64,000 bases of DNA from Erysipelotrichaceae bacterium (GTDB taxonomy: Bacteria > Bacillota_I > Bacilli_A > Erysipelotrichales > Erysipelotrichaceae), in assembly GCA_015058955.1 (NCBI GenBank), contig SVBJ01000005.1, forward strand, positions 1 to 64,000. Direction: 5' to 3'. Shown piece after piece: positions 1 through 64,000 of this stretch; the stretch's first letter is position 1; each line of letters begins with the position of its first letter. The notes under the pieces are model-generated. The model was given only the letters and a program-made list of their open reading frames with translations, was not told the DNA's origin and did no database searches. A program made the position numbers and the translations under genes.

Positions 1-29
1 CACTCTTATCTTACACAAAACAGTGTTAT

Positions 30-63
30 CCTATAACTTAAATAAGAAGTTATAGGGTATAAT
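30..63 (+). promoter_or_regulatory. Promoter region with inverted repeat, upstream of the surface protein gene
   Basis: A perfect 10-bp inverted repeat (CCTATAACTT at 30-39, AAGTTATAGG at 47-56) abuts a TATAAT -10 box at 58-63. No good -35 box is visible at the right distance, so activator control or an operator role for the repeat is possible. The repeat could also be the terminator of an unseen upstream gene, but it lacks a U-run. Confidence 0.45.
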
Positions 64-90
64 TAAATCGTACTAATAAATATAAGTGCA

Positions 91-109
91 GCACTATCAA
101 GAATAGTGC
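91..109 (+). promoter_or_regulatory. 5' leader hairpin before the surface protein gene
   Basis: GCACTAT (91-97) and ATAGTGC (103-109) form a 7-bp stem with a 5-nt loop, ending 10 nt before the ribosome binding site GGGGAGG (119-125). It may stabilise the mRNA or tune translation; this is inference. Confidence 0.4.
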
Positions 110-130
110 ATAAACTATGGGGAGGTAAGA

Positions 131-3100
131 ATGAGAAACAGCAAATCTGTATTAAGAAAAACTGTTGTCCTTTTTTTGTCTGTCCTGATGCTGTTCGGTA
201 ACCTGACGGTGACCGTCAAGGCAGAAGGCGCATTGACGACAAACAAGGGAGAGTATCTGGTAAACGAACCAATACTGGTTACTGCAACAGAAGGTAAATG
301 GGTTGGAGTCTACAAAAAAGACGATGTACCTAGTGACAGTGTCCTGTGTTTTTATCGTTTCGATGTAGACGGAGAGACACACAATATTTTTAACGAAACA
401 AACGGTGGAAGAGTACCTTCTTCAATTCCATCTTCTTTAGGTTATGCCGATGTCATCCTTTTTGGAGATGAAGGGTATGATAGTGAAATCGAAAGAGTAA
501 CGATTCATATCAGTAAAAACATGGATCCTACAGTTCTTCAGGTAAATCCTGTCAATGTTGAAGGTGAGAGTATTTTTGTTACAGCCACCAGCAACTTAAG
601 AGATGCCTGGGTTGGTATTTATGAAGGTACATATAATGCTGATACATTTACTGTAGATGAACCAGCAATTGAAACATTCTTCGTTGCCAATAACAATAAT
701 GAAGGAAAGACACTGGAAACAAGTCTGACACCGGGAAAGTATTACCGGGTTATGTTCAGCCGTAAGGGAACGGCGAATCCTCCAACATATAATGTGGTTC
801 GGGATATGATCGTCAGTTTCCAGGTTATCTCTGCTGACTTCGACATGTTACTTGACAGAGATGAGTATTACCTGGATAACAGTGTCATGGTTACAACAAC
901 CGGTTATGTTGAAAACGGATGGGTAGGTCTCTATGAAAAGGGAGCTGAATTCGATCCTGAAAACGGTGGAGTTACTCCATTGTATCAGTATGCTCTTACA
1001 GCAGAGCAGCCTCAGGTTCAGGATATTCTGAAGGGAACTGCCAACAGACCGGAAGATTATAAAATCGGAGAATATACTGTTGTAGCATTCGGAGGTGCCG
1101 GCTACAGCAATGTTCTTGCTACTGCTGATTATAAGGTAATAGGCGAAGTTGAGCCTGCATTATCAGCTGATAAAGAGAGTTATAAGATGAATGAACCAAT
1201 CATTGTATCTGCAAAAGGCGGAGCATGGGTAGGAATATATAAAAAGGGTGATGATCTCAGTGCTGTACAGTATTTTTACAGTTTTGAGGTTGATGGTGAA
1301 ACTCACAATATCCTGAAAGAGACAAATGGAGGAAGAGTGCCTGCAACTGTTCCATCAACAATTAACTATGCTGATATCATTCTGTTCGGCAGTGAAGGAA
1401 CTGATAACATTTTGAAGAAGATCACTGTAGCCATAAGTGGTGCAAAAGAACCTTCAGTTTTAACAGTGAATCCAGTATATGAATTTGGAGAAGAAGTCTT
1501 TGTAACTGCCACTAGCAATGAAAGAGATGCCTGGGTAGGATTATATAAAGGAACATATGATGCTGGAACATACAGTGTAAATGATGAGGCAATCGAAAAG
1601 TTCTTTGTTGCTAATTATGATAATGAGGGAAAGTCACTTGGTAATAGTCTTGAACCTGGATGCTATTATCTGGTCATGACAAAGCGCTCCGGTACAGCTA
1701 ATCCTCCAAAATACCTCGTAGATAAGTATATAAACTTTGAAGTCAATTATGATGAGCCTACAAGGCTGTGGATCGACCATGGGGATCAGGAAGTTGTAGA
1801 ATATAAGGCCAATGAACCTGTCATGGTAACTGCTACTTCCAAACATGTAACAGCCTGGGTCGGGTTATATGATTACCTGCAGCCTGATGGATCTGATGTT
1901 GATCTTATTAACGGATTATATTATTGGTTCCTGGTACATGATTTTGATGAACCGGTAAACATTTTTGAAACCACGAAAGGTCCAAATACTGCTGAAATCA
2001 AGGCAGGAAAGTACAAAGTCATTATCTTCGAAGCATCCAGTGGATATGATATTGATTTTGATGCAGCAAAAACAGAGAATTCCAGAGCCATTTTCGCATT
2101 TAACATTAATGAAATGTATGATGTTCCTGTATGGACATGGAATGAAAACGGAACAGCAACTGCAACATTTACTTCCATTAACTCCGATGGAATAAAGACA
2201 CTTGATGCAGAGGTTACTGAAACGATTGTTACTCCTGCAGCATGTGGTAAAGCTGGTGAAAAGAAGCTGACTGCAACAGTTACAGTAGACTTTGATACCG
2301 TGGACGGTAAGACAGAGTATACAACTGAAACCACTCAGACAATCCCAGCATCTGAACACGACTGGAGTGAATGGAAAGTTATAAAAGCTCCAACTTGTAC
2401 GGAAGCAGGAACTGAAGAAAGAGAATGCTCAGTTTGTGGCGAAAAGGAAACCAGAACAATTGATGCCTTAGGTCACACATGGAGTGAATGGAAACAGACA
2501 AAAGCTCCAACATGTACAGAACCTGGTGAAGAAACCAGAGAATGTTCAGTATGTCACGAAAAGGAAACCAGAACAGTTGAAGCTTTAGGCCATACACCTG
2601 GTGAACCTGTTAAGGAAAATGAAGTAGCTGCTACATGTGCAAAAGAAGGATCATATGATGAAGTTGTTTACTGCTTAGTATGTCATGAAGAATTAAGCAG
2701 AACTCATAAGACAGTAGAGGCCTTAGAACATACACCTGCAGCTCATGTAAGAGAGAATGAAGTAGCTGTTACCTGTACAACAGATGGATCATTCGATGAT
2801 GTTGTCTATTGTTCAGTATGTGGAGCAGAGTTAAGCAGAATGCCTATAGTAGTAAAAGCCTTAGGCCATGACTACGGTGAATGGAAGTATGATGGTGAAG
2901 AGGCTAAGACCCATACTCATGTCTGTGCTAATGATAACAGCCATAAGGAAACAGAGCCTTGTACTTTCGATGAAGGTATAACTGTTGATGGTGTAACTAT
3001 TTATACATGTAAGGTATGCGGCGGTACTTATACCGTTAAGGAAGAAGGACCGGTAAAGCCAGTAGTAAGCGGCATAACAAGAGTATATGGCAGTAACAGA

Positions 3101-3988
3101 TTTGGAACATCGTTTGCCATAGCTGAAACAATAATGATGAATCGTAGTACAGATAAGCTTGATTCAGTAATCCTGGCTAACGGAGATAACTTCGCTGATG
3201 CTTTGGCAGGATCATACCTGGCAGCAGTAAAGAATGCACCGATCATCATAACCAGAGCAGCGAAGGTATCTGAAGTAAATGCCTATATCAAGAGCGTACT
3301 GAATAAGGGTGGAACGATCTATGTATTAGGTGGAACAGCAGCAGTACCTGAATCAAGCTTAAATGGATTAAGCGGATATAAGATAAAGAGATTAGCTGGT
3401 AATAACAGATATGGAACTAACCTTGAGATCCTTAAGGAAGCAGGAGTAGATGGAGATACGATTCTTATCGCAACAGGAATCAACTATGCCGACTCATTAA
3501 GTGCTTCTGCAACAGGATTACCTATGCTGTTAGTAAAGGGACAGGACAGTCTTAATGATGATCAGATAAAGTTCCTTAAGGCTAATCCAAATAAGAAGCT
3601 AATCATCCTTGGAGGAGAGAGTGCGGTATCTTCTAACTTTGAGAAAGAGTTAAGGAAGTATGGAGAGGTAAGCAGGATCGCTGGAGACAACAGATTCGCT
3701 ACTTCGATCAAGATAGCAGAGTACTTCTTCAATGAAGCGACTACAGCAGTACTGGCATATGGATCAGATTTCCCTGATGGATTATGCGGTGGACCGTTAG
3801 CTTACCAGGTAGGAGCACCATTGATCCTGACAAGGAATGATAAGACAGATATCGCGAGACCTTACACTAAGGCAAGGAACATAACAGACGGCTATGCATT
3901 AGGAGGAACAAGCGTATTACCTGATGCGACAGTAAGAAGACTGTTTGGAGCTGCTGACAGTGTAGAGATCAATGAGATAAAGAAGTAA
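131..3988 (+). CDS. Large modular secreted surface protein with CWB2 cell-wall anchor
   Basis: A 1285-residue exported protein. Residues 1-31 form a Sec signal peptide (basic start, hydrophobic core, cleavage near VKA-E). Residues ~33-655 hold six Ig-like modules of about 100 residues, each with a core like WVG(I/L/V)Y near residues 57, 160, 264, 365, 467 and 575. They run A-B-C-A'-B'-C', so a three-module block was duplicated: A and A' share VDGETHNI, B and B' share GTANPP. Residues ~740-975 hold repeats with paired cysteines (CSVCGEKETR type) ending in ALGH. Residues ~982-1272 hold three CWB2 repeats (xRxxGxNRxxT, then LGG), which in this family bind anionic wall polymers non-covalently. 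There is no LPXTG motif. Start chosen for the GGGGAGG site 5 nt upstream. Adhesion or glycan binding is likely; the ligand is unknown. Confidence 0.85.
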   Translation: MRNSKSVLRKTVVLFLSVLMLFGNLTVTVKAEGALTTNKGEYLVNEPILVTATEGKWVGVYKKDDVPSDSVLCFYRFDVDGETHNIFNETNGGRVPSSIPSSLGYADVILFGDEGYDSEIERVTIHISKNMDPTVLQVNPVNVEGESIFVTATSNLRDAWVGIYEGTYNADTFTVDEPAIETFFVANNNNEGKTLETSLTPGKYYRVMFSRKGTANPPTYNVVRDMIVSFQVISADFDMLLDRDEYYLDNSVMVTTTGYVENGWVGLYEKGAEFDPENGGVTPLYQYALTAEQPQVQDILKGTANRPEDYKIGEYTVVAFGGAGYSNVLATADYKVIGEVEPALSADKESYKMNEPIIVSAKGGAWVGIYKKGDDLSAVQYFYSFEVDGETHNILKETNGGRVPATVPSTINYADIILFGSEGTDNILKKITVAISGAKEPSVLTVNPVYEFGEEVFVTATSNERDAWVGLYKGTYDAGTYSVNDEAIEKFFVANYDNEGKSLGNSLEPGCYYLVMTKRSGTANPPKYLVDKYINFEVNYDEPTRLWIDHGDQEVVEYKANEPVMVTATSKHVTAWVGLYDYLQPDGSDVDLINGLYYWFLVHDFDEPVNIFETTKGPNTAEIKAGKYKVIIFEASSGYDIDFDAAKTENSRAIFAFNINEMYDVPVWTWNENGTATATFTSINSDGIKTLDAEVTETIVTPAACGKAGEKKLTATVTVDFDTVDGKTEYTTETTQTIPASEHDWSEWKVIKAPTCTEAGTEERECSVCGEKETRTIDALGHTWSEWKQTKAPTCTEPGEETRECSVCHEKETRTVEALGHTPGEPVKENEVAATCAKEGSYDEVVYCLVCHEELSRTHKTVEALEHTPAAHVRENEVAVTCTTDGSFDDVVYCSVCGAELSRMPIVVKALGHDYGEWKYDGEEAKTHTHVCANDNSHKETEPCTFDEGITVDGVTIYTCKVCGGTYTVKEEGPVKPVVSGITRVYGSNRFGTSFAIAETIMMNRSTDKLDSVILANGDNFADALAGSYLAAVKNAPIIITRAAKVSEVNAYIKSVLNKGGTIYVLGGTAAVPESSLNGLSGYKIKRLAGNNRYGTNLEILKEAGVDGDTILIATGINYADSLSASATGLPMLLVKGQDSLNDDQIKFLKANPNKKLIILGGESAVSSNFEKELRKYGEVSRIAGDNRFATSIKIAEYFFNEATTAVLAYGSDFPDGLCGGPLAYQVGAPLILTRNDKTDIARPYTKARNITDGYALGGTSVLPDATVRRLFGAADSVEINEIKK

Positions 3989-4003
3989 AGGAAAATCCTG
4001 ATG

Positions 4004-4040
4004 AAAAGATTCTCACAATCATATGGGAATCTTTTTCTTT
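4004..4040 (+). terminator. Terminator after the surface protein gene
   Basis: AAAAGATTC (4004-4012) pairs with GAATCTTTT (4027-4035), followed by a T-rich tail. Confidence 0.75.
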
Positions 4041-4132
4041 ATGATTAGAATAATTATTTGCAGAGTGTTTCAGTGGGAAAGAAGTTTATAAAAGTGATAT
4101 ACTTCAAATAATATTATTTGGAGGAGAACAAT

Positions 4133-5275
4133 ATGATTATTAAGAATGGACTGATACATGATGCAGTTAACCGTGAACCTTATATCGGGGATATCCGCAT
4201 TGTTGATGGAAAGATCACTGAAATTGGAATATCTCTGACAGTAGAAGGTGATGAACAGATCGTTGATGCTTCAGGGTTAAGCGTATATCCGGGTTTTGTT
4301 GAAGCACATTGCCACCTTGGTCTTGATGGCTGGGGTATTGGCTTTGAAGGAGCGGATTATAATGAACCTGGTGACATCTGTACACCTCATCTGCGTTCTG
4401 AAGACAGCTTTAATCCACTTGATCCAAGTGTGCATAATGCTGCTAAAGGAGGCATTACCAGCGTAGCTACCGGACAGGGAAGTGCCAATGCCATCGGCGG
4501 TACCTGGATCGCTGTAAAGACTGTCGGTAAGTGTGTTGATGACATGATAATAAAGACACCGGTTGCCATGAAATGTGCCCTGGGCGAAAACCCTAAGCGC
4601 TGTTACCGTGACAAGGGAAACTTTGCCAGAATGTCTACTGCTTCCGTGATCCGTAACATGATGTTCAAGGCAAGGGAATATCTGGCCAAGAAGGAAAAGG
4701 CCGGTGACGACATCTTTAAGCAGCCTGGATTTGATTTCAAGTGTGAGGCGATGATTCCGGTACTGAAGAAGGAAATACCGTTAAAGATACATGCCCATCA
4801 GGCTAATGATATTCTGACCGCCATCCGTCTGGCTAAGGAATTTGATGTTAATCTGACAATTGAACATGTAACGGAAGGTCATCTGATCGCTGATGAGCTG
4901 GCAAACTGTCCATATCCACTGGCTGTGGGACCAAGCCTGACTCATGCTACAAAGTTTGAACTGCAAAACAAGTCATGGGAGACTCCTGGTATTCTGGCAG
5001 CTAAGGGATGTCAGGTTTCCATCATCACGGACTCACCGGTAATTCCGCAGGAATATCTGCCGTTATGTGCCGGGTTAGCCGTAAAGGCAGGCATGGATCC
5101 GTTTGAAGCACTCAAGGCCATTACGATCAACCCTGCCAGACAGATCGGCATTGCGGATAGAGTAGGTTCAATTGAAGTCGGTAAGGATGGGGACATCGTC
5201 ATTACCAACGGTGACCCGATGGTCAGCGATACGGCCATTGAAAAAGTCTTCATCAATGGTGTGGCTGTAGAATAG
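4133..5275 (+). CDS. Amidohydrolase-superfamily metal-dependent hydrolase
   Basis: A 380-residue TIM-barrel metallohydrolase of the broad imidazolonepropionase-related group (COG1228-like). The metal-binding HxH is at residues 59-61 (VEAHCHLG). Further expected ligand segments are KIHAHQ, TIEHVTEGH and ITDSPV, and the C-terminal IEVGKDGDIVI strand closes the composite beta domain. The enzyme is expected to be cytoplasmic, as there is no signal peptide. Start ATG at 4133 is chosen because GGAGGAG lies at 4120-4126; a longer TTG start at 4118 would swallow that site. The gene stands alone between two terminators, so context gives no substrate; family members cleave cyclic amides, N-acyl amino acids or dipeptides. 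Confidence 0.8.
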   Translation: MIIKNGLIHDAVNREPYIGDIRIVDGKITEIGISLTVEGDEQIVDASGLSVYPGFVEAHCHLGLDGWGIGFEGADYNEPGDICTPHLRSEDSFNPLDPSVHNAAKGGITSVATGQGSANAIGGTWIAVKTVGKCVDDMIIKTPVAMKCALGENPKRCYRDKGNFARMSTASVIRNMMFKAREYLAKKEKAGDDIFKQPGFDFKCEAMIPVLKKEIPLKIHAHQANDILTAIRLAKEFDVNLTIEHVTEGHLIADELANCPYPLAVGPSLTHATKFELQNKSWETPGILAAKGCQVSIITDSPVIPQEYLPLCAGLAVKAGMDPFEALKAITINPARQIGIADRVGSIEVGKDGDIVITNGDPMVSDTAIEKVFINGVAVE

Positions 5276-5283
5276 AAAGAAAC

Positions 5284-5321
5284 ACAGGACAGAACACTGC
5301 TGCAGTGTCCTGTCTTTTTTT
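5284..5321 (+). terminator. Terminator after the amidohydrolase gene
   Basis: ACAGGACA (5284-5291) pairs with TGTCCTGT (5306-5313), followed by seven T. An inner alternative pairing of ACACTG with CAGTGT is also possible. Confidence 0.8.
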
Positions 5322-5357
5322 GTATGGGGATAATATGCGGCAGGCTTTTATGTGTGC

Positions 5358-5363
5358 TAAAAT
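5358..5363 (+). promoter_or_regulatory. Candidate extended -10 box (TGC-TAAAAT)
   Basis: TGCTAAAAT lies at 5355-5363 in the gap between the amidohydrolase and glgA. It could start the short transcript that would end at the hairpin at 5504-5525. No convincing -35 box is seen. Confidence 0.3.
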
Positions 5364-5442
5364 ACAAAGTGATTATTATAAATCAACAGTAATACTAATC
5401 AATATCAATAGTTTTTTTGTAGCCGATTGAAAGGAAAGAATT

Positions 5443-5547
5443 ATGAAGATGCGATTTGAAAGTCTTTTGACTTACTGTTCGTTGGAAGATAAAAATTCAG
5501 CAGAACGCCTTAAAAAGGCGTTTTTATACCAGCAAATTAATCAATAA
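5443..5547 (+). CDS. Possible 34-residue small protein, or small-RNA unit
   Basis: An ATG at 5443 preceded by AAGGAAAG (5431-5438) opens a 34-codon frame (MKMRFESLLTYCSLEDK..., ending YQQINQ). I do not recognise it. A strong terminator-like hairpin (5504-5525) lies inside the frame, so transcripts stopping there would not reach the stop codon. This makes a non-coding RNA or a leader element at least as likely as a gene. Confidence 0.25.
   Translation: MKMRFESLLTYCSLEDKNSAERLKKAFLYQQINQ
5504..5525 (+). terminator. Terminator-like hairpin within the 5.4 kb small unit
   Basis: AACGCCTT (5504-5511), loop AAA, AAGGCGTT (5515-5522), then more T. This is a compact 8-bp stem with a U tail, typical of an intrinsic terminator on the + strand. 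Confidence 0.55.
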
Positions 5548-5584
5548 GCCCGTCCGAAATTTGATTTCCGAACGGGCTTTCTTT
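5546..5584 (-). terminator. Terminator of glgA, probably two-way
   Basis: AAGCCCGTCCGAAA at the left pairs with TTTCCGAACGGGCTT at the right, with one bulged base. It reads as a terminator for the reverse-strand glgA, and the TTTCTTTC tail on the + side may also serve rightward transcripts. Confidence 0.7.
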
Positions 5585-5614
5585 CATTAGTGATTAAATT
5601 ATTCTTTTTGAATC

Positions 5615-7294
5615 TTACCAGGCTGTCAGTTCCAGATATAGATCCTTGTACTGCTTCGCTGAGTTATCCCAGGAAACATTCTTGGCCATATCGCGCTGAA
5701 CCATTTCATCCCAGTAATAGCGGTTTTCAAAGTACAGTGTCTTGGCGCGGTTGATTGCATCGTATAACAGTCCTGACTCATATCTGTCAAACGTGAATCC
5801 ATTGCCCCAGTCAGCATACATGTTGTAAGGTTCCACGGTGTCCTTAAGACCGCCGGTCTCTCTGACGATCGGAACCGTTCCGTAATGCATGGCGATCAGC
5901 TGGGTCAGGCCGCACGGTTCAAACCGTGAAGGTACTAACAGCACATCACATCCGGCATAGATGCGGTGGCTTCTCGCTTCATCATACTGGATACAGCCCG
6001 CAAACTGTCCCTTGTAATGATTCTCATAGTAGCGGAAGGAATTTTCATATTCGGCATCCCCTGTGCCCAGAACGACGACCTGTGTATGTGGATCCATGAT
6101 CTGCGGAATACAGGTATTCACCAGATCCAGACCTTTCTGGTTTGTCAGTCGGGAAATCAATCCGATGACAAACTTATCTCCGTTTTCTTCCAGGCCGAGT
6201 TCCTTCTGCAGGGCAATCTTATTTTCTCTCTTTTTGGCGATTGCATCCTCGATGCTGTAGTTCGCAACGATGTCGCTGTCTTTTGACGGATCCCAGATAT
6301 CATAGTCGATACCGTTGACGATGCCGCGCAGTTTTCCTGAGTGATAGCGCAGATGAGCTTCCAGTCCTTCACCATACTCGGAGGTCTGGATCTCTCCGGC
6401 ATAGGTATTGGAGACTGTTGTGATCATGTTGGAATAGGTTAATCCACCCTTGAGCATATTGGCATCAAGCCAGTTCTGAGTCAAGGCATCCTTGTTGAAA
6501 ACATAATCCGGCAGATTCGTCCAATACTTGATGGTCTTGATATTGTAAATACCCTGGAAGCGCAGGTTATGGATGGTGATCATGGTTTTTGCGTTACCGA
6601 TGGAAGTATTCTGGAAGAACGTCCGCAGATATACCGGTACCAGAGCCGCCTGCCAGTCATGGCAGTGGATGATATTCGGTTGCCAGTTCATGTAGTTGAG
6701 CGCAGCCAGAGCTGCCTTGCTGAAATAGCAGTACTTCGGGATATCATCGATCAGATTGGTATATGGCTTATCTCCGCCAAAGAATTCTTCGTTATCGATG
6801 AAGTCATAGACAACTCCATCCCAAACATATTCCATGATGCCGACATAGTACTGTTTGCCGTCACTTGTCAGATCCATATAGAAGCTTCCCCGGTAAACCA
6901 TTTTATCCTGATACTGCTGCGGGATGCATTTGTATCTTGGAAGGATGACCTTTACATCACAGTTTCTTCTGGTAAGCGCCTTGGGAAGAGCGTACATGAC
7001 ATCTCCAAGTCCGCCGGTCTTTACAAACGGATAACATTCCGATCCGATAAAGGCAATGCTTCGACGCGGTGATTCAGGTTCCTGGGTCATCACCTGCTGA
7101 TCGACAGCAGCGATGATCTCATCAGCCGCAGCTTCCACAGTTTCCTTCTTAACAGTCTTTTTATCTGTAACAATTTTTGTTGTTTTAGTCGTTTTTTTCA
7201 CGGCAGTCTTCTTTTCGGCCGTTTTCTTCACTGCCGTTTTCTTTTCCGCTGTTTTCTTTTCAGCAGTTTCTTCAGTTGCTTTTTTAGCAGCCAT
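5615..7294 (-). CDS. glgA: Glycogen (starch) synthase, GT5 family, with Lys/Ala/Thr-rich N-terminal tail
   Basis: A cytoplasmic glycosyltransferase that extends alpha-1,4-glucan from ADP-glucose. The catalytic core starts near residue 79 (SIAFIGSECYPF) and carries the nucleotide-sugar loop KTGGLGDV at 92-99. The C-terminal half has the EPCGLTQL and ETGGLKDT signatures. The core length of about 480 residues is normal for GlgA. Unusual is the first ~70 residues: tandem EKKTA/VKKTA repeats like a histone H1 tail. The GGAGGAG site precedes the ATG, so the tail is genuinely translated. The gene faces away from the MATE gene and is about 29 kb from glgB/glgP/pulA. The tail could bind nucleic acid, a polymer or a partner; this is inference. 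Confidence 0.92.
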   Translation of the reverse strand: MAAKKATEETAEKKTAEKKTAVKKTAEKKTAVKKTTKTTKIVTDKKTVKKETVEAAADEIIAAVDQQVMTQEPESPRRSIAFIGSECYPFVKTGGLGDVMYALPKALTRRNCDVKVILPRYKCIPQQYQDKMVYRGSFYMDLTSDGKQYYVGIMEYVWDGVVYDFIDNEEFFGGDKPYTNLIDDIPKYCYFSKAALAALNYMNWQPNIIHCHDWQAALVPVYLRTFFQNTSIGNAKTMITIHNLRFQGIYNIKTIKYWTNLPDYVFNKDALTQNWLDANMLKGGLTYSNMITTVSNTYAGEIQTSEYGEGLEAHLRYHSGKLRGIVNGIDYDIWDPSKDSDIVANYSIEDAIAKKRENKIALQKELGLEENGDKFVIGLISRLTNQKGLDLVNTCIPQIMDPHTQVVVLGTGDAEYENSFRYYENHYKGQFAGCIQYDEARSHRIYAGCDVLLVPSRFEPCGLTQLIAMHYGTVPIVRETGGLKDTVEPYNMYADWGNGFTFDRYESGLLYDAINRAKTLYFENRYYWDEMVQRDMAKNVSWDNSAKQYKDLYLELTAW

Positions 7295-7483
7295 TTTAAC
7301 TCCTCCTTCAGATTGCGTCGTCTGTGAATAATTTAATTATCACAGCAACTATCAATATAATCTTTAAAACCGCTTAATTCAAGTCTTATAGCTTTCCAGA
7401 ACATGCTGATTCTCTGTTTCAGCACTTTCATTCCCTGTTTTTTACATAATAATTCCCGGTAATTTAATCATTACCAAACTGAT

Positions 7484-7628
7484 CAGCGATGAACTGGGTG
7501 GCTTGAAGCCATTGCTGTTGAGGCGAAATTGAAGCGGTTCCATCGCCTTTCTGGAAACCGTAACTGCCAAACTGGTAGTGATTTACAGTTAAAACGAACA
7601 ATGGAGAACTGAAAGGTTCTCCTTTTTT
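7484..7628 (+). ncRNA. Candidate structured RNA with pseudoknot and terminator
   Basis: The 392-base gap between glgA and the MATE gene contains linked pairings. CAGCGATG (7484-7491) pairs with CATTGCTG (7510-7517), enclosing GGCT/AGCC. AGGCGA (7521-7526) pairs with TCGCCT (7543-7548). CGGTT (7535-7539) pairs with AACCG (7556-7560), crossing the previous stem as an H-type pseudoknot. ACTGCCA (7563-7569) pairs with TGGTAGT (7573-7579). An intrinsic terminator closes the unit. I cannot assign a known family; raiA-type or a riboswitch-like RNA are possibilities only. A weak CATAAT box at 7445-7450 may be its promoter. The segment 7295-7440 shows nothing else clear. Confidence 0.55.
7603..7628 (+). 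terminator. Terminator of the structured RNA
   Basis: GGAGAAC (7603-7609), loop TGAAAG, GTTCTCC (7616-7622), then six T. Confidence 0.85.
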
Positions 7629-7651
7629 ACGGCAAAAAGCGGGTACATTGC

Positions 7652-7680
7652 TTTAAAGATATTAAAGACAAGCGTAGAAT
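7652..7680 (+). promoter_or_regulatory. Promoter for a leaderless MATE mRNA
   Basis: TTTAAA (7652-7657), a 17-bp spacer and TAGAAT (7675-7680). The -10 box ends exactly 6 nt before the ATG at 7687, and no Shine-Dalgarno sequence lies between, so transcription should start at or next to the start codon. Confidence 0.5.
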
Positions 7681-7686
7681 AATGGC

Positions 7687-9081
7687 ATGGATAAAGATAG
7701 AAATTCCCGCATAGGGCAGGATTTTTCCCTGGGGTCACTGCTTAAGTTTGCACTCCCGGGATTATTGACAAATCTATCATCACGTCTGTTTGAAACGCTG
7801 GATGACGCGCTTTTTGTTTCGCGCTTTGTCGGACAGAATGCCCTGGCAGGAATAAAGATCCTGATGCCGATAGACGGACTGGTGTTTGCCCTGACTCATA
7901 TCTTCGGTCTGGGTGCCAGTACATATGCCGCTACCGAAATGGGAAGAGGGAACAAGGAAGAAGCAAGCCGTATCTTTACCAAGATGATCATCATGGGTCT
8001 GATATTCGGAAGCGTAATTGCCGCAATCATGATAACCTTTGATGATCAGATCCTGAGTTTCCTGGGGGCTGGAAGAGACATCATACAGTATACGGAAGTA
8101 TATGTAGCGATAACTTTTGTGGCTCTGCCGTTTAAGCTGGCATCAATGTGCTTCGGTGCATTTTACTCTCCGGCAGGCAAACCTTCAATGGGCTTATTTA
8201 ACAGTATTCTTTCCGGTGTGGTAAATGTCATTACTGACTACATTACCATCGTGGTATTAAGAAAGGGTGTAGCAGGAGCCGGCATTGCGACCTCATTGGG
8301 TTTCATTGCCAACTTCATTGTCGGCATAATATTCTATACCCGCGGCAAATATGACATTCATTTTGTCAGACCGGCAGGATCATACATTAGAACTCTGCTG
8401 GAATCATTCCATTATTCACTTTCACAGGTTACCAACAGCCTGACCATGAGCCTGACTTCCTTTGTGGTCAACAGAACGATTCTGTTCTACCTGGGATCTG
8501 ACGGCATTGCAGCCCGTGCAATTGTCAATGACTTAAGACAGATCCTTAACTCGGCCTTCATAGGATATGCTTCAACGGTAGGACCGATACTGGCTTATAA
8601 CTACGGTGCCAGAAGGCCTAAGATGCTTAAGAAGATCCTCACCTATAACCTTAAGGTCTGGTTCTTTGGCTGTACCGGCATGATGTTATTGGGACAGGCG
8701 CTGAAGAAGCCTCTGATAACGCTGTTCATGAATCCGGAAACCTTTACGCAGTCATTCTATGATCTGACTTATTTCGGCCTGACGGTTGAACTGTTTGCCC
8801 CGATATTTACGGCAGGGTGCATCATGATAAACCGCATGTTTGTAGCGTTGAGAGCACAGAAAGTGGCAACACTGCTTTCAGTACTAAGAAACTTTGTCTT
8901 CCGTCTGGGAATTACCCTGACCCTGCCAAGACTGTTTGGTGCCAATGCCATCTGGTTCTGCTTCCCGGTTTCCGAAGCACTGGGCTTCTCCTGTGCGGCC
9001 GGGGCGGTCATCATGAATGCAGATAACTATGGATATGGACGCAGCGGAGCAGCGTATCTCATTCCTGATCCGCAGGAATAA
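7687..9081 (+). CDS. MATE family multidrug/toxin efflux protein
   Basis: A 464-residue integral membrane protein with about twelve hydrophobic segments in two six-helix halves. The N-terminal pattern (LLKFALPGLLTNLSSRLFETLDDALFVSRFVG) is that of MATE cation antiporters, which use Na+ or H+ gradients to export drugs or metabolites. Length is typical. The start at 7687 fits the family N-terminus, but there is no ribosome binding site; the predicted mRNA begins at the start codon. The gene follows a structured RNA with its own terminator and is closed by a terminator, so it is monocistronic. The substrate cannot be told from the sequence. Confidence 0.88.
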   Translation: MDKDRNSRIGQDFSLGSLLKFALPGLLTNLSSRLFETLDDALFVSRFVGQNALAGIKILMPIDGLVFALTHIFGLGASTYAATEMGRGNKEEASRIFTKMIIMGLIFGSVIAAIMITFDDQILSFLGAGRDIIQYTEVYVAITFVALPFKLASMCFGAFYSPAGKPSMGLFNSILSGVVNVITDYITIVVLRKGVAGAGIATSLGFIANFIVGIIFYTRGKYDIHFVRPAGSYIRTLLESFHYSLSQVTNSLTMSLTSFVVNRTILFYLGSDGIAARAIVNDLRQILNSAFIGYASTVGPILAYNYGARRPKMLKKILTYNLKVWFFGCTGMMLLGQALKKPLITLFMNPETFTQSFYDLTYFGLTVELFAPIFTAGCIMINRMFVALRAQKVATLLSVLRNFVFRLGITLTLPRLFGANAIWFCFPVSEALGFSCAAGAVIMNADNYGYGRSGAAYLIPDPQE

Positions 9082-9098
9082 ATAGATTGTTATTGAAA

Positions 9099-9132
9099 AA
9101 GAAGTTAATAAGGAACATTAACTTCTTTTTTC
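9099..9132 (+). terminator. Terminator after the MATE gene
   Basis: AAGAAGTTAAT (9099-9109) pairs with ATTAACTTCTT (9117-9127), followed by T residues. Confidence 0.85.
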
Positions 9133-9145
9133 TAAGAGTGAAACA

Positions 9146-9174
9146 TGAACACATTTTCCAAGATGTTTTATAAT
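9146..9174 (+). promoter_or_regulatory. Promoter of the carbohydrate ABC operon
   Basis: A TGAACA-like -35 (9146-9151), a 17-bp spacer and TATAAT (9169-9174), about 26 bp before the first gene. Confidence 0.5.
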
Positions 9175-9199
9175 AAACTTAAAGACAGAGGAAAGCATT

Positions 9200-10309
9200 A
9201 TGAAAGTTGTACTTAAGCACCTGACCAAGATCTTCCCGAACAGGACGAAGAATCTTCCTGACGTGATTGCGGTCAATGATTTTGATTTTGAGATACCTGA
9301 CGGTAAGCTCGTCGGCTTATTAGGCCCAAGCGGCTGCGGCAAGAGCACGGCATTGAACCTGATCAGCGGCTTACTGGAGCCGACCAGCGGTCAGATTTTC
9401 TTTGGTGATAATGATGTTACCAAACTGCCGCCTGAAAACAGAGGAGTCGGCATGGTATTCCAGAACTATGCTCTGTATCCGCATCTGACGGTACTGGAGA
9501 ACATCATCTTCCCGTTGCAGAACCTTAAAGGCGATAAGAAGATGACCAGGGAACAGATGAATGCCAAGGCTCTGGAAGTAGCCAAACTTGTTCAGATTGA
9601 GGGCTTAATGGAACGTAAGCCAAGTGAAATGAGCGGCGGACAGCAGCAGCGTGTTGCCATTGCCAGAGCGCTGGTCAAGACACCTAATGTTCTGCTACTG
9701 GATGAGCCTTTAAGCAACCTGGATGCCCGTCTGCGTTTACAGACCCGTGAGGAAATCAGAAGAATACAGACGGAAACAGGGGTAACGACCATCTTCGTTA
9801 CTCATGACCAGGAAGAAGCCATGAGTATTTCAGACTTCATCATTGTCATGAAGGAAGGCGTTGTGCATCAGATCGGTAAACCGCAGGATGTTTATGATGA
9901 TCCTGTCAATCTGTTTGTTGCCCAGTTTCTGGGAACCCCACAGATCAACACCTTTAAGGGCAGAGTGGAAAACGGCTGGCTGTACATAGGTGAGGATAAG
10001 GTCTTGAAGACCACCGGCATCAGCGATCAGGAAGTCTATGCAGGCATACGTCCGGAAGGCTTTATCCTGGATGAAAACGGACCGTTACACTGCCGACTGA
10101 GTGCAGTGGAAGTCATGGGCCGTGATACCAGCGTGGTTTCCTTCAATGACAACATGACCGGTGCTTCAATCCGCTCAATCATCAGTGCGGAAAACAGGGT
10201 TGACACTTCGAAAAAGGAAGTAAGATTCTCCCTGAAACCTTATAAAGTCCATCTCTTCAGTAGAGAAGATGAGAAACGTCTCTACTTTGAGGAAGGTGTT
10301 CTCAAATGA
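9200..10309 (+). CDS. Carbohydrate ABC importer ATPase (MalK/UgpC/MsmK type)
   Basis: A 369-residue ATP-binding subunit that would power sugar or glycerol-phosphate uptake from the cytoplasmic face. It has Walker A GPSGCGKST, the Q-loop MVFQNYALYPHLTV, signature MSGGQQQRVAIARAL, Walker B VLLLDEPLSNLDA and H-loop VTHDQEEA. A C-terminal OB/TOBE region (~240-369) is as expected for CUT1-family MalK-like proteins. GAGG lies before the ATG. The last base pairs overlap the next gene (ATGA), so translation is coupled. Sequence similarity within the group is too broad to fix the sugar. Confidence 0.9.
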   Translation: MKVVLKHLTKIFPNRTKNLPDVIAVNDFDFEIPDGKLVGLLGPSGCGKSTALNLISGLLEPTSGQIFFGDNDVTKLPPENRGVGMVFQNYALYPHLTVLENIIFPLQNLKGDKKMTREQMNAKALEVAKLVQIEGLMERKPSEMSGGQQQRVAIARALVKTPNVLLLDEPLSNLDARLRLQTREEIRRIQTETGVTTIFVTHDQEEAMSISDFIIVMKEGVVHQIGKPQDVYDDPVNLFVAQFLGTPQINTFKGRVENGWLYIGEDKVLKTTGISDQEVYAGIRPEGFILDENGPLHCRLSAVEVMGRDTSVVSFNDNMTGASIRSIISAENRVDTSKKEVRFSLKPYKVHLFSREDEKRLYFEEGVLK

Positions 10310-11196
10310 AAAGAAAGGAACTGAAAGGCTGGCTGTACCTTCTGCCTGCAATGATATTTCTGGGAATATTCATGGTCTATCCATTGATAGACGTCTTTGT
10401 CTATTCCTTTGAAGAAGGTTACAACTCAGCTTCCCAGACTTACTTCGGGGTAGGTCTGTACAACTTCAGTTATGTTCTTCATGATACCTATTTCCTGCAG
10501 GCAGTGAAGAATACCATCATACTGGTTCTGATAACCGTACCTCTGTCCACGGGGCTGGCCCTGTTGATTTCGCTGGCTCTTAATTCCATTGAAAAACTGA
10601 AGGATCTGTTCCAGACAATATACTTCCTGCCGTATGTTACCAATACTCTGGCAGTCGGTCTGGTCTTCATGATCCTGTTCAAGAAAACGGCCTATACCGA
10701 AGGCATGATAAATCTGCTGATCAACCGGTTCGGCGGGGAAAGCATTGACTTCATAGACGGTCCTTATTGGGCCAAGATGTTTGTGCTGTGCTTCTATACG
10801 ATATGGGTAGTACTGCCGTTTAAGGTTTTGATCCTTACCAGTGCCTTAGCCAGTGTCGATCAGAACCTTTACAATGCCGCCAAGGTTGACGGAACTTCAC
10901 CGTTCCGTATCTTTTACAAGATAACCATTCCGATGATCTCACCTATGATCTTCTATCTGGTAATCACCGGTTTCATTGGTGCCTTCAAGGCTTACAGCGA
11001 TGCGGTAGCCCTGTTTGGTACGGACCTTAATGCTGCCGGCATGAATACCATTGTGGGATATGTCTATGACATGCTGTATGGAAACAGCGGCGGCTATCCG
11101 TCCTATGCTTCCGCCGCAGCCATCATACTGTTTGCGATCGTTCTGTCAATTACCTGCATCAACCTGCTGGTAAGCAAGAAGCACGTGCACTACTAG
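10306..11196 (+). CDS. Sugar ABC transporter permease, MalF/UgpA-like
   Basis: A 296-residue inner-membrane permease with six hydrophobic segments (first at ~10-30). The cytoplasmic EAA loop reads NAAKVDGTSPFRIFYKITIPMISPM (~198-222), the docking site for the ATPase. It begins inside the stop codon of the ATPase gene, and the second permease follows after 10 bp. It belongs to the CUT1 group, which imports oligosaccharides, glycerol-3-phosphate and related compounds. Confidence 0.9.
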   Translation: MKRKELKGWLYLLPAMIFLGIFMVYPLIDVFVYSFEEGYNSASQTYFGVGLYNFSYVLHDTYFLQAVKNTIILVLITVPLSTGLALLISLALNSIEKLKDLFQTIYFLPYVTNTLAVGLVFMILFKKTAYTEGMINLLINRFGGESIDFIDGPYWAKMFVLCFYTIWVVLPFKVLILTSALASVDQNLYNAAKVDGTSPFRIFYKITIPMISPMIFYLVITGFIGAFKAYSDAVALFGTDLNAAGMNTIVGYVYDMLYGNSGGYPSYASAAAIILFAIVLSITCINLLVSKKHVHY

Positions 11197-11206
11197 AGGT
11201 GATAAC

Positions 11207-12082
11207 ATGGATCAGAATTTCGATTATGAAAAGATAGAAAAGGCAGCCGTAAGGCGCCGTAAGATTAAGAACATCCTTGTTTATTCCGCTCTGGTGTTAT
11301 GGGCTCTGATCGTTCTGTTCCCGTTCTACTGGATGGTACTCACTTCCATCAAGAGCTACGGTTCCTATAGTTCAGAATATATACCAAAGTTCTTTACTCT
11401 TGAACCAACGGTACAGAACTACATTGATGTTTTCACGGCTGTACCGTTACTGAAGTATCTGGGTAATACAGTCATCTTTACCCTGGCAACAACAGCCCTG
11501 ATGCTGATTGTCATTACCTTTGCGGCCTTTGCCTTCAGCAAGCTTGAATTCAGGGGCAGGGATCTGGTATTTGCCGGTTTCCTGGCTCTGATGATGATAC
11601 CTAACGAACTGGTAGTCATAACCAACTTCGTCACCATTACCAACTGGAACATGCGCAATACCTTCTGGGGTCTGATCCTGCCGTCAATTACCTCGGTATT
11701 CTATATCTATCTGCTGAAGGAGAACTTTGCTCAGGTTCCCGATGAGCTGTATAAGGCAGCCAAGGTTGACGGAACAAGTGACCTGAAGTTCCTGTTCAAG
11801 GTTCTCATCCCGATCTGCCGTCCAACCATTGTTACGGTCACGATTCTCAAGATCATCGAATGCTGGAACTCCTATGTCTGGCCTAGACTGATTACTGATG
11901 ATGCAGCTCTGTTTTTGGTTTCCAACGGCATTCAGGAAATCAGAGAGAACGGCATGGGCAGGGAAAACATTCCGGCCATGATGGCAGCGGTAGTGGTCAT
12001 TTCCATTCCGCTGATCATTCTGTTTCTGATATTCCATAAGAAAATCATGGAAGGTGTTTCCAGAGGAGGTACTAAGGGATGA
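11207..12082 (+). CDS. Sugar ABC transporter permease, MalG/UgpE-like
   Basis: A 291-residue permease with six hydrophobic segments. The EAA loop is YKAAKVDGTSDLKFLFKVLIPICRP (~182-206), the MalG-type partner to the upstream MalF-type subunit. GAGGTG precedes the ATG. Its stop overlaps the start of the binding-protein gene by ATGA, so all four subunits form one translational unit. Confidence 0.9.
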   Translation: MDQNFDYEKIEKAAVRRRKIKNILVYSALVLWALIVLFPFYWMVLTSIKSYGSYSSEYIPKFFTLEPTVQNYIDVFTAVPLLKYLGNTVIFTLATTALMLIVITFAAFAFSKLEFRGRDLVFAGFLALMMIPNELVVITNFVTITNWNMRNTFWGLILPSITSVFYIYLLKENFAQVPDELYKAAKVDGTSDLKFLFKVLIPICRPTIVTVTILKIIECWNSYVWPRLITDDAALFLVSNGIQEIRENGMGRENIPAMMAAVVVISIPLIILFLIFHKKIMEGVSRGGTKG

Positions 12083-13674
12083 AAAAGCTTATTACCGTCA
12101 TCTTATGCGCAGTGTCCTTACTGGCAGTTCTAACCGGCTGTCACGGGTCCAAGGGTCTGGCAGCCTTTGAAATACCGGAAGAATTTGACACCTCAAGACA
12201 GTATGAGATTACTTTCTGGGCTAAGAACGATACCAACAAGACTCAGTCCCGGATATATGTCCAGGCCATCGATGAATTCCAGAAACTGTATCCTAACATT
12301 CATGTAAACATCCGTCTGTATACGGATTACGGACGTATATACAACGATGTCATAACCAACATCGCCACCAATACTACGCCTAATGTCTGCATTACCTATC
12401 CGGACCATATCGCCACCTATCTTACCGGCATCAACACGGTCGTTCCGCTGGATGATCTGCTGACGGAACCGGACTATGGATTAGGCGGACGCAAGCTCCT
12501 GTTTGATTCACCGAAAAAAGATGAAGTGATTGCCAGGTTCCTTAATGAAGGAATAATTGACGGCCATTACTATGCGATACCTTACATGCGTTCCACCGAA
12601 GCCTGTTACATCAACAAGACCTTTGTTGAGAAACTGGGCTTCAAACTCCCGGAAAAGCTGACCTGGGATTTCGTATGGGAAGTGGCAGATGCGGCTACGG
12701 CCAAGGATGAAGAAGGCAACTATCTGATCAACGGACAGAAGGTCATGATCCCGTTTATCTACAAGAGCACGGACAACATGATGATCCAGATGCTGAAACA
12801 GAAAAATGCCGGATACTCCACTGCTGAGGGAGAAATACAGATCTTCAATGACGTGACTGAACAGCTTCTCTATTCTCTGGTAGATCATGTAAAGCTGGGG
12901 GCTTTCTCCACCTTTAAGATTTCCAGCTATCCGGCCAATTTCCTTAATGCCGGCCAGTGCATCTTTGCGATAGACTCTACCGCCGGAAGCACCTGGATGG
13001 GCAGTGAAGCACCGCTGCTGGACATAAGCGAGGAAAATCTGGTGGACTTTGAAACGGCTGTCATGCCGGTGCCACAGTTTGATCCTGACCATCCGCAGAT
13101 GATCTCCCAGGGTCCAAGCATCTGTGTCTTCAACAAGAGAGATCCGCAGGAAGTACTGGCTTCCTGGCTGTTTGCCCAATATCTGCTGACCAATGAAGTG
13201 CAGATAGCTTATGCGGAAACGGAAGGCTATGTTCCGGTAACGGAAAAGGCCAGACAGACTCCGGAGTATCAGCAGTACCTGGCTTTAAAAGGTGCAGATA
13301 ATGAAGAGCATTACAGAGTAAAGATCGAAGCGACGGAGTTATTGATGAACAATACGGACAACACCTTCGTAACGCCGGTCTTCAACGGTTCGGCTTCATT
13401 GAGAGATGCCGCCGGACAGCTGATTGAAAACGTGACCAAGGGAGTCAGAAGAGGGCAGACGATTGATGATGCCTTCATGAAGAAACTCTACAGTGATGTC
13501 ACATCACTCTACCGTCTCGACCAGCTCAACAACACTACAGCGGAAAAGACTGATCTGGGTCCTCTGCCAAGGACAGCAGTCATCCTGTTAAGTACTCTGG
13601 CAACCGTATGGGTATGTCTTGGTATTGTTGCAGGGTATGGCTGGCTTAAGGAAAGACGTGAAAAGGACTCATGA
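12079..13674 (+). CDS. Extracellular solute-binding lipoprotein with an extra C-terminal membrane helix
   Basis: A 531-residue substrate-binding protein of the extracellular family 1 type. The lipobox LTGC puts the lipidated cysteine at residue 21. The body (YEITFWAKNDTNKTQSRIYVQAIDEFQKLYPNIHV...) is a standard ABC sugar-binding fold. Unusually, residues ~499-521 form a hydrophobic helix followed by KERREKDS, which would anchor the C-terminus in the membrane with its charged tail in the cytoplasm. The family normally ends at about 420-450 residues and has only the lipid anchor. It is the last gene of the operon; usual order puts it first. The ligand is unknown. Confidence 0.85.
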   Translation: MKKLITVILCAVSLLAVLTGCHGSKGLAAFEIPEEFDTSRQYEITFWAKNDTNKTQSRIYVQAIDEFQKLYPNIHVNIRLYTDYGRIYNDVITNIATNTTPNVCITYPDHIATYLTGINTVVPLDDLLTEPDYGLGGRKLLFDSPKKDEVIARFLNEGIIDGHYYAIPYMRSTEACYINKTFVEKLGFKLPEKLTWDFVWEVADAATAKDEEGNYLINGQKVMIPFIYKSTDNMMIQMLKQKNAGYSTAEGEIQIFNDVTEQLLYSLVDHVKLGAFSTFKISSYPANFLNAGQCIFAIDSTAGSTWMGSEAPLLDISEENLVDFETAVMPVPQFDPDHPQMISQGPSICVFNKRDPQEVLASWLFAQYLLTNEVQIAYAETEGYVPVTEKARQTPEYQQYLALKGADNEEHYRVKIEATELLMNNTDNTFVTPVFNGSASLRDAAGQLIENVTKGVRRGQTIDDAFMKKLYSDVTSLYRLDQLNNTTAEKTDLGPLPRTAVILLSTLATVWVCLGIVAGYGWLKERREKDS

Positions 13675-13692
13675 TGAAGCCTGGCTGTTCTG

Positions 13693-13721
13693 TTGAGATT
13701 TAAAGGCGTAAAGTATATAAT
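13693..13721 (+). promoter_or_regulatory. Promoter of the OB-fold lipoprotein gene
   Basis: TTGAGA (13693-13698), a 17-bp spacer and TATAAT (13716-13721). This is a near-consensus vegetative promoter. Confidence 0.75.
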
Positions 13722-13752
13722 GATTATGTTTCCAAAGTGAAGGAGAGGGAAA

Positions 13753-14466
13753 ATGAAAAAACTTTTAATCGCATTATTAGCACTGACAATGTTATTCAGC
13801 TTCGCTGGATGCAAGAAGGAAGATCCTAATAAAAAGAGCGAAGGCGTCATGACCTATGCTGAATTCGCTGCTGCCAAGGATGATACAGAAGTAACTGTTG
13901 AAACCTATGTACAGGCCAAGCAGAGCTGGTGGGACAACGCCGGTACTTTCTATACTCAGGATGGAGAAGGCGGATATTTCCTGTATGGAATGCCTTGTTC
14001 TGAGGAAGAGTACAATAAGCTGACACCTGGTACCAAGATCAGAGTAAAGGGTCAGAAGTCAACATGGGCCGGTGAAGTTGAAATCATCGATGCTACATAT
14101 GAGATCCTGGATGGCAAGTATGTTGCCAAGCCATTGGATGTTACCAGTCTGTTAGGCACCGAAAAGCTGGAAGAAAAGATGAACCTGTTTATTTCCATGA
14201 AGGGACTGACAGTCAAGGATTACGGCAATGGCAAGGCATTCGAATACAAGAATGCTGAAAACAAGACCGATGACCTCTATGTCAAGTTCGATAAGGACGG
14301 CAAGGAATATGAATTCTGCGTTGAATTCTACCTCTGCAATAATGACACTGATGTATACAAGGCTGTAGAAGGCTTAAAGATCGGTGACGTTGTTGACATC
14401 GAAGGCTTCCTGTACTGGTACAACGTACCTAACGTCCACATGACAAAGGTTACACCTTCCAAGTAG
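13753..14466 (+). CDS. Small lipoprotein with OB-fold-like domains
   Basis: A 237-residue exported protein. The signal peptide ends in the lipobox FAGC, so the cysteine at residue 20 is lipidated and the protein faces outward. The first domain (~30-115: DTEVTVETYVQAKQSWWDN..., TKIRVKGQKSTW..., VEIIDATYEIL) has the strand pattern of bacterial OB folds, and a second similar domain ends with GDVVDIEGFLYWYNVPNVHMT. Such proteins are often annotated only as OB-fold lipoproteins. GAAGGAGAGG precedes the ATG; the gene has its own promoter and terminator. Ligand and role are unknown. Confidence 0.75.
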   Translation: MKKLLIALLALTMLFSFAGCKKEDPNKKSEGVMTYAEFAAAKDDTEVTVETYVQAKQSWWDNAGTFYTQDGEGGYFLYGMPCSEEEYNKLTPGTKIRVKGQKSTWAGEVEIIDATYEILDGKYVAKPLDVTSLLGTEKLEEKMNLFISMKGLTVKDYGNGKAFEYKNAENKTDDLYVKFDKDGKEYEFCVEFYLCNNDTDVYKAVEGLKIGDVVDIEGFLYWYNVPNVHMTKVTPSK

Positions 14467-14499
14467 AATAAGACGTTAAACAGAAAAGGACAGAAAACA

Positions 14500-14530
14500 A
14501 AGAAGTGATTGTGATGATCGCTTCTTTTTT
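14500..14530 (+). terminator. Terminator after the OB-fold lipoprotein gene
   Basis: AAGAAGTGAT (14500-14509) pairs with ATCGCTTCTT (14517-14526, one G-U), followed by T. Confidence 0.8.
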
Positions 14531-14549
14531 ACTGATTGCTGAAGAGATA

Positions 14550-14579
14550 TTGTCTATGATATTGAATAAAATATATAAT
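14550..14579 (+). promoter_or_regulatory. Promoter of the lipoprotein aminotransferase gene
   Basis: TTGTCT (14550-14555), an 18-bp spacer and TATAAT (14574-14579). Confidence 0.6.
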
Positions 14580-14607
14580 AAAAAAGGTAAAAAAAGGAGA
14601 CTAATAT

Positions 14608-16083
14608 ATGAAACCAACATGCAGAAAACTGTTAAGCATTATACTGGCAGTATTAACATGCTGTACCTTGATTGCAGGCTGTACAAAACCTGTTGATCCA
14701 CAGCCGACCCCAACCCCGGAACCGACTCCTGAGCCAACGCCTGAAGAAGTAGTCTATACCATTGACAACATCCGTAATTATGTTGTCGGTGTTGATGAGA
14801 ATGTTGAACTGCCTGACGGAACCAAGCAGCCGCTGATCAACTTTGACAATGCTGCCACGACACCATCTCTGGTTCCTGTCATGGACAAGGTCGATACTGA
14901 AATGAAGATGTACGGTTCAATCGGACGCGGCTTCTCTCAGAAGTCAAACCACTCAACCGACATTTACAATGAAACCCGTGATACGGTCCTGAAGTTCCTC
15001 AATGCTGATCCGGATGTCTATACCTGTTTCTATGTAAACAGCACTACTGACGGTCTCAACAAGCTGGCCAGTGCCCTGGTTGAAAGTGAAGATGACCTGA
15101 TTCTGGCAACCCGTATTGAACACCATGCCAATGACCTGTCATGGCGTGAACGCTGCAAGGTGATCTATGCAGAAGTTGATGAGCAGGGACGTGTCATTTA
15201 CGAAGACATTGAAAGACTGTTAACGGAAAACGAAGGCAAGGTAAAGTATGTAACAATTACCGCAGCTTCCAACGTTACCGGCTATGTAACAGACGTACAC
15301 AGAGTAGCCAAGATGGCCCATGCCCATGGTGCCAGAATCATTGTTGACGGTGCTCAGATCGTTGCTCACCGTGAATTCTCAATGAAAGGTGCAACACCTG
15401 ATGAAGATATTGACTTCTTCGTCTTCTCTGCTCATAAGATGTATTCACCTTATGGTGGCGGTGCTGTTGTAGGTCGTTGGGAAGATCTGGTTCAGCACAT
15501 GCCTGAATTCTATGGCGGCGGTATTGTCAAGCTGGTCAGAGACTATGACGTAGTTTACAAGAGTGCTCCTGAAGTCTACGAAGCCGGTTCACCGAATTAT
15601 GCCGGTGTAGTAGGCATGGCTGAAGCCATGAGAGTTCTGAAGGAAGTTGGCTTTGATGCCATTTCCGAACATGAAAAGGTCCTCAACCGCAGACTTATCG
15701 AAGGTCTGAAGAAGTTTGACAATGTCATCATCTATGGTGACTGTGAAAACATTGATGACCGTGTTGGTGTGGTAACCTTCAACTTTGAAGACATCAACTC
15801 CTATGTTCTGGCACAGCAGCTGTCCAATACCGGAGCAGTAGCTACCCGCCGCGGTGCCTTCTGCGCTCATCCATATGTATGGCGCATGATGGGTATTTCT
15901 GACGAAGAAGCAGCCAACTTTGAAAACTGCATGGACAGAAATACTCCGGGCATGATCCGTGTCAGCTTCGGCATTTACAACAACGAAGCAGAAGTAGACA
16001 AGTTCCTGGAGATCCTGGGAGGCATTCTTGAAGAATCCAGACAGGCAACTCTGCTGGATGCTGAGGCAATTCCTGAATATTAG
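14608..16083 (+). CDS. Lipoprotein-anchored class V aminotransferase / cysteine-desulfurase-like enzyme
   Basis: A 491-residue protein with a clear lipoprotein signal (LIAGC, lipidated Cys25) and a Pro/Thr/Glu linker (~29-47), followed by a full PLP-dependent fold type I domain. Landmarks: INFDNAATT (~77-85), HHAND, the PLP aspartate in IIVDGAQ, the Schiff-base lysine K277 in FSAHKMY, and C419 in TRRGAFCAHPYV, the place of the catalytic cysteine in SufS/CsdA-type desulfurases. These enzymes are normally cytoplasmic and need PLP, so an outward-facing copy is unexpected. AAAGGAG lies 7 nt before the ATG. It stands alone between two terminators, with no suf or isc genes nearby. Cysteine desulfurase, selenocysteine lyase or another PLP activity remain possible. 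Confidence 0.85.
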   Translation: MKPTCRKLLSIILAVLTCCTLIAGCTKPVDPQPTPTPEPTPEPTPEEVVYTIDNIRNYVVGVDENVELPDGTKQPLINFDNAATTPSLVPVMDKVDTEMKMYGSIGRGFSQKSNHSTDIYNETRDTVLKFLNADPDVYTCFYVNSTTDGLNKLASALVESEDDLILATRIEHHANDLSWRERCKVIYAEVDEQGRVIYEDIERLLTENEGKVKYVTITAASNVTGYVTDVHRVAKMAHAHGARIIVDGAQIVAHREFSMKGATPDEDIDFFVFSAHKMYSPYGGGAVVGRWEDLVQHMPEFYGGGIVKLVRDYDVVYKSAPEVYEAGSPNYAGVVGMAEAMRVLKEVGFDAISEHEKVLNRRLIEGLKKFDNVIIYGDCENIDDRVGVVTFNFEDINSYVLAQQLSNTGAVATRRGAFCAHPYVWRMMGISDEEAANFENCMDRNTPGMIRVSFGIYNNEAEVDKFLEILGGILEESRQATLLDAEAIPEY

Positions 16084-16089
16084 AAAATT

Positions 16090-16111
16090 AGCGGAGCAAT
16101 CCGCTTTTTTT
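16090..16111 (+). terminator. Terminator after the PLP lipoprotein gene
   Basis: AGCGGA (16090-16095), loop GCAA, TCCGCT (16100-16105), then T-run. Confidence 0.8.
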
Positions 16112-16164
16112 GTACATTAAAGGCAAAAATAGTACAATTTAGGTAACTAAACAAATTGGTTAGT
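16110..16164 (+). promoter_or_regulatory. Promoter and possible operator of the HTH regulator pair
   Basis: TTGTAC (16110-16115), a 17-bp spacer and TACAAT (16133-16138). Just downstream is an imperfect inverted repeat ACTAAAC-N5-GGTTAGT (16146-16164), and a further GTTAGT half-site lies at 16182-16187. Self-regulation by the encoded HTH protein would fit. Confidence 0.45.
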
Positions 16165-16262
16165 GAAAAAACAACCGACAAGTTAGTAATTCAACGTTCA
16201 GACGCTTCATTTTTATGGTTAGAAAGGAGAAAATGGCAGTGAAAAAAGCAGGAGGTACTAAC

Positions 16263-16748
16263 ATGGAAAGCTTTGGAACAAGACTTGCAGACTTAAGAAG
16301 GGAACACAATCTTACGCAGAATGACATAGCGGACAGACTTAACATCTCAGCTCAGGCTGTCAGTAAATGGGAAAATGATCTGACTTCTCCTGACATTGAT
16401 ACACTGTTAAAACTGTCTGACATCTTCAACATTACTGTTGATGAGCTGCTGGGAAAGAAGAGACAGGAACCTGTATATGTGCCGGTGGAAGCCAGAAAAG
16501 ACGTCAACAAGATGGTCTTACGGATAACCGTAGACAGTAATGACGGAGACAGGGTCAGAGTCAATCTCCCAATGGCCGCTGTCAGAATCTTCCTTAATAA
16601 CGATTCCGTAAAGGTCTTCAGCGGAAACAAGGCTCTGGAAGGCATTGACTTCAATCAGATTTATGCACTGGTAGAACAGGGTGTCATCGGAGAACTGGTA
16701 TCAGTAGACAGCGCAGACGGTGATCATGTCAGAATAACGGTAGAATAA
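16263..16748 (+). CDS. XRE-type HTH regulator with C-terminal DUF4097/YvlB-like domain
   Basis: A 161-residue protein. Residues 1-65 form a Cro/C1-type HTH (RLADLRREHNLTQNDIADRLNIS, then AQAVSKWENDLTSPD). Residues ~80-161 form a separate domain with the pattern VRVNLPMAAVRIF... and an ending LVSVDSADGDHVRITVE, which resembles the C-terminal domain of YvlB-like envelope-stress proteins. ATG 16263 is chosen because GGAGGT lies 6 nt upstream; earlier in-frame starts at 16215 and 16233 have poorer sites. The next gene starts directly after its stop, so the two are co-translated. Likely a transcription regulator; the signal is unknown. Confidence 0.75.
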   Translation: MESFGTRLADLRREHNLTQNDIADRLNISAQAVSKWENDLTSPDIDTLLKLSDIFNITVDELLGKKRQEPVYVPVEARKDVNKMVLRITVDSNDGDRVRVNLPMAAVRIFLNNDSVKVFSGNKALEGIDFNQIYALVEQGVIGELVSVDSADGDHVRITVE

Positions 16749-17006
16749 ATGAAAATTGAAGTATCCACACCGGAACTGCACTTCCCGATCAAACTGATAT
16801 TTCCGACAGCTGCCCTGCGTTCCAGGTGGTTATGGCAGATAGCCTTGAAATACACTGAAAGCCGGCAGAAAGATACCGTAATGTACTACAGAGATCTAAT
16901 TACTGAAAGCGTCAGCCATCTGGAAGAATTCGTCAGAAACTACGGTCACTTTAATCTGATGGAAATAGAAGAAAGAGACGGAACCAGAGTCATTATAAGA
17001 ATATGA
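16749..17006 (+). CDS. Small protein related to the C-terminal domain of its neighbour
   Basis: An 85-residue cytoplasmic protein with no signal or membrane segment. Its ending (FNLMEIEERDGTRVIIRI) echoes the end of the upstream regulator (LVSVDSADGDHVRITVE), and both have a proline-containing beta strand early in the domain (FPIKLIFP, VRVNLP). It may therefore be a stand-alone version of the same domain that partners or modulates the HTH protein. The ATG follows the previous stop with no gap and has no ribosome binding site of its own, so translation depends on coupling. Confidence 0.6.
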   Translation: MKIEVSTPELHFPIKLIFPTAALRSRWLWQIALKYTESRQKDTVMYYRDLITESVSHLEEFVRNYGHFNLMEIEERDGTRVIIRI

Positions 17007-17011
17007 TCAAT

Positions 17012-17037
17012 AAGGGCTCAGAAAGCAGAGCCCTTTT
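17012..17037 (+). terminator. Terminator after the regulator pair
   Basis: AAGGGCTC (17012-17019) pairs with GAGCCCTT (17028-17035), followed by T. Confidence 0.75.
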
Positions 17038-17071
17038 CAGATGTGTCAGAGTATTAGTGGCTTACTGAAAA

Positions 17072-17080
17072 TGATATAAT
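17072..17080 (+). promoter_or_regulatory. Extended -10 promoter for a leaderless patatin mRNA
   Basis: TGATATAAT (17072-17080) is a consensus extended -10 element. It ends 6 nt before the ATG at 17087, leaving no room for a ribosome binding site. Confidence 0.65.
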
Positions 17081-17086
17081 CTAGAT

Positions 17087-17941
17087 ATGAAAACAGGATT
17101 AATAATGGAAGGCGGAGCCATGCGCGGCCTGTTCACCTGCGGAGTAATTGATGTCTTCATGGAGAATGGCATTGATTTTAACGGTGCAGCCGGCATATCG
17201 GCAGGTGCGGTGTTTGGCTGTAACATCAAGTCTAAACAGATTGGCAGACCACTGAGATACAACACTACCTACTGTAATGATCCAAGATACTGTTCAGTAA
17301 GGTCACTGATCAAAACCGGAGACATGTACGGTGCAGATTTCTGTTACCGTCAGATCATGCACTTACTTGATCCTTTTGATACGGAAACATTCAGAGATAA
17401 TCCAATGGAATTCTATGTGGGGGCAACGGACATTGAAAGCGGCAAATGCGTCTATCACAAATGCCATGACGGTCTGGATGAGGACACTCTGTGGTTCAGG
17501 GCATCAGCTTCCATGCCCCTGGTATCAAGACCGGTGAAAATAGGAGGGCACTTATATCTTGACGGAGGCATGACTGATTCAATTCCATATGAGATCATGC
17601 TGAAAAACGGCTATGACCGCAATGTTGTCATCCTGACACAGCCTGAAGGATTCATTAAGCCTAAAAACAAACTGATTCCTTTGTTTAAGCTGAGATACAG
17701 AAAGTATCCGAAAATAGCGAAGGTAATGAGTGAAAGACACACACGTTACAATCAGCAGGTTCAGAAAGTAGAACATGACGTGAAGAAAGGAAAGGCCTTC
17801 ATAATCAGACCGGCTGAAAGTCTGAACATCGGCAGAGTGGAAAAGGATCCGGAAGAACTCAGACGAGTTTACGAAATTGGCAGACAGACAGCCCTGAAGC
17901 AGCTGGATGCCATAAGGGAATTTCTGACTGAAAAGGAATGA
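17087..17941 (+). CDS. Patatin-like phospholipase / serine hydrolase (RssA-like)
   Basis: A 284-residue cytoplasmic lipid acyl hydrolase. The oxyanion stretch GGAMRGL (~9-15) and nucleophile elbow GISAG (~37-41) form half of the Ser-Asp dyad, and LDGGM (~160) supplies the Asp. The size and order match bacterial patatin proteins of the RssA/YchK group, which act on phospholipids or acyl esters. The start codon sits 6 nt after an extended -10 box with no ribosome binding site, pointing to a leaderless mRNA. The downstream Cys-rich gene overlaps or abuts its stop and is probably co-transcribed. Confidence 0.88.
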   Translation: MKTGLIMEGGAMRGLFTCGVIDVFMENGIDFNGAAGISAGAVFGCNIKSKQIGRPLRYNTTYCNDPRYCSVRSLIKTGDMYGADFCYRQIMHLLDPFDTETFRDNPMEFYVGATDIESGKCVYHKCHDGLDEDTLWFRASASMPLVSRPVKIGGHLYLDGGMTDSIPYEIMLKNGYDRNVVILTQPEGFIKPKNKLIPLFKLRYRKYPKIAKVMSERHTRYNQQVQKVEHDVKKGKAFIIRPAESLNIGRVEKDPEELRRVYEIGRQTALKQLDAIREFLTEKE

Positions 17942-17943
17942 AT

Positions 17944-18318
17944 ATGAAACGAGAACTGGGTATTGGAAGATGCGGACTTGCCTGTTGCCTGTGCAGTGAA
18001 AACCGGCATTGTGGCGGCTGTAATTCCGGGGACTGTCCGGATAAGGACTGGTGTCAGAACAGAAAATGTACGATTGAAAAGAATATCGGGTACTGTTACC
18101 AGTGTGATCAGCAGTGCCGAAAAGGCCTGCTGGAGAAAATCAAACCTTATGGTTTTACACTGTTTGCCAGAAGATATGGGGAAGAAGAACTTCTTGACTG
18201 TCTGGAAAGAAACGAGGCGAAAGGCGTGGTTTATCACCGTGATGGGATAATCGGTGATTACGATGACTTCGATGATGTTGAAGAACTGATAAGGTTCATT
18301 AAGACAGGAGAAAAATAA
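17944..18318 (+). CDS. Cysteine-rich DUF3795-like protein
   Basis: A 124-residue soluble protein whose first half carries about 13 cysteines in CxxC, CxGC and CxC arrangements (GLACCLC, CGGCNSGDC, CQNRKC, CYQCDQQC). This matches the DUF3795 family, predicted to bind zinc or an iron-sulfur cluster; no activity is established. The C-terminal half (FTLFARRYGEEELLDCLERN...) is helical. ATG 17944 lies 6 nt after AAAAGGA; an ATG at 17938 overlaps the previous stop and is too close to that site. It is coupled to the patatin gene. Confidence 0.7.
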   Translation: MKRELGIGRCGLACCLCSENRHCGGCNSGDCPDKDWCQNRKCTIEKNIGYCYQCDQQCRKGLLEKIKPYGFTLFARRYGEEELLDCLERNEAKGVVYHRDGIIGDYDDFDDVEELIRFIKTGEK

Positions 18319-18324
18319 AGAGGG

Positions 18325-18354
18325 AAAAGGACTTTACATGAAAAGTCCTTTTTT
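18325..18354 (+). terminator. Terminator after the DUF3795-like gene
   Basis: AAAGGACTTT pairs with AAAGTCCTTT across a 6-nt loop, followed by T-run. Confidence 0.85.
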
Positions 18355-18362
18355 ATGCAATA

Positions 18363-18406
18363 AACAGTATATAACAGTTGACAACAGTTATATACTGTTA
18401 TACACT
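18363..18406 (+). promoter_or_regulatory. Promoter with perfect inverted-repeat operator for the GntR regulator
   Basis: TTGACA (18378-18383), a 17-bp spacer and TACACT (18401-18406). A perfect 13-bp inverted repeat (AACAGTATATAAC at 18363-18375, GTTATATACTGTT at 18387-18399, 11-bp spacer) straddles the -35 box. YtrA-type GntR repressors usually bind such a site before their own operon, so self-repression is likely. Confidence 0.8.
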
Positions 18407-18425
18407 GTTTGTGAGGTTGATAAAT

Positions 18426-18797
18426 ATGCGCATTATTATAAACAACAACTCAATGATACCAATCTATGAACAGGTGGTATCGCAGATCAAAAGCAATATC
18501 ATAAACGGTGAACTTAAGGAAGGGGACATTCTGCCTTCAGTCAGAGCTCTTTCTTCAGAGCTGAAGATCAGTGCTCTGACGGTCAAGAAAGCCTATGACT
18601 TTATGGAAACGGAAGGATTTGTTACCACGGTTCACGGCAAGGGAACGTTTGTCAATGCTGCGGACAGGCAGCTGGCTTTTGAAGCCAGAAGAAAAGCTGT
18701 GGAAGATGATCTTTATAAGGCCATCCAGCAGGGTTATTCTGCCGGATTGAGTAAAGAAGAAATAAAAGAGATCATCGACATACTGATGGAGGAATGA
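18426..18797 (+). CDS. GntR family transcriptional regulator, YtrA subfamily
   Basis: A 123-residue regulator with an N-terminal winged helix (PIYEQVVSQIKSNIINGELKEGDILPSVRALSSELKISALTVKKAYD) and only a short dimerisation tail, the hallmark of YtrA-type GntR proteins. These normally repress the ABC transporter operon they lead, often in response to cell-wall-active compounds. ATG 18426 is preceded by GAGGT; an in-frame upstream start at 18378 falls in the promoter and operator and is rejected. The ATPase gene begins at its stop. Confidence 0.88.
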   Translation: MRIIINNNSMIPIYEQVVSQIKSNIINGELKEGDILPSVRALSSELKISALTVKKAYDFMETEGFVTTVHGKGTFVNAADRQLAFEARRKAVEDDLYKAIQQGYSAGLSKEEIKEIIDILMEE

Positions 18798-18799
18798 AT

Positions 18800-19645
18800 A
18801 TGATTTCTATTGAGAATCTGGTTAAGAAATATGACGGATTTGAACTGAACATTTCGATGGAGATCCCATCCGGCAAGGTCAGCGGACTTGTAGGCAAAAA
18901 CGGCGCCGGCAAGAGCACCACGATCAAATCCATTCTCGGACTGGTCAAACCGAATTCCGGAAAAGTTGTTCTAATGGGCAAGGATGTAGCCGACATTACA
19001 GCCCGGGACAAGCAGAAGCTGGGTGTAGCACTGTCTGAATCAGGATTCAGCGGCTATCTGACGGTTAAGGATGTCACTGACATCATGAAAAACATGTATG
19101 AGGATTTCAATGCTGACAGTTTCAGAAAACTGTGCCGGGAATTTGATCTTCCAATGGATAAAAGAATAAAGGATTTCTCAACCGGCATGAAGGCCAAGCT
19201 GAGAGTGCTGACGGCCTTAAGCCATAAGGCCAGACTGCTGATCATGGATGAACCGACAAGCGGACTGGACGTTGAAGCCAGAAACGAGCTCCTGGACATG
19301 TTAAGGGATTACCTGGTGGAAAACGAAGACTGTTCAATTCTTATTTCATCACACATCTCCTCAGATCTGGAAGGATTGTGTGATGACATCTACCTGATCC
19401 ATAAGGGCAGGATCATTCTGCATGAGGATACCGATAAGATCCTTTCGAATTACGGCATTCTCAAGATGGATGGGGAAACCTATGAAAAGATGGACAGAAG
19501 TCATATCCTGGAAGCCAAAAAGGAAAACTATGGCTACCGCTGTCTCAGCGATGAAAAACAGTACTACGTGGAGAACTATCCTGGTATTGTTGTGGAAAAC
19601 AGCGGCATCGATGATCTGATCCTGATGCTGACAGGAGGTAAGTAA
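18800..19645 (+). CDS. ABC exporter ATPase (YtrB-like)
   Basis: A 281-residue ATP-binding subunit of an ABC-2 exporter. Walker A is GLVGKNGAGKSTTIKS, the degenerate signature is FSTGMKAKLRVLTALS, Walker B is LLIMDEPTSGLD, and the H-loop SSHISSDLEG. ATG 18800 lies 6 nt after GGAGGA and is preferred; ATG 18794 overlaps the site. Placed between its GntR repressor and its permease gene, it probably exports or resists an envelope-active compound. Confidence 0.88.
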   Translation: MISIENLVKKYDGFELNISMEIPSGKVSGLVGKNGAGKSTTIKSILGLVKPNSGKVVLMGKDVADITARDKQKLGVALSESGFSGYLTVKDVTDIMKNMYEDFNADSFRKLCREFDLPMDKRIKDFSTGMKAKLRVLTALSHKARLLIMDEPTSGLDVEARNELLDMLRDYLVENEDCSILISSHISSDLEGLCDDIYLIHKGRIILHEDTDKILSNYGILKMDGETYEKMDRSHILEAKKENYGYRCLSDEKQYYVENYPGIVVENSGIDDLILMLTGGK

Positions 19646-19646
19646 G

Positions 19647-20300
19647 ATGAAAGGTTTGGTTATCAAGGATCTGCGCCTGGCAATACAGCGCAGGCAGACA
19701 CTGCTAATATATCTGATACTTTCAGTCATAATGGGCATGTCACTGGATGCAGGCTTCGTCATTGCGTACATGACCATGTTAATGGGAATAATTGCCAGCG
19801 GAACCATCAGCTATGATGAGTATGACAATGGCTTCCCATTCCTGTTCTCTCTGCCGGTTGACTGTAAGACTTATGTAGCGGAAAAGTTCATATTTACTCT
19901 GCTAATGGAAGTGTTCGGCCGGATATACGGTACAGCGGTAATGTTCATTCTGGGCTTAGTTACCGGAAAACCGGTTGAAACCGAAGGGCTGGCAGCAGTG
20001 CTGTTAATGACAGTATGCATAATATCAATAATGTGTTTCGCCATGATCTTCATTCAGCTGAAGTATGGATCTGAAAAGGCCAGGACGGTAATGTTCATCA
20101 TATACGGTGTTGTAGCAGCCATTGCACTGGCTGTTAAGGGATTTGCCGAAAAGCTGGGACCGCGGATTTCTGGGTTCATGGCTGCCCTGGATAAGATCAA
20201 TCCATGGGTCATTGCAGGCTGCTTGGCAGCGATAACGGCAGTGATCTGCTATGTTATTTACCTGGCAACGATAAAGATGATGGATAAGAAGGAATTTTAA
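19647..20300 (+). CDS. ABC-2 type transporter permease
   Basis: A 217-residue membrane protein with about six hydrophobic segments (first pair at ~20-60). The short cytoplasmic stretch SYDEYDNGFPFLFSLPVDCKTYVAEKF (~53-79) is typical of small bacterial ABC-2 permeases. AGGAGG lies just before the ATG, at the end of the ATPase gene. It completes a regulator, ATPase and permease cassette, with a terminator right after. Confidence 0.82.
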   Translation: MKGLVIKDLRLAIQRRQTLLIYLILSVIMGMSLDAGFVIAYMTMLMGIIASGTISYDEYDNGFPFLFSLPVDCKTYVAEKFIFTLLMEVFGRIYGTAVMFILGLVTGKPVETEGLAAVLLMTVCIISIMCFAMIFIQLKYGSEKARTVMFIIYGVVAAIALAVKGFAEKLGPRISGFMAALDKINPWVIAGCLAAITAVICYVIYLATIKMMDKKEF

Positions 20301-20307
20301 AACAATG

Positions 20308-20336
20308 ACCGGAGATGAGTGTTCTCCGGTTTTCTT
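20308..20336 (+). terminator. Terminator after the ABC-2 cassette
   Basis: ACCGGAGA (20308-20315) pairs with TCTCCGGT (20323-20330), followed by T. Confidence 0.75.
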
Positions 20337-20409
20337 GTGCGTCATAGCGCTGGAAATAACCTGATGAATGATGTACAATGGACATACATCTTTCAAGGAA
20401 GGTATTTGA

Positions 20410-23400
20410 ATGATTGAATTTTGGAACCTGCTGAAAGATGATGCTGCCGTTAAGGCAGTCAATGACCGCATTAAGGGCCTGTCATCTTTGGCACCTAACA
20501 CTGAGGCACTGGTAATTGCGACGGCTTTCAGACAGCAGCCCCGCAACCTGGTGATCGTCAAGAATAACTTATACACAGCACAGCAGCTTTTCAGGAAGCT
20601 GACCCCCCTGCTTCAGGAGGATGTGCTGATTTTCAACGTGGAAGAATCGTTAAGAGTGGAGGCAATTGCTTCCACCCCGACAATGTATGCCCGTCAGATG
20701 GAAACGCTGGCTGACATTGTCCTAAATAATAAACCAAGAGTAATAATCACGCATCCTACGGCACTGGTAAGATATCTGCCGTCCGTGGAAACCTTCAGAA
20801 GACACATTATTGAACTGAGGAATGATCAGGTCATCCGCATGGATCAGCTTAAAAAACTATTGATAGAAAGCGGATACCGTCAGGCCAGCAGAGTTGATCA
20901 GCCTCTGACCTTCTCCATGAGAGGTGACGTGGTTGATGTCTTTACCATTCAGGAAAACTATCCGGTCAGGATCGAGTTCTTTGACGATGTCATTGACTCA
21001 ATCCGTTTCTTTGACATGTCCAGTCAGCGTACGATCCAGCCGGTAAAGCAGATCAGGATCGTCCCGGCCAGCACATTGATCTATGATGAGGACTTTGAAC
21101 CGGTCAAGCAGAGAATAATGAAACAGTTTGACAGAGACAAAGGCAAGACTGATTTCAGTATCGAACTGCAGGGCGAAGTAGAAAGAGACATCAGCTATCT
21201 GGAGAATCATCTGTTTGAACACTATCTGTACAGATACAGATGCTTCTTTGGAGATAATGCCGGAATACTGGATTACATTGATGATCCGGACATTGTTCTG
21301 TCAACGGAAGAGGAAATCGAAACAAATGTCCGCCGGACGTTAAATGAAACATCGGAATACATAACGGAGATGTTCAGAGCCGGAAGAAGCCTGGCTTATT
21401 TCAGCGTATATGATGATTATCACCGCCTGATGGCTCGCCATAACCCTTATGTGATGACTCTGTACCCTGATTTTGATCATGCCATTACCAGCAGCATTTC
21501 GCAGGTATTTTTCCCGCAGCTGCCTCTGGATAAGGCTATGATACAGATAGGAAAACTGGCTGAGAACAAGAAGGTCATTCTGGCTTTAGGTCGAACCAAC
21601 AGAAGACTGCTGGAGGAAGAACTTAAGAAGAACAGGCTTGATGATAAGATCGAGTTCATGGACGAGATCTTTGAAGAAGGCTTCAGTTATCAGGAATATA
21701 CGGTATTAACGGCCAAGGAGCTGTTTGGAACCGTCATCAAGAAGGGCAGATATTCCCGCAAGTTCCGGGAAGCGGAACGGCTTGATGACTATCAGGACTT
21801 AAATGAAGGCGACTATGTCGTTCATAATCACTATGGCATAGGTATTTATCAGGGAATCGTTACCAGAGAGATCAGGGGTAATCACCGTGACTATCTGCGA
21901 ATACTATATAAGAATGATGATGAATTACTGGTACCGCTGGAACAGTTCAGACTGGTCAGAAAGTTTGTCGGTTCGGAAGGTGTCGGTATCCGTGTCAGCA
22001 AGCTGGGCGGGGAAACCTGGAAAAAGACCAGGGAAAAGGTTGAGAAGGATGTCAATGACATTGCAGCCAGACTGCTGCAGCTTTACGCTGACCGTGAACA
22101 GAACATCGGTTATGCCTTTTTGCCTGATGATGATCAGATGAGGGAATTTGAAGCCAATTTTGAATATGAACTGACGGATGATCAGAAAAGAGCCATTGCC
22201 GAAGTAAAGCGGGACATGGAAAAGCCTAAGCCGATGGACAGATTACTGTGCGGTGATGTCGGCTTCGGCAAGACCGAGGTGGCCATGATTGCGGCCTTCA
22301 AGGCTGTCAGCAATCTCAAGCAGGTTGCCTATCTGTGCCCAACCACCATTCTTTCCCGTCAGCACTACAATACCTTTAAGGAAAGATTCAAGGGTTTTGG
22401 AGTCAACATTGAGATCATTAACCGTTTCGTCATGGAAAGCGAACAGAAAAGGATCATTAAGGAAGTAAAGGAAGGTAAGGTCGACATTCTGATCGGAACT
22501 CACCGTCTTTTAAGCAAGGACATTGAATTCAAGGATCTTGGTCTGCTGATCGTGGATGAGGAACAGCGCTTCGGTGTTGAGGCCAAGGGCAAGATCAAGG
22601 AACTTAAGAGAACCATTGACGTTCTTTCGCTGTCGGCTACGCCTATCCCGCGTACCCTGCAGCTGTCATTGATTGGAATAATGTCCCTGTCACAGCTGGA
22701 TACACCGCCTTTAAACAGAATGCCGATTCAGACCTATGTCGTGGAAAAGAATCAGGGATTCATCAAAGAAGTCATCCAGAGGGAACTGGCCCGCGGGGGA
22801 CAGGTATTCTATCTGCACAATAATGTTTCCACGATCTATCAGGTAGCGGCCAAGCTGGAAATTGAACTGCCGGAAGCCCGCATAGCGGTAGCTCACGGTA
22901 AGATGAACCGTGAGGAAATAGAAGATGTCATGTACCGCTTTGTCATGGGTGACTATGACATTCTGGTATGTACGACCATCATTGAGACCGGCATTGACAT
23001 TTCCAATGCCAATACGGTGATCATAGACAAGGCAGATAACTTCGGGCTGTCACAGCTTTATCAGATCAGAGGAAGAGTAGGCCGCAGCGACCGCATTGCC
23101 TATGCCTATCTGATGTATGACGGCCGCAAGCAGCTTTCCGAAGTAGCCTCCAAGAGACTGCAGTCGATCAAGGAATTTACTGAACTGGGTTCAGGATATA
23201 AGATTGCGATGCGAGATCTGACGATAAGAGGTGCCGGAGATCTTCTGGGTGAGAAACAGGCCGGCTTCATCAATACTGTCGGCATGGATCTGTATCTGGA
23301 CATGCTGCAGGAAGCCATTGAACAGCAGAAGGGCATTGTGAAGAAGAAGGAAGAAACCGGACCTAAGATCGGCAATGTCGATGGATACATTCCGGAAAGA

Positions 23401-23817
23401 TTTGCACCGGAGGATTATGAAAAGATCACCCTGTACCAGAGAATCGATAAGATGAAGACCCGTAAGGAACTTAATGCTCTGCTGGAAGAGATCAATGACC
23501 GTTACGGGCGTCTGCCTAATTCAGTAAGACTGCTGTTTGAAAAGAAGAGGGCTGAGATCATGCTCGGTTCACGAAAGTTTGAAGCGCTGGAGGAACTGGA
23601 GAAGGAATGCCGCCTGATCCTGTCACCGCGGTTTTCCCAGAAGGTTGACGGTGTCAGACTGTTTGAAAAGGTCATGGAACTGTCGGCCGGCATCAGATTA
23701 AGATATACTAAGAACAGGATCACCTTCCTGATTCCGAAAAGAAAGAACTGGATCGTTACCGTAAATGAAGTAATGAACATAGCCGAAAAGGCAGAAAGGC
23801 AGAAAAATGAGGCTTGA
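20410..23817 (+). CDS. mfd: Transcription-repair coupling factor
   Basis: A 1135-residue DNA translocase that removes RNA polymerase stalled at lesions and recruits UvrA. The N-terminal UvrB-like region is at ~1-330, and the RNA-polymerase interaction domain with GDYVVHNHYGIGIYQGI at ~470-545. Superfamily 2 helicase motifs follow: GDVGFGKTEVA (Walker A), VDEEQRFGV (DEEQ box), LSATPIPRTL, the IIETGIDISNANT motif and QIRGRVGRS. The C-terminal TRCF domain ends near 1120. Full length for the family. RBS AAGGAAGG precedes the ATG; a TACAAT box lies at 20374-20379. The next gene overlaps its 3' end by 11 bp. Confidence 0.97.
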   Translation: MIEFWNLLKDDAAVKAVNDRIKGLSSLAPNTEALVIATAFRQQPRNLVIVKNNLYTAQQLFRKLTPLLQEDVLIFNVEESLRVEAIASTPTMYARQMETLADIVLNNKPRVIITHPTALVRYLPSVETFRRHIIELRNDQVIRMDQLKKLLIESGYRQASRVDQPLTFSMRGDVVDVFTIQENYPVRIEFFDDVIDSIRFFDMSSQRTIQPVKQIRIVPASTLIYDEDFEPVKQRIMKQFDRDKGKTDFSIELQGEVERDISYLENHLFEHYLYRYRCFFGDNAGILDYIDDPDIVLSTEEEIETNVRRTLNETSEYITEMFRAGRSLAYFSVYDDYHRLMARHNPYVMTLYPDFDHAITSSISQVFFPQLPLDKAMIQIGKLAENKKVILALGRTNRRLLEEELKKNRLDDKIEFMDEIFEEGFSYQEYTVLTAKELFGTVIKKGRYSRKFREAERLDDYQDLNEGDYVVHNHYGIGIYQGIVTREIRGNHRDYLRILYKNDDELLVPLEQFRLVRKFVGSEGVGIRVSKLGGETWKKTREKVEKDVNDIAARLLQLYADREQNIGYAFLPDDDQMREFEANFEYELTDDQKRAIAEVKRDMEKPKPMDRLLCGDVGFGKTEVAMIAAFKAVSNLKQVAYLCPTTILSRQHYNTFKERFKGFGVNIEIINRFVMESEQKRIIKEVKEGKVDILIGTHRLLSKDIEFKDLGLLIVDEEQRFGVEAKGKIKELKRTIDVLSLSATPIPRTLQLSLIGIMSLSQLDTPPLNRMPIQTYVVEKNQGFIKEVIQRELARGGQVFYLHNNVSTIYQVAAKLEIELPEARIAVAHGKMNREEIEDVMYRFVMGDYDILVCTTIIETGIDISNANTVIIDKADNFGLSQLYQIRGRVGRSDRIAYAYLMYDGRKQLSEVASKRLQSIKEFTELGSGYKIAMRDLTIRGAGDLLGEKQAGFINTVGMDLYLDMLQEAIEQQKGIVKKKEETGPKIGNVDGYIPERFAPEDYEKITLYQRIDKMKTRKELNALLEEINDRYGRLPNSVRLLFEKKRAEIMLGSRKFEALEELEKECRLILSPRFSQKVDGVRLFEKVMELSAGIRLRYTKNRITFLIPKRKNWIVTVNEVMNIAEKAERQKNEA

Positions 23818-24079
23818 TAAGTTTTTAAAGGTTGCCAGAATACTGAAGAGAAGAACCGTTTCCAAGGAACTGGCAGCCAATCAGAGAGTCATAGTTAACG
23901 GAAGAGTAGCCAAACCTTCCACTGACATAAAGGCCGGAGACATCATTGAAGTCGTCTTTGGGCAGCGTTCTCTGACAGTCAGAGTACTGGAAGTTAAGGA
24001 CATTGTCAGAAAGAATGAAGCCAGTGATCTCTATGAAGTCGTTGAGGAGAAGTACCTGGAAGAAGAGAGCGATACTTGA
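23807..24079 (+). CDS. rqcP: S4-domain RNA-binding protein RqcP
   Basis: A 90-residue S4-fold protein (MRLDKFLKVARILKRRTVSKELAANQRVIVNGRVAKPSTDIKAGD...). In Bacillus, RqcP (YabO) works with RqcH on split 50S subunits to add alanine tails to stalled nascent chains. The gene overlaps mfd by 11 bp; in B. subtilis it also lies downstream of mfd, with other genes between. Size and motif match the family throughout. Confidence 0.88.
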   Translation: MRLDKFLKVARILKRRTVSKELAANQRVIVNGRVAKPSTDIKAGDIIEVVFGQRSLTVRVLEVKDIVRKNEASDLYEVVEEKYLEEESDT

Positions 24080-24127
24080 AATTTCACAATTAAATATGTA
24101 TGATAGTAAGGCGTAAGAGGTAAAAGG

Positions 24128-24448
24128 ATGACAGAACTGAAGAAAAAGAAGAAATCACCTTTAGCGACAGTGTTCACGGTAGTGCTGAGTCTGCTTATGC
24201 TGGCAGGTACCGGCTATTTCCTGTGGCAGATTTCGCGTGAAGTTGAGACGACCTTTACTCTTCTTACTGATATCAACGACGCCAAGAAAGAGCTGGCTGA
24301 TCTCAAGGCTGAACAGGAACACCTGATGCAGCAGAAGGAACAGCTGCTTGATGAAAACTATGTCAAGATCTGGGCCAGAGGTGAATATCTGATCACTCAG
24401 GAGGGTGAAGAGATATACAAGCTTCCGGCTATCAGTAACCAGGATTAA
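24128..24448 (+). CDS. divIC: Septum formation initiator (DivIC/FtsB-like)
   Basis: A 106-residue bitopic division protein: basic cytoplasmic start (TELKKKKKS), one membrane helix at ~15-33, then an extracellular coiled coil at ~36-85 (DINDAKKELADLKAEQEHLMQQKEQL) and the short conserved tail VKIWARGEYLITQEGEEIYKLP. DivIC forms a complex with FtsL and DivIB at the septum. The mfd-rqcP-divIC neighbourhood supports the call. A weak promoter may lie in the 48-bp gap before it. Confidence 0.85.
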   Translation: MTELKKKKKSPLATVFTVVLSLLMLAGTGYFLWQISREVETTFTLLTDINDAKKELADLKAEQEHLMQQKEQLLDENYVKIWARGEYLITQEGEEIYKLPAISNQD

Positions 24449-24453
24449 GGATG

Positions 24454-24477
24454 AAGTCTGTTTAATGCAGACTTTTT
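24454..24477 (+). terminator. Terminator after divIC
   Basis: AAGTCTG (24454-24460), loop TTTAATG, CAGACTT (24468-24474), then T. Confidence 0.8.
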
Positions 24478-24481
24478 ATTT

Positions 24482-24510
24482 TTGCCATAATGAAGATTTG
24501 CCGTTATAAT
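24482..24510 (+). promoter_or_regulatory. Promoter of the DegV-family gene
   Basis: TTGCCA (24482-24487), a 17-bp spacer and TATAAT (24505-24510). Confidence 0.75.
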
Positions 24511-24534
24511 ATCTATTGCGCGGAGGATTTGAGC

Positions 24535-25377
24535 ATGACTGTTAAGATTATTGTTGACTCTGCCTGTGACATACCACAGCGGCAGGGAGAAGAACTGGGA
24601 ATAAAGATTCTGCCTTTGAGATATCTGCTGGGTGAGGAGGAATATCTTGATGGTGTTACCATTTCCAATACGGAATTCTATGAAAAGCTGGAAGGAAGCG
24701 ACCTGTTTCCCAAGACCAGTCAGATAACTCCTTATCAGTATGAAAAGGCTTTTGAAGAAGCTCTGGAAGAATATGATGAAGTATTATGCATGACAATGTC
24801 TTCCGGTGTTTCAGGCTGTTATCAGAGTGCCCGCATGGGTCGGGAAGACTTTGATGACAAGGTACTGGTCTTTGACAGCAGACATTTCTGCTTCAGCTAT
24901 ACCGTTCTGGTCAAGTATGCCGTAATGCTGCGTGATCAGGGACTAAACGCCAGCGAGATCTATGCCAAACTGACGGCAGCCCTGGAAAAGGTCAGAATCA
25001 TTGCCGCCTTTGATACTCTTGAATATCTCAAGAAGGGCGGACGTATCTCCGGAACAGCCAGTGCCATTGGTACGATGCTGGGCATCAAGCCAATCATTAC
25101 GATTACCGATGGCAAGGTTGATGTCCTGAAATTGGTCAGAGGAACTAAGAAGAGCTACATCGAAGTTGACCGGTACATGGCCAAGGGCGGCGAGATCGAT
25201 CTCGACATGCCGTTTGTCTGCGGGTATACCGGAACCTCATCCCTGCGGACGGATAACTTCATGGAGGAATACGGAAACAGGTATTTCAATAAGGAAGTTG
25301 AAGAACTGGTAGTAGGTACGACCGTAGGTTCCTATGCGGGACCTAAGGCCTTCGCTCTGGCTTACTTTGTAAAATAA
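24535..25377 (+). CDS. DegV family fatty-acid-binding protein
   Basis: A 280-residue cytoplasmic lipid-binding protein. The N-terminal domain (VKIIVDSACDIP) and TMSSGVSGCYQSA loop bind the carboxylate of a fatty acid, and GGRISG lies before the second domain. Characterised relatives are FakB subunits that present fatty acids to the kinase FakA; which role this copy has is unclear. ATG 24535 follows GCGGAGGA by 8 nt; an in-frame ATG at 24490 is rejected because the promoter -10 box lies downstream of it. Confidence 0.9.
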   Translation: MTVKIIVDSACDIPQRQGEELGIKILPLRYLLGEEEYLDGVTISNTEFYEKLEGSDLFPKTSQITPYQYEKAFEEALEEYDEVLCMTMSSGVSGCYQSARMGREDFDDKVLVFDSRHFCFSYTVLVKYAVMLRDQGLNASEIYAKLTAALEKVRIIAAFDTLEYLKKGGRISGTASAIGTMLGIKPIITITDGKVDVLKLVRGTKKSYIEVDRYMAKGGEIDLDMPFVCGYTGTSSLRTDNFMEEYGNRYFNKEVEELVVGTTVGSYAGPKAFALAYFVK

Positions 25378-25391
25378 CTAAAAGAATGAAA

Positions 25392-25422
25392 AAAACCTGA
25401 AGGATGATTCCCTTCAGGTTTT
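25392..25422. terminator. Two-way terminator between degV and the convergent gene
   Basis: AAAACCTGAAGG (25392-25403) and CCTTCAGGTTTT (25411-25422) form a perfect 12-bp stem with A- and T-runs on either side, so it can stop transcription both ways. Confidence 0.88.
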
Positions 25423-25876
25423 ACTTTTTTCTTTTGAAGATAGAGGTTATTGATGACAGACCGGAATTTACCTTTTCACCCCGGTAATTGAGCTGTCTGA
25501 CACGGGATTCCTTATCAGGCATCAGGTCACGCAATGTGTTATAGCATTTTACCAGCTGGAAGGTATTCCGGGTTATTCTTTCCCCATAGTTCATGGTGAA
25601 GATGGCGCAGGAAGCGTTCTGATTGCTGTCACGGATGGTCCATTCATAGATGTCTTCCAATAACAGTTTTCTAGCCAGTTCCGGATCATTTTCGTCATAA
25701 ATGACCAGACAGTCATCATACATGTCCACTACCCTGCGGTCTTTGACCTTGGTCAGGGCAAAGAAGACGGCTGCCAGTATGACAAGACCGGTTATGATTG
25801 TCAGCACATGTCTGATAAGTATCAGTCCCAGGGCAATTGGAATTGCCAGATTGACGGCTGTGTTGTTCTTGTACAT
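25421..25876 (-). CDS. Membrane protein of unknown function, possibly the larger part of a split gene
   Basis: A 151-residue protein with two adjacent hydrophobic segments (~8-26 and 28-42) and a soluble cytoplasmic part (YDDCLVIYDENDPELARKLLLEDIYEW...) with a strand pattern like a small PH-type domain. I do not recognise a family. The ATG has no ribosome binding site. The reading frame upstream is open again after one TAA: a 23-codon frame with a ribosome binding site ends 12 bp before this ATG in the same frame. Either the gene has been split by a nonsense mutation or it is translated by re-initiation. Confidence 0.6.
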   Translation of the reverse strand: MYKNNTAVNLAIPIALGLILIRHVLTIITGLVILAAVFFALTKVKDRRVVDMYDDCLVIYDENDPELARKLLLEDIYEWTIRDSNQNASCAIFTMNYGERITRNTFQLVKCYNTLRDLMPDKESRVRQLNYRGEKVNSGLSSITSIFKRKK

Positions 25877-25888
25877 GATGGTTTTAAT

Positions 25889-25960
25889 TTAGTTTCCGCT
25901 GACGGTTATCTGACTTACCGGTACATAACCGCTGATTGAACTGCTGGTATTCTCTTCCAT
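25889..25960 (-). CDS. 23-residue upstream frame (in frame with the following membrane protein)
   Basis: Encodes MEENTSSSISGYVPVSQI and five more residues, with AGAGGA 8 nt before its ATG. It ends in TAA and is in the same frame as the 151-residue protein four sense codons later. It could be a coupled leader peptide or the true N-terminus cut off by a stop mutation. Confidence 0.35.
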   Translation of the reverse strand: MEENTSSSISGYVPVSQITVSGN

Positions 25961-26053
25961 GAACAGGTCCTCTTTTCAGTAATAATATATAGTCTGATCC
26001 TGAGAAAATGAAGTAAAACAGGCTGCTTTTTGGGTTTCGAAGACTGTATTTGT

Positions 26054-26074
26054 ACAAATGAGCATTATTAATGA
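26054..26074 (+). promoter_or_regulatory. Candidate DeoR-regulator operator, copy 1
   Basis: ACAAATGAGCATTATTAATG (first 20 of 21 bases) upstream of the PfkB gene. A copy differing at one of 21 positions lies at 28365-28385 beside the DeoR regulator gene. Confidence 0.5.
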
Positions 26075-26102
26075 TTGTTTCTTTTTGCATATGCGAAAAA
26101 GA

Positions 26103-26131
26103 TTGTGCGCGGTTTTTTCTCTATTTATACT
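26103..26131 (+). promoter_or_regulatory. Promoter of the PfkB-family kinase gene
   Basis: TTGTGC (26103-26108), a 17-bp spacer and TATACT (26126-26131). A small inverted repeat (TTATACT-ACA-AGTATAA) covers the -10 box and may be an operator. Confidence 0.55.
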
Positions 26132-26162
26132 ACAAGTATAAAAAATAAGAAAGCGGTTCCAT

Positions 26163-27080
26163 ATGATTTTTACAGTTACACTGAATCCATCCATAGACTA
26201 CTTCCTGAAGTTTGATAAGACTGTTCTTGATGATGTCAACAGAATCAATGAGAGCAGATTTGTTGCAGCCGGAAAGGGAATAAACTGTTCAAAGATGCTT
26301 GATGTTCTCGAAATCCCTTCAGAGACAGTTTACTTTGCAGGAGGAAGAACGGGAGACTTCATCAATGAATCGCTTAAACCATATCAGTATTTAACTGCCC
26401 ACCCAATCGCAATTGAGGGACTGACCAGAATTAACGTAAAGGTTTACGGCAGTGTGGATTACGCTTTCAATCCGACCGGACCGCTGATTGAAGAAAAACG
26501 GAAACAGGAACTGCTGGATTACCTGGGTAAACTGAACAGTAAAGATGTGGTAATCATTTCCGGAAGTCTTCCTAGAGGTGTTGACAGGGAATATGTCAAG
26601 ATCATGTGCCGTCTGATTTCTGAAAGAGACGCAAAAAGTGTTCTGGATGTTCCTAACTTCAAGGTTAAGGATTTTGAAGGATTGGATGTCTATCTGATCA
26701 AACCTAATGAAGATGAACTTAAATACATGGTTGATGAGGAAAACATCAGCGAAGATAACTACAAAGATTATCTGAAGAAAATCAGAGGAGCAGGAGTAAG
26801 AAACATCCTGCTGTCAATGGGTAAACACGGTGCGTTATATTGCGGTGATCACGGAATATACCACGTTGATACCCCTAAGGTAACATTGGTCAAGAGCATT
26901 GGAGCCGGTGACTCGATGCTTGGAACATTTGTCGCAACGATCCTGCGGACAAATGACATAGAAAACAGCTTACGTCTGGCCTCTGCAGCCAGTACCTCAA
27001 TGGTCTGCTGTGATGGAATGCCAAGTGCAGACATGATCAGTGAAATGACTAAGAGAATTGCAGTGACCAGGATTGAATGA
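26163..27080 (+). CDS. PfkB-family sugar kinase (1-phosphofructokinase / tagatose-6-phosphate kinase type)
   Basis: A 305-residue ribokinase-fold enzyme that phosphorylates a sugar phosphate. The opening MIFTVTLNPSIDYFLKF and the GKGINCSKML loop are those of FruK/LacC-type kinases. The catalytic and anion-hole motif is GAGDSMLG (~247-254). Products would be fructose-1,6- or tagatose-1,6-bisphosphate. There is no strong ribosome binding site (AAGCGG only). Neighbouring kinase, DeoR regulator and shared operator-like motif suggest one sugar-phosphate regulon. The frame stays open for 60 codons after the TGA stop (see the fragment next). Confidence 0.88.
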   Translation: MIFTVTLNPSIDYFLKFDKTVLDDVNRINESRFVAAGKGINCSKMLDVLEIPSETVYFAGGRTGDFINESLKPYQYLTAHPIAIEGLTRINVKVYGSVDYAFNPTGPLIEEKRKQELLDYLGKLNSKDVVIISGSLPRGVDREYVKIMCRLISERDAKSVLDVPNFKVKDFEGLDVYLIKPNEDELKYMVDEENISEDNYKDYLKKIRGAGVRNILLSMGKHGALYCGDHGIYHVDTPKVTLVKSIGAGDSMLGTFVATILRTNDIENSLRLASAASTSMVCCDGMPSADMISEMTKRIAVTRIE

Positions 27081-27263
27081 TGGGGCATCAAGGCAGCATC
27101 GAAGAAACCACACTGCATTCTGTGGGGTTATGTCGGTGCCTGTGACCTGGGATACATGGTTGATGAAGAGGCGTATCAGCTGGAATGCCAGGAAACCAAT
27201 ACCACGATATACCCTTGCGGAGTGCCGGAAGAATACCGAGACTTCATCATTTCAAATCTATAG
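27081..27263 (+). pseudogene. Possible coding remnant in frame after the kinase stop
   Basis: Directly after the TGA of the PfkB gene the same frame stays open for 60 codons to TAG. The translation contains HCILWGYVGACDLGYMVDEE and later YPCGVPEEYRDFIISNL, which looks like genuine protein with normal codon use. It has no own start with a ribosome binding site; the only ATG is at 27156. It may be the 3' end of a decayed gene or a former C-terminal extension. I do not recognise it. Confidence 0.35.
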
Positions 27264-27270
27264 AAGAAAG

Positions 27271-27295
27271 AAGAGCGGTTACAACTGCTCTTTTC
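27271..27295 (+). terminator. Terminator after the PfkB region
   Basis: AAGAGCGGT (27271-27279), loop TACA, ACTGCTCTT (27284-27292), then T. Confidence 0.7.
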
Positions 27296-27303
27296 TGTGC
27301 ATG

Positions 27304-27327
27304 AAAAAACAGCTGCAGGGCAGCTGT
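27304..27327 (-). terminator. Terminator of the reverse-strand kinase gene
   Basis: On the minus strand ACAGCTGC pairs with GCAGCTGT, followed by a run of T (A at 27304-27308 on +). Confidence 0.75.
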
Positions 27328-27332
27328 CTGTC

Positions 27333-28082
27333 TTATAATTCTACGTGGCTTGTTATGGATGTAATGGTGCTGCCGTCCAGGACAACATCAATGTCCGGTT
27401 CATAGTGGTGATTCATTACGGTTATCACGTTTCGTCTGTCCGATGTTTCGTAATGAGTAACGGCCTCGCTGTCACTGGATCCGCCCATTTTCTTGCGGTT
27501 GATCAGACGCTCAGCGAGCTTGGATACATCGTTGTGGATAAACAGACTCAGATCACAGTAATTGTGAATATCCTTCCAGTTTCCCTGGTTGTAGAGAAGA
27601 TAATTACCTTCGATCAGGACAATGTCACGGTCAATGGTTATCACATCATCAACGGAATCATGGATCTGACGGCTGTAGAGCGGCCAGGTAATGTTTCCGG
27701 ATCTGATTATCCTAAGCTTGTTGCGCAGAGCATCAACATTGAAACTTTCCGGACAGCCTTTGTAAATGGCTAAAGGCTGTGTCTTGCCGTCAATCTCTAT
27801 GGTCATGTCATTTATGACGTTCTTCTTGTACATGAAGCCGTCAATGCCGGCAGCCTGAAGCGGAATCAGCTCTTCGCTGTTTTCGGAAAGATACTGCAGG
27901 AAATAGGACAGGGTAGTCTTGCCGCATCCCGGAGGAGCAGCCAGAAAGACGATAAGCTTGTCCTTTCTGTTTTCCTTAATTCTGGTAAGCAGTCGCAGTA
28001 AAGGAAGATAGAAGCCTTCTATGTCCTGTTCTTCAAATGTTGCGGCTACTTCAAGCCCGTTAACGGATAAGTTGTACTCCAT
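27333..28082 (-). CDS. P-loop nucleoside/sugar kinase, uridine kinase-like
   Basis: A 249-residue cytoplasmic kinase of the phosphoribulokinase/uridine kinase/pantothenate kinase group. Walker A is APPGCGKTT (~49-57), a substrate-binding Asp lies in AAGIDGFMY, and DIVLIEGNYLLYN is the Walker B-like strand. The C-terminal LINRKKMGGSSDSEAVTHYETSD region forms the lid. Relatives such as YggC and fructose-type kinases have no firm substrate. The ATG overlaps the stop of the upstream 60-residue gene (TAATG), so translation is coupled. It is read away from the DeoR gene and probably shares its transcript. Confidence 0.82.
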   Translation of the reverse strand: MEYNLSVNGLEVAATFEEQDIEGFYLPLLRLLTRIKENRKDKLIVFLAAPPGCGKTTLSYFLQYLSENSEELIPLQAAGIDGFMYKKNVINDMTIEIDGKTQPLAIYKGCPESFNVDALRNKLRIIRSGNITWPLYSRQIHDSVDDVITIDRDIVLIEGNYLLYNQGNWKDIHNYCDLSLFIHNDVSKLAERLINRKKMGGSSDSEAVTHYETSDRRNVITVMNHHYEPDIDVVLDGSTITSITSHVEL

Positions 28083-28264
28083 TATTCGTCATCCTCAGAA
28101 GTGTTGGCGCTCTGATAAGAGTTGACGTAGATGATGCTGGAAGAACATTCGGCAATGCAGCTGTGAATGTCTTCTTCCGTGAGGTAATTATCCTGAGGTT
28201 TCAGCAGAACAGCCAGGCCTTCAGCCAGATCGCTGTGAGTTACTATGAGAACTTTTCTTTTCAT
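28082..28264 (-). CDS. 60-residue protein resembling the N-terminus of PTS EIIA(Man)
   Basis: The protein starts MKRKVLIVTHSDLAEGLAVLL, which closely resembles the first strand, active-site histidine (His10) and helix of mannose-family EIIA domains. A whole EIIA(Man) has about 130-150 residues, so this is either a truncated remnant or a small derived protein. The short acidic C-terminus (NTSEDDE) is well formed, with no sign of a frameshift right at the end. ATG 28264 follows GGGAAG; a longer upstream start is not supported. It is coupled to the downstream P-loop kinase by TAATG. Confidence 0.6.
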   Translation of the reverse strand: MKRKVLIVTHSDLAEGLAVLLKPQDNYLTEEDIHSCIAECSSSIIYVNSYQSANTSEDDE

Positions 28265-28298
28265 TTTTATACTTCCCGTTAGCTTTATAAGTAAATGA

Positions 28299-28337
28299 AA
28301 ACACTTATTGCGCAAAATATCAATGCAATAAGCGTTT
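28299..28337. promoter_or_regulatory. Inverted repeat upstream of the EIIA-like gene
   Basis: AAACACTTATTGC (28299-28311) and GCAATAAGCGTTT (28325-28337) match at 12 of 13 positions around a 13-bp spacer. It lies in the promoter region of the reverse-strand kinase unit and is a likely operator. Confidence 0.5.
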
Positions 28338-28364
28338 CGACAGAATATCGGTCAGCGTTTTTTG

Positions 28365-28385
28365 ACAAATGAGCATTATTGATGA
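28365..28385 (+). promoter_or_regulatory. Candidate DeoR-regulator operator, copy 2
   Basis: ACAAATGAGCATTATTGATG plus one base, matching the site at 26054-26074 at 20 of 21 positions. It lies just after the DeoR gene and upstream of the kinase unit. Confidence 0.5.
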
Positions 28386-28392
28386 ACAAATG

Positions 28393-29148
28393 CTACAGAA
28401 TTGTCATTTTGTCAGTTTCAATTATTGAAGGAATCGGTTTCCCCACATAGTTGGAATATGAATCGGTAATGATGGTAACTTCATCAAGACTGGCATAACT
28501 GCATGGGTAGGTTACGTTGAACTTGGTATTATCGGAAAGCACGTAGGCTTTCTTACTGTGAGTGATGACAGCTCGTTTTACTTCAGCTTCATATTCGTTG
28601 GTAGTGGTAACACCCATCTGTTCATGGATGCCGTTGGAGCCGATGAAGCAGACATCAAAATAATACTGTGAGATCCGCTGGGCTGTCTTGATTCCGGTAA
28701 TGGCCATGGTGCTTGGTCTGACATGTCCTCCCGGAACAATGGTATTTATGCCCAGAGAAACCAATTTGTTTATGTGAGGAATGCCTACGGTACAGACGGT
28801 TATGTTCTTGGCAGTAATGTAGCTCAGCATTTCATAGGTGGCGCTGCCGGCATCAATGTAGACAAGCTGGTTGTCCCTGATCAGGGAAGCAGCATAACGG
28901 CCTACCATCTGCTTGGCACGGGCATTGGTCTCTGACTTAAGCATCATAGGAGGTTCTGACAGTCTGGTGGTGTTATATCTGGCACCGCCATGGAAACGGG
29001 TGATTATGGAGTTTTCCTCCATTTCCAGAAGGTCTCTTCTGATGGTTGCCAGAGAAGTATTGAACTCTTCAGCCAGTTCTTCAACTGTGACTTCCCTTTT
29101 GATCTTGATTATGTTGAGTATTTCGTTCCATCTGTCCTGTTTTTTCAT
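28393..29148 (-). CDS. DeoR/GlpR family transcriptional regulator
   Basis: A 251-residue regulator. The N-terminal HTH (VTVEELAEEFNTSLATIRRDLLEMEENSIITRFHGGA) is the DeoR signature with the conserved RRDL and HGGA ends. The C-terminal domain (LVYIDAGSATYEML..., VVPGGHVRPS, FIGSNGI) binds a phosphorylated sugar in this family. GAGGT lies before the ATG. Two copies of a 21-bp motif near the PfkB and kinase genes suggest its targets. Usually such regulators repress sugar PTS or kinase genes. Confidence 0.9.
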   Translation of the reverse strand: MKKQDRWNEILNIIKIKREVTVEELAEEFNTSLATIRRDLLEMEENSIITRFHGGARYNTTRLSEPPMMLKSETNARAKQMVGRYAASLIRDNQLVYIDAGSATYEMLSYITAKNITVCTVGIPHINKLVSLGINTIVPGGHVRPSTMAITGIKTAQRISQYYFDVCFIGSNGIHEQMGVTTTNEYEAEVKRAVITHSKKAYVLSDNTKFNVTYPCSYASLDEVTIITDSYSNYVGKPIPSIIETDKMTIL

Positions 29149-29203
29149 GTGGTATACCTCTTGATATCATTATATCATTTATCATTGATTCATTATGCTA
29201 CAT

Positions 29204-30214
29204 TCATGAAGCGGTGGATTCACGCTGAACCAGACTGCAGCTCAGAACGGTTGTTTTCTCAGCAGGCTTGTTTCTGATCAGGTTCATCAGCACTTCTGAA
29301 GATATTTTTCCTAATGATGAAGGACTTCTTTCGACAGTTGACAGAGTCGGGGTGGAGATCCTTGACTGGAACTGATTGTCGAAACCGTAAACCTTGATGT
29401 CTTCCGGAACACGCAGTCCCCGGCGCCTGACGCCTTCCATGGCACCGATAGCCTGATTGTCACTGGTACAGACGATGCCGTCAACCTTATTTCCCCGGGA
29501 GATGTAGTTGTAGATAGACGTTTCGCTGTGGACAATTGATGGCCCGCTTTCCAGCTGGATAATGCTTTTACGGGAAGCCGGCAGTCCGTGGTCGTGCATG
29601 GCTTCCAGATAGCCTTCGGAACGGTTGGTTGAAACATAGGTTGCCAGGAAGGATGAAATGAATATTATGTTACGGCATCCTTTTTCGATCAGAGATGTGG
29701 TAGCCTGATAAATGCCGTTTTTGGAATCTGAGGTTACGACAGGAAGGTCCATGTCGTTTTCAGGAATTCTGTCGAGCAGGACGATCGGAATGTTTCGGGA
29801 AATTACATCCTTTTCAATCCTTTTCTGGCAGGAAATGACGATGATGCCGTCTACTCTCATGGAATCAAGACGGCGGAAATATCTTCTTTCCTTCTGAGGA
29901 TCATTATCGGTATTGCAGATGAACAGGGAATAATCGTAGTAATCAAAGAACTGTTCAATGGTTACGGCAATTGATGAAAAGAAGTCATTGTTGATGTTTG
30001 GTATGATCAGTCCAACCGTGTGGGATGCCGAGGATTTCAGTGATCTGGCATTGTTGTTGGACACATAACCGTACTGTTCTATGACTTTCATGACCTTTTC
30101 TTCGGTTTCCTTAGAAAAGCGTCCGCTCTTGTTTATGACATGTGAAACAGTTGCCGTGGAGACTCCGGCAAGTCTGGCAACATCAATAATTGACAACATT
30201 TTTCTGTTTTCCAT
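29204..30214 (-). CDS. LacI family regulator of the divergent PTS operon
   Basis: A 336-residue repressor with an N-terminal HTH and hinge (SIIDVARLAGVSTATVSHVINKSGRFS, ~8-60) and a periplasmic-binding-protein-like effector domain. It is divergent from the PTS operon, and two LacI-type palindromes lie between, so it most likely controls that operon and itself. The -10 element TGCTATAAT on the minus strand ends 6 nt before the ATG at 30214, leaving no ribosome binding site; the mRNA is probably leaderless. An internal ATG (MLSII) preceded by GGAAAA is the alternative start. Confidence 0.9.
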   Translation of the reverse strand: MENRKMLSIIDVARLAGVSTATVSHVINKSGRFSKETEEKVMKVIEQYGYVSNNNARSLKSSASHTVGLIIPNINNDFFSSIAVTIEQFFDYYDYSLFICNTDNDPQKERRYFRRLDSMRVDGIIVISCQKRIEKDVISRNIPIVLLDRIPENDMDLPVVTSDSKNGIYQATTSLIEKGCRNIIFISSFLATYVSTNRSEGYLEAMHDHGLPASRKSIIQLESGPSIVHSETSIYNYISRGNKVDGIVCTSDNQAIGAMEGVRRRGLRVPEDIKVYGFDNQFQSRISTPTLSTVERSPSSLGKISSEVLMNLIRNKPAEKTTVLSCSLVQRESTAS

Positions 30215-30220
30215 GCCTGT

Positions 30221-30229
30221 ATTATAGCA
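30221..30229 (-). promoter_or_regulatory. Extended -10 promoter of the LacI regulator gene
   Basis: On the minus strand TGCTATAAT, ending 6 nt before the ATG; the predicted start of transcription is the start codon itself. Confidence 0.65.
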
Positions 30230-30258
30230 TAAAAATGGTTAAATGAATGGTTAAATGA

Positions 30259-30270
30259 TTAAACGTTTAA
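30259..30270. promoter_or_regulatory. LacI-type operator O1
   Basis: Perfect 12-bp palindrome TTAAACGTTTAA with the central CG typical of LacI-family sites, between the divergent promoters. Confidence 0.7.
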
Positions 30271-30288
30271 CTTTTTTGTAATAATCTA

Positions 30289-30317
30289 TTGAATGGGAAT
30301 TATTGAAATGATATATT
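30289..30317 (+). promoter_or_regulatory. Promoter of the PTS operon
   Basis: TTGAAT (30289-30294), a 17-bp spacer and TATATT (30312-30317). Confidence 0.7.
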
Positions 30318-30324
30318 CAAGGTG

Positions 30325-30340
30325 GGTTAAACGTATAACC
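30325..30340. promoter_or_regulatory. LacI-type operator O2
   Basis: GGTTAAACGTATAACC, a near-perfect 16-bp palindrome around CG. It lies at the expected transcription start, so a bound repressor would block initiation or elongation. Confidence 0.75.
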
Positions 30341-30354
30341 AACAAGGAGGATAA

Positions 30355-31725
<1,371 letters not shown>

Positions 31726-31737
31726 TCACAGTTGAAA

Positions 31738-31776
31738 TTAAAGCCGGTAGTACAAAAGAGTATTTACCGGCTTTAA
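31738..31776 (+). terminator. Strong hairpin between the PTS gene and the enzyme genes
   Basis: TTAAAGCCGGTA (31738-31749) and TACCGGCTTTAA (31765-31776) form a perfect 12-bp stem with a 15-nt loop but only a three-T tail. It could be a partial terminator or an mRNA-stabilising hairpin that sets different expression for the PTS and the downstream enzymes. Confidence 0.5.
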
Positions 31777-31806
31777 ACTGTTATAATTAAAACGGAGGTA
31801 TATAGT

Positions 31807-32742
31807 ATGTCAAACGTCATTCGCCTTATCAGTGCAACAAAATCTGATTTTCAGAAAATGAGTGCGATGGAACTCAAGGAATCCATATATAAATCTGAAT
31901 CCAGAACGATCATGGGTCAGCATCTGCTTTTTGCCGGTCCGGGTGTCGTCAGAGGAGTAACAAATTCGGAGCTTATGTTTGCCTGGGGTGCAGACATGGT
32001 CATGCTGAATACCATTGACCTTGATAACCTTGATAATAATCCTGGATTATGCGGATTATCCTTAAAAGAGCTCAAGGAAAGATGCAACCGTCCTATCGGT
32101 ATTTATCTTGGCTGTCCTAAGGCCGGTTCAGAAGACGGCGGCAAGAAAGCCCTGTACAGAAGAGAAGGCATGGTTGCAACCAGAGAACATATTCTTAAAT
32201 GTAAGGAGATTGGCGCTGATTTCATAGTATTGGGCGGCAATCCGGGTTCAGGAACGTCATTAACAGATGTTATTGAAGCTACCAGGCTGGCTAAATCACT
32301 GCTGGGCGATGACATGATCATCATGGCCGGCAAGTGGGAGGATGGCATAACTGAAAAAGTACTGGGTGATCCAACTGCTGATTATGATACAAAGGACATA
32401 GTCCGTCAGCTGATTGATGCCGGGGCAGACTGCATTGACCTGCCTTGTCCTGGTTCAAGAGGCGGCATAACAGTTGAAGACATCCGTACTCTGGTACAGT
32501 TTGTACATCAGTATAAGCCTGGTACCCTGACGATGTGTTTTCTGGATTCATCAGTGGAATGCGCTGATGAAGAAACCATCAGACAGATCGCCATTCTGAT
32601 GAAGCAGACCGGAGCTGACATTCACGCTATCGGTGACGGCGGCTTTGGCGGCTGCACCTGGCCAAAGAACATCTATCAGCTTTCTGTATCAATCAAAGGC
32701 GAACATTATACCTGGTTCAGAATGGCCAGTGTAAATAAGTAA
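31807..32742 (+). CDS. TIM-barrel protein of unknown function from sugar-PTS operons (DUF7916-like)
   Basis: A 311-residue cytoplasmic protein with the alternating strand/helix pattern of a TIM barrel. Visible blocks are GQHLLFAGPGVVRG, GADMVMLNTIDLD, IGIYLGCPKAG, GADFIVLGGNPGSGTS, AGADCIDLPCPGSRGG, and AIGDGGFGGCTWP. I recall proteins of this type, sometimes called DUF7916, beside rpe/rpiB genes in PTS operons of other Bacillota, but no activity is established. The glycine-rich loops suggest a phosphosugar ligand. CGGAGG precedes the ATG. Its invariable company makes a sugar-phosphate step, or a proofreading or side-product role, plausible. Confidence 0.65.
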   Translation: MSNVIRLISATKSDFQKMSAMELKESIYKSESRTIMGQHLLFAGPGVVRGVTNSELMFAWGADMVMLNTIDLDNLDNNPGLCGLSLKELKERCNRPIGIYLGCPKAGSEDGGKKALYRREGMVATREHILKCKEIGADFIVLGGNPGSGTSLTDVIEATRLAKSLLGDDMIIMAGKWEDGITEKVLGDPTADYDTKDIVRQLIDAGADCIDLPCPGSRGGITVEDIRTLVQFVHQYKPGTLTMCFLDSSVECADEETIRQIAILMKQTGADIHAIGDGGFGGCTWPKNIYQLSVSIKGEHYTWFRMASVNK

Positions 32743-32767
32743 AACTACTGGAAAGGAACAGATAAAC

Positions 32768-33232
32768 ATGAAACTGGCAATCGGAAATGACCACGTAGCA
32801 GTGGAAATGAAAAAGGAAATCAAGGAGTATCTCGAAGAAAAGGGATATGAAGTAATAAATGTCGGAACGGATTCAAACGAAAGATTCAACTATCCGGTTT
32901 CCGGTTACAAGGTAGCCAGAATGGTAGCTGACGGTGAAGTTGACGGCGGTATCCTGATCTGCGGAACAGGTGTAGGCATCTCTCTGTCAGCCAATAAGGT
33001 ACATGGCATCAGAGCCTGTGTATGTTCTGATCCATATACTGCCAAACTGTCAAAGCAACATAACAACACCAACATCATCGCCTTCGGGGCCAGAGTGATC
33101 GGCATTGAAACAGCGAAGATGATCGTTGATGAATGGCTGAATGCCAGATATGAAGGCGGCAGACACCAGATCAGAATTGATCAGATAAGGGAAATTGAAG
33201 AAACACAGCACTTAAAGGCTGCGGAGGAATAA
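32768..33232 (+). CDS. rpiB: RpiB/LacAB-family sugar-phosphate isomerase (ribose-5-P or allose-6-P)
   Basis: A 154-residue isomerase with the RpiB fold. The base Cys65 lies in GILICGTGVG and the ring-opening partner region in DHVA (residues 8-11) and KLSKQHNNTN. E. coli RpiB (AlsI) also isomerises allose-6-phosphate to allulose-6-phosphate. GAAAGGAAC precedes the ATG. With an AlsE-like epimerase next to it and a PTS upstream, the allose route is more likely than a pentose role, but sequence alone cannot separate the two. Confidence 0.88.
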   Translation: MKLAIGNDHVAVEMKKEIKEYLEEKGYEVINVGTDSNERFNYPVSGYKVARMVADGEVDGGILICGTGVGISLSANKVHGIRACVCSDPYTAKLSKQHNNTNIIAFGARVIGIETAKMIVDEWLNARYEGGRHQIRIDQIREIEETQHLKAAEE

Positions 33233-33234
33233 TT

Positions 33235-33888
33235 ATGAATGAACGACTGTTATGTCCGTCAATGATGTGTGCTAACTATGGGCATCTGGCTGATGAAGTC
33301 AGAGCGCTGGATGATGCCGGTGCAGACATCTTCCATTGCGACATCATGGACGGTACATTCGTACCAAACTTTACCATGGGCGTCATGGACGTTGAAACCA
33401 TCAGAAGATATACCGATAAGCTGGTAGACTGCCATCTGATGATCGAGAACCCGGCCAATAAGGTCGACTGGTTCATCAAGGCCGGAGCAAACATCATCTA
33501 CATTCACCCTGAAAGTGAAAGATATGTTGTCAAGACACTGGCTCACATCAAGGAAATGGGAGCTTATGCAGGAATCGCGGTAAATCCTGATACCAGCGTA
33601 TCTAGCATCAGTGAGATACTGAATCTGTGTGACTATGTAATGGTCATGACTGTCAACCCTGGCTTTGCCGGGCAGGCCTTCATTGACTTTACCAAGAAGA
33701 AGATCAAGCAGCTGGTGGAACTGAAGGAAGAATACGGCTTCAAGATCATGATCGACGGTCACTGCACACCGCAGGTAATTGAAGATCTCAGTAATCTGGG
33801 AGCTGACGGCTTCATCCTTGGTTCTTCCGCCCTGTTCCGCAAGGGCAGGACCTATAAGGAAATCATCAGGGAATTAAGAGGTGAGTAA
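33235..33888 (+). CDS. rpe: Ribulose-/allulose-phosphate 3-epimerase
   Basis: A 217-residue TIM-barrel epimerase of the Rpe family. Metal and catalytic residues lie in HCDIMDGTFVPN, DCHLMIENP, IYIHPES and MIDGHCTP. The VMTVNPGFAGQAFI segment has the T and FAGQ form I associate with the allulose-6-phosphate epimerase AlsE, where housekeeping Rpe has SVNPGFGGQ. AlsE turns allulose-6-P into fructose-6-P. It starts 2 bp after rpiB, and the next gene begins at its stop codon. The symbol rpe is used for the family; alsE may be the better functional name. Confidence 0.85.
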   Translation: MNERLLCPSMMCANYGHLADEVRALDDAGADIFHCDIMDGTFVPNFTMGVMDVETIRRYTDKLVDCHLMIENPANKVDWFIKAGANIIYIHPESERYVVKTLAHIKEMGAYAGIAVNPDTSVSSISEILNLCDYVMVMTVNPGFAGQAFIDFTKKKIKQLVELKEEYGFKIMIDGHCTPQVIEDLSNLGADGFILGSSALFRKGRTYKEIIRELRGE

Positions 33889-33889
33889 G

Positions 33890-34705
33890 ATGAAGAAGAT
33901 AGGCATGATCATACCGACTACCGATAATTCATTCTTCTCATTTCTGGGACATCAGGTCCAGAAGCAGTTAAGGGAAGATGAACAGCTGTTTCTGTGTGAT
34001 TCCAGTAACTCTTCAGAAAAGGAGAAGGAATATCTTAAATCTCTTTCTGCCTTCTGTGATGGAATAATCGATGTATCAGGACTTTCGGAGTTAGGAGAAG
34101 ACCTTATTGAGGAGAACTATCCGCTGGTACTGGCTGACAGAAAGCCGGTTACCGCAAGAGAAATTCCGTGGGTAGGTAATGACGACAGCTCAGCGATGGA
34201 AGAAGCTACTGAATATCTTATCCATAAGGGCTGTAAGAACATTCTGTTGATGCCTGGATACATCGCTGAGAAGCAGGAAAACCCTAGAATTTCAGGATAC
34301 AGAAAAGCCCTGGAGAATAATGGGCTTCAGTATGACGAATCATTCGTACTTAACAGAAAAGGTGTAAAGAGTTCTGAAGAAGAAACCGCTGAACTGGTCA
34401 TGGGATATTTCCGCAAGGGAATAAAGATCGATGGCATCATCACATCTTCAGACAGAGCAGCCTTCGGTGCCGTAAAGGCTCTGGGAAGATTAGGATATTA
34501 TGTTCCTGAAGACGTCAGGCTGATCTCGTTTGACAACAGTCCGTATTCATTAATGGCCTCTCCGTCAATCACATCAATTGACCGTAATGGAGCCCTGATT
34601 GCCCGGAAGGCCTTGGAGACCTTAAGATGTCTTCTGGAAGGAAACAGACCTGAAGCTGAAACAGTCATACCTGTTTCACTGGTTAAAAATGACAGTACAA
34701 GATAG
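33890..34705 (+). CDS. LacI-type sugar-binding protein lacking the DNA-binding domain
   Basis: A 271-residue protein that begins directly with the effector domain (MKKIGMIIPTTDNSFFSFLGHQVQ...) of LacI/GalR repressors and runs to their usual end (RNGALIARKALETL). The ~55-residue HTH and hinge are absent, and there is no signal peptide, so it stays in the cytoplasm. AAGAGGTGAG lies before ATG 33890 within the rpe stop, so the short form is what is translated. It may titrate inducer, or form dimers with the full-length LacI protein divergent to this operon. The upstream sequence is rpe, so this is not a recent frameshift. Confidence 0.8.
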   Translation: MKKIGMIIPTTDNSFFSFLGHQVQKQLREDEQLFLCDSSNSSEKEKEYLKSLSAFCDGIIDVSGLSELGEDLIEENYPLVLADRKPVTAREIPWVGNDDSSAMEEATEYLIHKGCKNILLMPGYIAEKQENPRISGYRKALENNGLQYDESFVLNRKGVKSSEEETAELVMGYFRKGIKIDGIITSSDRAAFGAVKALGRLGYYVPEDVRLISFDNSPYSLMASPSITSIDRNGALIARKALETLRCLLEGNRPEAETVIPVSLVKNDSTR

Positions 34706-34733
34706 AGCTGTTTGAAAAACAGCTTTTTCTTTT
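34706..34733 (+). terminator. Terminator of the PTS operon
   Basis: AGCTGTTT (34706-34713), loop GAA, AAACAGCT (34717-34724), then T-rich tail. Confidence 0.85.
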
Positions 34734-34769
34734 TAGAAGATTATTAAGAATTACAGTTATCAATACAGG

Positions 34770-34775
34770 TATAAT
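34770..34775 (+). promoter_or_regulatory. -10 box of the PstS-like gene
   Basis: TATAAT, 20 nt before the ATG; the GAGGAA ribosome site follows almost at the predicted transcription start. Confidence 0.55.
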
Positions 34776-34794
34776 GTAATTGAGGAAAAATGTT

Positions 34795-36240
34795 ATGAAG
34801 AAAAAACATACGGTTTTAAAGATAATACTAGGTGCATTTGCCCTGGCCATCCGGTATGGCGGGTTCAGGATCTGGAAGATGTACAGTGACCATGAGAAAT
34901 ACATGGGTCATGGCTTTGATTACATGCATGGCTATTCAACGACGGATTTCACCGGATATCATGTCTATGACGGGCAGAAGCTGGTAACCCTTGATCACAG
35001 AGCTTCACTGATTATTGAAAATGAAGAAGACATGCCGGTACTTGATGGGGCTGAAGCCTGTTATCCGGTTTACAGTGCCCTGGCAAAGGCTGTCTATAAG
35101 GACATCGGCAGCATTGAAGGTAAGTATCATGATGAAGCGGAAAAGGCCTGGGGTTCAAAAGGCGGAATCAAGAGTGTAGACTACGTTGTCAGAAATACTT
35201 ATTTTTACAACGGAAGGATCGTCACCTTTACCAATACGGTGGAAGGATATGACCGACTGGTGTCCGGAGACGTGGATATTGTTCTGGCTGCCAGACCTTC
35301 ACGGAATCAGAAGGAAAGAGCCATGCATCAGCTTGAACAGATCATGACCATTCCTGTCGGCAAGGAAGCCTTCATCTTCTTTGTGGAAGAAGACAATCCG
35401 GTTGATAATCTGACCAGTGAACAGATAAGAGGAATCTACCATGGTGACATAACCAACTGGAAACAGTTGGGTGGCAAGAACCAGAAGATCATTGCCTTCC
35501 AGAGGCCGGAAGACTCTGGGTCACAGGTCATGATGAAATGGTTCATGGGGGATGTCAGCCTCAAGGAACCTAAGAAAGTCGAATATGTCGGAGGCATGGG
35601 CGACGTTTTAAGCAAGGTTGCGGAATACAACAACGAAAAGGGAGCCATGGGCTATACCTTCAGATATTTCCTGACAGGTCTTAATCAGGAGACTCATGTC
35701 AAGATACTGTCAGTCGACGGTGTTGAACCTACCATGGAAAACATCAAGAACGGCAGCTATCCGGCAACTGTTGATCTGGTGTGCGCCTATATGGCTTCCA
35801 ATGATAAGGAAAGCGTCAGGCAGATGATCAACTTCATGTTATCGGATGACGGACAGTACATCATTGAACAGACCGGGTACCGGGGTTTACCTGACCGTAA
35901 TGTCACGGCCAGAGCGGAAAATGAAGTGGAACAGGTTGAACCTGATGAATATGTTTCGCAAGACGGCAGCTGGACGCTGAACCGCTATTATTCCAGTCTG
36001 GATGACTTTGTTGTTCTGGAATTCAGAAGCCGGAAGACCAGATTGAAGGGGAACCTGTGGTATTACGGCATTGAAGAGGACAAGAACTGGCCTTATCAGT
36101 TTGAGAGGTTTGGATCATACATGATCATCGGCATGAACTATGACGATGAAAAAGACCGGTACATGGTTGGAAAGGCGGATGGAGAAATAACAACGGAACT
36201 TCCGCCTGAAGGCACGGTATTTGTCAGAAAAAACAATTAA
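34795..36240 (+). CDS. Membrane-anchored PstS-like substrate-binding protein
   Basis: A 481-residue protein with a short N-terminal hydrophobic stretch (~8-20) that is interrupted by Arg, so anchoring or secretion is uncertain. The central part is the PstS/PBP-like type II fold: YDRLVSGDVDIVLAARPS, the LTSEQIRGIYHGDITNWKQLGG motif, RPEDSGSQVMMKWFM and GAMGYTFRYF. It binds an anion such as phosphate or a related ligand in known members. About 100 extra C-terminal residues (~385-481) form a domain I do not recognise. No transporter genes are nearby, so it may be a sensor. ATG 34795 follows GAGGAAAA; a TTG at 34780 is less likely. Confidence 0.75.
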   Translation: MKKKHTVLKIILGAFALAIRYGGFRIWKMYSDHEKYMGHGFDYMHGYSTTDFTGYHVYDGQKLVTLDHRASLIIENEEDMPVLDGAEACYPVYSALAKAVYKDIGSIEGKYHDEAEKAWGSKGGIKSVDYVVRNTYFYNGRIVTFTNTVEGYDRLVSGDVDIVLAARPSRNQKERAMHQLEQIMTIPVGKEAFIFFVEEDNPVDNLTSEQIRGIYHGDITNWKQLGGKNQKIIAFQRPEDSGSQVMMKWFMGDVSLKEPKKVEYVGGMGDVLSKVAEYNNEKGAMGYTFRYFLTGLNQETHVKILSVDGVEPTMENIKNGSYPATVDLVCAYMASNDKESVRQMINFMLSDDGQYIIEQTGYRGLPDRNVTARAENEVEQVEPDEYVSQDGSWTLNRYYSSLDDFVVLEFRSRKTRLKGNLWYYGIEEDKNWPYQFERFGSYMIIGMNYDDEKDRYMVGKADGEITTELPPEGTVFVRKNN

Positions 36241-36255
36241 GAAAAAGCCCAGAAA

Positions 36256-36292
36256 AGGGAATGTTTCTTCACAGAGACATTCCCTGTTTTTT
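36256..36292 (+). terminator. Terminator after the PstS-like gene
   Basis: AGGGAATGT (36256-36264) pairs with ACATTCCCT (36277-36285), followed by T-run. Confidence 0.85.
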
Positions 36293-36342
36293 ATTTATAT
36301 AAGGGACAAAATAGTTTATAATGATAAACGGGAGAGTATTAT

Positions 36343-38163
36343 ATGGATAACAAAGAACTGCAGTCATTTTATGACGGATATTCATTACACGCCTATAATG
36401 TTTTTGGCGCTCACTTCACCAAGAATGGTGTCTGTTTCCGCTTATATGCACCAAACGCCCGCAGCGTCAGGCTGGTTGGCGATTTCAATAACTGGAACAG
36501 TGATGCAACTCTTTTAAAGAAAGTCAATAAAGAGGTCTGGGAAGTAACCGTTCCTAACCTTCCGGAATATGCACAGTATAAATATGTCATTGAACAGGCA
36601 GACGGTAAGTTTGTTACCAAGACCGACCCGTTTGCCTTTTATAACGAGATGCGTCCTGGCTGGGTCTGCAAGGTAGTCAACATTGACGAATACAAGTGGA
36701 CTGACCGGGAATGGGTCAAAAACAGAAACAATGACATTAACGGACCAATGAGCATCTATGAAGTACATCTGGGTGGTTTCAAGCATCACGGTGCCGGCAG
36801 ATGGTTCAGCTATTATGAAATGATCGACGAGCTGATTCCTTATGTTAAGGAAATGGGATATACCCACATTGAACTGATGCCTCTGAACGAATACCCGTTT
36901 GACGGGTCCTGGGGTTATCAGCAGTACGGCTATTTCTCTGTTACCAGCCGTTATGGCAACTGTTATCAGCTGCAGATGTTCATTGATGCCTGCCACAGAA
37001 ATGGCATCGGTGTCATCATGGACATAGTCATGGCTCACTTTGTCAAGGACGAGTTCGGTCTGATAAGATTTGACGGAACCTGTGTGTATGAAAGCAATGA
37101 TCCGGGCAAGAGTGAAAGCCAGTGGGATACCCTGTATTTCGATTTCTCCAAGAATACGGTTGTCAGCTTCCTAATGAGCTCAGCTGCATTATGGATCGAT
37201 AAGTATCACTGTGACGGTCTGCGTGTTGATGCCGTCAGCAACCTGATCTATCACAACGGTGACTCTACAAAGGGCGAAAACCGGGGAGCGATCAGCTTCA
37301 TCAAGAGATTCAACTACCATCTGCATAAGGAATATCCTAATGTGATGATCATTGCGGAAGATTCAACCAGTTATCCTCTGGTTACTGCACCGACGGAAAA
37401 CAACGGTCTGGGCTTTGACTACAAGTGGGATCTGGGCTGGATGAATGATACTCTGAAATACTACAAGATGGACCCTGAGTACCGTCACTATCACCACAAT
37501 CTGATCAACTTCTCCATGGCTTATTTCTACTCTGAGAGATTCATTCTCCCGTTCTCCCATGACGAAGTAGTACACTCAAAAGGTACGATTATTGACAAAA
37601 TGTGGGGAAATTATGAACAGAAATTTGCACAATGCCGTAATTTAATGGTATATATGTATACGCACCCGGGAAAGAAACTGAACTTCATGGGCAATGAATT
37701 CGCAGTGTTCAGGGAATTTGACGAACAGAAGGAGCTTGACTGGTTCCTGCTGCAGTACCCTGCACATGACTCATTCAAGAGGTTCACCAGAGACCTTAAT
37801 CTCATTTACAAGGCACATCCGGCTTTCTGGGAGCACGACTACAGCTGGGATGGATTCCAGTGGATTGATGCCGATAACAGCGAGCAGAGAATCTACAGCT
37901 ATATCAGATATGGCGGCGGATACTGCTATGTTGTCATTCTCAACATGGCCCCGGTAGGCTATGAAGAGTTTGAGATTGGCGTACCGACTTATGGGTTCTT
38001 TACGGAAGTAATGAACTCAGAAAAAGATATTTACAGCGGATGCAACATGTGCAACTTCCATAAGGTAAGAGCTGTCAAAGGCGCCAAGCACGGTTTCAGA
38101 TATCACATGACCGTCAGAGTGGCTCCGTTTGCCGGCATCATCCTGGAGGGGAAAATGCACTAG
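36343..38163 (+). CDS. glgB: 1,4-alpha-glucan branching enzyme
   Basis: A 606-residue GH13 enzyme that cuts alpha-1,4-glucan and makes alpha-1,6 branches in glycogen. The CBM48-type N-domain (GVCFRLYAPNARSVRLVGDFNNW) is at ~27-50. Catalytic signatures are the nucleophile in DGLRVDAVSN, the acid/base in IIAEDSTSYP and PFSHDEVVHSKGT. It is on the short side for GlgB, lacking the extra N1 domain of longer forms. CGGGAG lies before the ATG and TATAAT at 36317-36322. It leads the glgB-glgP-pulA-ung operon. Confidence 0.95.
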   Translation: MDNKELQSFYDGYSLHAYNVFGAHFTKNGVCFRLYAPNARSVRLVGDFNNWNSDATLLKKVNKEVWEVTVPNLPEYAQYKYVIEQADGKFVTKTDPFAFYNEMRPGWVCKVVNIDEYKWTDREWVKNRNNDINGPMSIYEVHLGGFKHHGAGRWFSYYEMIDELIPYVKEMGYTHIELMPLNEYPFDGSWGYQQYGYFSVTSRYGNCYQLQMFIDACHRNGIGVIMDIVMAHFVKDEFGLIRFDGTCVYESNDPGKSESQWDTLYFDFSKNTVVSFLMSSAALWIDKYHCDGLRVDAVSNLIYHNGDSTKGENRGAISFIKRFNYHLHKEYPNVMIIAEDSTSYPLVTAPTENNGLGFDYKWDLGWMNDTLKYYKMDPEYRHYHHNLINFSMAYFYSERFILPFSHDEVVHSKGTIIDKMWGNYEQKFAQCRNLMVYMYTHPGKKLNFMGNEFAVFREFDEQKELDWFLLQYPAHDSFKRFTRDLNLIYKAHPAFWEHDYSWDGFQWIDADNSEQRIYSYIRYGGGYCYVVILNMAPVGYEEFEIGVPTYGFFTEVMNSEKDIYSGCNMCNFHKVRAVKGAKHGFRYHMTVRVAPFAGIILEGKMH

Positions 38164-38172
38164 GAGGTTTTG

Positions 38173-40572
38173 ATGTTTACTAACAAAGAAGAATTCAAGC
38201 GGGAATTCTCAGAAAGATTCAGCCACACTTACGGAAGAAGCGTGGCATCATCGGATCCTACTGAAAGATTCCTTACTCTTGGAGAGATGATCCGTGACTA
38301 CGCCAGCATGAACTGGATGGACACCAAGGATGAAATCGCCAAGCACAGCGATAAGCAGTTATTCTATTTCTCAATGGAATTCCTGATTGGCCGTCTGTTA
38401 ACCAATAACCTGATGAACATGGGTATCTATGACATCGTCAAGGAAGGACTGGCTGATCTGAACATAGATCTCAATGAACTGGAAGATCTGGAAACCGATG
38501 CCGGTCTGGGAAACGGCGGTCTGGGAAGACTGGCTGCCTGCTTCCTTGATTCCCTGGCAACTCTGGGTTATGCCGGACATGGCAATACCATCAGATATGA
38601 ATACGGTCTGTTCAAGCAGAAGATTGAAAACAACAAGCAGGTCGAAGTACCTGACATCTGGCTGAAGATCGGCAACCCATGGGAAATCAGAAAGCCTAAG
38701 CATGCTGTAGATGTCAAGTTCTACGGTCAGATCGAGACCAACTGGAACGAAAGAGGCAAGATGGAAGTCAGACACATCAACGCTGAAACCATCAGAGCCG
38801 TACCATATGACATGCCGGTTGTCGGCAGAGGCAACAAGGTCGTTAACTCCTTAAGACTCTGGAAGCCGGAAGCCAGTGAAGATAACCCGGTAGGCAGAGA
38901 TTTCATCAGATATCTGAATGATGTCAACAGAATCTGCCAGAACGTTTATCCTGATGACAGTACTGAGGTCGGAAGAGAACTGAGACTGAAGCAGGAGTAT
39001 TTCTTCGTGTCCGCCGGTACACAGACAATCATAAAGTCCCATCTGGAACACTATCATACTCTGGATAATCTGCATGAAAAGGTCGTCATTCAGCTTAATG
39101 ACACTCACCCGATCATGATCATCCCTGAACTGATGAGGATCCTGATGGATGAATACAACTACGGCTGGGATCAGGCCTGGTACATTGTTACCCATACAGT
39201 TGCCTATACCAACCACACCATCATGCATGAAGCTCTGGAAAAATGGCCGGTAAGCGTCATGGTCAAGCTGCTTCCTAGAATCTACATCCTGATTCAGGAA
39301 ATTGACCGCCGCTTCAGAAATGAAGTCATCAACAGAACCAATGACTACAACCTGTGTGAAAGAGTAGCCATTATCAGAGATAATCAGGTCCATATGGCTC
39401 ATATGGGTGCTGCCTGCTGCTTCTCTGTTAACGGTGTTGCCAGAATTCATACCGAGATTCTGAAGAACGATGTCATGAGAGACTTCTATCAGATCTTCCC
39501 GGAAAAGTTCAACAGCAAGACCAATGGCGTTACTCACCGCCGCTGGCTGGTATATTCCAACCCTCAGCTCACCAAGGTCATTACCGATACGATCGGTGAC
39601 GGATTCATCGATAATCTGAATGAACTGGAAAAGCTGAAGGCTCACATCGATGATCCGATTCTGCAGGTCAGATTTGCCGAGGCCAAGATGGCCCGCAAGA
39701 AGATCCTGGCCAAGTATGTTTACGACACGCTGGGCATTGAGGTAAATGTCAATTCCATCTTTGATGTCCAGGCCAAGAGACTGCACGCCTATAAGAGACA
39801 GATGCTTAACTGCATGCATCTGATCAGTCTGTATTTCAAGATAAAGAGCGACCCTAACTTTACAATGGTTCCGCGTACTTTCTTCTTCGCTGCCAAGGCA
39901 GCTCCGGCTTATGTATACGCCAAGCAGGTCATTCAGCTGATCAACCGCATTGCGGAAGTGGTCAACAGAGATCCTCAGGTCAACAAGTTCTTCAAGGTAG
40001 TATTCATTCCTAACTACTGTGTATCCATTGCGGAAATACTGATGAACGCTGCCGATGTATCTGAACAGATCTCAACCGCCGGCAAGGAAGCCAGCGGTAC
40101 CGGCAACATGAAGTTCATGATGAACGGTGCCATCACCATCGGTACGATGGACGGTGCCAACGTTGAGATATATGAACGTGTCGGAGACGAAAACATTGTC
40201 ATCTTCGGCAGAACCGTAGAAGAATTAAGAGAACTGAGAGTCAGAGGCTACAGTTCAATGAGATTATATGAACAGAATCCGGAAATCAGAAAGATCCTTG
40301 ATTCACTGATCGACGGAACCTGGAATGTCGGACCGGATGACTTCAAGGCCATCTACGACGATCTGCTGTACCATAACGATGAATACTTCCTGCTGGAAGA
40401 CTACCAGGCATACTGCCAGGCTCAGGAAAAGATTTCCAACATGTACAAGGACCAGGAAAACTGGAACAAGATCTGCTTACGAAACATCGCCAGCAGCGGA
40501 TTCTTCAGTTCAGACAGAACCATCGAAGATTACAACAGAGATATCTGGCATCTTAACAAGGTAGGTATCTAA
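38173..40572 (+). CDS. glgP: Glycogen/maltodextrin phosphorylase
   Basis: A 799-residue GT35 enzyme that releases glucose-1-phosphate from the non-reducing ends of glycogen. Conserved stretches include GNGGLGRLAACFLDS near residue 115 and the PLP site EASGTGNMKFMMNGAITIGTMDGANVEI, with the lysine in GNMKF. Length is standard. AGGAGG lies 5 nt before ATG 38173. It follows glgB by 9 bp, and the pullulanase gene starts right after its stop. Confidence 0.96.
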   Translation: MFTNKEEFKREFSERFSHTYGRSVASSDPTERFLTLGEMIRDYASMNWMDTKDEIAKHSDKQLFYFSMEFLIGRLLTNNLMNMGIYDIVKEGLADLNIDLNELEDLETDAGLGNGGLGRLAACFLDSLATLGYAGHGNTIRYEYGLFKQKIENNKQVEVPDIWLKIGNPWEIRKPKHAVDVKFYGQIETNWNERGKMEVRHINAETIRAVPYDMPVVGRGNKVVNSLRLWKPEASEDNPVGRDFIRYLNDVNRICQNVYPDDSTEVGRELRLKQEYFFVSAGTQTIIKSHLEHYHTLDNLHEKVVIQLNDTHPIMIIPELMRILMDEYNYGWDQAWYIVTHTVAYTNHTIMHEALEKWPVSVMVKLLPRIYILIQEIDRRFRNEVINRTNDYNLCERVAIIRDNQVHMAHMGAACCFSVNGVARIHTEILKNDVMRDFYQIFPEKFNSKTNGVTHRRWLVYSNPQLTKVITDTIGDGFIDNLNELEKLKAHIDDPILQVRFAEAKMARKKILAKYVYDTLGIEVNVNSIFDVQAKRLHAYKRQMLNCMHLISLYFKIKSDPNFTMVPRTFFFAAKAAPAYVYAKQVIQLINRIAEVVNRDPQVNKFFKVVFIPNYCVSIAEILMNAADVSEQISTAGKEASGTGNMKFMMNGAITIGTMDGANVEIYERVGDENIVIFGRTVEELRELRVRGYSSMRLYEQNPEIRKILDSLIDGTWNVGPDDFKAIYDDLLYHNDEYFLLEDYQAYCQAQEKISNMYKDQENWNKICLRNIASSGFFSSDRTIEDYNRDIWHLNKVGI

Positions 40573-42600
40573 ATGGACGACGGTCTGGTCAGAGCGTATC
40601 TTGATGACTACCGGGAAATAGAAGTAATTATAGACAAGAAATTCTGTGAAGGTAAAAGTAATGTCTTCTACCTCATGGACGGTAAACTGTCTCTTCCTCT
40701 GGAACTGATCAGTTCCAAAGAGCACATTACCTACTATTCCTATAAACTGAAATACAGCGGGGACATAGACGTTGGCACGGAATACCAGATAATGGTAGCC
40801 AACGCCTTTAAGTGTGTCCTGCAGTACCGTTTCATCGTCAAGACGGAACGCTTTGATCAGCAGTTCGGCTATGACGGTGATGATCTGGGTTCGACCCTGA
40901 CAGACAAGTACACCAAATTCGCTCTGTGGGCGCCAACAGCTTCCAGAGTAAAGATAGAAATAGAGTACGGTGACAAACGGAAGACCGTTGACATGCACCG
41001 TACGGAAAAAGGCGTATTCCGCCTTACCATAGCTCCAAGATGCATTGGAGCTGTTTATCGTTATCTGGTCAGAGTCAATGGCCAGTGGCATCAGGTCAAT
41101 GACCCTTATGGCAAGGCTTCCCTGGCCAACAGCGAGCGAAGCGTGGTAGTTGATCCTGAAAGCTACAGAGTGGAAAGACTCCATCTGCCGGAACTGTGGC
41201 GTTACAGTGATGCGGTCATCTATGAGACCAGCGTCAGAGACTACAGTGAAGAAGGCACCTTCAGGGGAATGATCAGCAGACTTCCTTATCTCAAGGATCT
41301 GGGCATAACCAGTCTGCAGCTGATGCCGGTAAATGACTTCGGCAGTGTTGATGAAAACAATCCGGAACTGTTCTATAACTGGGGCTATGACCCGGTACAG
41401 TACTTTGCTCTGGAAGGAAGCTATTCTTCCAATGTCAGTGAACCGCTGCAGATCCTTACTGATTTCAGGGATCTGGTTCTGGAAGCACATCGCCAGTGCA
41501 TCAGGATCAATCTGGATGTGGTCTTCAATCATGTCTATTATCTGAAGACATCCATTTTCAACCAGACCGTTCCTTATTATTTCTTCCGCTATGACAGTGA
41601 AGGAAGACTTTGTGACGGTACCTATTGCGGCAATGACGTTGACAGCAACAGATACATGGTCAGGAAGTACATCATTGACGTGCTGAAATACTTTGTCAGC
41701 CAGTTTGACGTTGACGGCTTCCGCTTTGACCTGATGGGCATTCTGGATGTCGAAACCATGAATCAGGCTTATGAGACCTTAAGAGCACTCAAGTCCGATG
41801 TCATGTTATATGGCGAAGGCTGGAAGATGAATACGGCTCTGAAGGAAGAGGAGATGGCCTGCAGCAGCAACAGTTCATTAATGAAGCAGATCGCCTTCTT
41901 CAATGATTCCTTCCGTGACACCATCAAGGGAAGTACCTTTGATGCTGCTTTGAAAGGCTACGCTACCGGTAAGAAGAATCTGACGGAAGAAGCCTGTGAC
42001 CTGATGAAGGGAGCTACCTACAGCAGGGCTGAGCAGTCAGTCAACTATGTGGAATGCCATGATGACATGACGGCATATGACAAGCTGGCGGTTTGCTGCC
42101 GGGAAGAAGACGAAGACAGGATCAATGACCGTGTGAAGCTGTTACTGGGCATGGTGATACTGGCTCAGGGAATACCGTTCATTCACAGCGGACAGGAATT
42201 CTGCCGCAGTAAATACGGCATGTCAAATACCTATAACCAGCCTGATTCCGTTAATAAGCTGAAGGAAGAAGACAGGGAAAAACACAGGGATATCATTTCC
42301 TATGTCAAGACCCTGATCAACATCAGAAGAAAATACCGCATCAACAAGAATGCGGATCATATCGAAACAGACGTGGAAACTGAAGCTGTCAGAGGCGTTA
42401 TCATTTACAAGGTCGCCAGCTGCAGCGGCAATACCGATCTGACCATCATCATCAATCCGACAGACGCGACTTTTGACTATCGCTTTGACGGTTATCAGAA
42501 GCTGTTGTTTGACGGTCAGCGTAATCCGGGGATCGTTGGCTCCATTGTCTGTGTCAGACCGGTTTCCATAACCATTCTCGGGAGCAACATCGATGATTAA
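40573..42600 (+). CDS. Type I pullulanase-like glycogen debranching enzyme
   Basis: A 675-residue GH13 enzyme expected to hydrolyse alpha-1,6 branches. The type I pullulanase signature YNWGYDPVQYFALEGSYS is present, as is an N-terminal CBM48-like domain (KFALWAPTASRVKIEIEYG). Catalytic residues lie in DGFRFDLMGIL (nucleophile), LYGEGW (acid/base) and VECHDDMTAYD. There is no signal peptide, so it acts inside the cell on glycogen or imported maltodextrin. The ATG follows the glgP stop directly; its last 8 bp overlap ung. Confidence 0.92.
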   Translation: MDDGLVRAYLDDYREIEVIIDKKFCEGKSNVFYLMDGKLSLPLELISSKEHITYYSYKLKYSGDIDVGTEYQIMVANAFKCVLQYRFIVKTERFDQQFGYDGDDLGSTLTDKYTKFALWAPTASRVKIEIEYGDKRKTVDMHRTEKGVFRLTIAPRCIGAVYRYLVRVNGQWHQVNDPYGKASLANSERSVVVDPESYRVERLHLPELWRYSDAVIYETSVRDYSEEGTFRGMISRLPYLKDLGITSLQLMPVNDFGSVDENNPELFYNWGYDPVQYFALEGSYSSNVSEPLQILTDFRDLVLEAHRQCIRINLDVVFNHVYYLKTSIFNQTVPYYFFRYDSEGRLCDGTYCGNDVDSNRYMVRKYIIDVLKYFVSQFDVDGFRFDLMGILDVETMNQAYETLRALKSDVMLYGEGWKMNTALKEEEMACSSNSSLMKQIAFFNDSFRDTIKGSTFDAALKGYATGKKNLTEEACDLMKGATYSRAEQSVNYVECHDDMTAYDKLAVCCREEDEDRINDRVKLLLGMVILAQGIPFIHSGQEFCRSKYGMSNTYNQPDSVNKLKEEDREKHRDIISYVKTLINIRRKYRINKNADHIETDVETEAVRGVIIYKVASCSGNTDLTIIINPTDATFDYRFDGYQKLLFDGQRNPGIVGSIVCVRPVSITILGSNIDD

Positions 42601-43255
42601 CGCTACCTGGGACAAGTTCCTCAATGAGGAATTTCGGAAACCTTACTTTAAGGAACTGTCAGAGTTTTTAAAGCGGGAATACCGGACCAAGACCATCTAT
42701 CCGCCAAAGAAGGAAGTATTTTCTTCCTTTTACTTTACGGATATGGATAAGGTCAAGGTCGTCATTCTGGGACAGGACCCTTATCATGAACCTGGTCAGG
42801 CCTGCGGCATGTGCTTTGCGGTCAAACCGGGTGTTCAATTGCCACCATCATTACAGAACATCTACAAGGAGATCCAGGATGACCTGGGTATTCCGATGAA
42901 CTATAACAACGGCTATCTGGTCAAGTGGGCCAGACAGGGAGTTCTGCTTATCAACTCCGTAATGACGGTGGAAAAGGGCAGAGCCAATTCCCATGCCGGA
43001 CATGGCTGGGAAACCTTTACCAACAATGTCATTGAAAAGATCAATACCCTGGATCAGCCGGTCGTCTATCTGTTATGGGGCAACAATGCCCGTCAGAAAA
43101 AACAGCTGATAACCAATCCGAAACATCTGATCCTGGAAACCGTACACCCTTCACCGTTAAGTGTGTATCGCGGTTTCTTCGGCTGCCGTCACTTTTCCAA
43201 GGCCAATGAGTTTCTGGTAAAAAACGGAGCAGAACCGATCGACTGGAGAATGTAA
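42593..43255 (+). CDS. ung: Uracil-DNA glycosylase
   Basis: A 220-residue family 1 UDG that removes uracil from DNA. The water-activating loop GQDPYHEPGQA (~61-71), the VLLINSVMTV strand, and the minor-groove loop HPSPLSVYRGFFGCRHF are all intact. It starts within the last 8 bp of the pullulanase gene, so a DNA repair enzyme is translationally linked to glycogen use. A terminator follows. Confidence 0.96.
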   Translation: MINATWDKFLNEEFRKPYFKELSEFLKREYRTKTIYPPKKEVFSSFYFTDMDKVKVVILGQDPYHEPGQACGMCFAVKPGVQLPPSLQNIYKEIQDDLGIPMNYNNGYLVKWARQGVLLINSVMTVEKGRANSHAGHGWETFTNNVIEKINTLDQPVVYLLWGNNARQKKQLITNPKHLILETVHPSPLSVYRGFFGCRHFSKANEFLVKNGAEPIDWRM

Positions 43256-43258
43256 CTG

Positions 43259-43286
43259 AATCATGTCCCTCTGACATGATTTTTTA
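43259..43286 (+). terminator. Terminator of the glycogen operon
   Basis: AATCATGT (43259-43266), loop CCCTCTG, ACATGATT (43274-43281), then T-run. Confidence 0.85.
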
Positions 43287-43321
43287 TTATTGTTTTTTGA
43301 TTGTTTGTGTTTCTTTTCGGG

Positions 43322-43350
43322 TTGAGGAAACAGTTTGATAATTTTATAAT
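43322..43350 (+). promoter_or_regulatory. Promoter of the MFS-GH42 operon
   Basis: TTGAGG (43322-43327), a 17-bp spacer and TATAAT (43345-43350), about 30 bp before the MFS gene. Confidence 0.75.
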
Positions 43351-43379
43351 AAAGAAGGACTGAGGAGAATTATAATCAT

Positions 43380-44786
43380 ATGTCAAACAAGGAAAAAGAA
43401 TTAAAGGAAATTGCCCGACTGGAAAAGGACAGTATTTTTCATGGTCACGAGCATTATTTCGCCATCCTGGTCGTAGTACTGACAATTGTCTACATCGTCG
43501 ATGAACTGGCATCCAACGTCAGAGGAGCCGTTGACTCATTCACGATCTGCGACCTGTTCAACACCACTTTCGGAACACCTGAATTCGACAAGGCATCAGG
43601 TACGCTGGGCCTGGTCACCACAGGATGTTATCTTATCTATCTGGTAGCTCCGTTCTACAAGTCACTGGCTGACAAGTACGGACGCCGCATTTTCTTAATC
43701 ATCAATACTCTGGGCATGGGTGTCGGCATGCTGGTAGCCATCATCTCCCGCAATGTGGGTTTATATCTGGTTGGCGTTGTCATCATGACCTTCTTTACAC
43801 CTAACGACATGCAGGTCATCTACATCATGGAATGTGCACCGAAGGAACACCGTGCCAAACTGTGTTCAATCACCAAGGGTATCGCCCTGATCTCTGTTTC
43901 CTTACTGGGATTATTTGTCAAGCTGTTCGTTGACAGAAACAATCCGGGAACCTGGAGACTTGTCTATGTTGTACCAATCGTTCTGGCCTTTGTCATCGGA
44001 ATTGCCGCCATTTACTTTGTCAGGGAAACTCCGGTTTACACTCAGAAGAGATTACGGTATCTGAGGTCTTCCGAAGAGGAAAGACGGGCAGCTGCCGAAG
44101 CAGAGAAAAAGGCCGAAGAAGCCGAAAAGAAGAAGAACGTATCAGTAGGCGGTGCCTTCAAGTACATCTTTACTCATAAGCAGACAACAGCCATTGCCTT
44201 TGTTGCCCTGCTGTTTGCGATCGCTACCGGTTATACCGGCAAGTATCAGAACATGATTGAATCAGGTGTTGCCAGAAATGTCATCACTGCTGAAGGCGCT
44301 GACATCATCCTGATGTTCTATCCTCTGATCAACGGTATCTTCACACTGTTTGGCGGATTCCTTACCGATGCCTTAGGCAGAAAGAAATCTGCACTGATCT
44401 TAGGCTTATGGGCTGCAGTTGGCTTAGGCGTCTTTGCCTGGGGCTGTGCCAATAACATCAATCCTTACATTACAGGTTTTGCCTATGGATTCTCCATTGC
44501 CGGCCTGTGGTCAATATCCGACATGCTGTATTTCATCATTACGGCAGAATCGACTCCTACGGAGATAAGAGCTTCCGTAGTAGGTACAATGCAGTTACTG
44601 GGCATGGTCGGCACCGGTCTCAACATGGTCTTCAATAACGTTGTAACCATGGTTGCCGGTTCAATGAATCTGCCTCTGGTTTTGACTGCCGCATATCTGC
44701 CGTTAATGGCCATTGCCCTGATCATCATGATGCTGAAAGTCAGAGAAACCAAAGACGTTGACCTTGACAACGTTCAGGTAGACTAG
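43380..44786 (+). CDS. MFS transporter, probable sugar permease
   Basis: A 468-residue membrane protein with about twelve hydrophobic segments in two halves. The loop after helix 2 reads KSLADKYGRRIFLI, an MFS-A motif, repeated after helix 8 as GGFLTDALGRKKSALI. Between the halves is a long, highly charged cytoplasmic loop (SSEEERRAAAEAEKKAEEAEKKKNVS, ~230-255). GAGGAG precedes the ATG. It leads an operon with an alpha/beta hydrolase and a GH42 beta-galactosidase, so uptake of a galactoside is likely. Confidence 0.85.
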   Translation: MSNKEKELKEIARLEKDSIFHGHEHYFAILVVVLTIVYIVDELASNVRGAVDSFTICDLFNTTFGTPEFDKASGTLGLVTTGCYLIYLVAPFYKSLADKYGRRIFLIINTLGMGVGMLVAIISRNVGLYLVGVVIMTFFTPNDMQVIYIMECAPKEHRAKLCSITKGIALISVSLLGLFVKLFVDRNNPGTWRLVYVVPIVLAFVIGIAAIYFVRETPVYTQKRLRYLRSSEEERRAAAEAEKKAEEAEKKKNVSVGGAFKYIFTHKQTTAIAFVALLFAIATGYTGKYQNMIESGVARNVITAEGADIILMFYPLINGIFTLFGGFLTDALGRKKSALILGLWAAVGLGVFAWGCANNINPYITGFAYGFSIAGLWSISDMLYFIITAESTPTEIRASVVGTMQLLGMVGTGLNMVFNNVVTMVAGSMNLPLVLTAAYLPLMAIALIIMMLKVRETKDVDLDNVQVD

Positions 44787-44788
44787 GC

Positions 44789-45739
44789 ATGAAGTACGTA
44801 ATAATAGCTGTAATAATTCTGGTAGTAGCCGCCCTGTTTTATGGCGGCTATTACATGTTCAGGTCAGTATTTGACAGCCAGGTCAAGGGGGAGGCCAATA
44901 CTGATCCGTCATTTGTAGATTCAGAGAAGGACATGATGAGACCGACTTCCGGAAGGCTTCAGGCATTCCAGGCTCCGCTGATGGAGGCTTTCCATAAGCT
45001 GCCTTTTAAGGAACTGGAAATAAAATCCTTTGACGGACTTAAGCTGAAAGGCTATCTGCTGGAAGGAAATCCAAAGGAAGTCGTCATCTGTGTTCACGGC
45101 TATAAAAGCGGCATGGACTGGGATTTCTGCGATAAATATAAAATCTATAAGGACCGCGGTTCAACGATCCTGTTTACCAATGACCGTGCCCATGGCAATT
45201 CGGAAGGTCGTTACATCGGTTTCTCCGATCTGGACCGCTTTGACGTGGCCGGCTGGGTAGATAAGGTCAATGAAATGTATGATTCACCGAAGATCTATCT
45301 GCATGGTGTATCCATGGGCGGGGCAACGGTAATACACTGTGCCGACATGAAACTGAAGAATGTCTGCGGCATCGTTGATGACTGCGGCTTCAATTCCATT
45401 CTGGGAATCTCCAGAGCCCTGTGTCAGGATGTCTACCATCTTCCTTATTTCCCGTTAGGATACATGTCAATGTTCTGGTCGCTGCTTATCAACAAGGTCA
45501 GTTATACCGGTGTGGTTGGTGAGAAGTGCGTCCGGAATACGGATATTCCAATCATCTTCATTCACGGTAAGGATGATCACTATGTGCCTTGCTGGATGAG
45601 TGAAAGCATGTACAAGGCGTGCCGTTCACCGAAGGAACTGCACCTGATCGATGACTGCGGACATGCGGCAGCCTACATGAGGGCACCGGAAGAATATACG
45701 GCAGCAGTCAACCGCTTACTGGATGGTGAAGTAAAATGA
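44789..45739 (+). CDS. Membrane-anchored alpha/beta hydrolase
   Basis: A 316-residue serine hydrolase. An N-terminal membrane helix (~3-25) is followed by an alpha/beta-hydrolase domain with VVICVHGYKSGM (oxyanion region), the nucleophile elbow HGVSMGGAT, the acid region IFIHGKDDHYVP and the catalytic His in IDDCGHAAAY. It resembles the YqkD/FrsA-like bacterial hydrolases. The domain most likely lies outside the membrane. In this operon it may deacylate sugars before or during uptake. It ends inside the start of the GH42 gene (ATGA). Confidence 0.82.
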   Translation: MKYVIIAVIILVVAALFYGGYYMFRSVFDSQVKGEANTDPSFVDSEKDMMRPTSGRLQAFQAPLMEAFHKLPFKELEIKSFDGLKLKGYLLEGNPKEVVICVHGYKSGMDWDFCDKYKIYKDRGSTILFTNDRAHGNSEGRYIGFSDLDRFDVAGWVDKVNEMYDSPKIYLHGVSMGGATVIHCADMKLKNVCGIVDDCGFNSILGISRALCQDVYHLPYFPLGYMSMFWSLLINKVSYTGVVGEKCVRNTDIPIIFIHGKDDHYVPCWMSESMYKACRSPKELHLIDDCGHAAAYMRAPEEYTAAVNRLLDGEVK

Positions 45740-47508
45740 AATACCTCGGTGTAGACTACTACCCTGAACAGTGGGGACTGCAGCTGGCCGATGAAGATCT
45801 GGACAATATCGTTGAACTGGGAGCCAATCTGATCAGGATCGGCGATTTTGCCTGGGATCGTTTTGAACCGGAAGAAGGAAAGTATGACTTCTCCTTCTTT
45901 GACGAGTTCATTGAAAAGGCCAAAAAGAGAGATCTGAAGATCATGATGTGCGTACCGACAGCCACGATGCCAAGCTGGCTTTATGAAAAATATCCGCAGA
46001 TCATGAACGAAAATGAGTATGGATACCGTCAGCCGTATGGCGCCAGAAGAGGCTATTGCGTCAACAGTGACGTGTATCTTGAAAAGGGAATTGCCCTGGC
46101 CAAAGCCATGGCCCAGCACTATAAAAATGAAAAATCCATTGTTGCCTGGCAGGTTGACAATGAGATCGGACATGAGGGATCAGACATGTGTTACTGCCCT
46201 GAATGCCACAGGAAGTTCATTGAATATCTGCAGGGCAGATATGCTGATATAAGCGATTTAAACGCCAGGTGGGGCACTTCTTTCTGGACTCAGACATACA
46301 GTTCGTTTAAACAGATTCCGCTTCCCAGGCCTTCCTTTACGCCTCACAATCCATCGTTAAGACTGGAGTGGGAAAGGTTCAGAAGTCATAGCAATACCAA
46401 CTTCATAAAGGCTTTGGTGGGAGCCATCAAGAGCGTTGATGAAACCCTGGTCGTTACCCATGACTTTGAGGGCGGTACCATCAACAAGCACTTCTCACCA
46501 TTTGAAGTGGCCAAGTGTCTGGACTTTGTTTCCTATAATAACTATCCGGTCTGGGGCGGTCAGAAAGCTCCGATGTCAGAAAGCGACCTGGCCTTCAGCG
46601 TGGACTTTGCCAGAGGCTTTAAGAGAGAAAAGATCTGGGTCACTGAATCCATCATGGGACAGCAGGGACATAATGACATCGGCTATGCTCCAAAGCCTGA
46701 TGAAGCGAAAAAGTGGGCTTTACAGTCTCTGGATCATGGGGTTGAGACAGTCATCTTCTTCCGTTATCGCGGGTTTATCAAAGGAGCGGAACAGTTCTGT
46801 TTCGGTATCCTGGACAGTGATAACGAAAAGAGAAGAAAGTATTATGAGACCCAGGCTTTCATGAAGGAAGCCAGGGAAAGAGAGATTGAATATCCTAAAG
46901 CTGATGTCTGCATTGTATATGATTATGATTCCAAGTCATCAATGGCTATTCAGCGCCAGTCAGATGTCTTCTCCTATGAAGGCGAATGTCAGAAACTGTA
47001 TAAACAGCTCTACAAACGTCACATTAACTGTGACATCATCGATTCATCTGTTGATTTCAGCAGTTACAAAACAGTCATTCTGCCTTACATGATCATCATG
47101 GATGAGCAGTTCAAAGCCAGATTAAAGAAATATGTAAATGATGGTGGTACCGTAGTAATGACAGCCAGATGCGGCTGGAAAGACAAAGACAATAATCTGA
47201 TCTTCGGTGAAAGACTGCCAGCAGGATTAAGTGATCTGACCGGATGTGTGATCGAAGAACATGAGACCCTGTTATCAGGCCAGAGTTCACCTTGTCTGTA
47301 TAACCGTAAGGAAGGTCATGGCCTGGTGTTTGAGGAACTGCTCACATTAAAAGGAGCACAGCAACTGGTCAGCTGGAAGGATAATCCTTATGGCAAGTAC
47401 AGTGCTGCTGCCGTAAACTGTTATGGTAAGGGCAGATGTTTCTATCTGGGATCATCCTTTGATGAGGAAACCCTGACAGCTCTGTTTAATGAAATACTCA
47501 GGCAATAA
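45736..47508 (+). CDS. GH42 beta-galactosidase
   Basis: A 590-residue cytoplasmic glycoside hydrolase (no signal peptide). It starts with the family signature GVDYYPEQWG. The acid/base Glu is in WQVDNEIGHEGSDMCYC with nearby metal-type cysteines (CYCPECHRKF), and the nucleophile Glu in IWVTESIMGQQGHN. The trimerisation domain follows (~380-590), but the usual small C-terminal beta domain is short, so it is smaller than the typical ~680 residues. It should split imported beta-galactosides; it overlaps the hydrolase gene by 4 bp. Confidence 0.93.
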   Translation: MKYLGVDYYPEQWGLQLADEDLDNIVELGANLIRIGDFAWDRFEPEEGKYDFSFFDEFIEKAKKRDLKIMMCVPTATMPSWLYEKYPQIMNENEYGYRQPYGARRGYCVNSDVYLEKGIALAKAMAQHYKNEKSIVAWQVDNEIGHEGSDMCYCPECHRKFIEYLQGRYADISDLNARWGTSFWTQTYSSFKQIPLPRPSFTPHNPSLRLEWERFRSHSNTNFIKALVGAIKSVDETLVVTHDFEGGTINKHFSPFEVAKCLDFVSYNNYPVWGGQKAPMSESDLAFSVDFARGFKREKIWVTESIMGQQGHNDIGYAPKPDEAKKWALQSLDHGVETVIFFRYRGFIKGAEQFCFGILDSDNEKRRKYYETQAFMKEAREREIEYPKADVCIVYDYDSKSSMAIQRQSDVFSYEGECQKLYKQLYKRHINCDIIDSSVDFSSYKTVILPYMIIMDEQFKARLKKYVNDGGTVVMTARCGWKDKDNNLIFGERLPAGLSDLTGCVIEEHETLLSGQSSPCLYNRKEGHGLVFEELLTLKGAQQLVSWKDNPYGKYSAAAVNCYGKGRCFYLGSSFDEETLTALFNEILRQ

Positions 47509-47509
47509 T

Positions 47510-47833
47510 ATGAATAAGAAGAAACGGTTTATCATTCTTTTACTTGCGGCGGGACTGTTTTACATATTCAGGCTTTCAGCTGATCCCTGGATATATGATT
47601 ATGATGATGCCATCAGAGTGATCAATCAGAAGTATCCTCTGCCGGAAGGACAGATCGTTTCCTATGAGTATGACCATAGTGGCGGTGATCAGTCCGGAAA
47701 CGGATACATATGTTTCAATGTTATATTTGAAAACGGAATCAGCGGAAAAATCAGAGTAGAAGTTAAGTGGCACCGACATCTTTTCCAGGAAGGTCCTGAC
47801 TTCAGGATCAGATACTGCCGGCTGGCAGAGTAA
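47510..47833 (+). CDS. Small membrane-anchored protein (DUF3139-like)
   Basis: A 107-residue protein with a basic start, one hydrophobic helix (~7-22) and an outward-facing domain (DDAIRVINQKYPLPEGQIVSYEYDHSG...FENGISGKIRVEVKWHR). The size and single-helix layout recall DUF3139 proteins; this is tentative. The ATG follows the GH42 stop after 1 bp with no own ribosome binding site, so it is the last gene of that operon. Function unknown. Confidence 0.6.
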   Translation: MNKKKRFIILLLAAGLFYIFRLSADPWIYDYDDAIRVINQKYPLPEGQIVSYEYDHSGGDQSGNGYICFNVIFENGISGKIRVEVKWHRHLFQEGPDFRIRYCRLAE

Positions 47834-47847
47834 TCATGAGATTTTTG

Positions 47848-47876
47848 AAAAAGCAGAAATTGAATTCTGCTTTTTT
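47848..47876 (+). terminator. Terminator of the GH42 operon
   Basis: AAAAAGCAGAA (47848-47858) pairs with TTCTGCTTTTT (47865-47875), followed by T. Confidence 0.85.
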
Positions 47877-47950
47877 GTTATTGCTGAGTAGCATAATGGA
47901 CAGAATAACAGAGTCCATAGGATAATTAATTAAACAGGGAGGACTTCATA

Positions 47951-48583
47951 ATGAAAGTATTGCTGATCAATGGCAGCCCGAATCTGGACGGCTGTACTAA
48001 CTGCGCTCTTGATGAAATGATCAAGGTATTTGAAAGTGAAGGAATTGAATATGAAAAAATACAGGTGGGCAGACTGATGATACATGGCTGCATTGCCTGC
48101 AAGCAATGCAAACACCTGAAACGCTGTGTCATGGATAATGACATTGTCAATGAAGTGGCCGGAAAGTTTGCTGAAGCAGACGGTCTGGTTATCGGCTCAC
48201 CGGTTTATAACGGATCAGCTGCCGGAACCATGGTTTGTTTCCTGGACAGACTGTTTTACAGTACCCGCTATGCCTTTGACAGACGCTATAAGGTCGGAGC
48301 CAGTGTGGTAAGTGCCAGAAGAGCCGGAAATACCTTTACCTTTGAACAGCTTAATCAGTATTTTCTGGTTTCCGAAATGCCGATTGCGGCCGGAAACTAC
48401 TGGAATAACGTATTCGGGTATACTAAGGAAGACGTCATGAAGGATCAGGAGGGACTGCAGTCGATGAGAGTGCTGGCCAGAAACATGATCCATCTGATGC
48501 GCTCCTTGAAACGGGGCGAGGAGAAATACGGTCTGCCTGAAAAGGAACAGCGCATCATCACCAACTTCAGCGATGGCTTATAA
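47951..48583 (+). CDS. NADPH-dependent FMN reductase / flavodoxin-like protein
   Basis: A 210-residue flavodoxin-fold enzyme. The FMN phosphate loop NGSPNLDGCTNCALDE (~7-22) and the SPVYNGSAAGTMVCFLDRL motif place it in the iron-sulfur flavoprotein/WrbA-like NADPH:FMN reductase group. Four cysteines in GCIACKQCKHLKRCVM (~50-63) resemble the compact cysteine motif of ISF proteins, which hold a 4Fe-4S cluster. GGGAGG precedes the ATG. The IS element was inserted 17 bp after its stop. Confidence 0.87.
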   Translation: MKVLLINGSPNLDGCTNCALDEMIKVFESEGIEYEKIQVGRLMIHGCIACKQCKHLKRCVMDNDIVNEVAGKFAEADGLVIGSPVYNGSAAGTMVCFLDRLFYSTRYAFDRRYKVGASVVSARRAGNTFTFEQLNQYFLVSEMPIAAGNYWNNVFGYTKEDVMKDQEGLQSMRVLARNMIHLMRSLKRGEEKYGLPEKEQRIITNFSDGL

Positions 48584-48626
48584 AAAAGGGGATGAGTTTA
48601 TGAAGTGAACCATAAAAATGGGACAC

Positions 48627-49505
48627 TTATAAAAAAAGGCGTGATGAAAGGTATGATAACCTGAATTGAGTAGGAGTCATGCCTTTTAATTTGCGTTGAG
48701 GTCTTCGATTGTTGTAGAAATCAATATATTCACCAACCATATTAATTAGTTGATCGTTAGTTTCAGGAACATCACCTAATTCCAGACATTCAGATTTAAG
48801 ATGTCCGAAGAAATTCTCACAGCACGCATTATCATAACAGTTAGCTTTACGAGAATGAGAAACAGTAACACTGTGGTCATCAAGATATCTAATATAAGTT
48901 ATGTTAGTATATTGGAATCCCTGGTCAGAATGAAGGCAGCAGAAAAGAGACTGATCCCATTTGTCGTTGATTACCTGTACAACATTATCCATAACTAACT
49001 TCAAATCGTTAAACTTGGATATCTGATAGGCTATAATGGAATTGTCATAAAGGTCCTTGATCACGCTAAGATACATTCGGCCTTGTTGACTGTAAATGTA
49101 ACTTACATCTGTCACTAACTTTTCCAGGGGTCGTGAAGCTGTGAAGTTACGGGCGAGATAGTTTTCGCAGACTATTCTCGCTTTTTCATTTGGTTCTTCT
49201 TTAGTGCAGCACTGGAATCGTTTTTTCCTTATGGGGGAAGATAATCCCAGTATTTTCATGTATTTATAGATGGTTTTATCGTTAAATACCGTTCCATACT
49301 GCCTGAACAGCTCATCTCTGATAAATCTGTAACCTTTATGTGTCCGATAGAAGATCTTTTCTATTTCATCTGCCAGCCATTCATCCCATCTGTATCTTAT
49401 TGGTCTTCCCATCTTCAGCCAGCGATAATAGCCGCTGGTAGATACCTTAAGATAATTGCACAGTTTCTTTATCCTATATTCTTCCTTAAGATCGTACACG
49501 ACCAT
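48627..49505 (-). CDS. IS3-family transposase OrfB (DDE integrase domain)
   Basis: At least 292 residues. The HTH_21-type start (YRIKKLCNYLKVSTSGYYRWLK) is followed by the retroviral-integrase-like DDE domain: first Asp in KLVTDVSYIY, second in CLHSDQGFQYTN, and Glu in CCENFFGHLKSECLE. The ending (YNNRRPQRKLKGMTPTQF) is typical of IS3. The catalytic triad is intact. The true product is the OrfAB fusion made by a -1 frameshift; the open frame reaches upstream of this ATG (SEGSPQKLRRALKYM). Confidence 0.92.
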   Translation of the reverse strand: MVVYDLKEEYRIKKLCNYLKVSTSGYYRWLKMGRPIRYRWDEWLADEIEKIFYRTHKGYRFIRDELFRQYGTVFNDKTIYKYMKILGLSSPIRKKRFQCCTKEEPNEKARIVCENYLARNFTASRPLEKLVTDVSYIYSQQGRMYLSVIKDLYDNSIIAYQISKFNDLKLVMDNVVQVINDKWDQSLFCCLHSDQGFQYTNITYIRYLDDHSVTVSHSRKANCYDNACCENFFGHLKSECLELGDVPETNDQLINMVGEYIDFYNNRRPQRKLKGMTPTQFRLSYLSSRLFL

Positions 49506-49510
49506 ATACT

Positions 49511-49852
49511 TTAGTGCTCTCCGTAGTTTTTGCGGAGAGCCTTCACTTTTTTTAATACTGCATTCTCCATCTTCAAATGCTCAATCAGCTCATCTTTCGA
49601 CAATTCATCAAGCTTTACTTTCTTTGGTCTTCCTTTTTGAATCCCATCTTTCTTTCCCAAATGTCTTCCATCTTGTTTCAAAAGTTCCGGATCCTGTTGG
49701 TACAACTTAACCCAATTCCACAATTGCGTATCAGATCTTAATCCCAATCTTCTTGTGGCCATTATTAGCCCTCCTATTTCCCCGCGAAGATACTTCTCTA
49801 CTGCTTCTTTCTTGAATTCCGCTGAATACTTCTTATTTGGTTTTCCTGCCAT
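49511..49852 (-). CDS. IS3-family transposase OrfA
   Basis: A 113-residue protein with an N-terminal HTH of the InsE/IS150 type (YSAEFKKEAVEKYLRGEIGGLIMATRRLGLRSDTQLWNWVKLYQQD) and a leucine-zipper-like helix at the end (SKDELIEHLKMENAVLKKVKALRK). It binds the IS ends. The A7G slip site lies near its 3' end. Confidence 0.9.
   Translation of the reverse strand: MAGKPNKKYSAEFKKEAVEKYLRGEIGGLIMATRRLGLRSDTQLWNWVKLYQQDPELLKQDGRHLGKKDGIQKGRPKKVKLDELSKDELIEHLKMENAVLKKVKALRKNYGEH
49516..49553 (-). promoter_or_regulatory. Programmed -1 frameshift signal of the IS element
   Basis: On the minus strand a run of seven A followed by G (49553-49546) is followed after 6 nt by a stem-loop with arms GCTCTCCG and CGGAGAGC (49540-49516). 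Slipping back one base joins orfA to orfB, as in many IS3 elements. Confidence 0.85.
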
Positions 49853-49930
49853 ATTAAAACCCTCCTGTACTTTTATTGTACAAGAGGGTATTCCTTTTTA
49901 TTTACTGTCCATTTTCACTGGGGCAGTTCA

Positions 49931-50512
49931 TTATTCATTCCCTTTTACATAGCGGTAAATGTCGTACCAGCTGTAGACTCTGGTAACGTTTTCTCTGGTG
50001 TAATCCTGATTGTATGGATTGTCAAATAGCAGGACGGGAATCTCCAGAGACATGGTGTCGATGGTGAAAGGAGCGTCCTCTACAAACAGATCACAGTGCT
50101 TTGGTCTGACGTAGTCGATCTTTGGAAACCCGGTAAACATCAGTTCGTCGTAATAAATTCCGTTTTTCCTAAGCCAGTTCTCGGTTGCTTCTCGGATTTT
50201 CCGGCCTCTTTCATCATCTCTCATTGAACCGGTCCTTCCGGTACATACGATCAGATAATGACCGTCTTCGTGCAGTTTCTGCATAACTTCTGCCACAAAG
50301 AATCTCGGCGGTACATTCTCGATATACTCAAACTGAAAGCTCTGCATGATATCGCGGTTTGACCAGCGGTCCATATAGCCGATTTTCCATTCATAACCGT
50401 ACGGTTTGTCCATGACCGGAAGGCCATGCTCAAAAGTATACTTGCCCCACTGTTCCAGACGGAAGGCGTGATCGTCACACATGCAGCCGTCAATGTCAAA
50501 ACCAATAATCAT
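49931..50512 (-). CDS. HAD-superfamily hydrolase, 5'-nucleotidase-like
   Basis: A 193-residue phosphatase-fold protein. The nucleophile motif is FDIDGCMCDD (~4-13), motif II is VCTGRTGSMRDDE, and DLFVEDAPFTID gives the acidic metal site. Members related to YorS/NT5C dephosphorylate nucleotides or sugars. ATG 50512 is chosen because AGGAGA lies 6 nt upstream; the ATG at 50518 is too close. The IS element abuts its stop codon: the TAA is the duplicated target TTA, so the protein itself is unchanged. Confidence 0.83.
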   Translation of the reverse strand: MIIGFDIDGCMCDDHAFRLEQWGKYTFEHGLPVMDKPYGYEWKIGYMDRWSNRDIMQSFQFEYIENVPPRFFVAEVMQKLHEDGHYLIVCTGRTGSMRDDERGRKIREATENWLRKNGIYYDELMFTGFPKIDYVRPKHCDLFVEDAPFTIDTMSLEIPVLLFDNPYNQDYTRENVTRVYSWYDIYRYVKGNE

Positions 50513-50611
50513 ATGCATTCTCCTGTATAAATCTCATATAAATATTACTATGTAACATGAATTTGGAAAACAGAAGCGCCCAGAAACAGGTAATGAAAAA
50601 AATTTAAAAAA

Positions 50612-50654
50612 TTAGCACTCACCTATTGACAGTGCTAAAAAAGAGGACTATAAC
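50612..50654 (+). promoter_or_regulatory. CIRCE element overlapping the hsp20 promoter
   Basis: TTAGCACTC (50612-50620), a 9-bp spacer and CAGTGCTAA (50630-50638). This is the HrcA operator CIRCE with one mismatch from the consensus GAGTGCTAA. The -35 box TTGACA (50626-50631) lies within it, and TATAAC (50649-50654) follows at 17 bp, so HrcA binding would block RNA polymerase directly. Confidence 0.9.
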
Positions 50655-50788
50655 ATAGGTGTAAAAGGAATTAGAGGATTCCAAAAAGGTAATGATATAG
50701 ATTCAGAACCCTCCAATCCCCTTACTGGAAAACATAGTTCATTCGTTAGAAAGAACAATGAAAAGAAAGTAAAGGAGGTAAATGTACT

Positions 50789-51238
50789 ATGTTAACACCT
50801 AGAATTTATACTGAAAACTTATTTGATGACTGGTTTGATGACTTCCCATTCAGAAGTCTGGAAAATGTAGACCGTAAGCTGTACGGCAAGCATGCTGCCA
50901 GAGAAATGCTGACAGATGTCAAGGAACATGAGAACAACTATGAAGTTCTGATGGATCTGCCTGGCTTCAAGAAGGAAGATATTAACATTGAACTTAATGA
51001 CGGTTATCTGACCATCACTGCTTCCAAGGGCTTGAATGAGGAAGAGAAGAATAACAAGGGTAAGATCGTCCGTCAGGAAAGATATTCCGGAATGATGCAG
51101 AGAACCTTCTATGTCGGTGAACAGCTGACTGATGAAGACATCAAGGCTAAATACGAAGATGGTGTATTGAGTCTGGATATTCCTAAGAAGGAAGAAAAGA
51201 AACTTCCGGAAAAGCATACCATCATGATTGAAGGATAG
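50789..51238 (+). CDS. Small heat shock protein, Hsp20/alpha-crystallin family
   Basis: A 149-residue ATP-independent chaperone that holds unfolding proteins in the cytoplasm. The alpha-crystallin domain (~45-140) contains YEVLMDLPGFKKEDINIELNDGYLTI and ends with the GVLSLDIPKKE motif. AAAGGAGG precedes the ATG. The ~128-nt leader after the CIRCE promoter holds a GGAAT/ATTCC hairpin and a CCCTCC stretch that could pair weakly with the ribosome site. Confidence 0.94.
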   Translation: MLTPRIYTENLFDDWFDDFPFRSLENVDRKLYGKHAAREMLTDVKEHENNYEVLMDLPGFKKEDINIELNDGYLTITASKGLNEEEKNNKGKIVRQERYSGMMQRTFYVGEQLTDEDIKAKYEDGVLSLDIPKKEEKKLPEKHTIMIEG

Positions 51239-51273
51239 TCTGTCGGATAGTCAATTCAGAACAATAAGTCTGT

Positions 51274-51305
51274 AAAGCCGGACACTGTATGTGGACCGGC
51301 TTTTA
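51274..51305 (+). terminator. Terminator after hsp20
   Basis: AAAGCCGG (51274-51281) pairs with CCGGCTTT (51296-51303), followed by T. Confidence 0.75.
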
Positions 51306-51308
51306 CTG

Positions 51309-51343
51309 TGACAAAAATGTCCCTGTTTTTGACAATTCTGTCA
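51309..51343 (+). promoter_or_regulatory. Tandem operator-like repeats upstream of the secreted-protein/ABC operon
   Basis: Two copies of TGACA-N4-TGTC start at 51309 and 51330, exactly 21 bp (two helix turns) apart. The second is a full palindrome, TGACAATTCTGTCA, and includes a TTGACA that could be a -35 box. They probably bind a dimeric regulator cooperatively. Confidence 0.5.
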
Positions 51344-51406
51344 CGATATTGATTCCAATATATAACTAAAATGAAAATATAAAAAGTCTTGCAAAAGGAG
51401 GTAAAT

Positions 51407-51829
51407 ATGAAAAGACTGATCTATTCTTTATTAGCTGTTATCGTTTGCTTTTGCTGCCTATCAGTAAAATTATCTGCCCTTGAAGTTGATAGTCCGGAAA
51501 AACCAATTGATGTTAGCGAATATGCAGTTCTGGTTTTAGATGAAACAATTCATCCGCAATTCACACTTAATGGTTGTACAATTACCCCAACAATTACAAT
51601 TCAGGGAAATTACACTTTAGAAGGAACAACATATACTGGTGTAAATGCAACCGCAACACAGACCTCTGTTTCGTACACATATACCAGTGGAGGAGCACAT
51701 ACTTCCAGCTGTACTATGACTAATTACTATACGTATATAAGCAATAATCATGTCGTAATATATATGTTTTTTGACTTGACTGTTGACGGAGTCTACCAGC
51801 ATACGTATATGCCATACATATTGGTATAG
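51407..51829 (+). CDS. Secreted beta-rich protein of unknown function
   Basis: A 140-residue protein with a signal peptide (~1-25, cleavage near KLSA-LEV). The mature ~115 residues are rich in Thr, Tyr and Ser, with alternating strand-like stretches (CTITPTITIQGNYTLEGTTY, then VSYTYTSGGAH), two cysteines that could form a disulfide bond, and the tail YMPYILV. I do not recognise a family. AAAGGAGG precedes ATG 51407. It directly precedes two MacB-like permeases and an ATPase, a layout like bacteriocin or secreted-effector loci; it could be the exported or sensed partner. Confidence 0.7.
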   Translation: MKRLIYSLLAVIVCFCCLSVKLSALEVDSPEKPIDVSEYAVLVLDETIHPQFTLNGCTITPTITIQGNYTLEGTTYTGVNATATQTSVSYTYTSGGAHTSSCTMTNYYTYISNNHVVIYMFFDLTVDGVYQHTYMPYILV

Positions 51830-51831
51830 AA

Positions 51832-53325
51832 ATGTTTGCTTTTCCAGTTCTTAAAGTAAAAAGAGAAATAAAAAGGCACATAATAGTAACGTTTTGCATA
51901 ATGGTACTGTTATGTGTGCCTTTTTGTATCAGCATGTTATGTAATGCAGCAGAACAATTGAATAATGTCCTGATTAAAGACACTGATTTATACGTTCTGG
52001 TATATGGTGATACTCAGGTCATACAAAATAGTATAAAAGAAAGCCTTACAGAAAAAGATTTCTTTGAAAAATCTGTCAGATTTCTCCGCTTTGTTTCTGA
52101 TATGATTAACAAAAATAATATTGAAGAACATTATGTCAGGATATCTGACAGAGGTGTTCTGTTTTTGACAGTCAATGATGACAGGGAACAATCTATAAAT
52201 ACAAAAAACTATTATGATATGAGATTTGAAGAATTTCAGGAGGCATATGCTGATTTTTTTCAGCACTATGAAACCGAAACTTTAGAAACAATTGCATCAC
52301 GACAGAAGTTTTATTTTGACATCTACGGTTTAAACATTGGTTGTTATTCTTCAAATGCAGCTAATGACGGCTTAAACATCATAGAGGGAGAAACTTTTTC
52401 AGACAATGTTAACGACATGGTATGTTTGATCTCCGATGAAAGTATATATCTGGTGAATAAGGATAGTGAAAAGCCTTTGAGTATAGGAGACAGTATCAGT
52501 GTAAAATTGAGAGCAGAAACTGATGAGGGTATCGTTTGTGGAGACATTTACGATTTTCAAATTATAGGAAAATACAGAGCAGAAAAAAAGGCAGACACTC
52601 AGATATGGCCAAATACTGATTACGACATGATTATTTCAACCGGCGCTTTCACAAAGATGATCAGCGAGGCGGACAGGTTGTTTTGCAATAACAGTGTAGA
52701 AGAAACCAGAATGTACTTTCCATACTATATTTTCCCTGCAGTTTTTAAGGTTAACAGTCTTGAACAGTTGAGAGGTACTGTTCGCACTATTCAACAGGAA
52801 TATCCGGAATATGAGTTCTATTCAAACACAGAAGATTATGCTGTAATGCTCAGCATAACAGAATCATTAATGAACACATTTACCTTAGTAAAGATGCTTT
52901 TCTACGGTGTTATAACAGCAGGGTTACTTACTATTGTTTTTCTTAATGTTCACAGAGAAGCAAAAAGCATTGCGATAAGGTCAGCTCTTGGTCAGAAGAA
53001 TGAAATAACAATAATACAGACAGCTTCAGTAACTTTAACAACGTTTGTAATTTCAGGATTAGTGAGTTATCAATTGGCAAAACTGCTCATATCGAAAACT
53101 ATAAATGAGATATTTGCGCTTTCCTTGAGACATAGTGAGACAGTTATCAGCAACATTGTAAATATCGATGCACAGAATATGACTTATCATCTGAGCATAA
53201 GATCAAACGATCTGATTATCCTGCTTGTGTTGATGGTTATTTCAATTGTCTTTGAGATAATTCTTATAAGACATACATTGGAAAAAAGAAATGTAAGAGA
53301 AATACTTCAGGAAGGGGCTGAATGA
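51832..53325 (+). CDS. FtsX/MacB-like ABC permease, first of a pair
   Basis: A 497-residue membrane protein with the MacB layout: one helix near the N-terminus (~18-40), a large outside domain (~41-350) and three C-terminal helices (~352-374, 400-428, 465-487). The cytoplasmic loop HREAKSIAIRSALGQKNEITIIQ (~375-397) matches the FtsX-type coupling segment. The gene starts 2 bp after the secreted-protein stop without its own ribosome binding site. It is visibly more A+T rich than the sugar operons (AAA, ATA and AAT codons), which suggests transfer. Confidence 0.82.
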   Translation: MFAFPVLKVKREIKRHIIVTFCIMVLLCVPFCISMLCNAAEQLNNVLIKDTDLYVLVYGDTQVIQNSIKESLTEKDFFEKSVRFLRFVSDMINKNNIEEHYVRISDRGVLFLTVNDDREQSINTKNYYDMRFEEFQEAYADFFQHYETETLETIASRQKFYFDIYGLNIGCYSSNAANDGLNIIEGETFSDNVNDMVCLISDESIYLVNKDSEKPLSIGDSISVKLRAETDEGIVCGDIYDFQIIGKYRAEKKADTQIWPNTDYDMIISTGAFTKMISEADRLFCNNSVEETRMYFPYYIFPAVFKVNSLEQLRGTVRTIQQEYPEYEFYSNTEDYAVMLSITESLMNTFTLVKMLFYGVITAGLLTIVFLNVHREAKSIAIRSALGQKNEITIIQTASVTLTTFVISGLVSYQLAKLLISKTINEIFALSLRHSETVISNIVNIDAQNMTYHLSIRSNDLIILLVLMVISIVFEIILIRHTLEKRNVREILQEGAE

Positions 53326-54701
53326 TCATGAAAAGAATTGTTTCTTTTGTGCGCATGAAAACCAGGAGGCAGAAAAAGAGTGTTCTTTCCATTTGCATTT
53401 TGGTTTTTACACTGTCATTCATGTCAACTGTTGTATTAAGTCTTCTGTTAGGCACTGATATGGAGAATATGCTGGTCAACCAGGTACCAGTAAAAATGGA
53501 GCTCGAGAATGATCATTTCTTCACACAGCAATACTCCCGCATGATTGAAAAAAATGATTTGTTTTACAGAAACAGAACCAAATATCTTGAATATTATGAA
53601 TATGTCATTTCCGGTTTAAAAGAGTTTACGTCTAAGCAAATTCTGACCTTTTCCAATTATAATACGTGCTTTCATGTTGCCAATAATATTACGGGTAAGG
53701 GTCTTTTGCTGTTTTATGGTGTAAACAGCAGTGATTTCTTTGACAGGTTTTCTCTGACAATGACAGACGGAGAAGCATTTTCGAAATCAGATCTCAGCAA
53801 AGACATATACAAAGTGATTGTTAATGAAACAACTGAAATAAATGATGGAGGAACAAATCGCAAAATTACAATAGGGGACAGAATATCTCTGTTTGATGGC
53901 ATACAGCTGACGGTGAGTGGATTATATGAAGAAAACCCAGTATATGATATATACCAAGGTCACAGAAATTCTTTTATAAACATGTCTGCATGCTTTATCC
54001 CTGAACAGTTAGCAGAAAAAATAGTGGAACTATATGGGGAAAGTCCTGATAACATTTTCAGCCTTGGTATTGATGGTATATCATTTGAAACAGATAATTA
54101 TGAGCAGTATGAGAAGCTAGTAACGGATTATAACTCCATGGTTGAAAACTTGAACCAGTATACCAGAAAGCAGGGATTTCCTGATTTGGGTTTTTCTGTT
54201 GTTGAAAGTAATGCTGAACGCATACTTGTAACAATCGGAAGAATCAAAGTATTCTACATAGCTGTTTTCAGTGTTCTGGTGATAATGCTCATCTGTGTTT
54301 TTGTCAGCGGATTAAGATATAACCTGGAAGGAATTGCAGATGAATTGCTTTTGTTCTGCAGATTGGGAGACTGCATCAATTACATACTTAAACAATATAT
54401 GGCGTTTTATCTCTCCCATGCTCTTCTGACTGTATTTGCCGGAATATTGACTGGTACAGTTGCCAGTAAAATGATATGTAATGGAATACTAAGCAACATT
54501 ACCCGTGTTTCAGCAGAACTATTAAGTTACAGTAACAGCGCCGGGAATATGTTACCGCCATTTAGCGGCGATACTGTCAGAATCAGTTTGAGTGTAGTAG
54601 TTAAAACATCAGTGATCATAACATGTTATGTCATAGTAATTATCTGTGTTGAGCTGGTTTCTTTTACGCTTTCCACACTGAAAGACAAAATCAGACACTA
54701 A
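53322..54701 (+). CDS. FtsX/MacB-like ABC permease, second of a pair
   Basis: A 459-residue partner of the preceding permease with the same layout: helix at ~20-43, extracellular domain ~44-300, and three helices in the last 160 residues. The coupling segment differs (ADELLLFCRLGDCINYILKQY), so the two subunits form a heterodimer rather than a recent duplicate. GGAAGGGG precedes the ATG, which overlaps the previous stop (ATGA). A+T-rich like its neighbours. Confidence 0.8.
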   Translation: MIMKRIVSFVRMKTRRQKKSVLSICILVFTLSFMSTVVLSLLLGTDMENMLVNQVPVKMELENDHFFTQQYSRMIEKNDLFYRNRTKYLEYYEYVISGLKEFTSKQILTFSNYNTCFHVANNITGKGLLLFYGVNSSDFFDRFSLTMTDGEAFSKSDLSKDIYKVIVNETTEINDGGTNRKITIGDRISLFDGIQLTVSGLYEENPVYDIYQGHRNSFINMSACFIPEQLAEKIVELYGESPDNIFSLGIDGISFETDNYEQYEKLVTDYNSMVENLNQYTRKQGFPDLGFSVVESNAERILVTIGRIKVFYIAVFSVLVIMLICVFVSGLRYNLEGIADELLLFCRLGDCINYILKQYMAFYLSHALLTVFAGILTGTVASKMICNGILSNITRVSAELLSYSNSAGNMLPPFSGDTVRISLSVVVKTSVIITCYVIVIICVELVSFTLSTLKDKIRH

Positions 54702-54723
54702 ACAACAGGAAAGGAGAATTGAT

Positions 54724-55395
54724 GTGGAAATAAGTATTGAGAATCTATCCTTCGTATATAATAAAAGTAATCAGGAGATATTCAGAAATATAAATTTAAA
54801 GTTCCAAACCGGGAAGCTGTATGTCATTTTCGGACCAAGTGGATCGGGCAAGACAACATTTTTGAATATTATGGGTGGAATGGAGTATGGATACACTGGA
54901 AGAATACTGTTTGATAATAAAGACATCAGAGAAATTGATCGGGCAGAATTTAAAAGAAAAATGGTAAGTACAGTATTTCAAAACTATAATTTATTTGACA
55001 GTTTCAGTGCGCTGGAAAACCTGAAAATAGCAGTTTCCATATATGGGAAAGAACAGTATGCCAACAGTAAAAAATTGCGGGTTTTATTGGAAAGACTTGG
55101 CCTGTCGCCTGATAAACACAACAGGAAAGTATCAATGCTTTCAGGAGGAGAGCAGCAGAGAATCGCAATTGCCAGAAGTATTGTTTCTGATGCTCCTGTA
55201 ATACTTGCTGATGAACCAACAGGAAACCTGGATTATTATAATTCCGAGGTCATTAAAAAAGTGCTGAAAAGCATGGCTGAAAAAATGAACCGATGCGTAA
55301 TTGTGGTAACCCACAATGAGTCTTTTAAAGAGCTAGCTGACTGTGTTCTGCATCTTGATTCAAGGAATCATACACTCTTATTGCAGGTTTCCTGA
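54724..55395 (+). CDS. MacB/LolD-type ABC ATPase
   Basis: A 223-residue ATP-binding subunit. Walker A is FGPSGSGKTTFLNIMGG, Q-loop VFQNYNLF, signature MLSGGEQQRIAIARSI, Walker B VILADEPTGNLD and H-loop VVTHNE. The short size and sequence match ATPases that drive FtsX-type mechanotransmission exporters. It starts with GTG at 54724, 7 nt after AAGGAG; the overlapping ATG at 54722 gives only three codons. It completes the secreted protein, permease, permease, ATPase operon. Confidence 0.88.
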   Translation: MEISIENLSFVYNKSNQEIFRNINLKFQTGKLYVIFGPSGSGKTTFLNIMGGMEYGYTGRILFDNKDIREIDRAEFKRKMVSTVFQNYNLFDSFSALENLKIAVSIYGKEQYANSKKLRVLLERLGLSPDKHNRKVSMLSGGEQQRIAIARSIVSDAPVILADEPTGNLDYYNSEVIKKVLKSMAEKMNRCVIVVTHNESFKELADCVLHLDSRNHTLLLQVS

Positions 55396-55501
55396 TTTTC
55401 AGACAAGTTTCTGCAAAACGGATTTAATTAAAATGAATTTAGGATGTGTGAATCATAATGAATAAAGAGAACTGCTAATAAGCAGATGGTATGGTGAGAT
55501 T

Positions 55502-56350
55502 ATGGAACGCTTAGATAAGAAAAGAATAATCGAATTGATAACTGAACAGAGAAGATCAAGAGATCTGTCATTTGATGATATGGGGAATATTCTTCACGTA
55601 TCAGGAAGAACTGTCCGAAGATGGGAACGGGGAGAGCAGACACCGACAATCGACGATGTCATAAATCTCTGCAATGAATTTGGCATTTCATTTGACGAGA
55701 TATTTAATGAGAAAACAGATGGCAGCCTGAATGATGATAAAACGATTAATACAGATATGGAATCAATAAGCCGGATCGTCAGTTCCACTGACCGGAGAGT
55801 CAGGGAGCTGAGCCGGGAAGTAAATGCTCTAAAGGAACAGGTAAGAACCATGGGCAGCATGTACCGACAGTCTGATTCTGAAGGTGATCTGACATGGTTA
55901 TGGCTGTTTATTATACATCTGGCGGCTACCGTTATCGGCTTTCTGTGCTATGCTCGAGGAAAAGTTGGTTATCAGCTTTCCTTTGTTTCAACACTGGTTT
56001 ATGCTGTGGCAGTCAGCTTTCTGATCTGGCATACCAGAAACAGCCGCAGGATTCAGAAAATGTTCATGCTGTATTCGCTGGTTCTTGCCGTCAATATGCT
56101 GTTCTATGTTCTGCTTGAGACGGAATTGTTTGGAAAAGCTGAACGGGCGGGAGAGATCAATCTGAATAATGTTGAACTGATTCTGGTAAACGGAGCCTTG
56201 TATGGCCTGCGACGTCTGGGGCTGTATAACACCAGGAGATTTCTGTTTCTGTGTTTTCTGTGTTATGGAGTATGGATCATCTGGAGCGGGTATAATCTGC
56301 TGAAAGACAGAAGTGGAATCGTATCAGACGATAAAAGTGCCAGGAAATAA
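55502..56350 (+). CDS. Membrane-anchored XRE-type HTH regulator
   Basis: A 282-residue one-component regulator. Residues ~8-65 form a Cro/C1 HTH (LSFDDMGNILHVSGRTVRRWERGEQTPTIDDVINL), ~85-120 form a short coiled coil, and ~130-265 form about four membrane helices. DNA-binding is thus tied to the membrane. It follows the MacB-like operon after a 106-bp gap that shows no clear terminator. It may sense the envelope signal and control that operon through the tandem repeats at 51309-51343; this is inference. Confidence 0.75.
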   Translation: MERLDKKRIIELITEQRRSRDLSFDDMGNILHVSGRTVRRWERGEQTPTIDDVINLCNEFGISFDEIFNEKTDGSLNDDKTINTDMESISRIVSSTDRRVRELSREVNALKEQVRTMGSMYRQSDSEGDLTWLWLFIIHLAATVIGFLCYARGKVGYQLSFVSTLVYAVAVSFLIWHTRNSRRIQKMFMLYSLVLAVNMLFYVLLETELFGKAERAGEINLNNVELILVNGALYGLRRLGLYNTRRFLFLCFLCYGVWIIWSGYNLLKDRSGIVSDDKSARK

Positions 56351-56385
56351 ACAGAAGACAATTACATATTGATGATAAACAGATG

Positions 56386-56409
56386 AGGCTGCCTGATGGC
56401 AGTCTTTTT
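56386..56409 (+). terminator. Terminator after the membrane HTH gene
   Basis: AGGCTGCC (56386-56393), loop TGAT, GGCAGTCT (56398-56405, one G-U), then T. Confidence 0.75.
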
Positions 56410-56481
56410 GGTGTTTTAAACAGGTAAACCGATAGACAGTAAAAAAGGATGGGGTAAAATATAATCAGGAGACAGATAAAT

Positions 56482-57522
56482 ATGATCAAATATCTGAAAA
56501 ACAGCCATAAGGCGCTTTTTACGGAATATCCGATAACAACGGATGTTTTTGAGCCTTACCGGTTTCATCAGACTCTGCCGGCCTATAAACAGACACCACT
56601 GGTACCGCTGAATAACTATGCCCGGAAGAACGGCATAGGAGAACTGTATGTTAAGGACGAGTCCAACCGTTTCGGTCTTAATTCATTCAAGGCATTAGGT
56701 GCCAGTTTTGCGGTAAGCAGACTGCCGCAGAAACCTGAACTGCTGGTCAGCTGTACTGATGGCAATCATGGCCAGGGTCTGGCCTGGTATGGCAGTACCA
56801 TAAATGTTCCGGTAAGGATCTTCATGCCTAAGGGCTCAGACGAAAGAAGAGTGGCCAAGATCCGGAAATATGGTGCTGAGGTTGTTGTCAGCGATTTCAA
56901 CTACGATGATACGGTACGCTACGCAGCCAGATGGGCAAAGGAACATGGCGGTACTCTTGTACAGGATACGGCCTTTGATGATTACCGTGAGATACCGTCA
57001 TATATTCAGACAGGCTATTCAACGCTGATCATTGAAGCGGTAAAGCAGCTGGGCAAGGATCCTACCCACGTTTTCCTGCAGGCAGGGGTTGGAACCTTTG
57101 CGGGCGGAGCCATCCGTGCGCTTTCCGAAATATGCCGTAAAATGCCTTACATCGGCATAATTGAAGCAGAAACCTGTGACTGTTTCTATCAGTCATTTCT
57201 GAAGGAAGAGACAGTAAAGATCGGAGGAAGTCCCTATACCATCATGGCGGGATTAAACTGCGGGGAACCGAGCATTCTGGTGCTGCCGGTATTTCAGAAA
57301 TATGCCGACTGGTTCATCAGCGTATCTGATGATGTTTCCCTGAGGGGAATGCGGCTGTCACGTGATCCGGTGGAAGGAGATCCGGTTTTCAACGGAGGAG
57401 AATCGGGAGCCGTAGGATTGGGTGTTGTTGATGAAATAATTGAAAAGGGACTGAAGGAAGAGTTCATGATGAATGACGATTCAGTCATCCTGGTCATCAA
57501 CACCGAAGGAAAACTTGTATAA
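56482..57522 (+). CDS. dpaL: Diaminopropionate ammonia-lyase-like PLP enzyme
   Basis: A 346-residue fold type II PLP enzyme. The cofactor lysine is in NSFKALGASFAVSRL (~68), and SCTDGNHGQGLAWYGS binds phosphate and substrate as in DpaL (YgeX), which turns 2,3-diaminopropionate into pyruvate and ammonia. It is shorter than the E. coli enzyme (about 400 residues), mainly at the N-terminus. AGGAGA precedes the ATG. It leads an operon with two amidohydrolases and a FAH-family protein, suggesting breakdown of an N-acylated or amino-sugar-like compound. Threonine/serine dehydratase activity is the main alternative. Confidence 0.8.
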   Translation: MIKYLKNSHKALFTEYPITTDVFEPYRFHQTLPAYKQTPLVPLNNYARKNGIGELYVKDESNRFGLNSFKALGASFAVSRLPQKPELLVSCTDGNHGQGLAWYGSTINVPVRIFMPKGSDERRVAKIRKYGAEVVVSDFNYDDTVRYAARWAKEHGGTLVQDTAFDDYREIPSYIQTGYSTLIIEAVKQLGKDPTHVFLQAGVGTFAGGAIRALSEICRKMPYIGIIEAETCDCFYQSFLKEETVKIGGSPYTIMAGLNCGEPSILVLPVFQKYADWFISVSDDVSLRGMRLSRDPVEGDPVFNGGESGAVGLGVVDEIIEKGLKEEFMMNDDSVILVINTEGKLV

Positions 57523-57537
57523 AAATGGGAGGAAACC

Positions 57538-58716
57538 ATGATAATAAAAAACGCCAAAGTATTCATTGACGGAGAGTTCAGGAATACTGATGTCAGATTT
57601 GACGAACAGACAATTACGGAAATCGGAAGTAATCTTACAGGAGATCAGATCATTGATGCCGGGGGTAATGACCTTTATGCCGGCATCATCGACTGCCACA
57701 TTCACGGCGGTTTCCTGCGAAGCTTCCAGGCCAATGTCAAGAAGGAAACCTGGAAGGACTATGGTGAACCGGAAGAGCAGGCCAGATACATATGTAAAAA
57801 GGTAGTAGAGAACGGGGTCACCAGCATCATGCCTACCCTGGGCGACCTGACGGTTGAAGAGTATCAGGAAGCCATCAGACTGATCAGAAGGATCAGAAAG
57901 GATGTTGATGGGGCTGATCCGTTCATGTTCCATCTGGAAGGAACGTATCAGAATCCCAATCATCATTCTTCCTTCAATCATAACCACGATACTCTGCCAT
58001 CCAGGGAACATACTTTAGCCATTACGGACAATGATCTCAGTGATGTATGCCTGATCGGCATTGCACCGGAACTGGAAGGGTCAATGGAATGGCTGAAGTG
58101 GCTGTGCAGTGAGACCAGAGTACATGCTGAGATAGGATATACCAAGGCCAGTGCTCAGACGGTAACTCAGGCTGCCGACCTGGGACTGGACCAGACAACC
58201 CACATGTTCAACGGCTTTGAACCGATGCATCACAGAATTGACGGACCGGATGTCGGCATCATGATCGACGACAGGATAAAATGCCAGCTTACCCTTGATT
58301 CCTATCATGTTTCACCATACTGGTGCAGGTTCCTGATCAAGGTAAAGGGACTGGACAAGGTGTATGGACTGACTGATCTGTCTTCGCATTCCGGACTTCC
58401 TGACGGTGTCTATCACTTTGAGGGCGGAAGGACCATCATTGCGGGTGACGGGTTCATCAAGGATGAAAAGGGAACCATTCAGAGCGGTAATCATACTATG
58501 AATCAGATCATGTACAAGGCCCGCCACAATGTGGGCTTAACCAAAGAGGAAGTCGGTTCGATCTATACGGAAAACGTGGCAAAATGCCTTGATGTTACCG
58601 ACAGGGGAAAGATAGAAGTCGGACGCAGAAGTGATTTCGTCATCATGGATGACGACTATAACGTAATCAGAACGATAATCAGAGGAAAGACAGTATACGA
58701 AGGAGAAAAAGCATGA
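57538..58716 (+). CDS. NagA-like amidohydrolase, copy 1
   Basis: A 392-residue TIM-barrel metal hydrolase of the N-acetylglucosamine-6-phosphate deacetylase group. Metal and catalytic segments are DCHIHGG (~58-64), HLEGTYQNP, HAEIGYT, TTHMFNGFEPMHHR and LTDLSSHSG with the catalytic Asp. The substrate loop after HLEG differs from classical NagA (no KGAH), so the acyl substrate may not be GlcNAc-6-P. GGGAGG precedes the ATG. The stop overlaps the second copy (ATGA). Confidence 0.8.
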   Translation: MIIKNAKVFIDGEFRNTDVRFDEQTITEIGSNLTGDQIIDAGGNDLYAGIIDCHIHGGFLRSFQANVKKETWKDYGEPEEQARYICKKVVENGVTSIMPTLGDLTVEEYQEAIRLIRRIRKDVDGADPFMFHLEGTYQNPNHHSSFNHNHDTLPSREHTLAITDNDLSDVCLIGIAPELEGSMEWLKWLCSETRVHAEIGYTKASAQTVTQAADLGLDQTTHMFNGFEPMHHRIDGPDVGIMIDDRIKCQLTLDSYHVSPYWCRFLIKVKGLDKVYGLTDLSSHSGLPDGVYHFEGGRTIIAGDGFIKDEKGTIQSGNHTMNQIMYKARHNVGLTKEEVGSIYTENVAKCLDVTDRGKIEVGRRSDFVIMDDDYNVIRTIIRGKTVYEGEKA

Positions 58717-59882
58717 TAATCAGAAACGCTAAGGTATTCATTGACGGGCAGTTCAGAGATACTGATGTCAGATATGACAGCAGTGGGATCCTGGAAATCG
58801 GTAAGGATCTTGCGGGTGATGAAGTAATTGATGCTAAAGGCAATTATCTTTATGCAGGCATGGTGGATGCGCATTGCCATGGTGGGTTCAAGAGAGCTTT
58901 CAACTTTACCAATGCCTTTGGAGACATAGGTAACCACGAGGAACAGGTACGTTACCTGCTGAAGAAACTGCCTTCTACCGGTGTAACCACGGTATATCCG
59001 ACACTGGCAATCAAGAATCATCCGATTAATGAAATATATGAAGACATGAGAGATTCAGTCAGAACAATACGTAAGGTTCATAAGGATTATGAAGGTGCGG
59101 AACCTCTTAAATTCCATTTTGAGCATCCATTCCCGACATTGGACCGTTATCTGCATGAATACATCCGCCCGGCTACCCCGGAAAGAGCCGACATGATTGT
59201 TGACCGTGATTATTCCGATGTTGGCATCTTCGGCATTGCTCCTGACTATGAGAATGCCATTGAGTTCATTGACTATCTTGTCAGCAAGAGAGTTGATCCG
59301 GAAGACGGCTACACCAAGGCTACGGTAGCCCAGACCAGGGAAGCTGCCGATCACGGCATGAACCAGGCTTCACATTTGTTTAACGGTTATCAGCCAATGC
59401 ATCACCGCATCAGCGGACCAGCTGAAGGTGTTCTATTGGAAGACCGCATCTTTGCTCAGCTGACCATGGACGGCTATCATGTCAATCCGGACTGGATAAA
59501 GCTGACATTACGCATCAAGGGAATGGACAGATGCTATGGCATTACTGACCTTTCTGAATTCAGCGGTCTGCCGGAAGGCAGAAATGTTCTGGATGATGGA
59601 ACGGTAATTGAAACCCATGACGGCTATAACTGGCGCCCTGACGGACATCTGCTGTCCGGTAACATGGTTGCGAATGAAATCATGAAATGCGCCAGAGACA
59701 TAGTAGGACTGAGCATGGAAGAAGTCGGATCACTGTATTTTGAAAATCCGGCTAAATGTCTCAGACTGAACGACCGCGGTAAGATCGAGGTAGGACGCAA
59801 GAGTGACCTGGTAATCATGGATCAAGACTACAAGGTGCTTAAGACGATCATCAATGGGGAAGTTTATTATGAAGCTGACTAA
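58713..59882 (+). CDS. NagA-like amidohydrolase, copy 2
   Basis: A 389-residue paralogue of the upstream gene with the same order of motifs: DAHCHGG (~49-55), HFEHPFPTLDRYLHEY, GIAPDYEN, ASHLFNGYQPMHHR, DGYHVNPDW and ITDLSEFSG. The metal-binding Glu is kept, but the loop after it is different and longer than in copy 1, so the two probably act on different substrates or form a mixed complex. AAGGAG lies before the ATG. Its last 14 bp overlap the FAH-family gene. Confidence 0.8.
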   Translation: MIIRNAKVFIDGQFRDTDVRYDSSGILEIGKDLAGDEVIDAKGNYLYAGMVDAHCHGGFKRAFNFTNAFGDIGNHEEQVRYLLKKLPSTGVTTVYPTLAIKNHPINEIYEDMRDSVRTIRKVHKDYEGAEPLKFHFEHPFPTLDRYLHEYIRPATPERADMIVDRDYSDVGIFGIAPDYENAIEFIDYLVSKRVDPEDGYTKATVAQTREAADHGMNQASHLFNGYQPMHHRISGPAEGVLLEDRIFAQLTMDGYHVNPDWIKLTLRIKGMDRCYGITDLSEFSGLPEGRNVLDDGTVIETHDGYNWRPDGHLLSGNMVANEIMKCARDIVGLSMEEVGSLYFENPAKCLRLNDRGKIEVGRKSDLVIMDQDYKVLKTIINGEVYYEAD

Positions 59883-60681
59883 TGTGCTTGTTGACGGAGA
59901 AAAGAGACTGGCCCAGATAGCTGACGGTGAGGTTTATCTGCTGGATACCGATTTAACAATGGAAGATGTCATTAACCAGGGAAACTGTACTGAACTGGAA
60001 AAAGCCGAAAGAAAAAAGATAAGCGATCCGGCATATGCCAATCTGGTGGAATCGGAAAAGATAATCTGCGTTGGCCTGAACTATCCGAAACATACCGCGG
60101 GCATCAGGATGAAGGATCCTGATTATCCGGTACTGTTCTCCAAGTTCCGCGATTCCCTGGTCCCTCACAACCGGGACATCATAATCCGCGAAGGAGAAGA
60201 CACCTATGACTATGAAGGTGAACTTGTCGTAGTCATGGGGAAAAGATGCTACCGAGTCAGTAAGGAAGAAGCCATGGACTATGTTTTCGGCTATTCCATC
60301 GGCAATGATGTCACCTGCCGTGATGTTCAGTTGAGAACCGGACAGTGGCTGGCTGGCAAAGCCATGCCTACCTTTGGCCCATTGGGACCGTGCATTGTCA
60401 CCAGGGATGAATATCAGCCGGGCAATAAGGTCATCAGATCATATGTCAATGGCATTCTGAAGCAGGAAGGCAATACTGACGAAATGATCTTCAGCATTGC
60501 GGACATCATTGAATATACGGCCAGATACATTCCTCTTAACCCGGGAGATCTCATCTATACCGGTACTCCATCAGGGGTAGCCTATGAATTTGACAGCGGA
60601 TATCTGAAGGAAGGGGATGTCATTGACATCGAAATAGAAGGCATTGGAACTCTGACAAATACCGTTCACCTTAAAACATAA
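59869..60681 (+). CDS. Fumarylacetoacetate hydrolase family protein
   Basis: A 270-residue enzyme with the FAH fold. KIICVGLNYPKHT (~64-76) and the metal residues in DYEGELVVVMGK are conserved, as are GNDVTCRDVQ and GDLIYTGTPSGV. Members cleave C-C bonds in or hydrate acylpyruvates and related keto acids. ATG 59869 follows GGGGAAG by 7 nt. As last gene of the operon it may handle the keto acid made after deacylation and ammonia release. Confidence 0.88.
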   Translation: MKLTNVLVDGEKRLAQIADGEVYLLDTDLTMEDVINQGNCTELEKAERKKISDPAYANLVESEKIICVGLNYPKHTAGIRMKDPDYPVLFSKFRDSLVPHNRDIIIREGEDTYDYEGELVVVMGKRCYRVSKEEAMDYVFGYSIGNDVTCRDVQLRTGQWLAGKAMPTFGPLGPCIVTRDEYQPGNKVIRSYVNGILKQEGNTDEMIFSIADIIEYTARYIPLNPGDLIYTGTPSGVAYEFDSGYLKEGDVIDIEIEGIGTLTNTVHLKT

Positions 60682-60683
60682 AG

Positions 60684-60714
60684 AAAAGCCCATCATGTTA
60701 AGTGATGGGTTTTA
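60684..60714. terminator. Two-way terminator between convergent operons
   Basis: AAAAGCCCATCA pairs with TGATGGGTTTT (one G-U) with A and T runs on the two sides. Confidence 0.8.
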
Positions 60715-60731
60715 ATGTGTCAGTGAACATG

Positions 60732-61280
60732 TCACTTTGCTGGAATGAACCTGTCTCCGTCTTCAGCTTTTACATGGATGAACTGGCTGGAATCTTCAGC
60801 CATGAAGACAAGATCACCGTCATGTAAGTAAAAATGAAAGACAAAGTCATATCCTGTTGATTCATTTAAGGTAATTATGCCGTTTTTTACGGACCAGTTA
60901 CCCATGCCGATATAGCTGCTAAGAACACCTTCATAATAATCATAGGTTCCGTCAGCATTAAGAGTAATGCCGAAATCTGACGGGAAACCACCTTTCTCCC
61001 ACTTATAGGTTTTGCCGGCAGCCCGATTGAAGATGTTTCTGTCCTGCTTTCCAAATTCTCTGATCCAGAGTTCATCTATGCTTTTAAGATTGTCTGGAAA
61101 CCAGTAGACGGATGTCTTATGATAGATACCGTTTTCAATCAGCCTGTTCCAGATGACCAGCTTATATGCCATGGCACTGTAGGTTCTGGTGCCGCCATCT
61201 CTGAAGACACCTGTTGGTATCGGTATAAACGGTACTGCCAGTAAAATGCCAATAAGCAAAAGAGCCGTTTTTTTCTTCAT
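60732..61280 (-). CDS. Exported or membrane-anchored protein of unknown function
   Basis: A 182-residue protein with a hydrophobic N-terminus (~4-20) and an outside domain that starts PIPTGVFRDGGTRTYSAMAYKLVIWNRL, a block I have seen in uncharacterised proteins of many Bacillota. The second half (GITLNADGTYDYYEGVLSSYIGMGNWSVKNGIITL) looks like a beta barrel of the lipocalin or META type. AGGAGA lies before the ATG, which overlaps the upstream gene stop. No function is known. Confidence 0.65.
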   Translation of the reverse strand: MKKKTALLLIGILLAVPFIPIPTGVFRDGGTRTYSAMAYKLVIWNRLIENGIYHKTSVYWFPDNLKSIDELWIREFGKQDRNIFNRAAGKTYKWEKGGFPSDFGITLNADGTYDYYEGVLSSYIGMGNWSVKNGIITLNESTGYDFVFHFYLHDGDLVFMAEDSSQFIHVKAEDGDRFIPAK

Positions 61281-61954
61281 GCTTTTTCTCCTGAAGGGAT
61301 ATTGTCAACAAACCATTTAAGCATAAGTGAACCGTCAACGGTATCGTCACGTCTTTTTTCAAAGCACATTCTTTCCGGGTGCCACTGGACGCTGTAAACA
61401 GGAAGGGTGGTGTGATACATGGCTTCCGGGATCCCGTCATCGGAATACCGGCAGATGTGCAGTCCCTTACCAAGCTGTTTAACCGCCTGGTGATGAGCAC
61501 TGTTGGTGGAAAAACTGTTTCCATAGAGCTCATATATGAATGAGCCCTCTTCGGCAGTATTCATGTGGACTCTGTCAGCCTGCTTTACCCGGTCGTATCT
61601 GTGGCGATATGCCAGGGGGTGGTCCTGGTAAAGAGAACCACCAAAGTAGACATTGATAAGCTGATGGCCGCGGCAGATGCCGAATACCGGTTTGTTACAT
61701 CTGACGAACTGATCAAGAGTACTGAACTGCAGTTCATCAAGTGCCGGAGTCATTCTCTCGCTTCCGTTGATTTCCTCACCGTATCTGTGCGGGTCGATGT
61801 CTTCACCGCCGGGCAATAACAGCCGGTCAAATGATGAAATGTCGATGATTTCATCTGTAACAAAAACCTCACAGCCAAGCTGCTGCAGGGCGTTGATGTA
61901 ATTGGGTACTTCGGCAAAAACCGGTATCAGAATGCGTTTCTTTTTCATTGTCAT
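61277..61954 (-). CDS. Class I glutamine amidotransferase-like peptidase (C26, PuuD-like)
   Basis: A 225-residue cysteine hydrolase. The nucleophile is in GICRGHQLINVY and the His-Glu pair in VQWHPE; LLLPGGEDIDPHRYG supplies the oxyanion region. Relatives cleave gamma-glutamyl bonds, such as gamma-glutamyl-GABA. No ribosome binding site is seen: a TAGAAT -10 box (minus strand, 61980-61975) leaves only a few leader bases. Starts at 61960 (GTG), 61954 and 61948 are all possible. It is coupled to the unknown membrane gene by an ATGA overlap. Confidence 0.85.
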   Translation of the reverse strand: MTMKKKRILIPVFAEVPNYINALQQLGCEVFVTDEIIDISSFDRLLLPGGEDIDPHRYGEEINGSERMTPALDELQFSTLDQFVRCNKPVFGICRGHQLINVYFGGSLYQDHPLAYRHRYDRVKQADRVHMNTAEEGSFIYELYGNSFSTNSAHHQAVKQLGKGLHICRYSDDGIPEAMYHTTLPVYSVQWHPERMCFEKRRDDTVDGSLMLKWFVDNIPSGEKA

Positions 61955-62061
61955 AACCACGATTTATTAATGATATTCTAGCATAATCAGCTATGAAAAT
62001 CCCGGTTGGAGAACGGTAAAACTGCCTTGAAAAAATATTATAAAAATATTTAAAAAAGTAC

Positions 62062-62090
62062 TTGCAATGCCGATTATTATCGTGTAATAT
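62062..62090 (+). promoter_or_regulatory. Strong promoter with UP-like element for a small RNA
   Basis: TTGCAA (62062-62067), a 17-bp spacer and TAATAT (62085-62090), preceded by an A+T block (62031-62058) like the UP elements of stable-RNA promoters. Confidence 0.65.
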
Positions 62091-62097
62091 ATACTGT

Positions 62098-62258
62098 TCG
62101 GTTGAAATAACCGATTCACATACACATCAGACCGCTGTGAAAAGCAGCGTTAACATATACAGCCAATCGTCCGGCAGAAAGGACGTTAACATACATCGAT
62201 AACGTTTCATAAAAGAAGCGAGAATAGAAACAGGCAGCTGAATGGCTGCTTTTTTTTC
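62098..62258 (+). ncRNA. Candidate multi-hairpin small RNA
   Basis: No reading frame of note fills this stretch. Three short hairpins repeat at 34-35 nt spacing: TCGGTT/AACCGA (62098-62114), CGCTG/CAGCG (62133-62149) and CGTCC/GGACG (62168-62185). All loops contain GAAA or a similar A-rich run. After them come related spacers, ATTCACATACACA, TTAACATATACA and TTAACATACATC. A terminator ends the unit, which has its own strong promoter, giving an RNA of about 160 nt. I know no family it fits; tRNA, 6S and SRP features are absent. Confidence 0.55.
62232..62258 (+). terminator. Terminator of the multi-hairpin RNA
   Basis: AGGCAGC pairs with GCTGCTT (with a G-U) across a short loop, followed by eight or more T. 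Confidence 0.85.
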
Positions 62259-62280
62259 TTGACAGCAGCAGATAGTGATT

Positions 62281-62396
62281 CTCCTGATGTACTGCATGAA
62301 GAAAAACGATAAAATTTATCTTTTTCATCACCATAGTTTTAGCATTTCTTCATGCAGTATTCATACATCATCTATAACATGAATGCATATCAGGAG
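62281..62396 (+). promoter_or_regulatory. Structured leader that can hide a ribosome binding site
   Basis: CTCCTGAT (62281-62288) is the exact complement of ATCAGGAG (62389-62396), which holds the ribosome binding site of the next small gene. Inside lies a perfect 15-bp inverted repeat, TACTGCATGAAGAAA (62290-62304) and TTTCTTCATGCAGTA (62345-62359). Folding both would block translation; a ligand, heat or a small RNA could open it. Confidence 0.6.
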
Positions 62397-62404
62397 GAAT
62401 GATT

Positions 62405-62524
62405 ATGATGAAACAGACAATTGATATTGAAAGAATATTCCAGATAATAAGCATCTTTTTTCTATTACTTCTGGTAATTATCTATTCGTCCAGAATACTG
62501 TATTACGTCTTGGTGAAAGGGTGA
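62405..62524 (+). CDS. 39-residue single-helix membrane peptide
   Basis: The frame MMKQTIDIERIFQIISIFF... has one strong membrane helix (~11-27) and ends ILYYVLVKG. AGGAGG lies 7 nt before the ATG and the stop is 4 bp from the next gene, so it is a genuine operon member despite its size. The leader upstream can sequester the ribosome binding site. It could be a regulatory or accessory peptide for the glycosidase-family protein, or a type I toxin-like peptide; there is no direct evidence for either. Confidence 0.6.
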   Translation: MMKQTIDIERIFQIISIFFLLLLVIIYSSRILYYVLVKG

Positions 62525-62528
62525 GAAA

Positions 62529-63506
62529 ATGAAAAGAACAGTAAGTAAGATCCTGCTGGTTCTGGATGTCATGGCCCTGGTTATCCTTGCACTGGCATAT
62601 GGACCATGGCAGGGGTTTCAGAACTGGTATGTGACAACAGCCATGACTACCGGATCACATCAGTACCTGGCAAATATTCTTTACAGTGAGGAAATGATTG
62701 AAGAAATCATGGACAGAAATAAGGTAATTGCCATTGAACGGGACAGTGATTCATCCCTGATTGATTTTGACAGTTCAGTCATGTATGCCGTAAACAGTGA
62801 ATACGAACAGCAGATCATTGAACATGATCCTGATCAGGATTATAAAGTCTTTGAGATCTCAGGTAGTGGTTACAATGGATGGGTAACTGTGATTTATGAT
62901 CCTACCCGCCTTCACCTGGTGTCCTCTTCAAGTTCTTCGGGGGCCAAGGTATCAACACTGGCTGACAGATACGATGCCATCGTAGCTGTAAATGGTGGCG
63001 GTTACAGTCTGGGCAGTAAGGTAAATACCAGTGTCGGCGGTCTACTTGTGGACGGTAAGGTGGAATTTGAAAGTGATGAAACCGAGAGCCTTATCACAAT
63101 GACCACCGATGGAAAACTGCTGTTAACATATGACAGTGTGGAAAACCTTGAAGATGAAGGAAACACGGAATGGGCAGTATACTTTGAACCGTTTCTGATA
63201 GTAAACGGTGAACAAAGCACATTTATCGGTAATGCCGGGGGCCAGCAACCCCGTACGGCCATAGGACAGCGACCTGACGGAATTATCATACTGTTGACGA
63301 TAAACGGCCGAGGAGCAGATGGCTCTCTGGGAATCAACTTCCGGGACATGGCTGAAATATTTGAACGCTATGGATGCATAAATGCCGCAAATCTCGATGG
63401 CGGGGGTTCAACAGCTTTAGTTGTCAATAATGAACTTATGAACACACCGGTAGGATTCAATAAGACAGGAGAGAGAAAAGTTTATGATGCTCTGGTATTC
63501 TACTAA
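62529..63506 (+). CDS. Phosphodiester glycosidase (NAGPA) family exported protein
   Basis: A 325-residue protein with an N-terminal membrane helix or uncleaved signal (~7-27) and an outside NAGPA domain. Hallmarks are AIVAVNGGGYSLGSKVNTSVGGLLVDGKV (~155-183), RTAIGQRPDGIIILLTINGRG (~243-263) and NLDGGGSTALVVN near the end. The family includes the uncovering enzyme that removes GlcNAc from phosphodiesters; bacterial members sit in the envelope and act on glycopolymers. GGGTGAG precedes the ATG. It is co-transcribed with the 39-residue peptide. Confidence 0.9.
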   Translation: MKRTVSKILLVLDVMALVILALAYGPWQGFQNWYVTTAMTTGSHQYLANILYSEEMIEEIMDRNKVIAIERDSDSSLIDFDSSVMYAVNSEYEQQIIEHDPDQDYKVFEISGSGYNGWVTVIYDPTRLHLVSSSSSSGAKVSTLADRYDAIVAVNGGGYSLGSKVNTSVGGLLVDGKVEFESDETESLITMTTDGKLLLTYDSVENLEDEGNTEWAVYFEPFLIVNGEQSTFIGNAGGQQPRTAIGQRPDGIIILLTINGRGADGSLGINFRDMAEIFERYGCINAANLDGGGSTALVVNNELMNTPVGFNKTGERKVYDALVFY

Positions 63507-63538
63507 GAGAGTATTTTCGATAATGCTCTCTTTTTTTT
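63505..63538 (+). terminator. Terminator after the NAGPA gene
   Basis: AAGAGAG...TT pairs with AA...CTCTCTT across a short loop, followed by eight T. Confidence 0.8.
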
Positions 63539-63609
63539 GAGCAAAATACTTGGAATCTAAAATATATATGATAAAATATAATTGTGTCAAATAGAAAGGA
63601 GGCGGAGAA

Positions 63610-64000
63610 ATGGAACGTCAGTACAGAGAGAAGATGAAACTCAGCAATCAGATGTGTTTTCCGCTGTATGCGGCAGCCAGAAGCGTGACCAATCTGTATA
63701 CACCGTATTTAAGTGAACTGGGCCTGACATATACGCAGTACATTGTCCTGCTGGTTCTCTGGGAAAAGGACGGGGTTACAGTAGGTGAGATATGTGAAAG
63801 GCTGATGCTGGATAACGGAACGGTTTCTCCGTTATTAAAGAAACTCCGGACTGCCGGTTACATCGAAAAGAGGAGAAATCAGGATGATGACCGTGTGGTA
63901 AACATCTATCTGACGGAAGAAGGAAAAGCGCTGCAGGAAAAAGCCAGCGAGGTACCGGAAAAGGTTGCCGACTGCCTGAATCTGTCACAGGAAAAGGCAG
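63610..64000 (+). CDS. ohrR: MarR-family regulator of the OhrR type, cut by the window end
   Basis: The first 130 codons are in the window. The start MERQYREKMKLSNQMCFPLYAAARSV carries the lone N-terminal cysteine (residue 16) at the place of the peroxide-sensing Cys15 of OhrR, followed by LYTPYLSELGLTYTQYIVLLVLWE. The winged helix (VGEICERLMLDNGTVSPLLKKLRTAGYIEKRRNQDDDR) has the OhrR-like DDDR wing. OhrR represses the organic-hydroperoxide enzyme Ohr until its cysteine is oxidised; an ohr gene may lie beyond the edge. AAAGGAGG precedes the ATG. Confidence 0.85.
   Translation, partial: MERQYREKMKLSNQMCFPLYAAARSVTNLYTPYLSELGLTYTQYIVLLVLWEKDGVTVGEICERLMLDNGTVSPLLKKLRTAGYIEKRRNQDDDRVVNIYLTEEGKALQEKASEVPEKVADCLNLSQEKA

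Follow-up and report, generated by a model that had tools for sequence, protein, structure and literature searches.

Comparison with described class V PLP enzymes

Textbooks place sulfur-mobilising PLP enzymes in the cytosol, where partner proteins guard the persulfide. PvdN, by comparison, is a soluble periplasmic protein and not a lipoprotein. PvdN is a class V PLP enzyme of fold type I that is active outside the cytoplasm (PMC7497351), which provides exported enzymes of this class with a precedent and means that the general statement of the initial annotation, which confines the action of sulfur-mobilising enzymes to the cytoplasm, does not hold without qualification. PvdN is exported by Tat and acts on a siderophore, in pyoverdine maturation, differing in both respects from the protein described here. 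Also, the selenocysteine lyase SclA has the same class V fold and a similar predicted chemistry. Searching the open-access literature, we have found no published description of an exported family of cysteine desulfurases, and the clade reported here, lipid-anchored or Tat-exported, with SufS-type catalytic residues and with signals swapped across phyla, appears to be new.

The protein under study is encoded in a stretch of 64,000 nucleotides (the window) from an Erysipelotrichaceae draft genome of 1.78 Mb in 37 contigs. Its best match in the PDB, by sequence as well as by fold, is SufS (B. subtilis, PDB 5xt5, and E. coli), with 30–34% identity in the tree alignment and with the fold, the PLP lysine, the catalytic cysteine, and the PLP-contact and both active-site arginine positions in common. 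Scored against curated families, it reaches 280 bits for SufS (TIGR01979, far under the cut-off of 475.1), which is still its best curated match, 120 bits for SclA (NF040779, cut-off 525) and 29.1 bits for PvdN (NF051467, cut-off 650), and it lies below the cut-offs of all curated desulfurases. The residues that define SufS are present (PLP Lys, catalytic Cys, the active-site Arg pair and the PLP-contact Asp, Gln and His), except that all exported members have Gly for the N-[VI]-H-R-G histidine, which in E. coli is H55 and lies at the SufE interface. Unlike the cytosolic SufS, encoded in a suf cluster with SufE or SufU, the window protein has a lipobox and no suf genes adjoin its gene; it further departs from SufS in having GAFC for GHHC and an insert of ~16–17 residues after the Cys loop. 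The exported clade as a whole is set apart from SufS by its lipobox or Tat signal, by the lack of a suf context and, in its core, by a C183/C441 pair and a C-terminal Tyr or Phe. As to the Tat signal of PvdN, the window protein carries a Sec-type signal in a genome without TatC, and Tat signals are found only in its Coriobacteriia relatives. The term cysteine-desulfurase-like, under which the protein had been annotated, is thus sustained by the fold and the catalytic residues and limited by the score and by the missing His55 equivalent, the substrate being predicted by homology.

Gene and domain organization

The open reading frame (14608–16083; this and all features below are on the forward strand) starts with ATG and encodes 491 residues. 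An AGGAG ribosome-binding site, read from the sequence at 14595–14599, lies 8 bases 5' of the ATG, and just upstream of the gene a consensus scan returned a candidate sigma-70-like promoter (TTGTCT-18-TATAAT, 14550–14579), a weak one considering that the scan found 3 such elements versus 3.0 expected in shuffled sequences. Residues 1–24 (MKPTCRKLLSIILAVLTCCTLIAG, 14608–14679) constitute a predicted Sec-type signal peptide, as judged from a PROSITE-style lipoprotein rule and from the absence of TatC in the genome, and are followed by the predicted lipidation site C25 of the lipobox LIAG-C25 (14680–14682). This cysteine is invariant in 25/25 aligned members, in which the catalytic domain is highly conserved and the Pro/Thr/Glu linker (residues 26–50, 14683–14757, delimited from the alignment) is so variable that its length may be tens of residues apart between family members.

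The remainder of the protein (residues 51–491, 14758–16080) is a class V aminotransferase domain, cysteine-desulfurase-like and of PLP fold type I, as assigned by Pfam, AlphaFold2 and Foldseek. Residues 77–466 match Aminotran_5 (PF00266) with an E-value of 3.9e-79 and 266.7 bits, versus a gathering score of 21.5, and the domain is complete since the match covers profile positions 1–371 of 371. The AlphaFold2 model has a pLDDT of 80.7 and a pTM of 0.79, the linker and residues 304–328 being modelled with low confidence, and its best Foldseek matches are B. subtilis SufS (TMt ~0.82). The anatomy initially proposed for this gene (lipobox, Pro/Thr linker, complete class V aminotransferase domain, K277 and C419) is therefore confirmed in all its elements.

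Directly after the stop codon, a terminator-like hairpin (AGCGGAGCAATCCGCT) with a T-run (16090–16105) makes the gene look like its own transcription unit, the scan for intrinsic terminators having found 2 versus 1.6 expected. The stretch from the signal to the fold has a single in-frame start codon, M92, and this one is already within the domain, so that a cytosolic isoform produced by internal initiation is unlikely.

Export signals within the family

The lipoprotein rule, which we applied as a regular expression version of the PROSITE rule, fits 37/40 exported family members and 0/44 signal-less relatives, its background being 14/487 among the ORFs of the same loci and 4/212 among those of the sister loci. 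In the window protein the cysteine falls at position 25, the rule allowing 15–35, and the n-region is basic. All relatives with a readable N-terminus have an export signal, which is a Sec-type lipobox in Bacillota and a Tat-type signal, usually with a lipobox, in Coriobacteriia. Among the latter, Tat motif and lipobox are DRRSAL and AAC in L062, SRREFL and TAC in L115, TRRDAL and GAC in L116, and TRRSFL and SGC in L118; L114 (genome G882) has the Tat motif DRRSAV without a lipobox cysteine, and its sequence suggests that it has seemingly lost the lipid anchor and kept export. The secretion machinery of the hosts agrees with these signals, as TatC is encoded in 5/5 tested genomes with Tat-signal proteins and in 1/8 genomes with Sec-type lipobox proteins, the genome of the window being among those without it. 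The fact that different signals, matched to the host, precede a nearly unchanging domain is the strongest evidence that the outside location is the selected trait.

The lipobox is thus present in homologues from other genomes and, together with the Tat signals in Coriobacteriia and the single change of the export label on the tree (see below), lends strong support to the outward-facing, lipid-anchored protein of the initial annotation. On these grounds the enzyme is almost certainly exported and predicted to reside outside the membrane.

Active-site and clade-specific residues

We have mapped the active site on the SufS alignment, correcting for an offset of 3 residues in the numbering of the PDB chain. 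K277 in SAHKM (15436–15438) corresponds to the PLP Schiff-base lysine (B. subtilis SufS K224), and C419 in RRGAFCAHP (15862–15864) to the catalytic-type cysteine (C361 in B. subtilis, C364 in E. coli). R414 (15847–15849) is equivalent to R359 of E. coli SufS (R356 in B. subtilis), R451 (15958–15960) to the second active-site arginine (B. subtilis R376) and H172, the first of the pair H172-H173 (15121–15126), to the active-site histidine (B. subtilis H121). All of these, i.e. K277, C419, H172, R414 and R451, as well as N222, D247, Q250 and H276, occur throughout all groups, whether exported or not, as does S274, apart from a Thr in one signal-less relative.

A distinct situation is found at G106 (14923–14925), which takes the position of E. 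coli SufS H55 and is Gly in 40/40 exported proteins, versus His in 13/14 SufS. In a study of the SufS-SufE complex (PMC11408855), an AlphaFold model puts SufE R119 against H55, and the loop of the adjacent R56 takes part in the crystal contacts. The loss of H55 would therefore suit an enzyme that works without a partner of the SufE type, and a different substrate could explain it as well. In fact, Gly106 is present in 8/8 rows of the signal-less Lachnospirales group A as well, which indicates that it does not depend on export; a changed substrate pocket may just as well be the reason for it. R180 is Arg in all exported rows, and R415 is specific to the exported core.

The insert relative to SufS spans approximately 15889–15942 and contains C441 (15928–15930), which, like C183 (15154–15156), is found in 29/29 core exported proteins. 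The three deep exported rows have no C183, and those in which the stretch is present have no C441 either; no other group has Cys at the C441 position. This joint pattern hints at a putative disulfide between C183 and C441, possibly a stabilising one. In one locus (L065:7134–8567, with the same protein as L012), ~16 residues after the catalytic-Cys loop are missing, the C441 position included, which is either a deletion or an assembly artefact. The C-terminal residue, Tyr491 (16078–16080), is Tyr or Phe at the end of every core family member in spite of the variation in tail length, which does not hold for the three deep or partial Coriobacteriia rows.

Phylogeny and selection

The exported clade has its closest relatives in a signal-less class V family (L164–L183, L133–L148 and L069), marked by FCAHP or FCAQP and retrieved by order and class searches from Lachnospirales (42/246 genomes with a match) and Actinomycetota, these names being the lineage of the record that anchored each search. 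Lachnospirales group A has Gly106, F418 and mostly R180 in common with the exported clade; the signal-less family has neither a signal peptide nor the C183/C441 pair nor a consistent aromatic residue at the C-terminus, and looks cytosolic. In Lachnospirales (L164–L183), the FCAHP/FCAQP protein is encoded by a single gene without conserved neighbours in many of the 42/246 matching genomes. L069 (6055–7383, Methylobacterium aquaticum plasmid pMaqPC1), also signal-less and automatically named 'aminotransferase class V-fold PLP-dependent enzyme', lies among genes of metal handling, which encode CusA/CzcA efflux, a copper-binding protein, DUF411 and a P-type ATPase.

In a quick maximum-likelihood tree with long branches, which includes the Lachnospirales sister rows and 14 SufS rows, the exported proteins come together in a single clade (SH-aLRT 88) and the export label requires one change of state; with this support and these branch lengths, a single origin of the clade is likely rather than proven. 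The clade adjoins Lachnospirales group A (49–54% identity to the window protein), further signal-less rows lie outside both, and a fully supported branch sets all 14 SufS rows apart. The Tat proteins L062 and L114, both from Coriobacteriia, sit within the Bacillota part of the tree, which suggests transfer accompanied by signal replacement, and three other Coriobacteriia rows are the deepest of the exported ones. A tree built without the Lachnospirales sisters had suggested that the Tat-lipobox proteins are simply basal, a view superseded by the tree that includes them. Judging from sequence relationships, the clade likely arose from a signal-less SufS-like family by gain of an export signal, and would then have been passed between Bacillota and Coriobacteriia, its signal suited to each host.

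Codon comparisons separate the two parts of the protein. Within the domain, 10/10 comparisons show a majority of synonymous differences, with third positions the most variable (for example, 136 synonymous versus 64 non-synonymous codon differences between the window domain and L036), and in the N-terminal 50 residues the changes are mostly non-synonymous. This codon pattern indicates that the enzyme domain is under purifying selection, and that the tag region is free to drift provided that its function as a tag holds.

Proposed function and alternative explanations

We propose a surface-tethered cysteine desulfurase or C-S(Se) lyase-like enzyme, independent of partners and encoded in its own transcription unit, which would act outside the membrane, and we give this assignment an even chance. 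Sec would carry the protein across the membrane, Lgt and Lsp are predicted to lipidate C25, and the flexible linker would tether the domain outside, where PLP is presumed, from the invariant residues, to bind at K277. By homology with SufS, attack on cysteine, or on a substrate of the cystine or selenocysteine type, would yield alanine and a persulfide on C419 which, with no SufE or SufU partner outside, small thiols may discharge as sulfide. Lipidation, the loading of PLP outside, cysteine as substrate and sulfide as product are all put forward here as predictions.

The supply of the cofactor speaks against this proposal. Sec exports proteins unfolded, so that PLP must be found outside, and Tat is the route for folded cofactor-bearing proteins, which in Coriobacteriia could export the enzyme already loaded with PLP. 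Carriers encode PdxJ in 0/12 genomes and PdxS in 1/12 (G898 only), both de novo PLP routes being absent from G000, G007, G463–G469, G882 and G849, which suggests that they are B6 auxotrophs dependent on external vitamin B6. The presence of B6 in their surroundings is plausible, and it does not follow from it that PLP itself reaches the apo-enzyme. A wider picture, which we offer tentatively and hold at somewhat below even, is that of surface desulfurases or C-S(Se) lyases of gut anaerobes, mostly from ruminants, that are loaded after Sec export with scavenged B6, perform SufS-type persulfide chemistry without SufE or SufU, may be held by a C183-C441 disulfide, and release sulfide or persulfide to the gut.

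The reading that competes most seriously with this proposal is an exported PLP enzyme that has this fold but catalyses another reaction, for example as a C-S lyase on cysteine S-conjugates, a cysteine-sulfinate desulfinase, or a decarboxylase or transaminase on another amine, in which the Cys loop was kept and the pocket changed. This is a real possibility, though well short of even, and several of the above features agree with it, namely Gly at the His55 position in 40/40 exported proteins, GAFC versus the GHHC of SufS, the core-specific R415, the ~16–17 residues inserted after C419 and scores below every curated desulfurase cut-off. Also, PvdN is an example of an exported class V enzyme with unrelated chemistry (PMC7497351). 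However, all catalytic residues of SufS, the cysteine and both arginines included, are kept, which is difficult to reconcile with a loss of the thiol chemistry. An exported protein that is no longer a PLP enzyme, i.e. an apo-protein with an adhesin, binding or moonlighting role, would agree with delivery by Sec in an unfolded, cofactor-free state and with a supply of PLP outside that is not assured. We consider it improbable, as no PLP or substrate contact varies, purifying selection on the domain is strong and Coriobacteriia use Tat, which transports folded, cofactor-bearing proteins.

Two further explanations are both very improbable. The signal could be an annotation or MAG artefact on a cytosolic cysteine desulfurase, considering that the closest signal-less relatives look cytosolic and that the genome is a draft in 37 contigs. 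This is largely refuted by signals that recur across several lineages, in genomes assembled independently of one another, with their own ribosome site and divergent sequence, by the Tat-type signal of Coriobacteriia that possess TatC, and by the lack of an alternative start between signal and fold. Alternatively, the gene could be an ordinary SufS paralogue for Fe-S assembly, for which TIGR01979 as best curated match and SufS as best PDB and fold match would speak, but 280 bits versus 475, a separate clade beyond a fully supported branch, the absence of a suf operon, export and the loss of the SufE-contact His all argue against it. In favour of the proposed assignment, the host genome has a separate SufS-type gene (35% identity over residues 73–438) and a weaker desulfurase-type match, by which the cytosolic role is already covered.

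If the proposed surface desulfurase or lyase is correct, a clade of such enzymes has relocated to the outside and remained there in two phyla, exported by whichever route the host machinery provides, and cysteine-type substrates would be processed at the surface of gut bacteria, which bears on the source of gut sulfide, on the external use of PLP by B6-auxotrophic bacteria and on the way in which a SufS-like enzyme could dispense with SufE or SufU. A concrete protein to assay is now at hand.

Distribution and genomic context

Erysipelotrichaceae, Clostridia and Coriobacteriia all contain relatives at ~66–98% identity, mostly in MAGs from the ruminant gut. Among 118 genomes searched, 7 relatives have high-identity matches (78–98%), the next-best matches being SufS-like and at ≤39% identity. 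A scan of ~85,000 species genomes returned 32 loci, nearly all from MAGs, in which the close relatives are labelled Erysipelotrichaceae. Nine of the record titles mention the gut of goat, sheep, roe deer or water buffalo, and many of the other loci belong to the RUG series, which we take to be rumen genomes. A carrier record without a MAG label is Ruminococcaceae bacterium YRB3002 (L067). The search for viral carriage gave only one weak match (29% identity over 81 residues), and that for plasmid carriage only distant relatives (<60% identity).

Genomic context gives no functional clue. Among the clustered neighbours of 47 loci and of 20 signal-less sister loci there is no recurring operon and no sulfur gene that recurs beside the gene; no Rfam family was found within the window, and reading the upstream regions revealed no obvious shared element. 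A MATE transporter recurs near the gene in a few relatives only. The upstream gene in the window (13753–14466) encodes a 237-residue lipoprotein with weak OB-fold similarity (0.00064, under the Pfam cut-off) and adjoins the enzyme gene in the same-genus genome G003 too (L013/L066). Further downstream, 17087–17941 encodes a patatin-like phospholipase with a DUF6363 tail, and the segment 48001–56000, with a GC content of ~0.35–0.41 versus 0.44–0.47 in most of the window, was possibly acquired.
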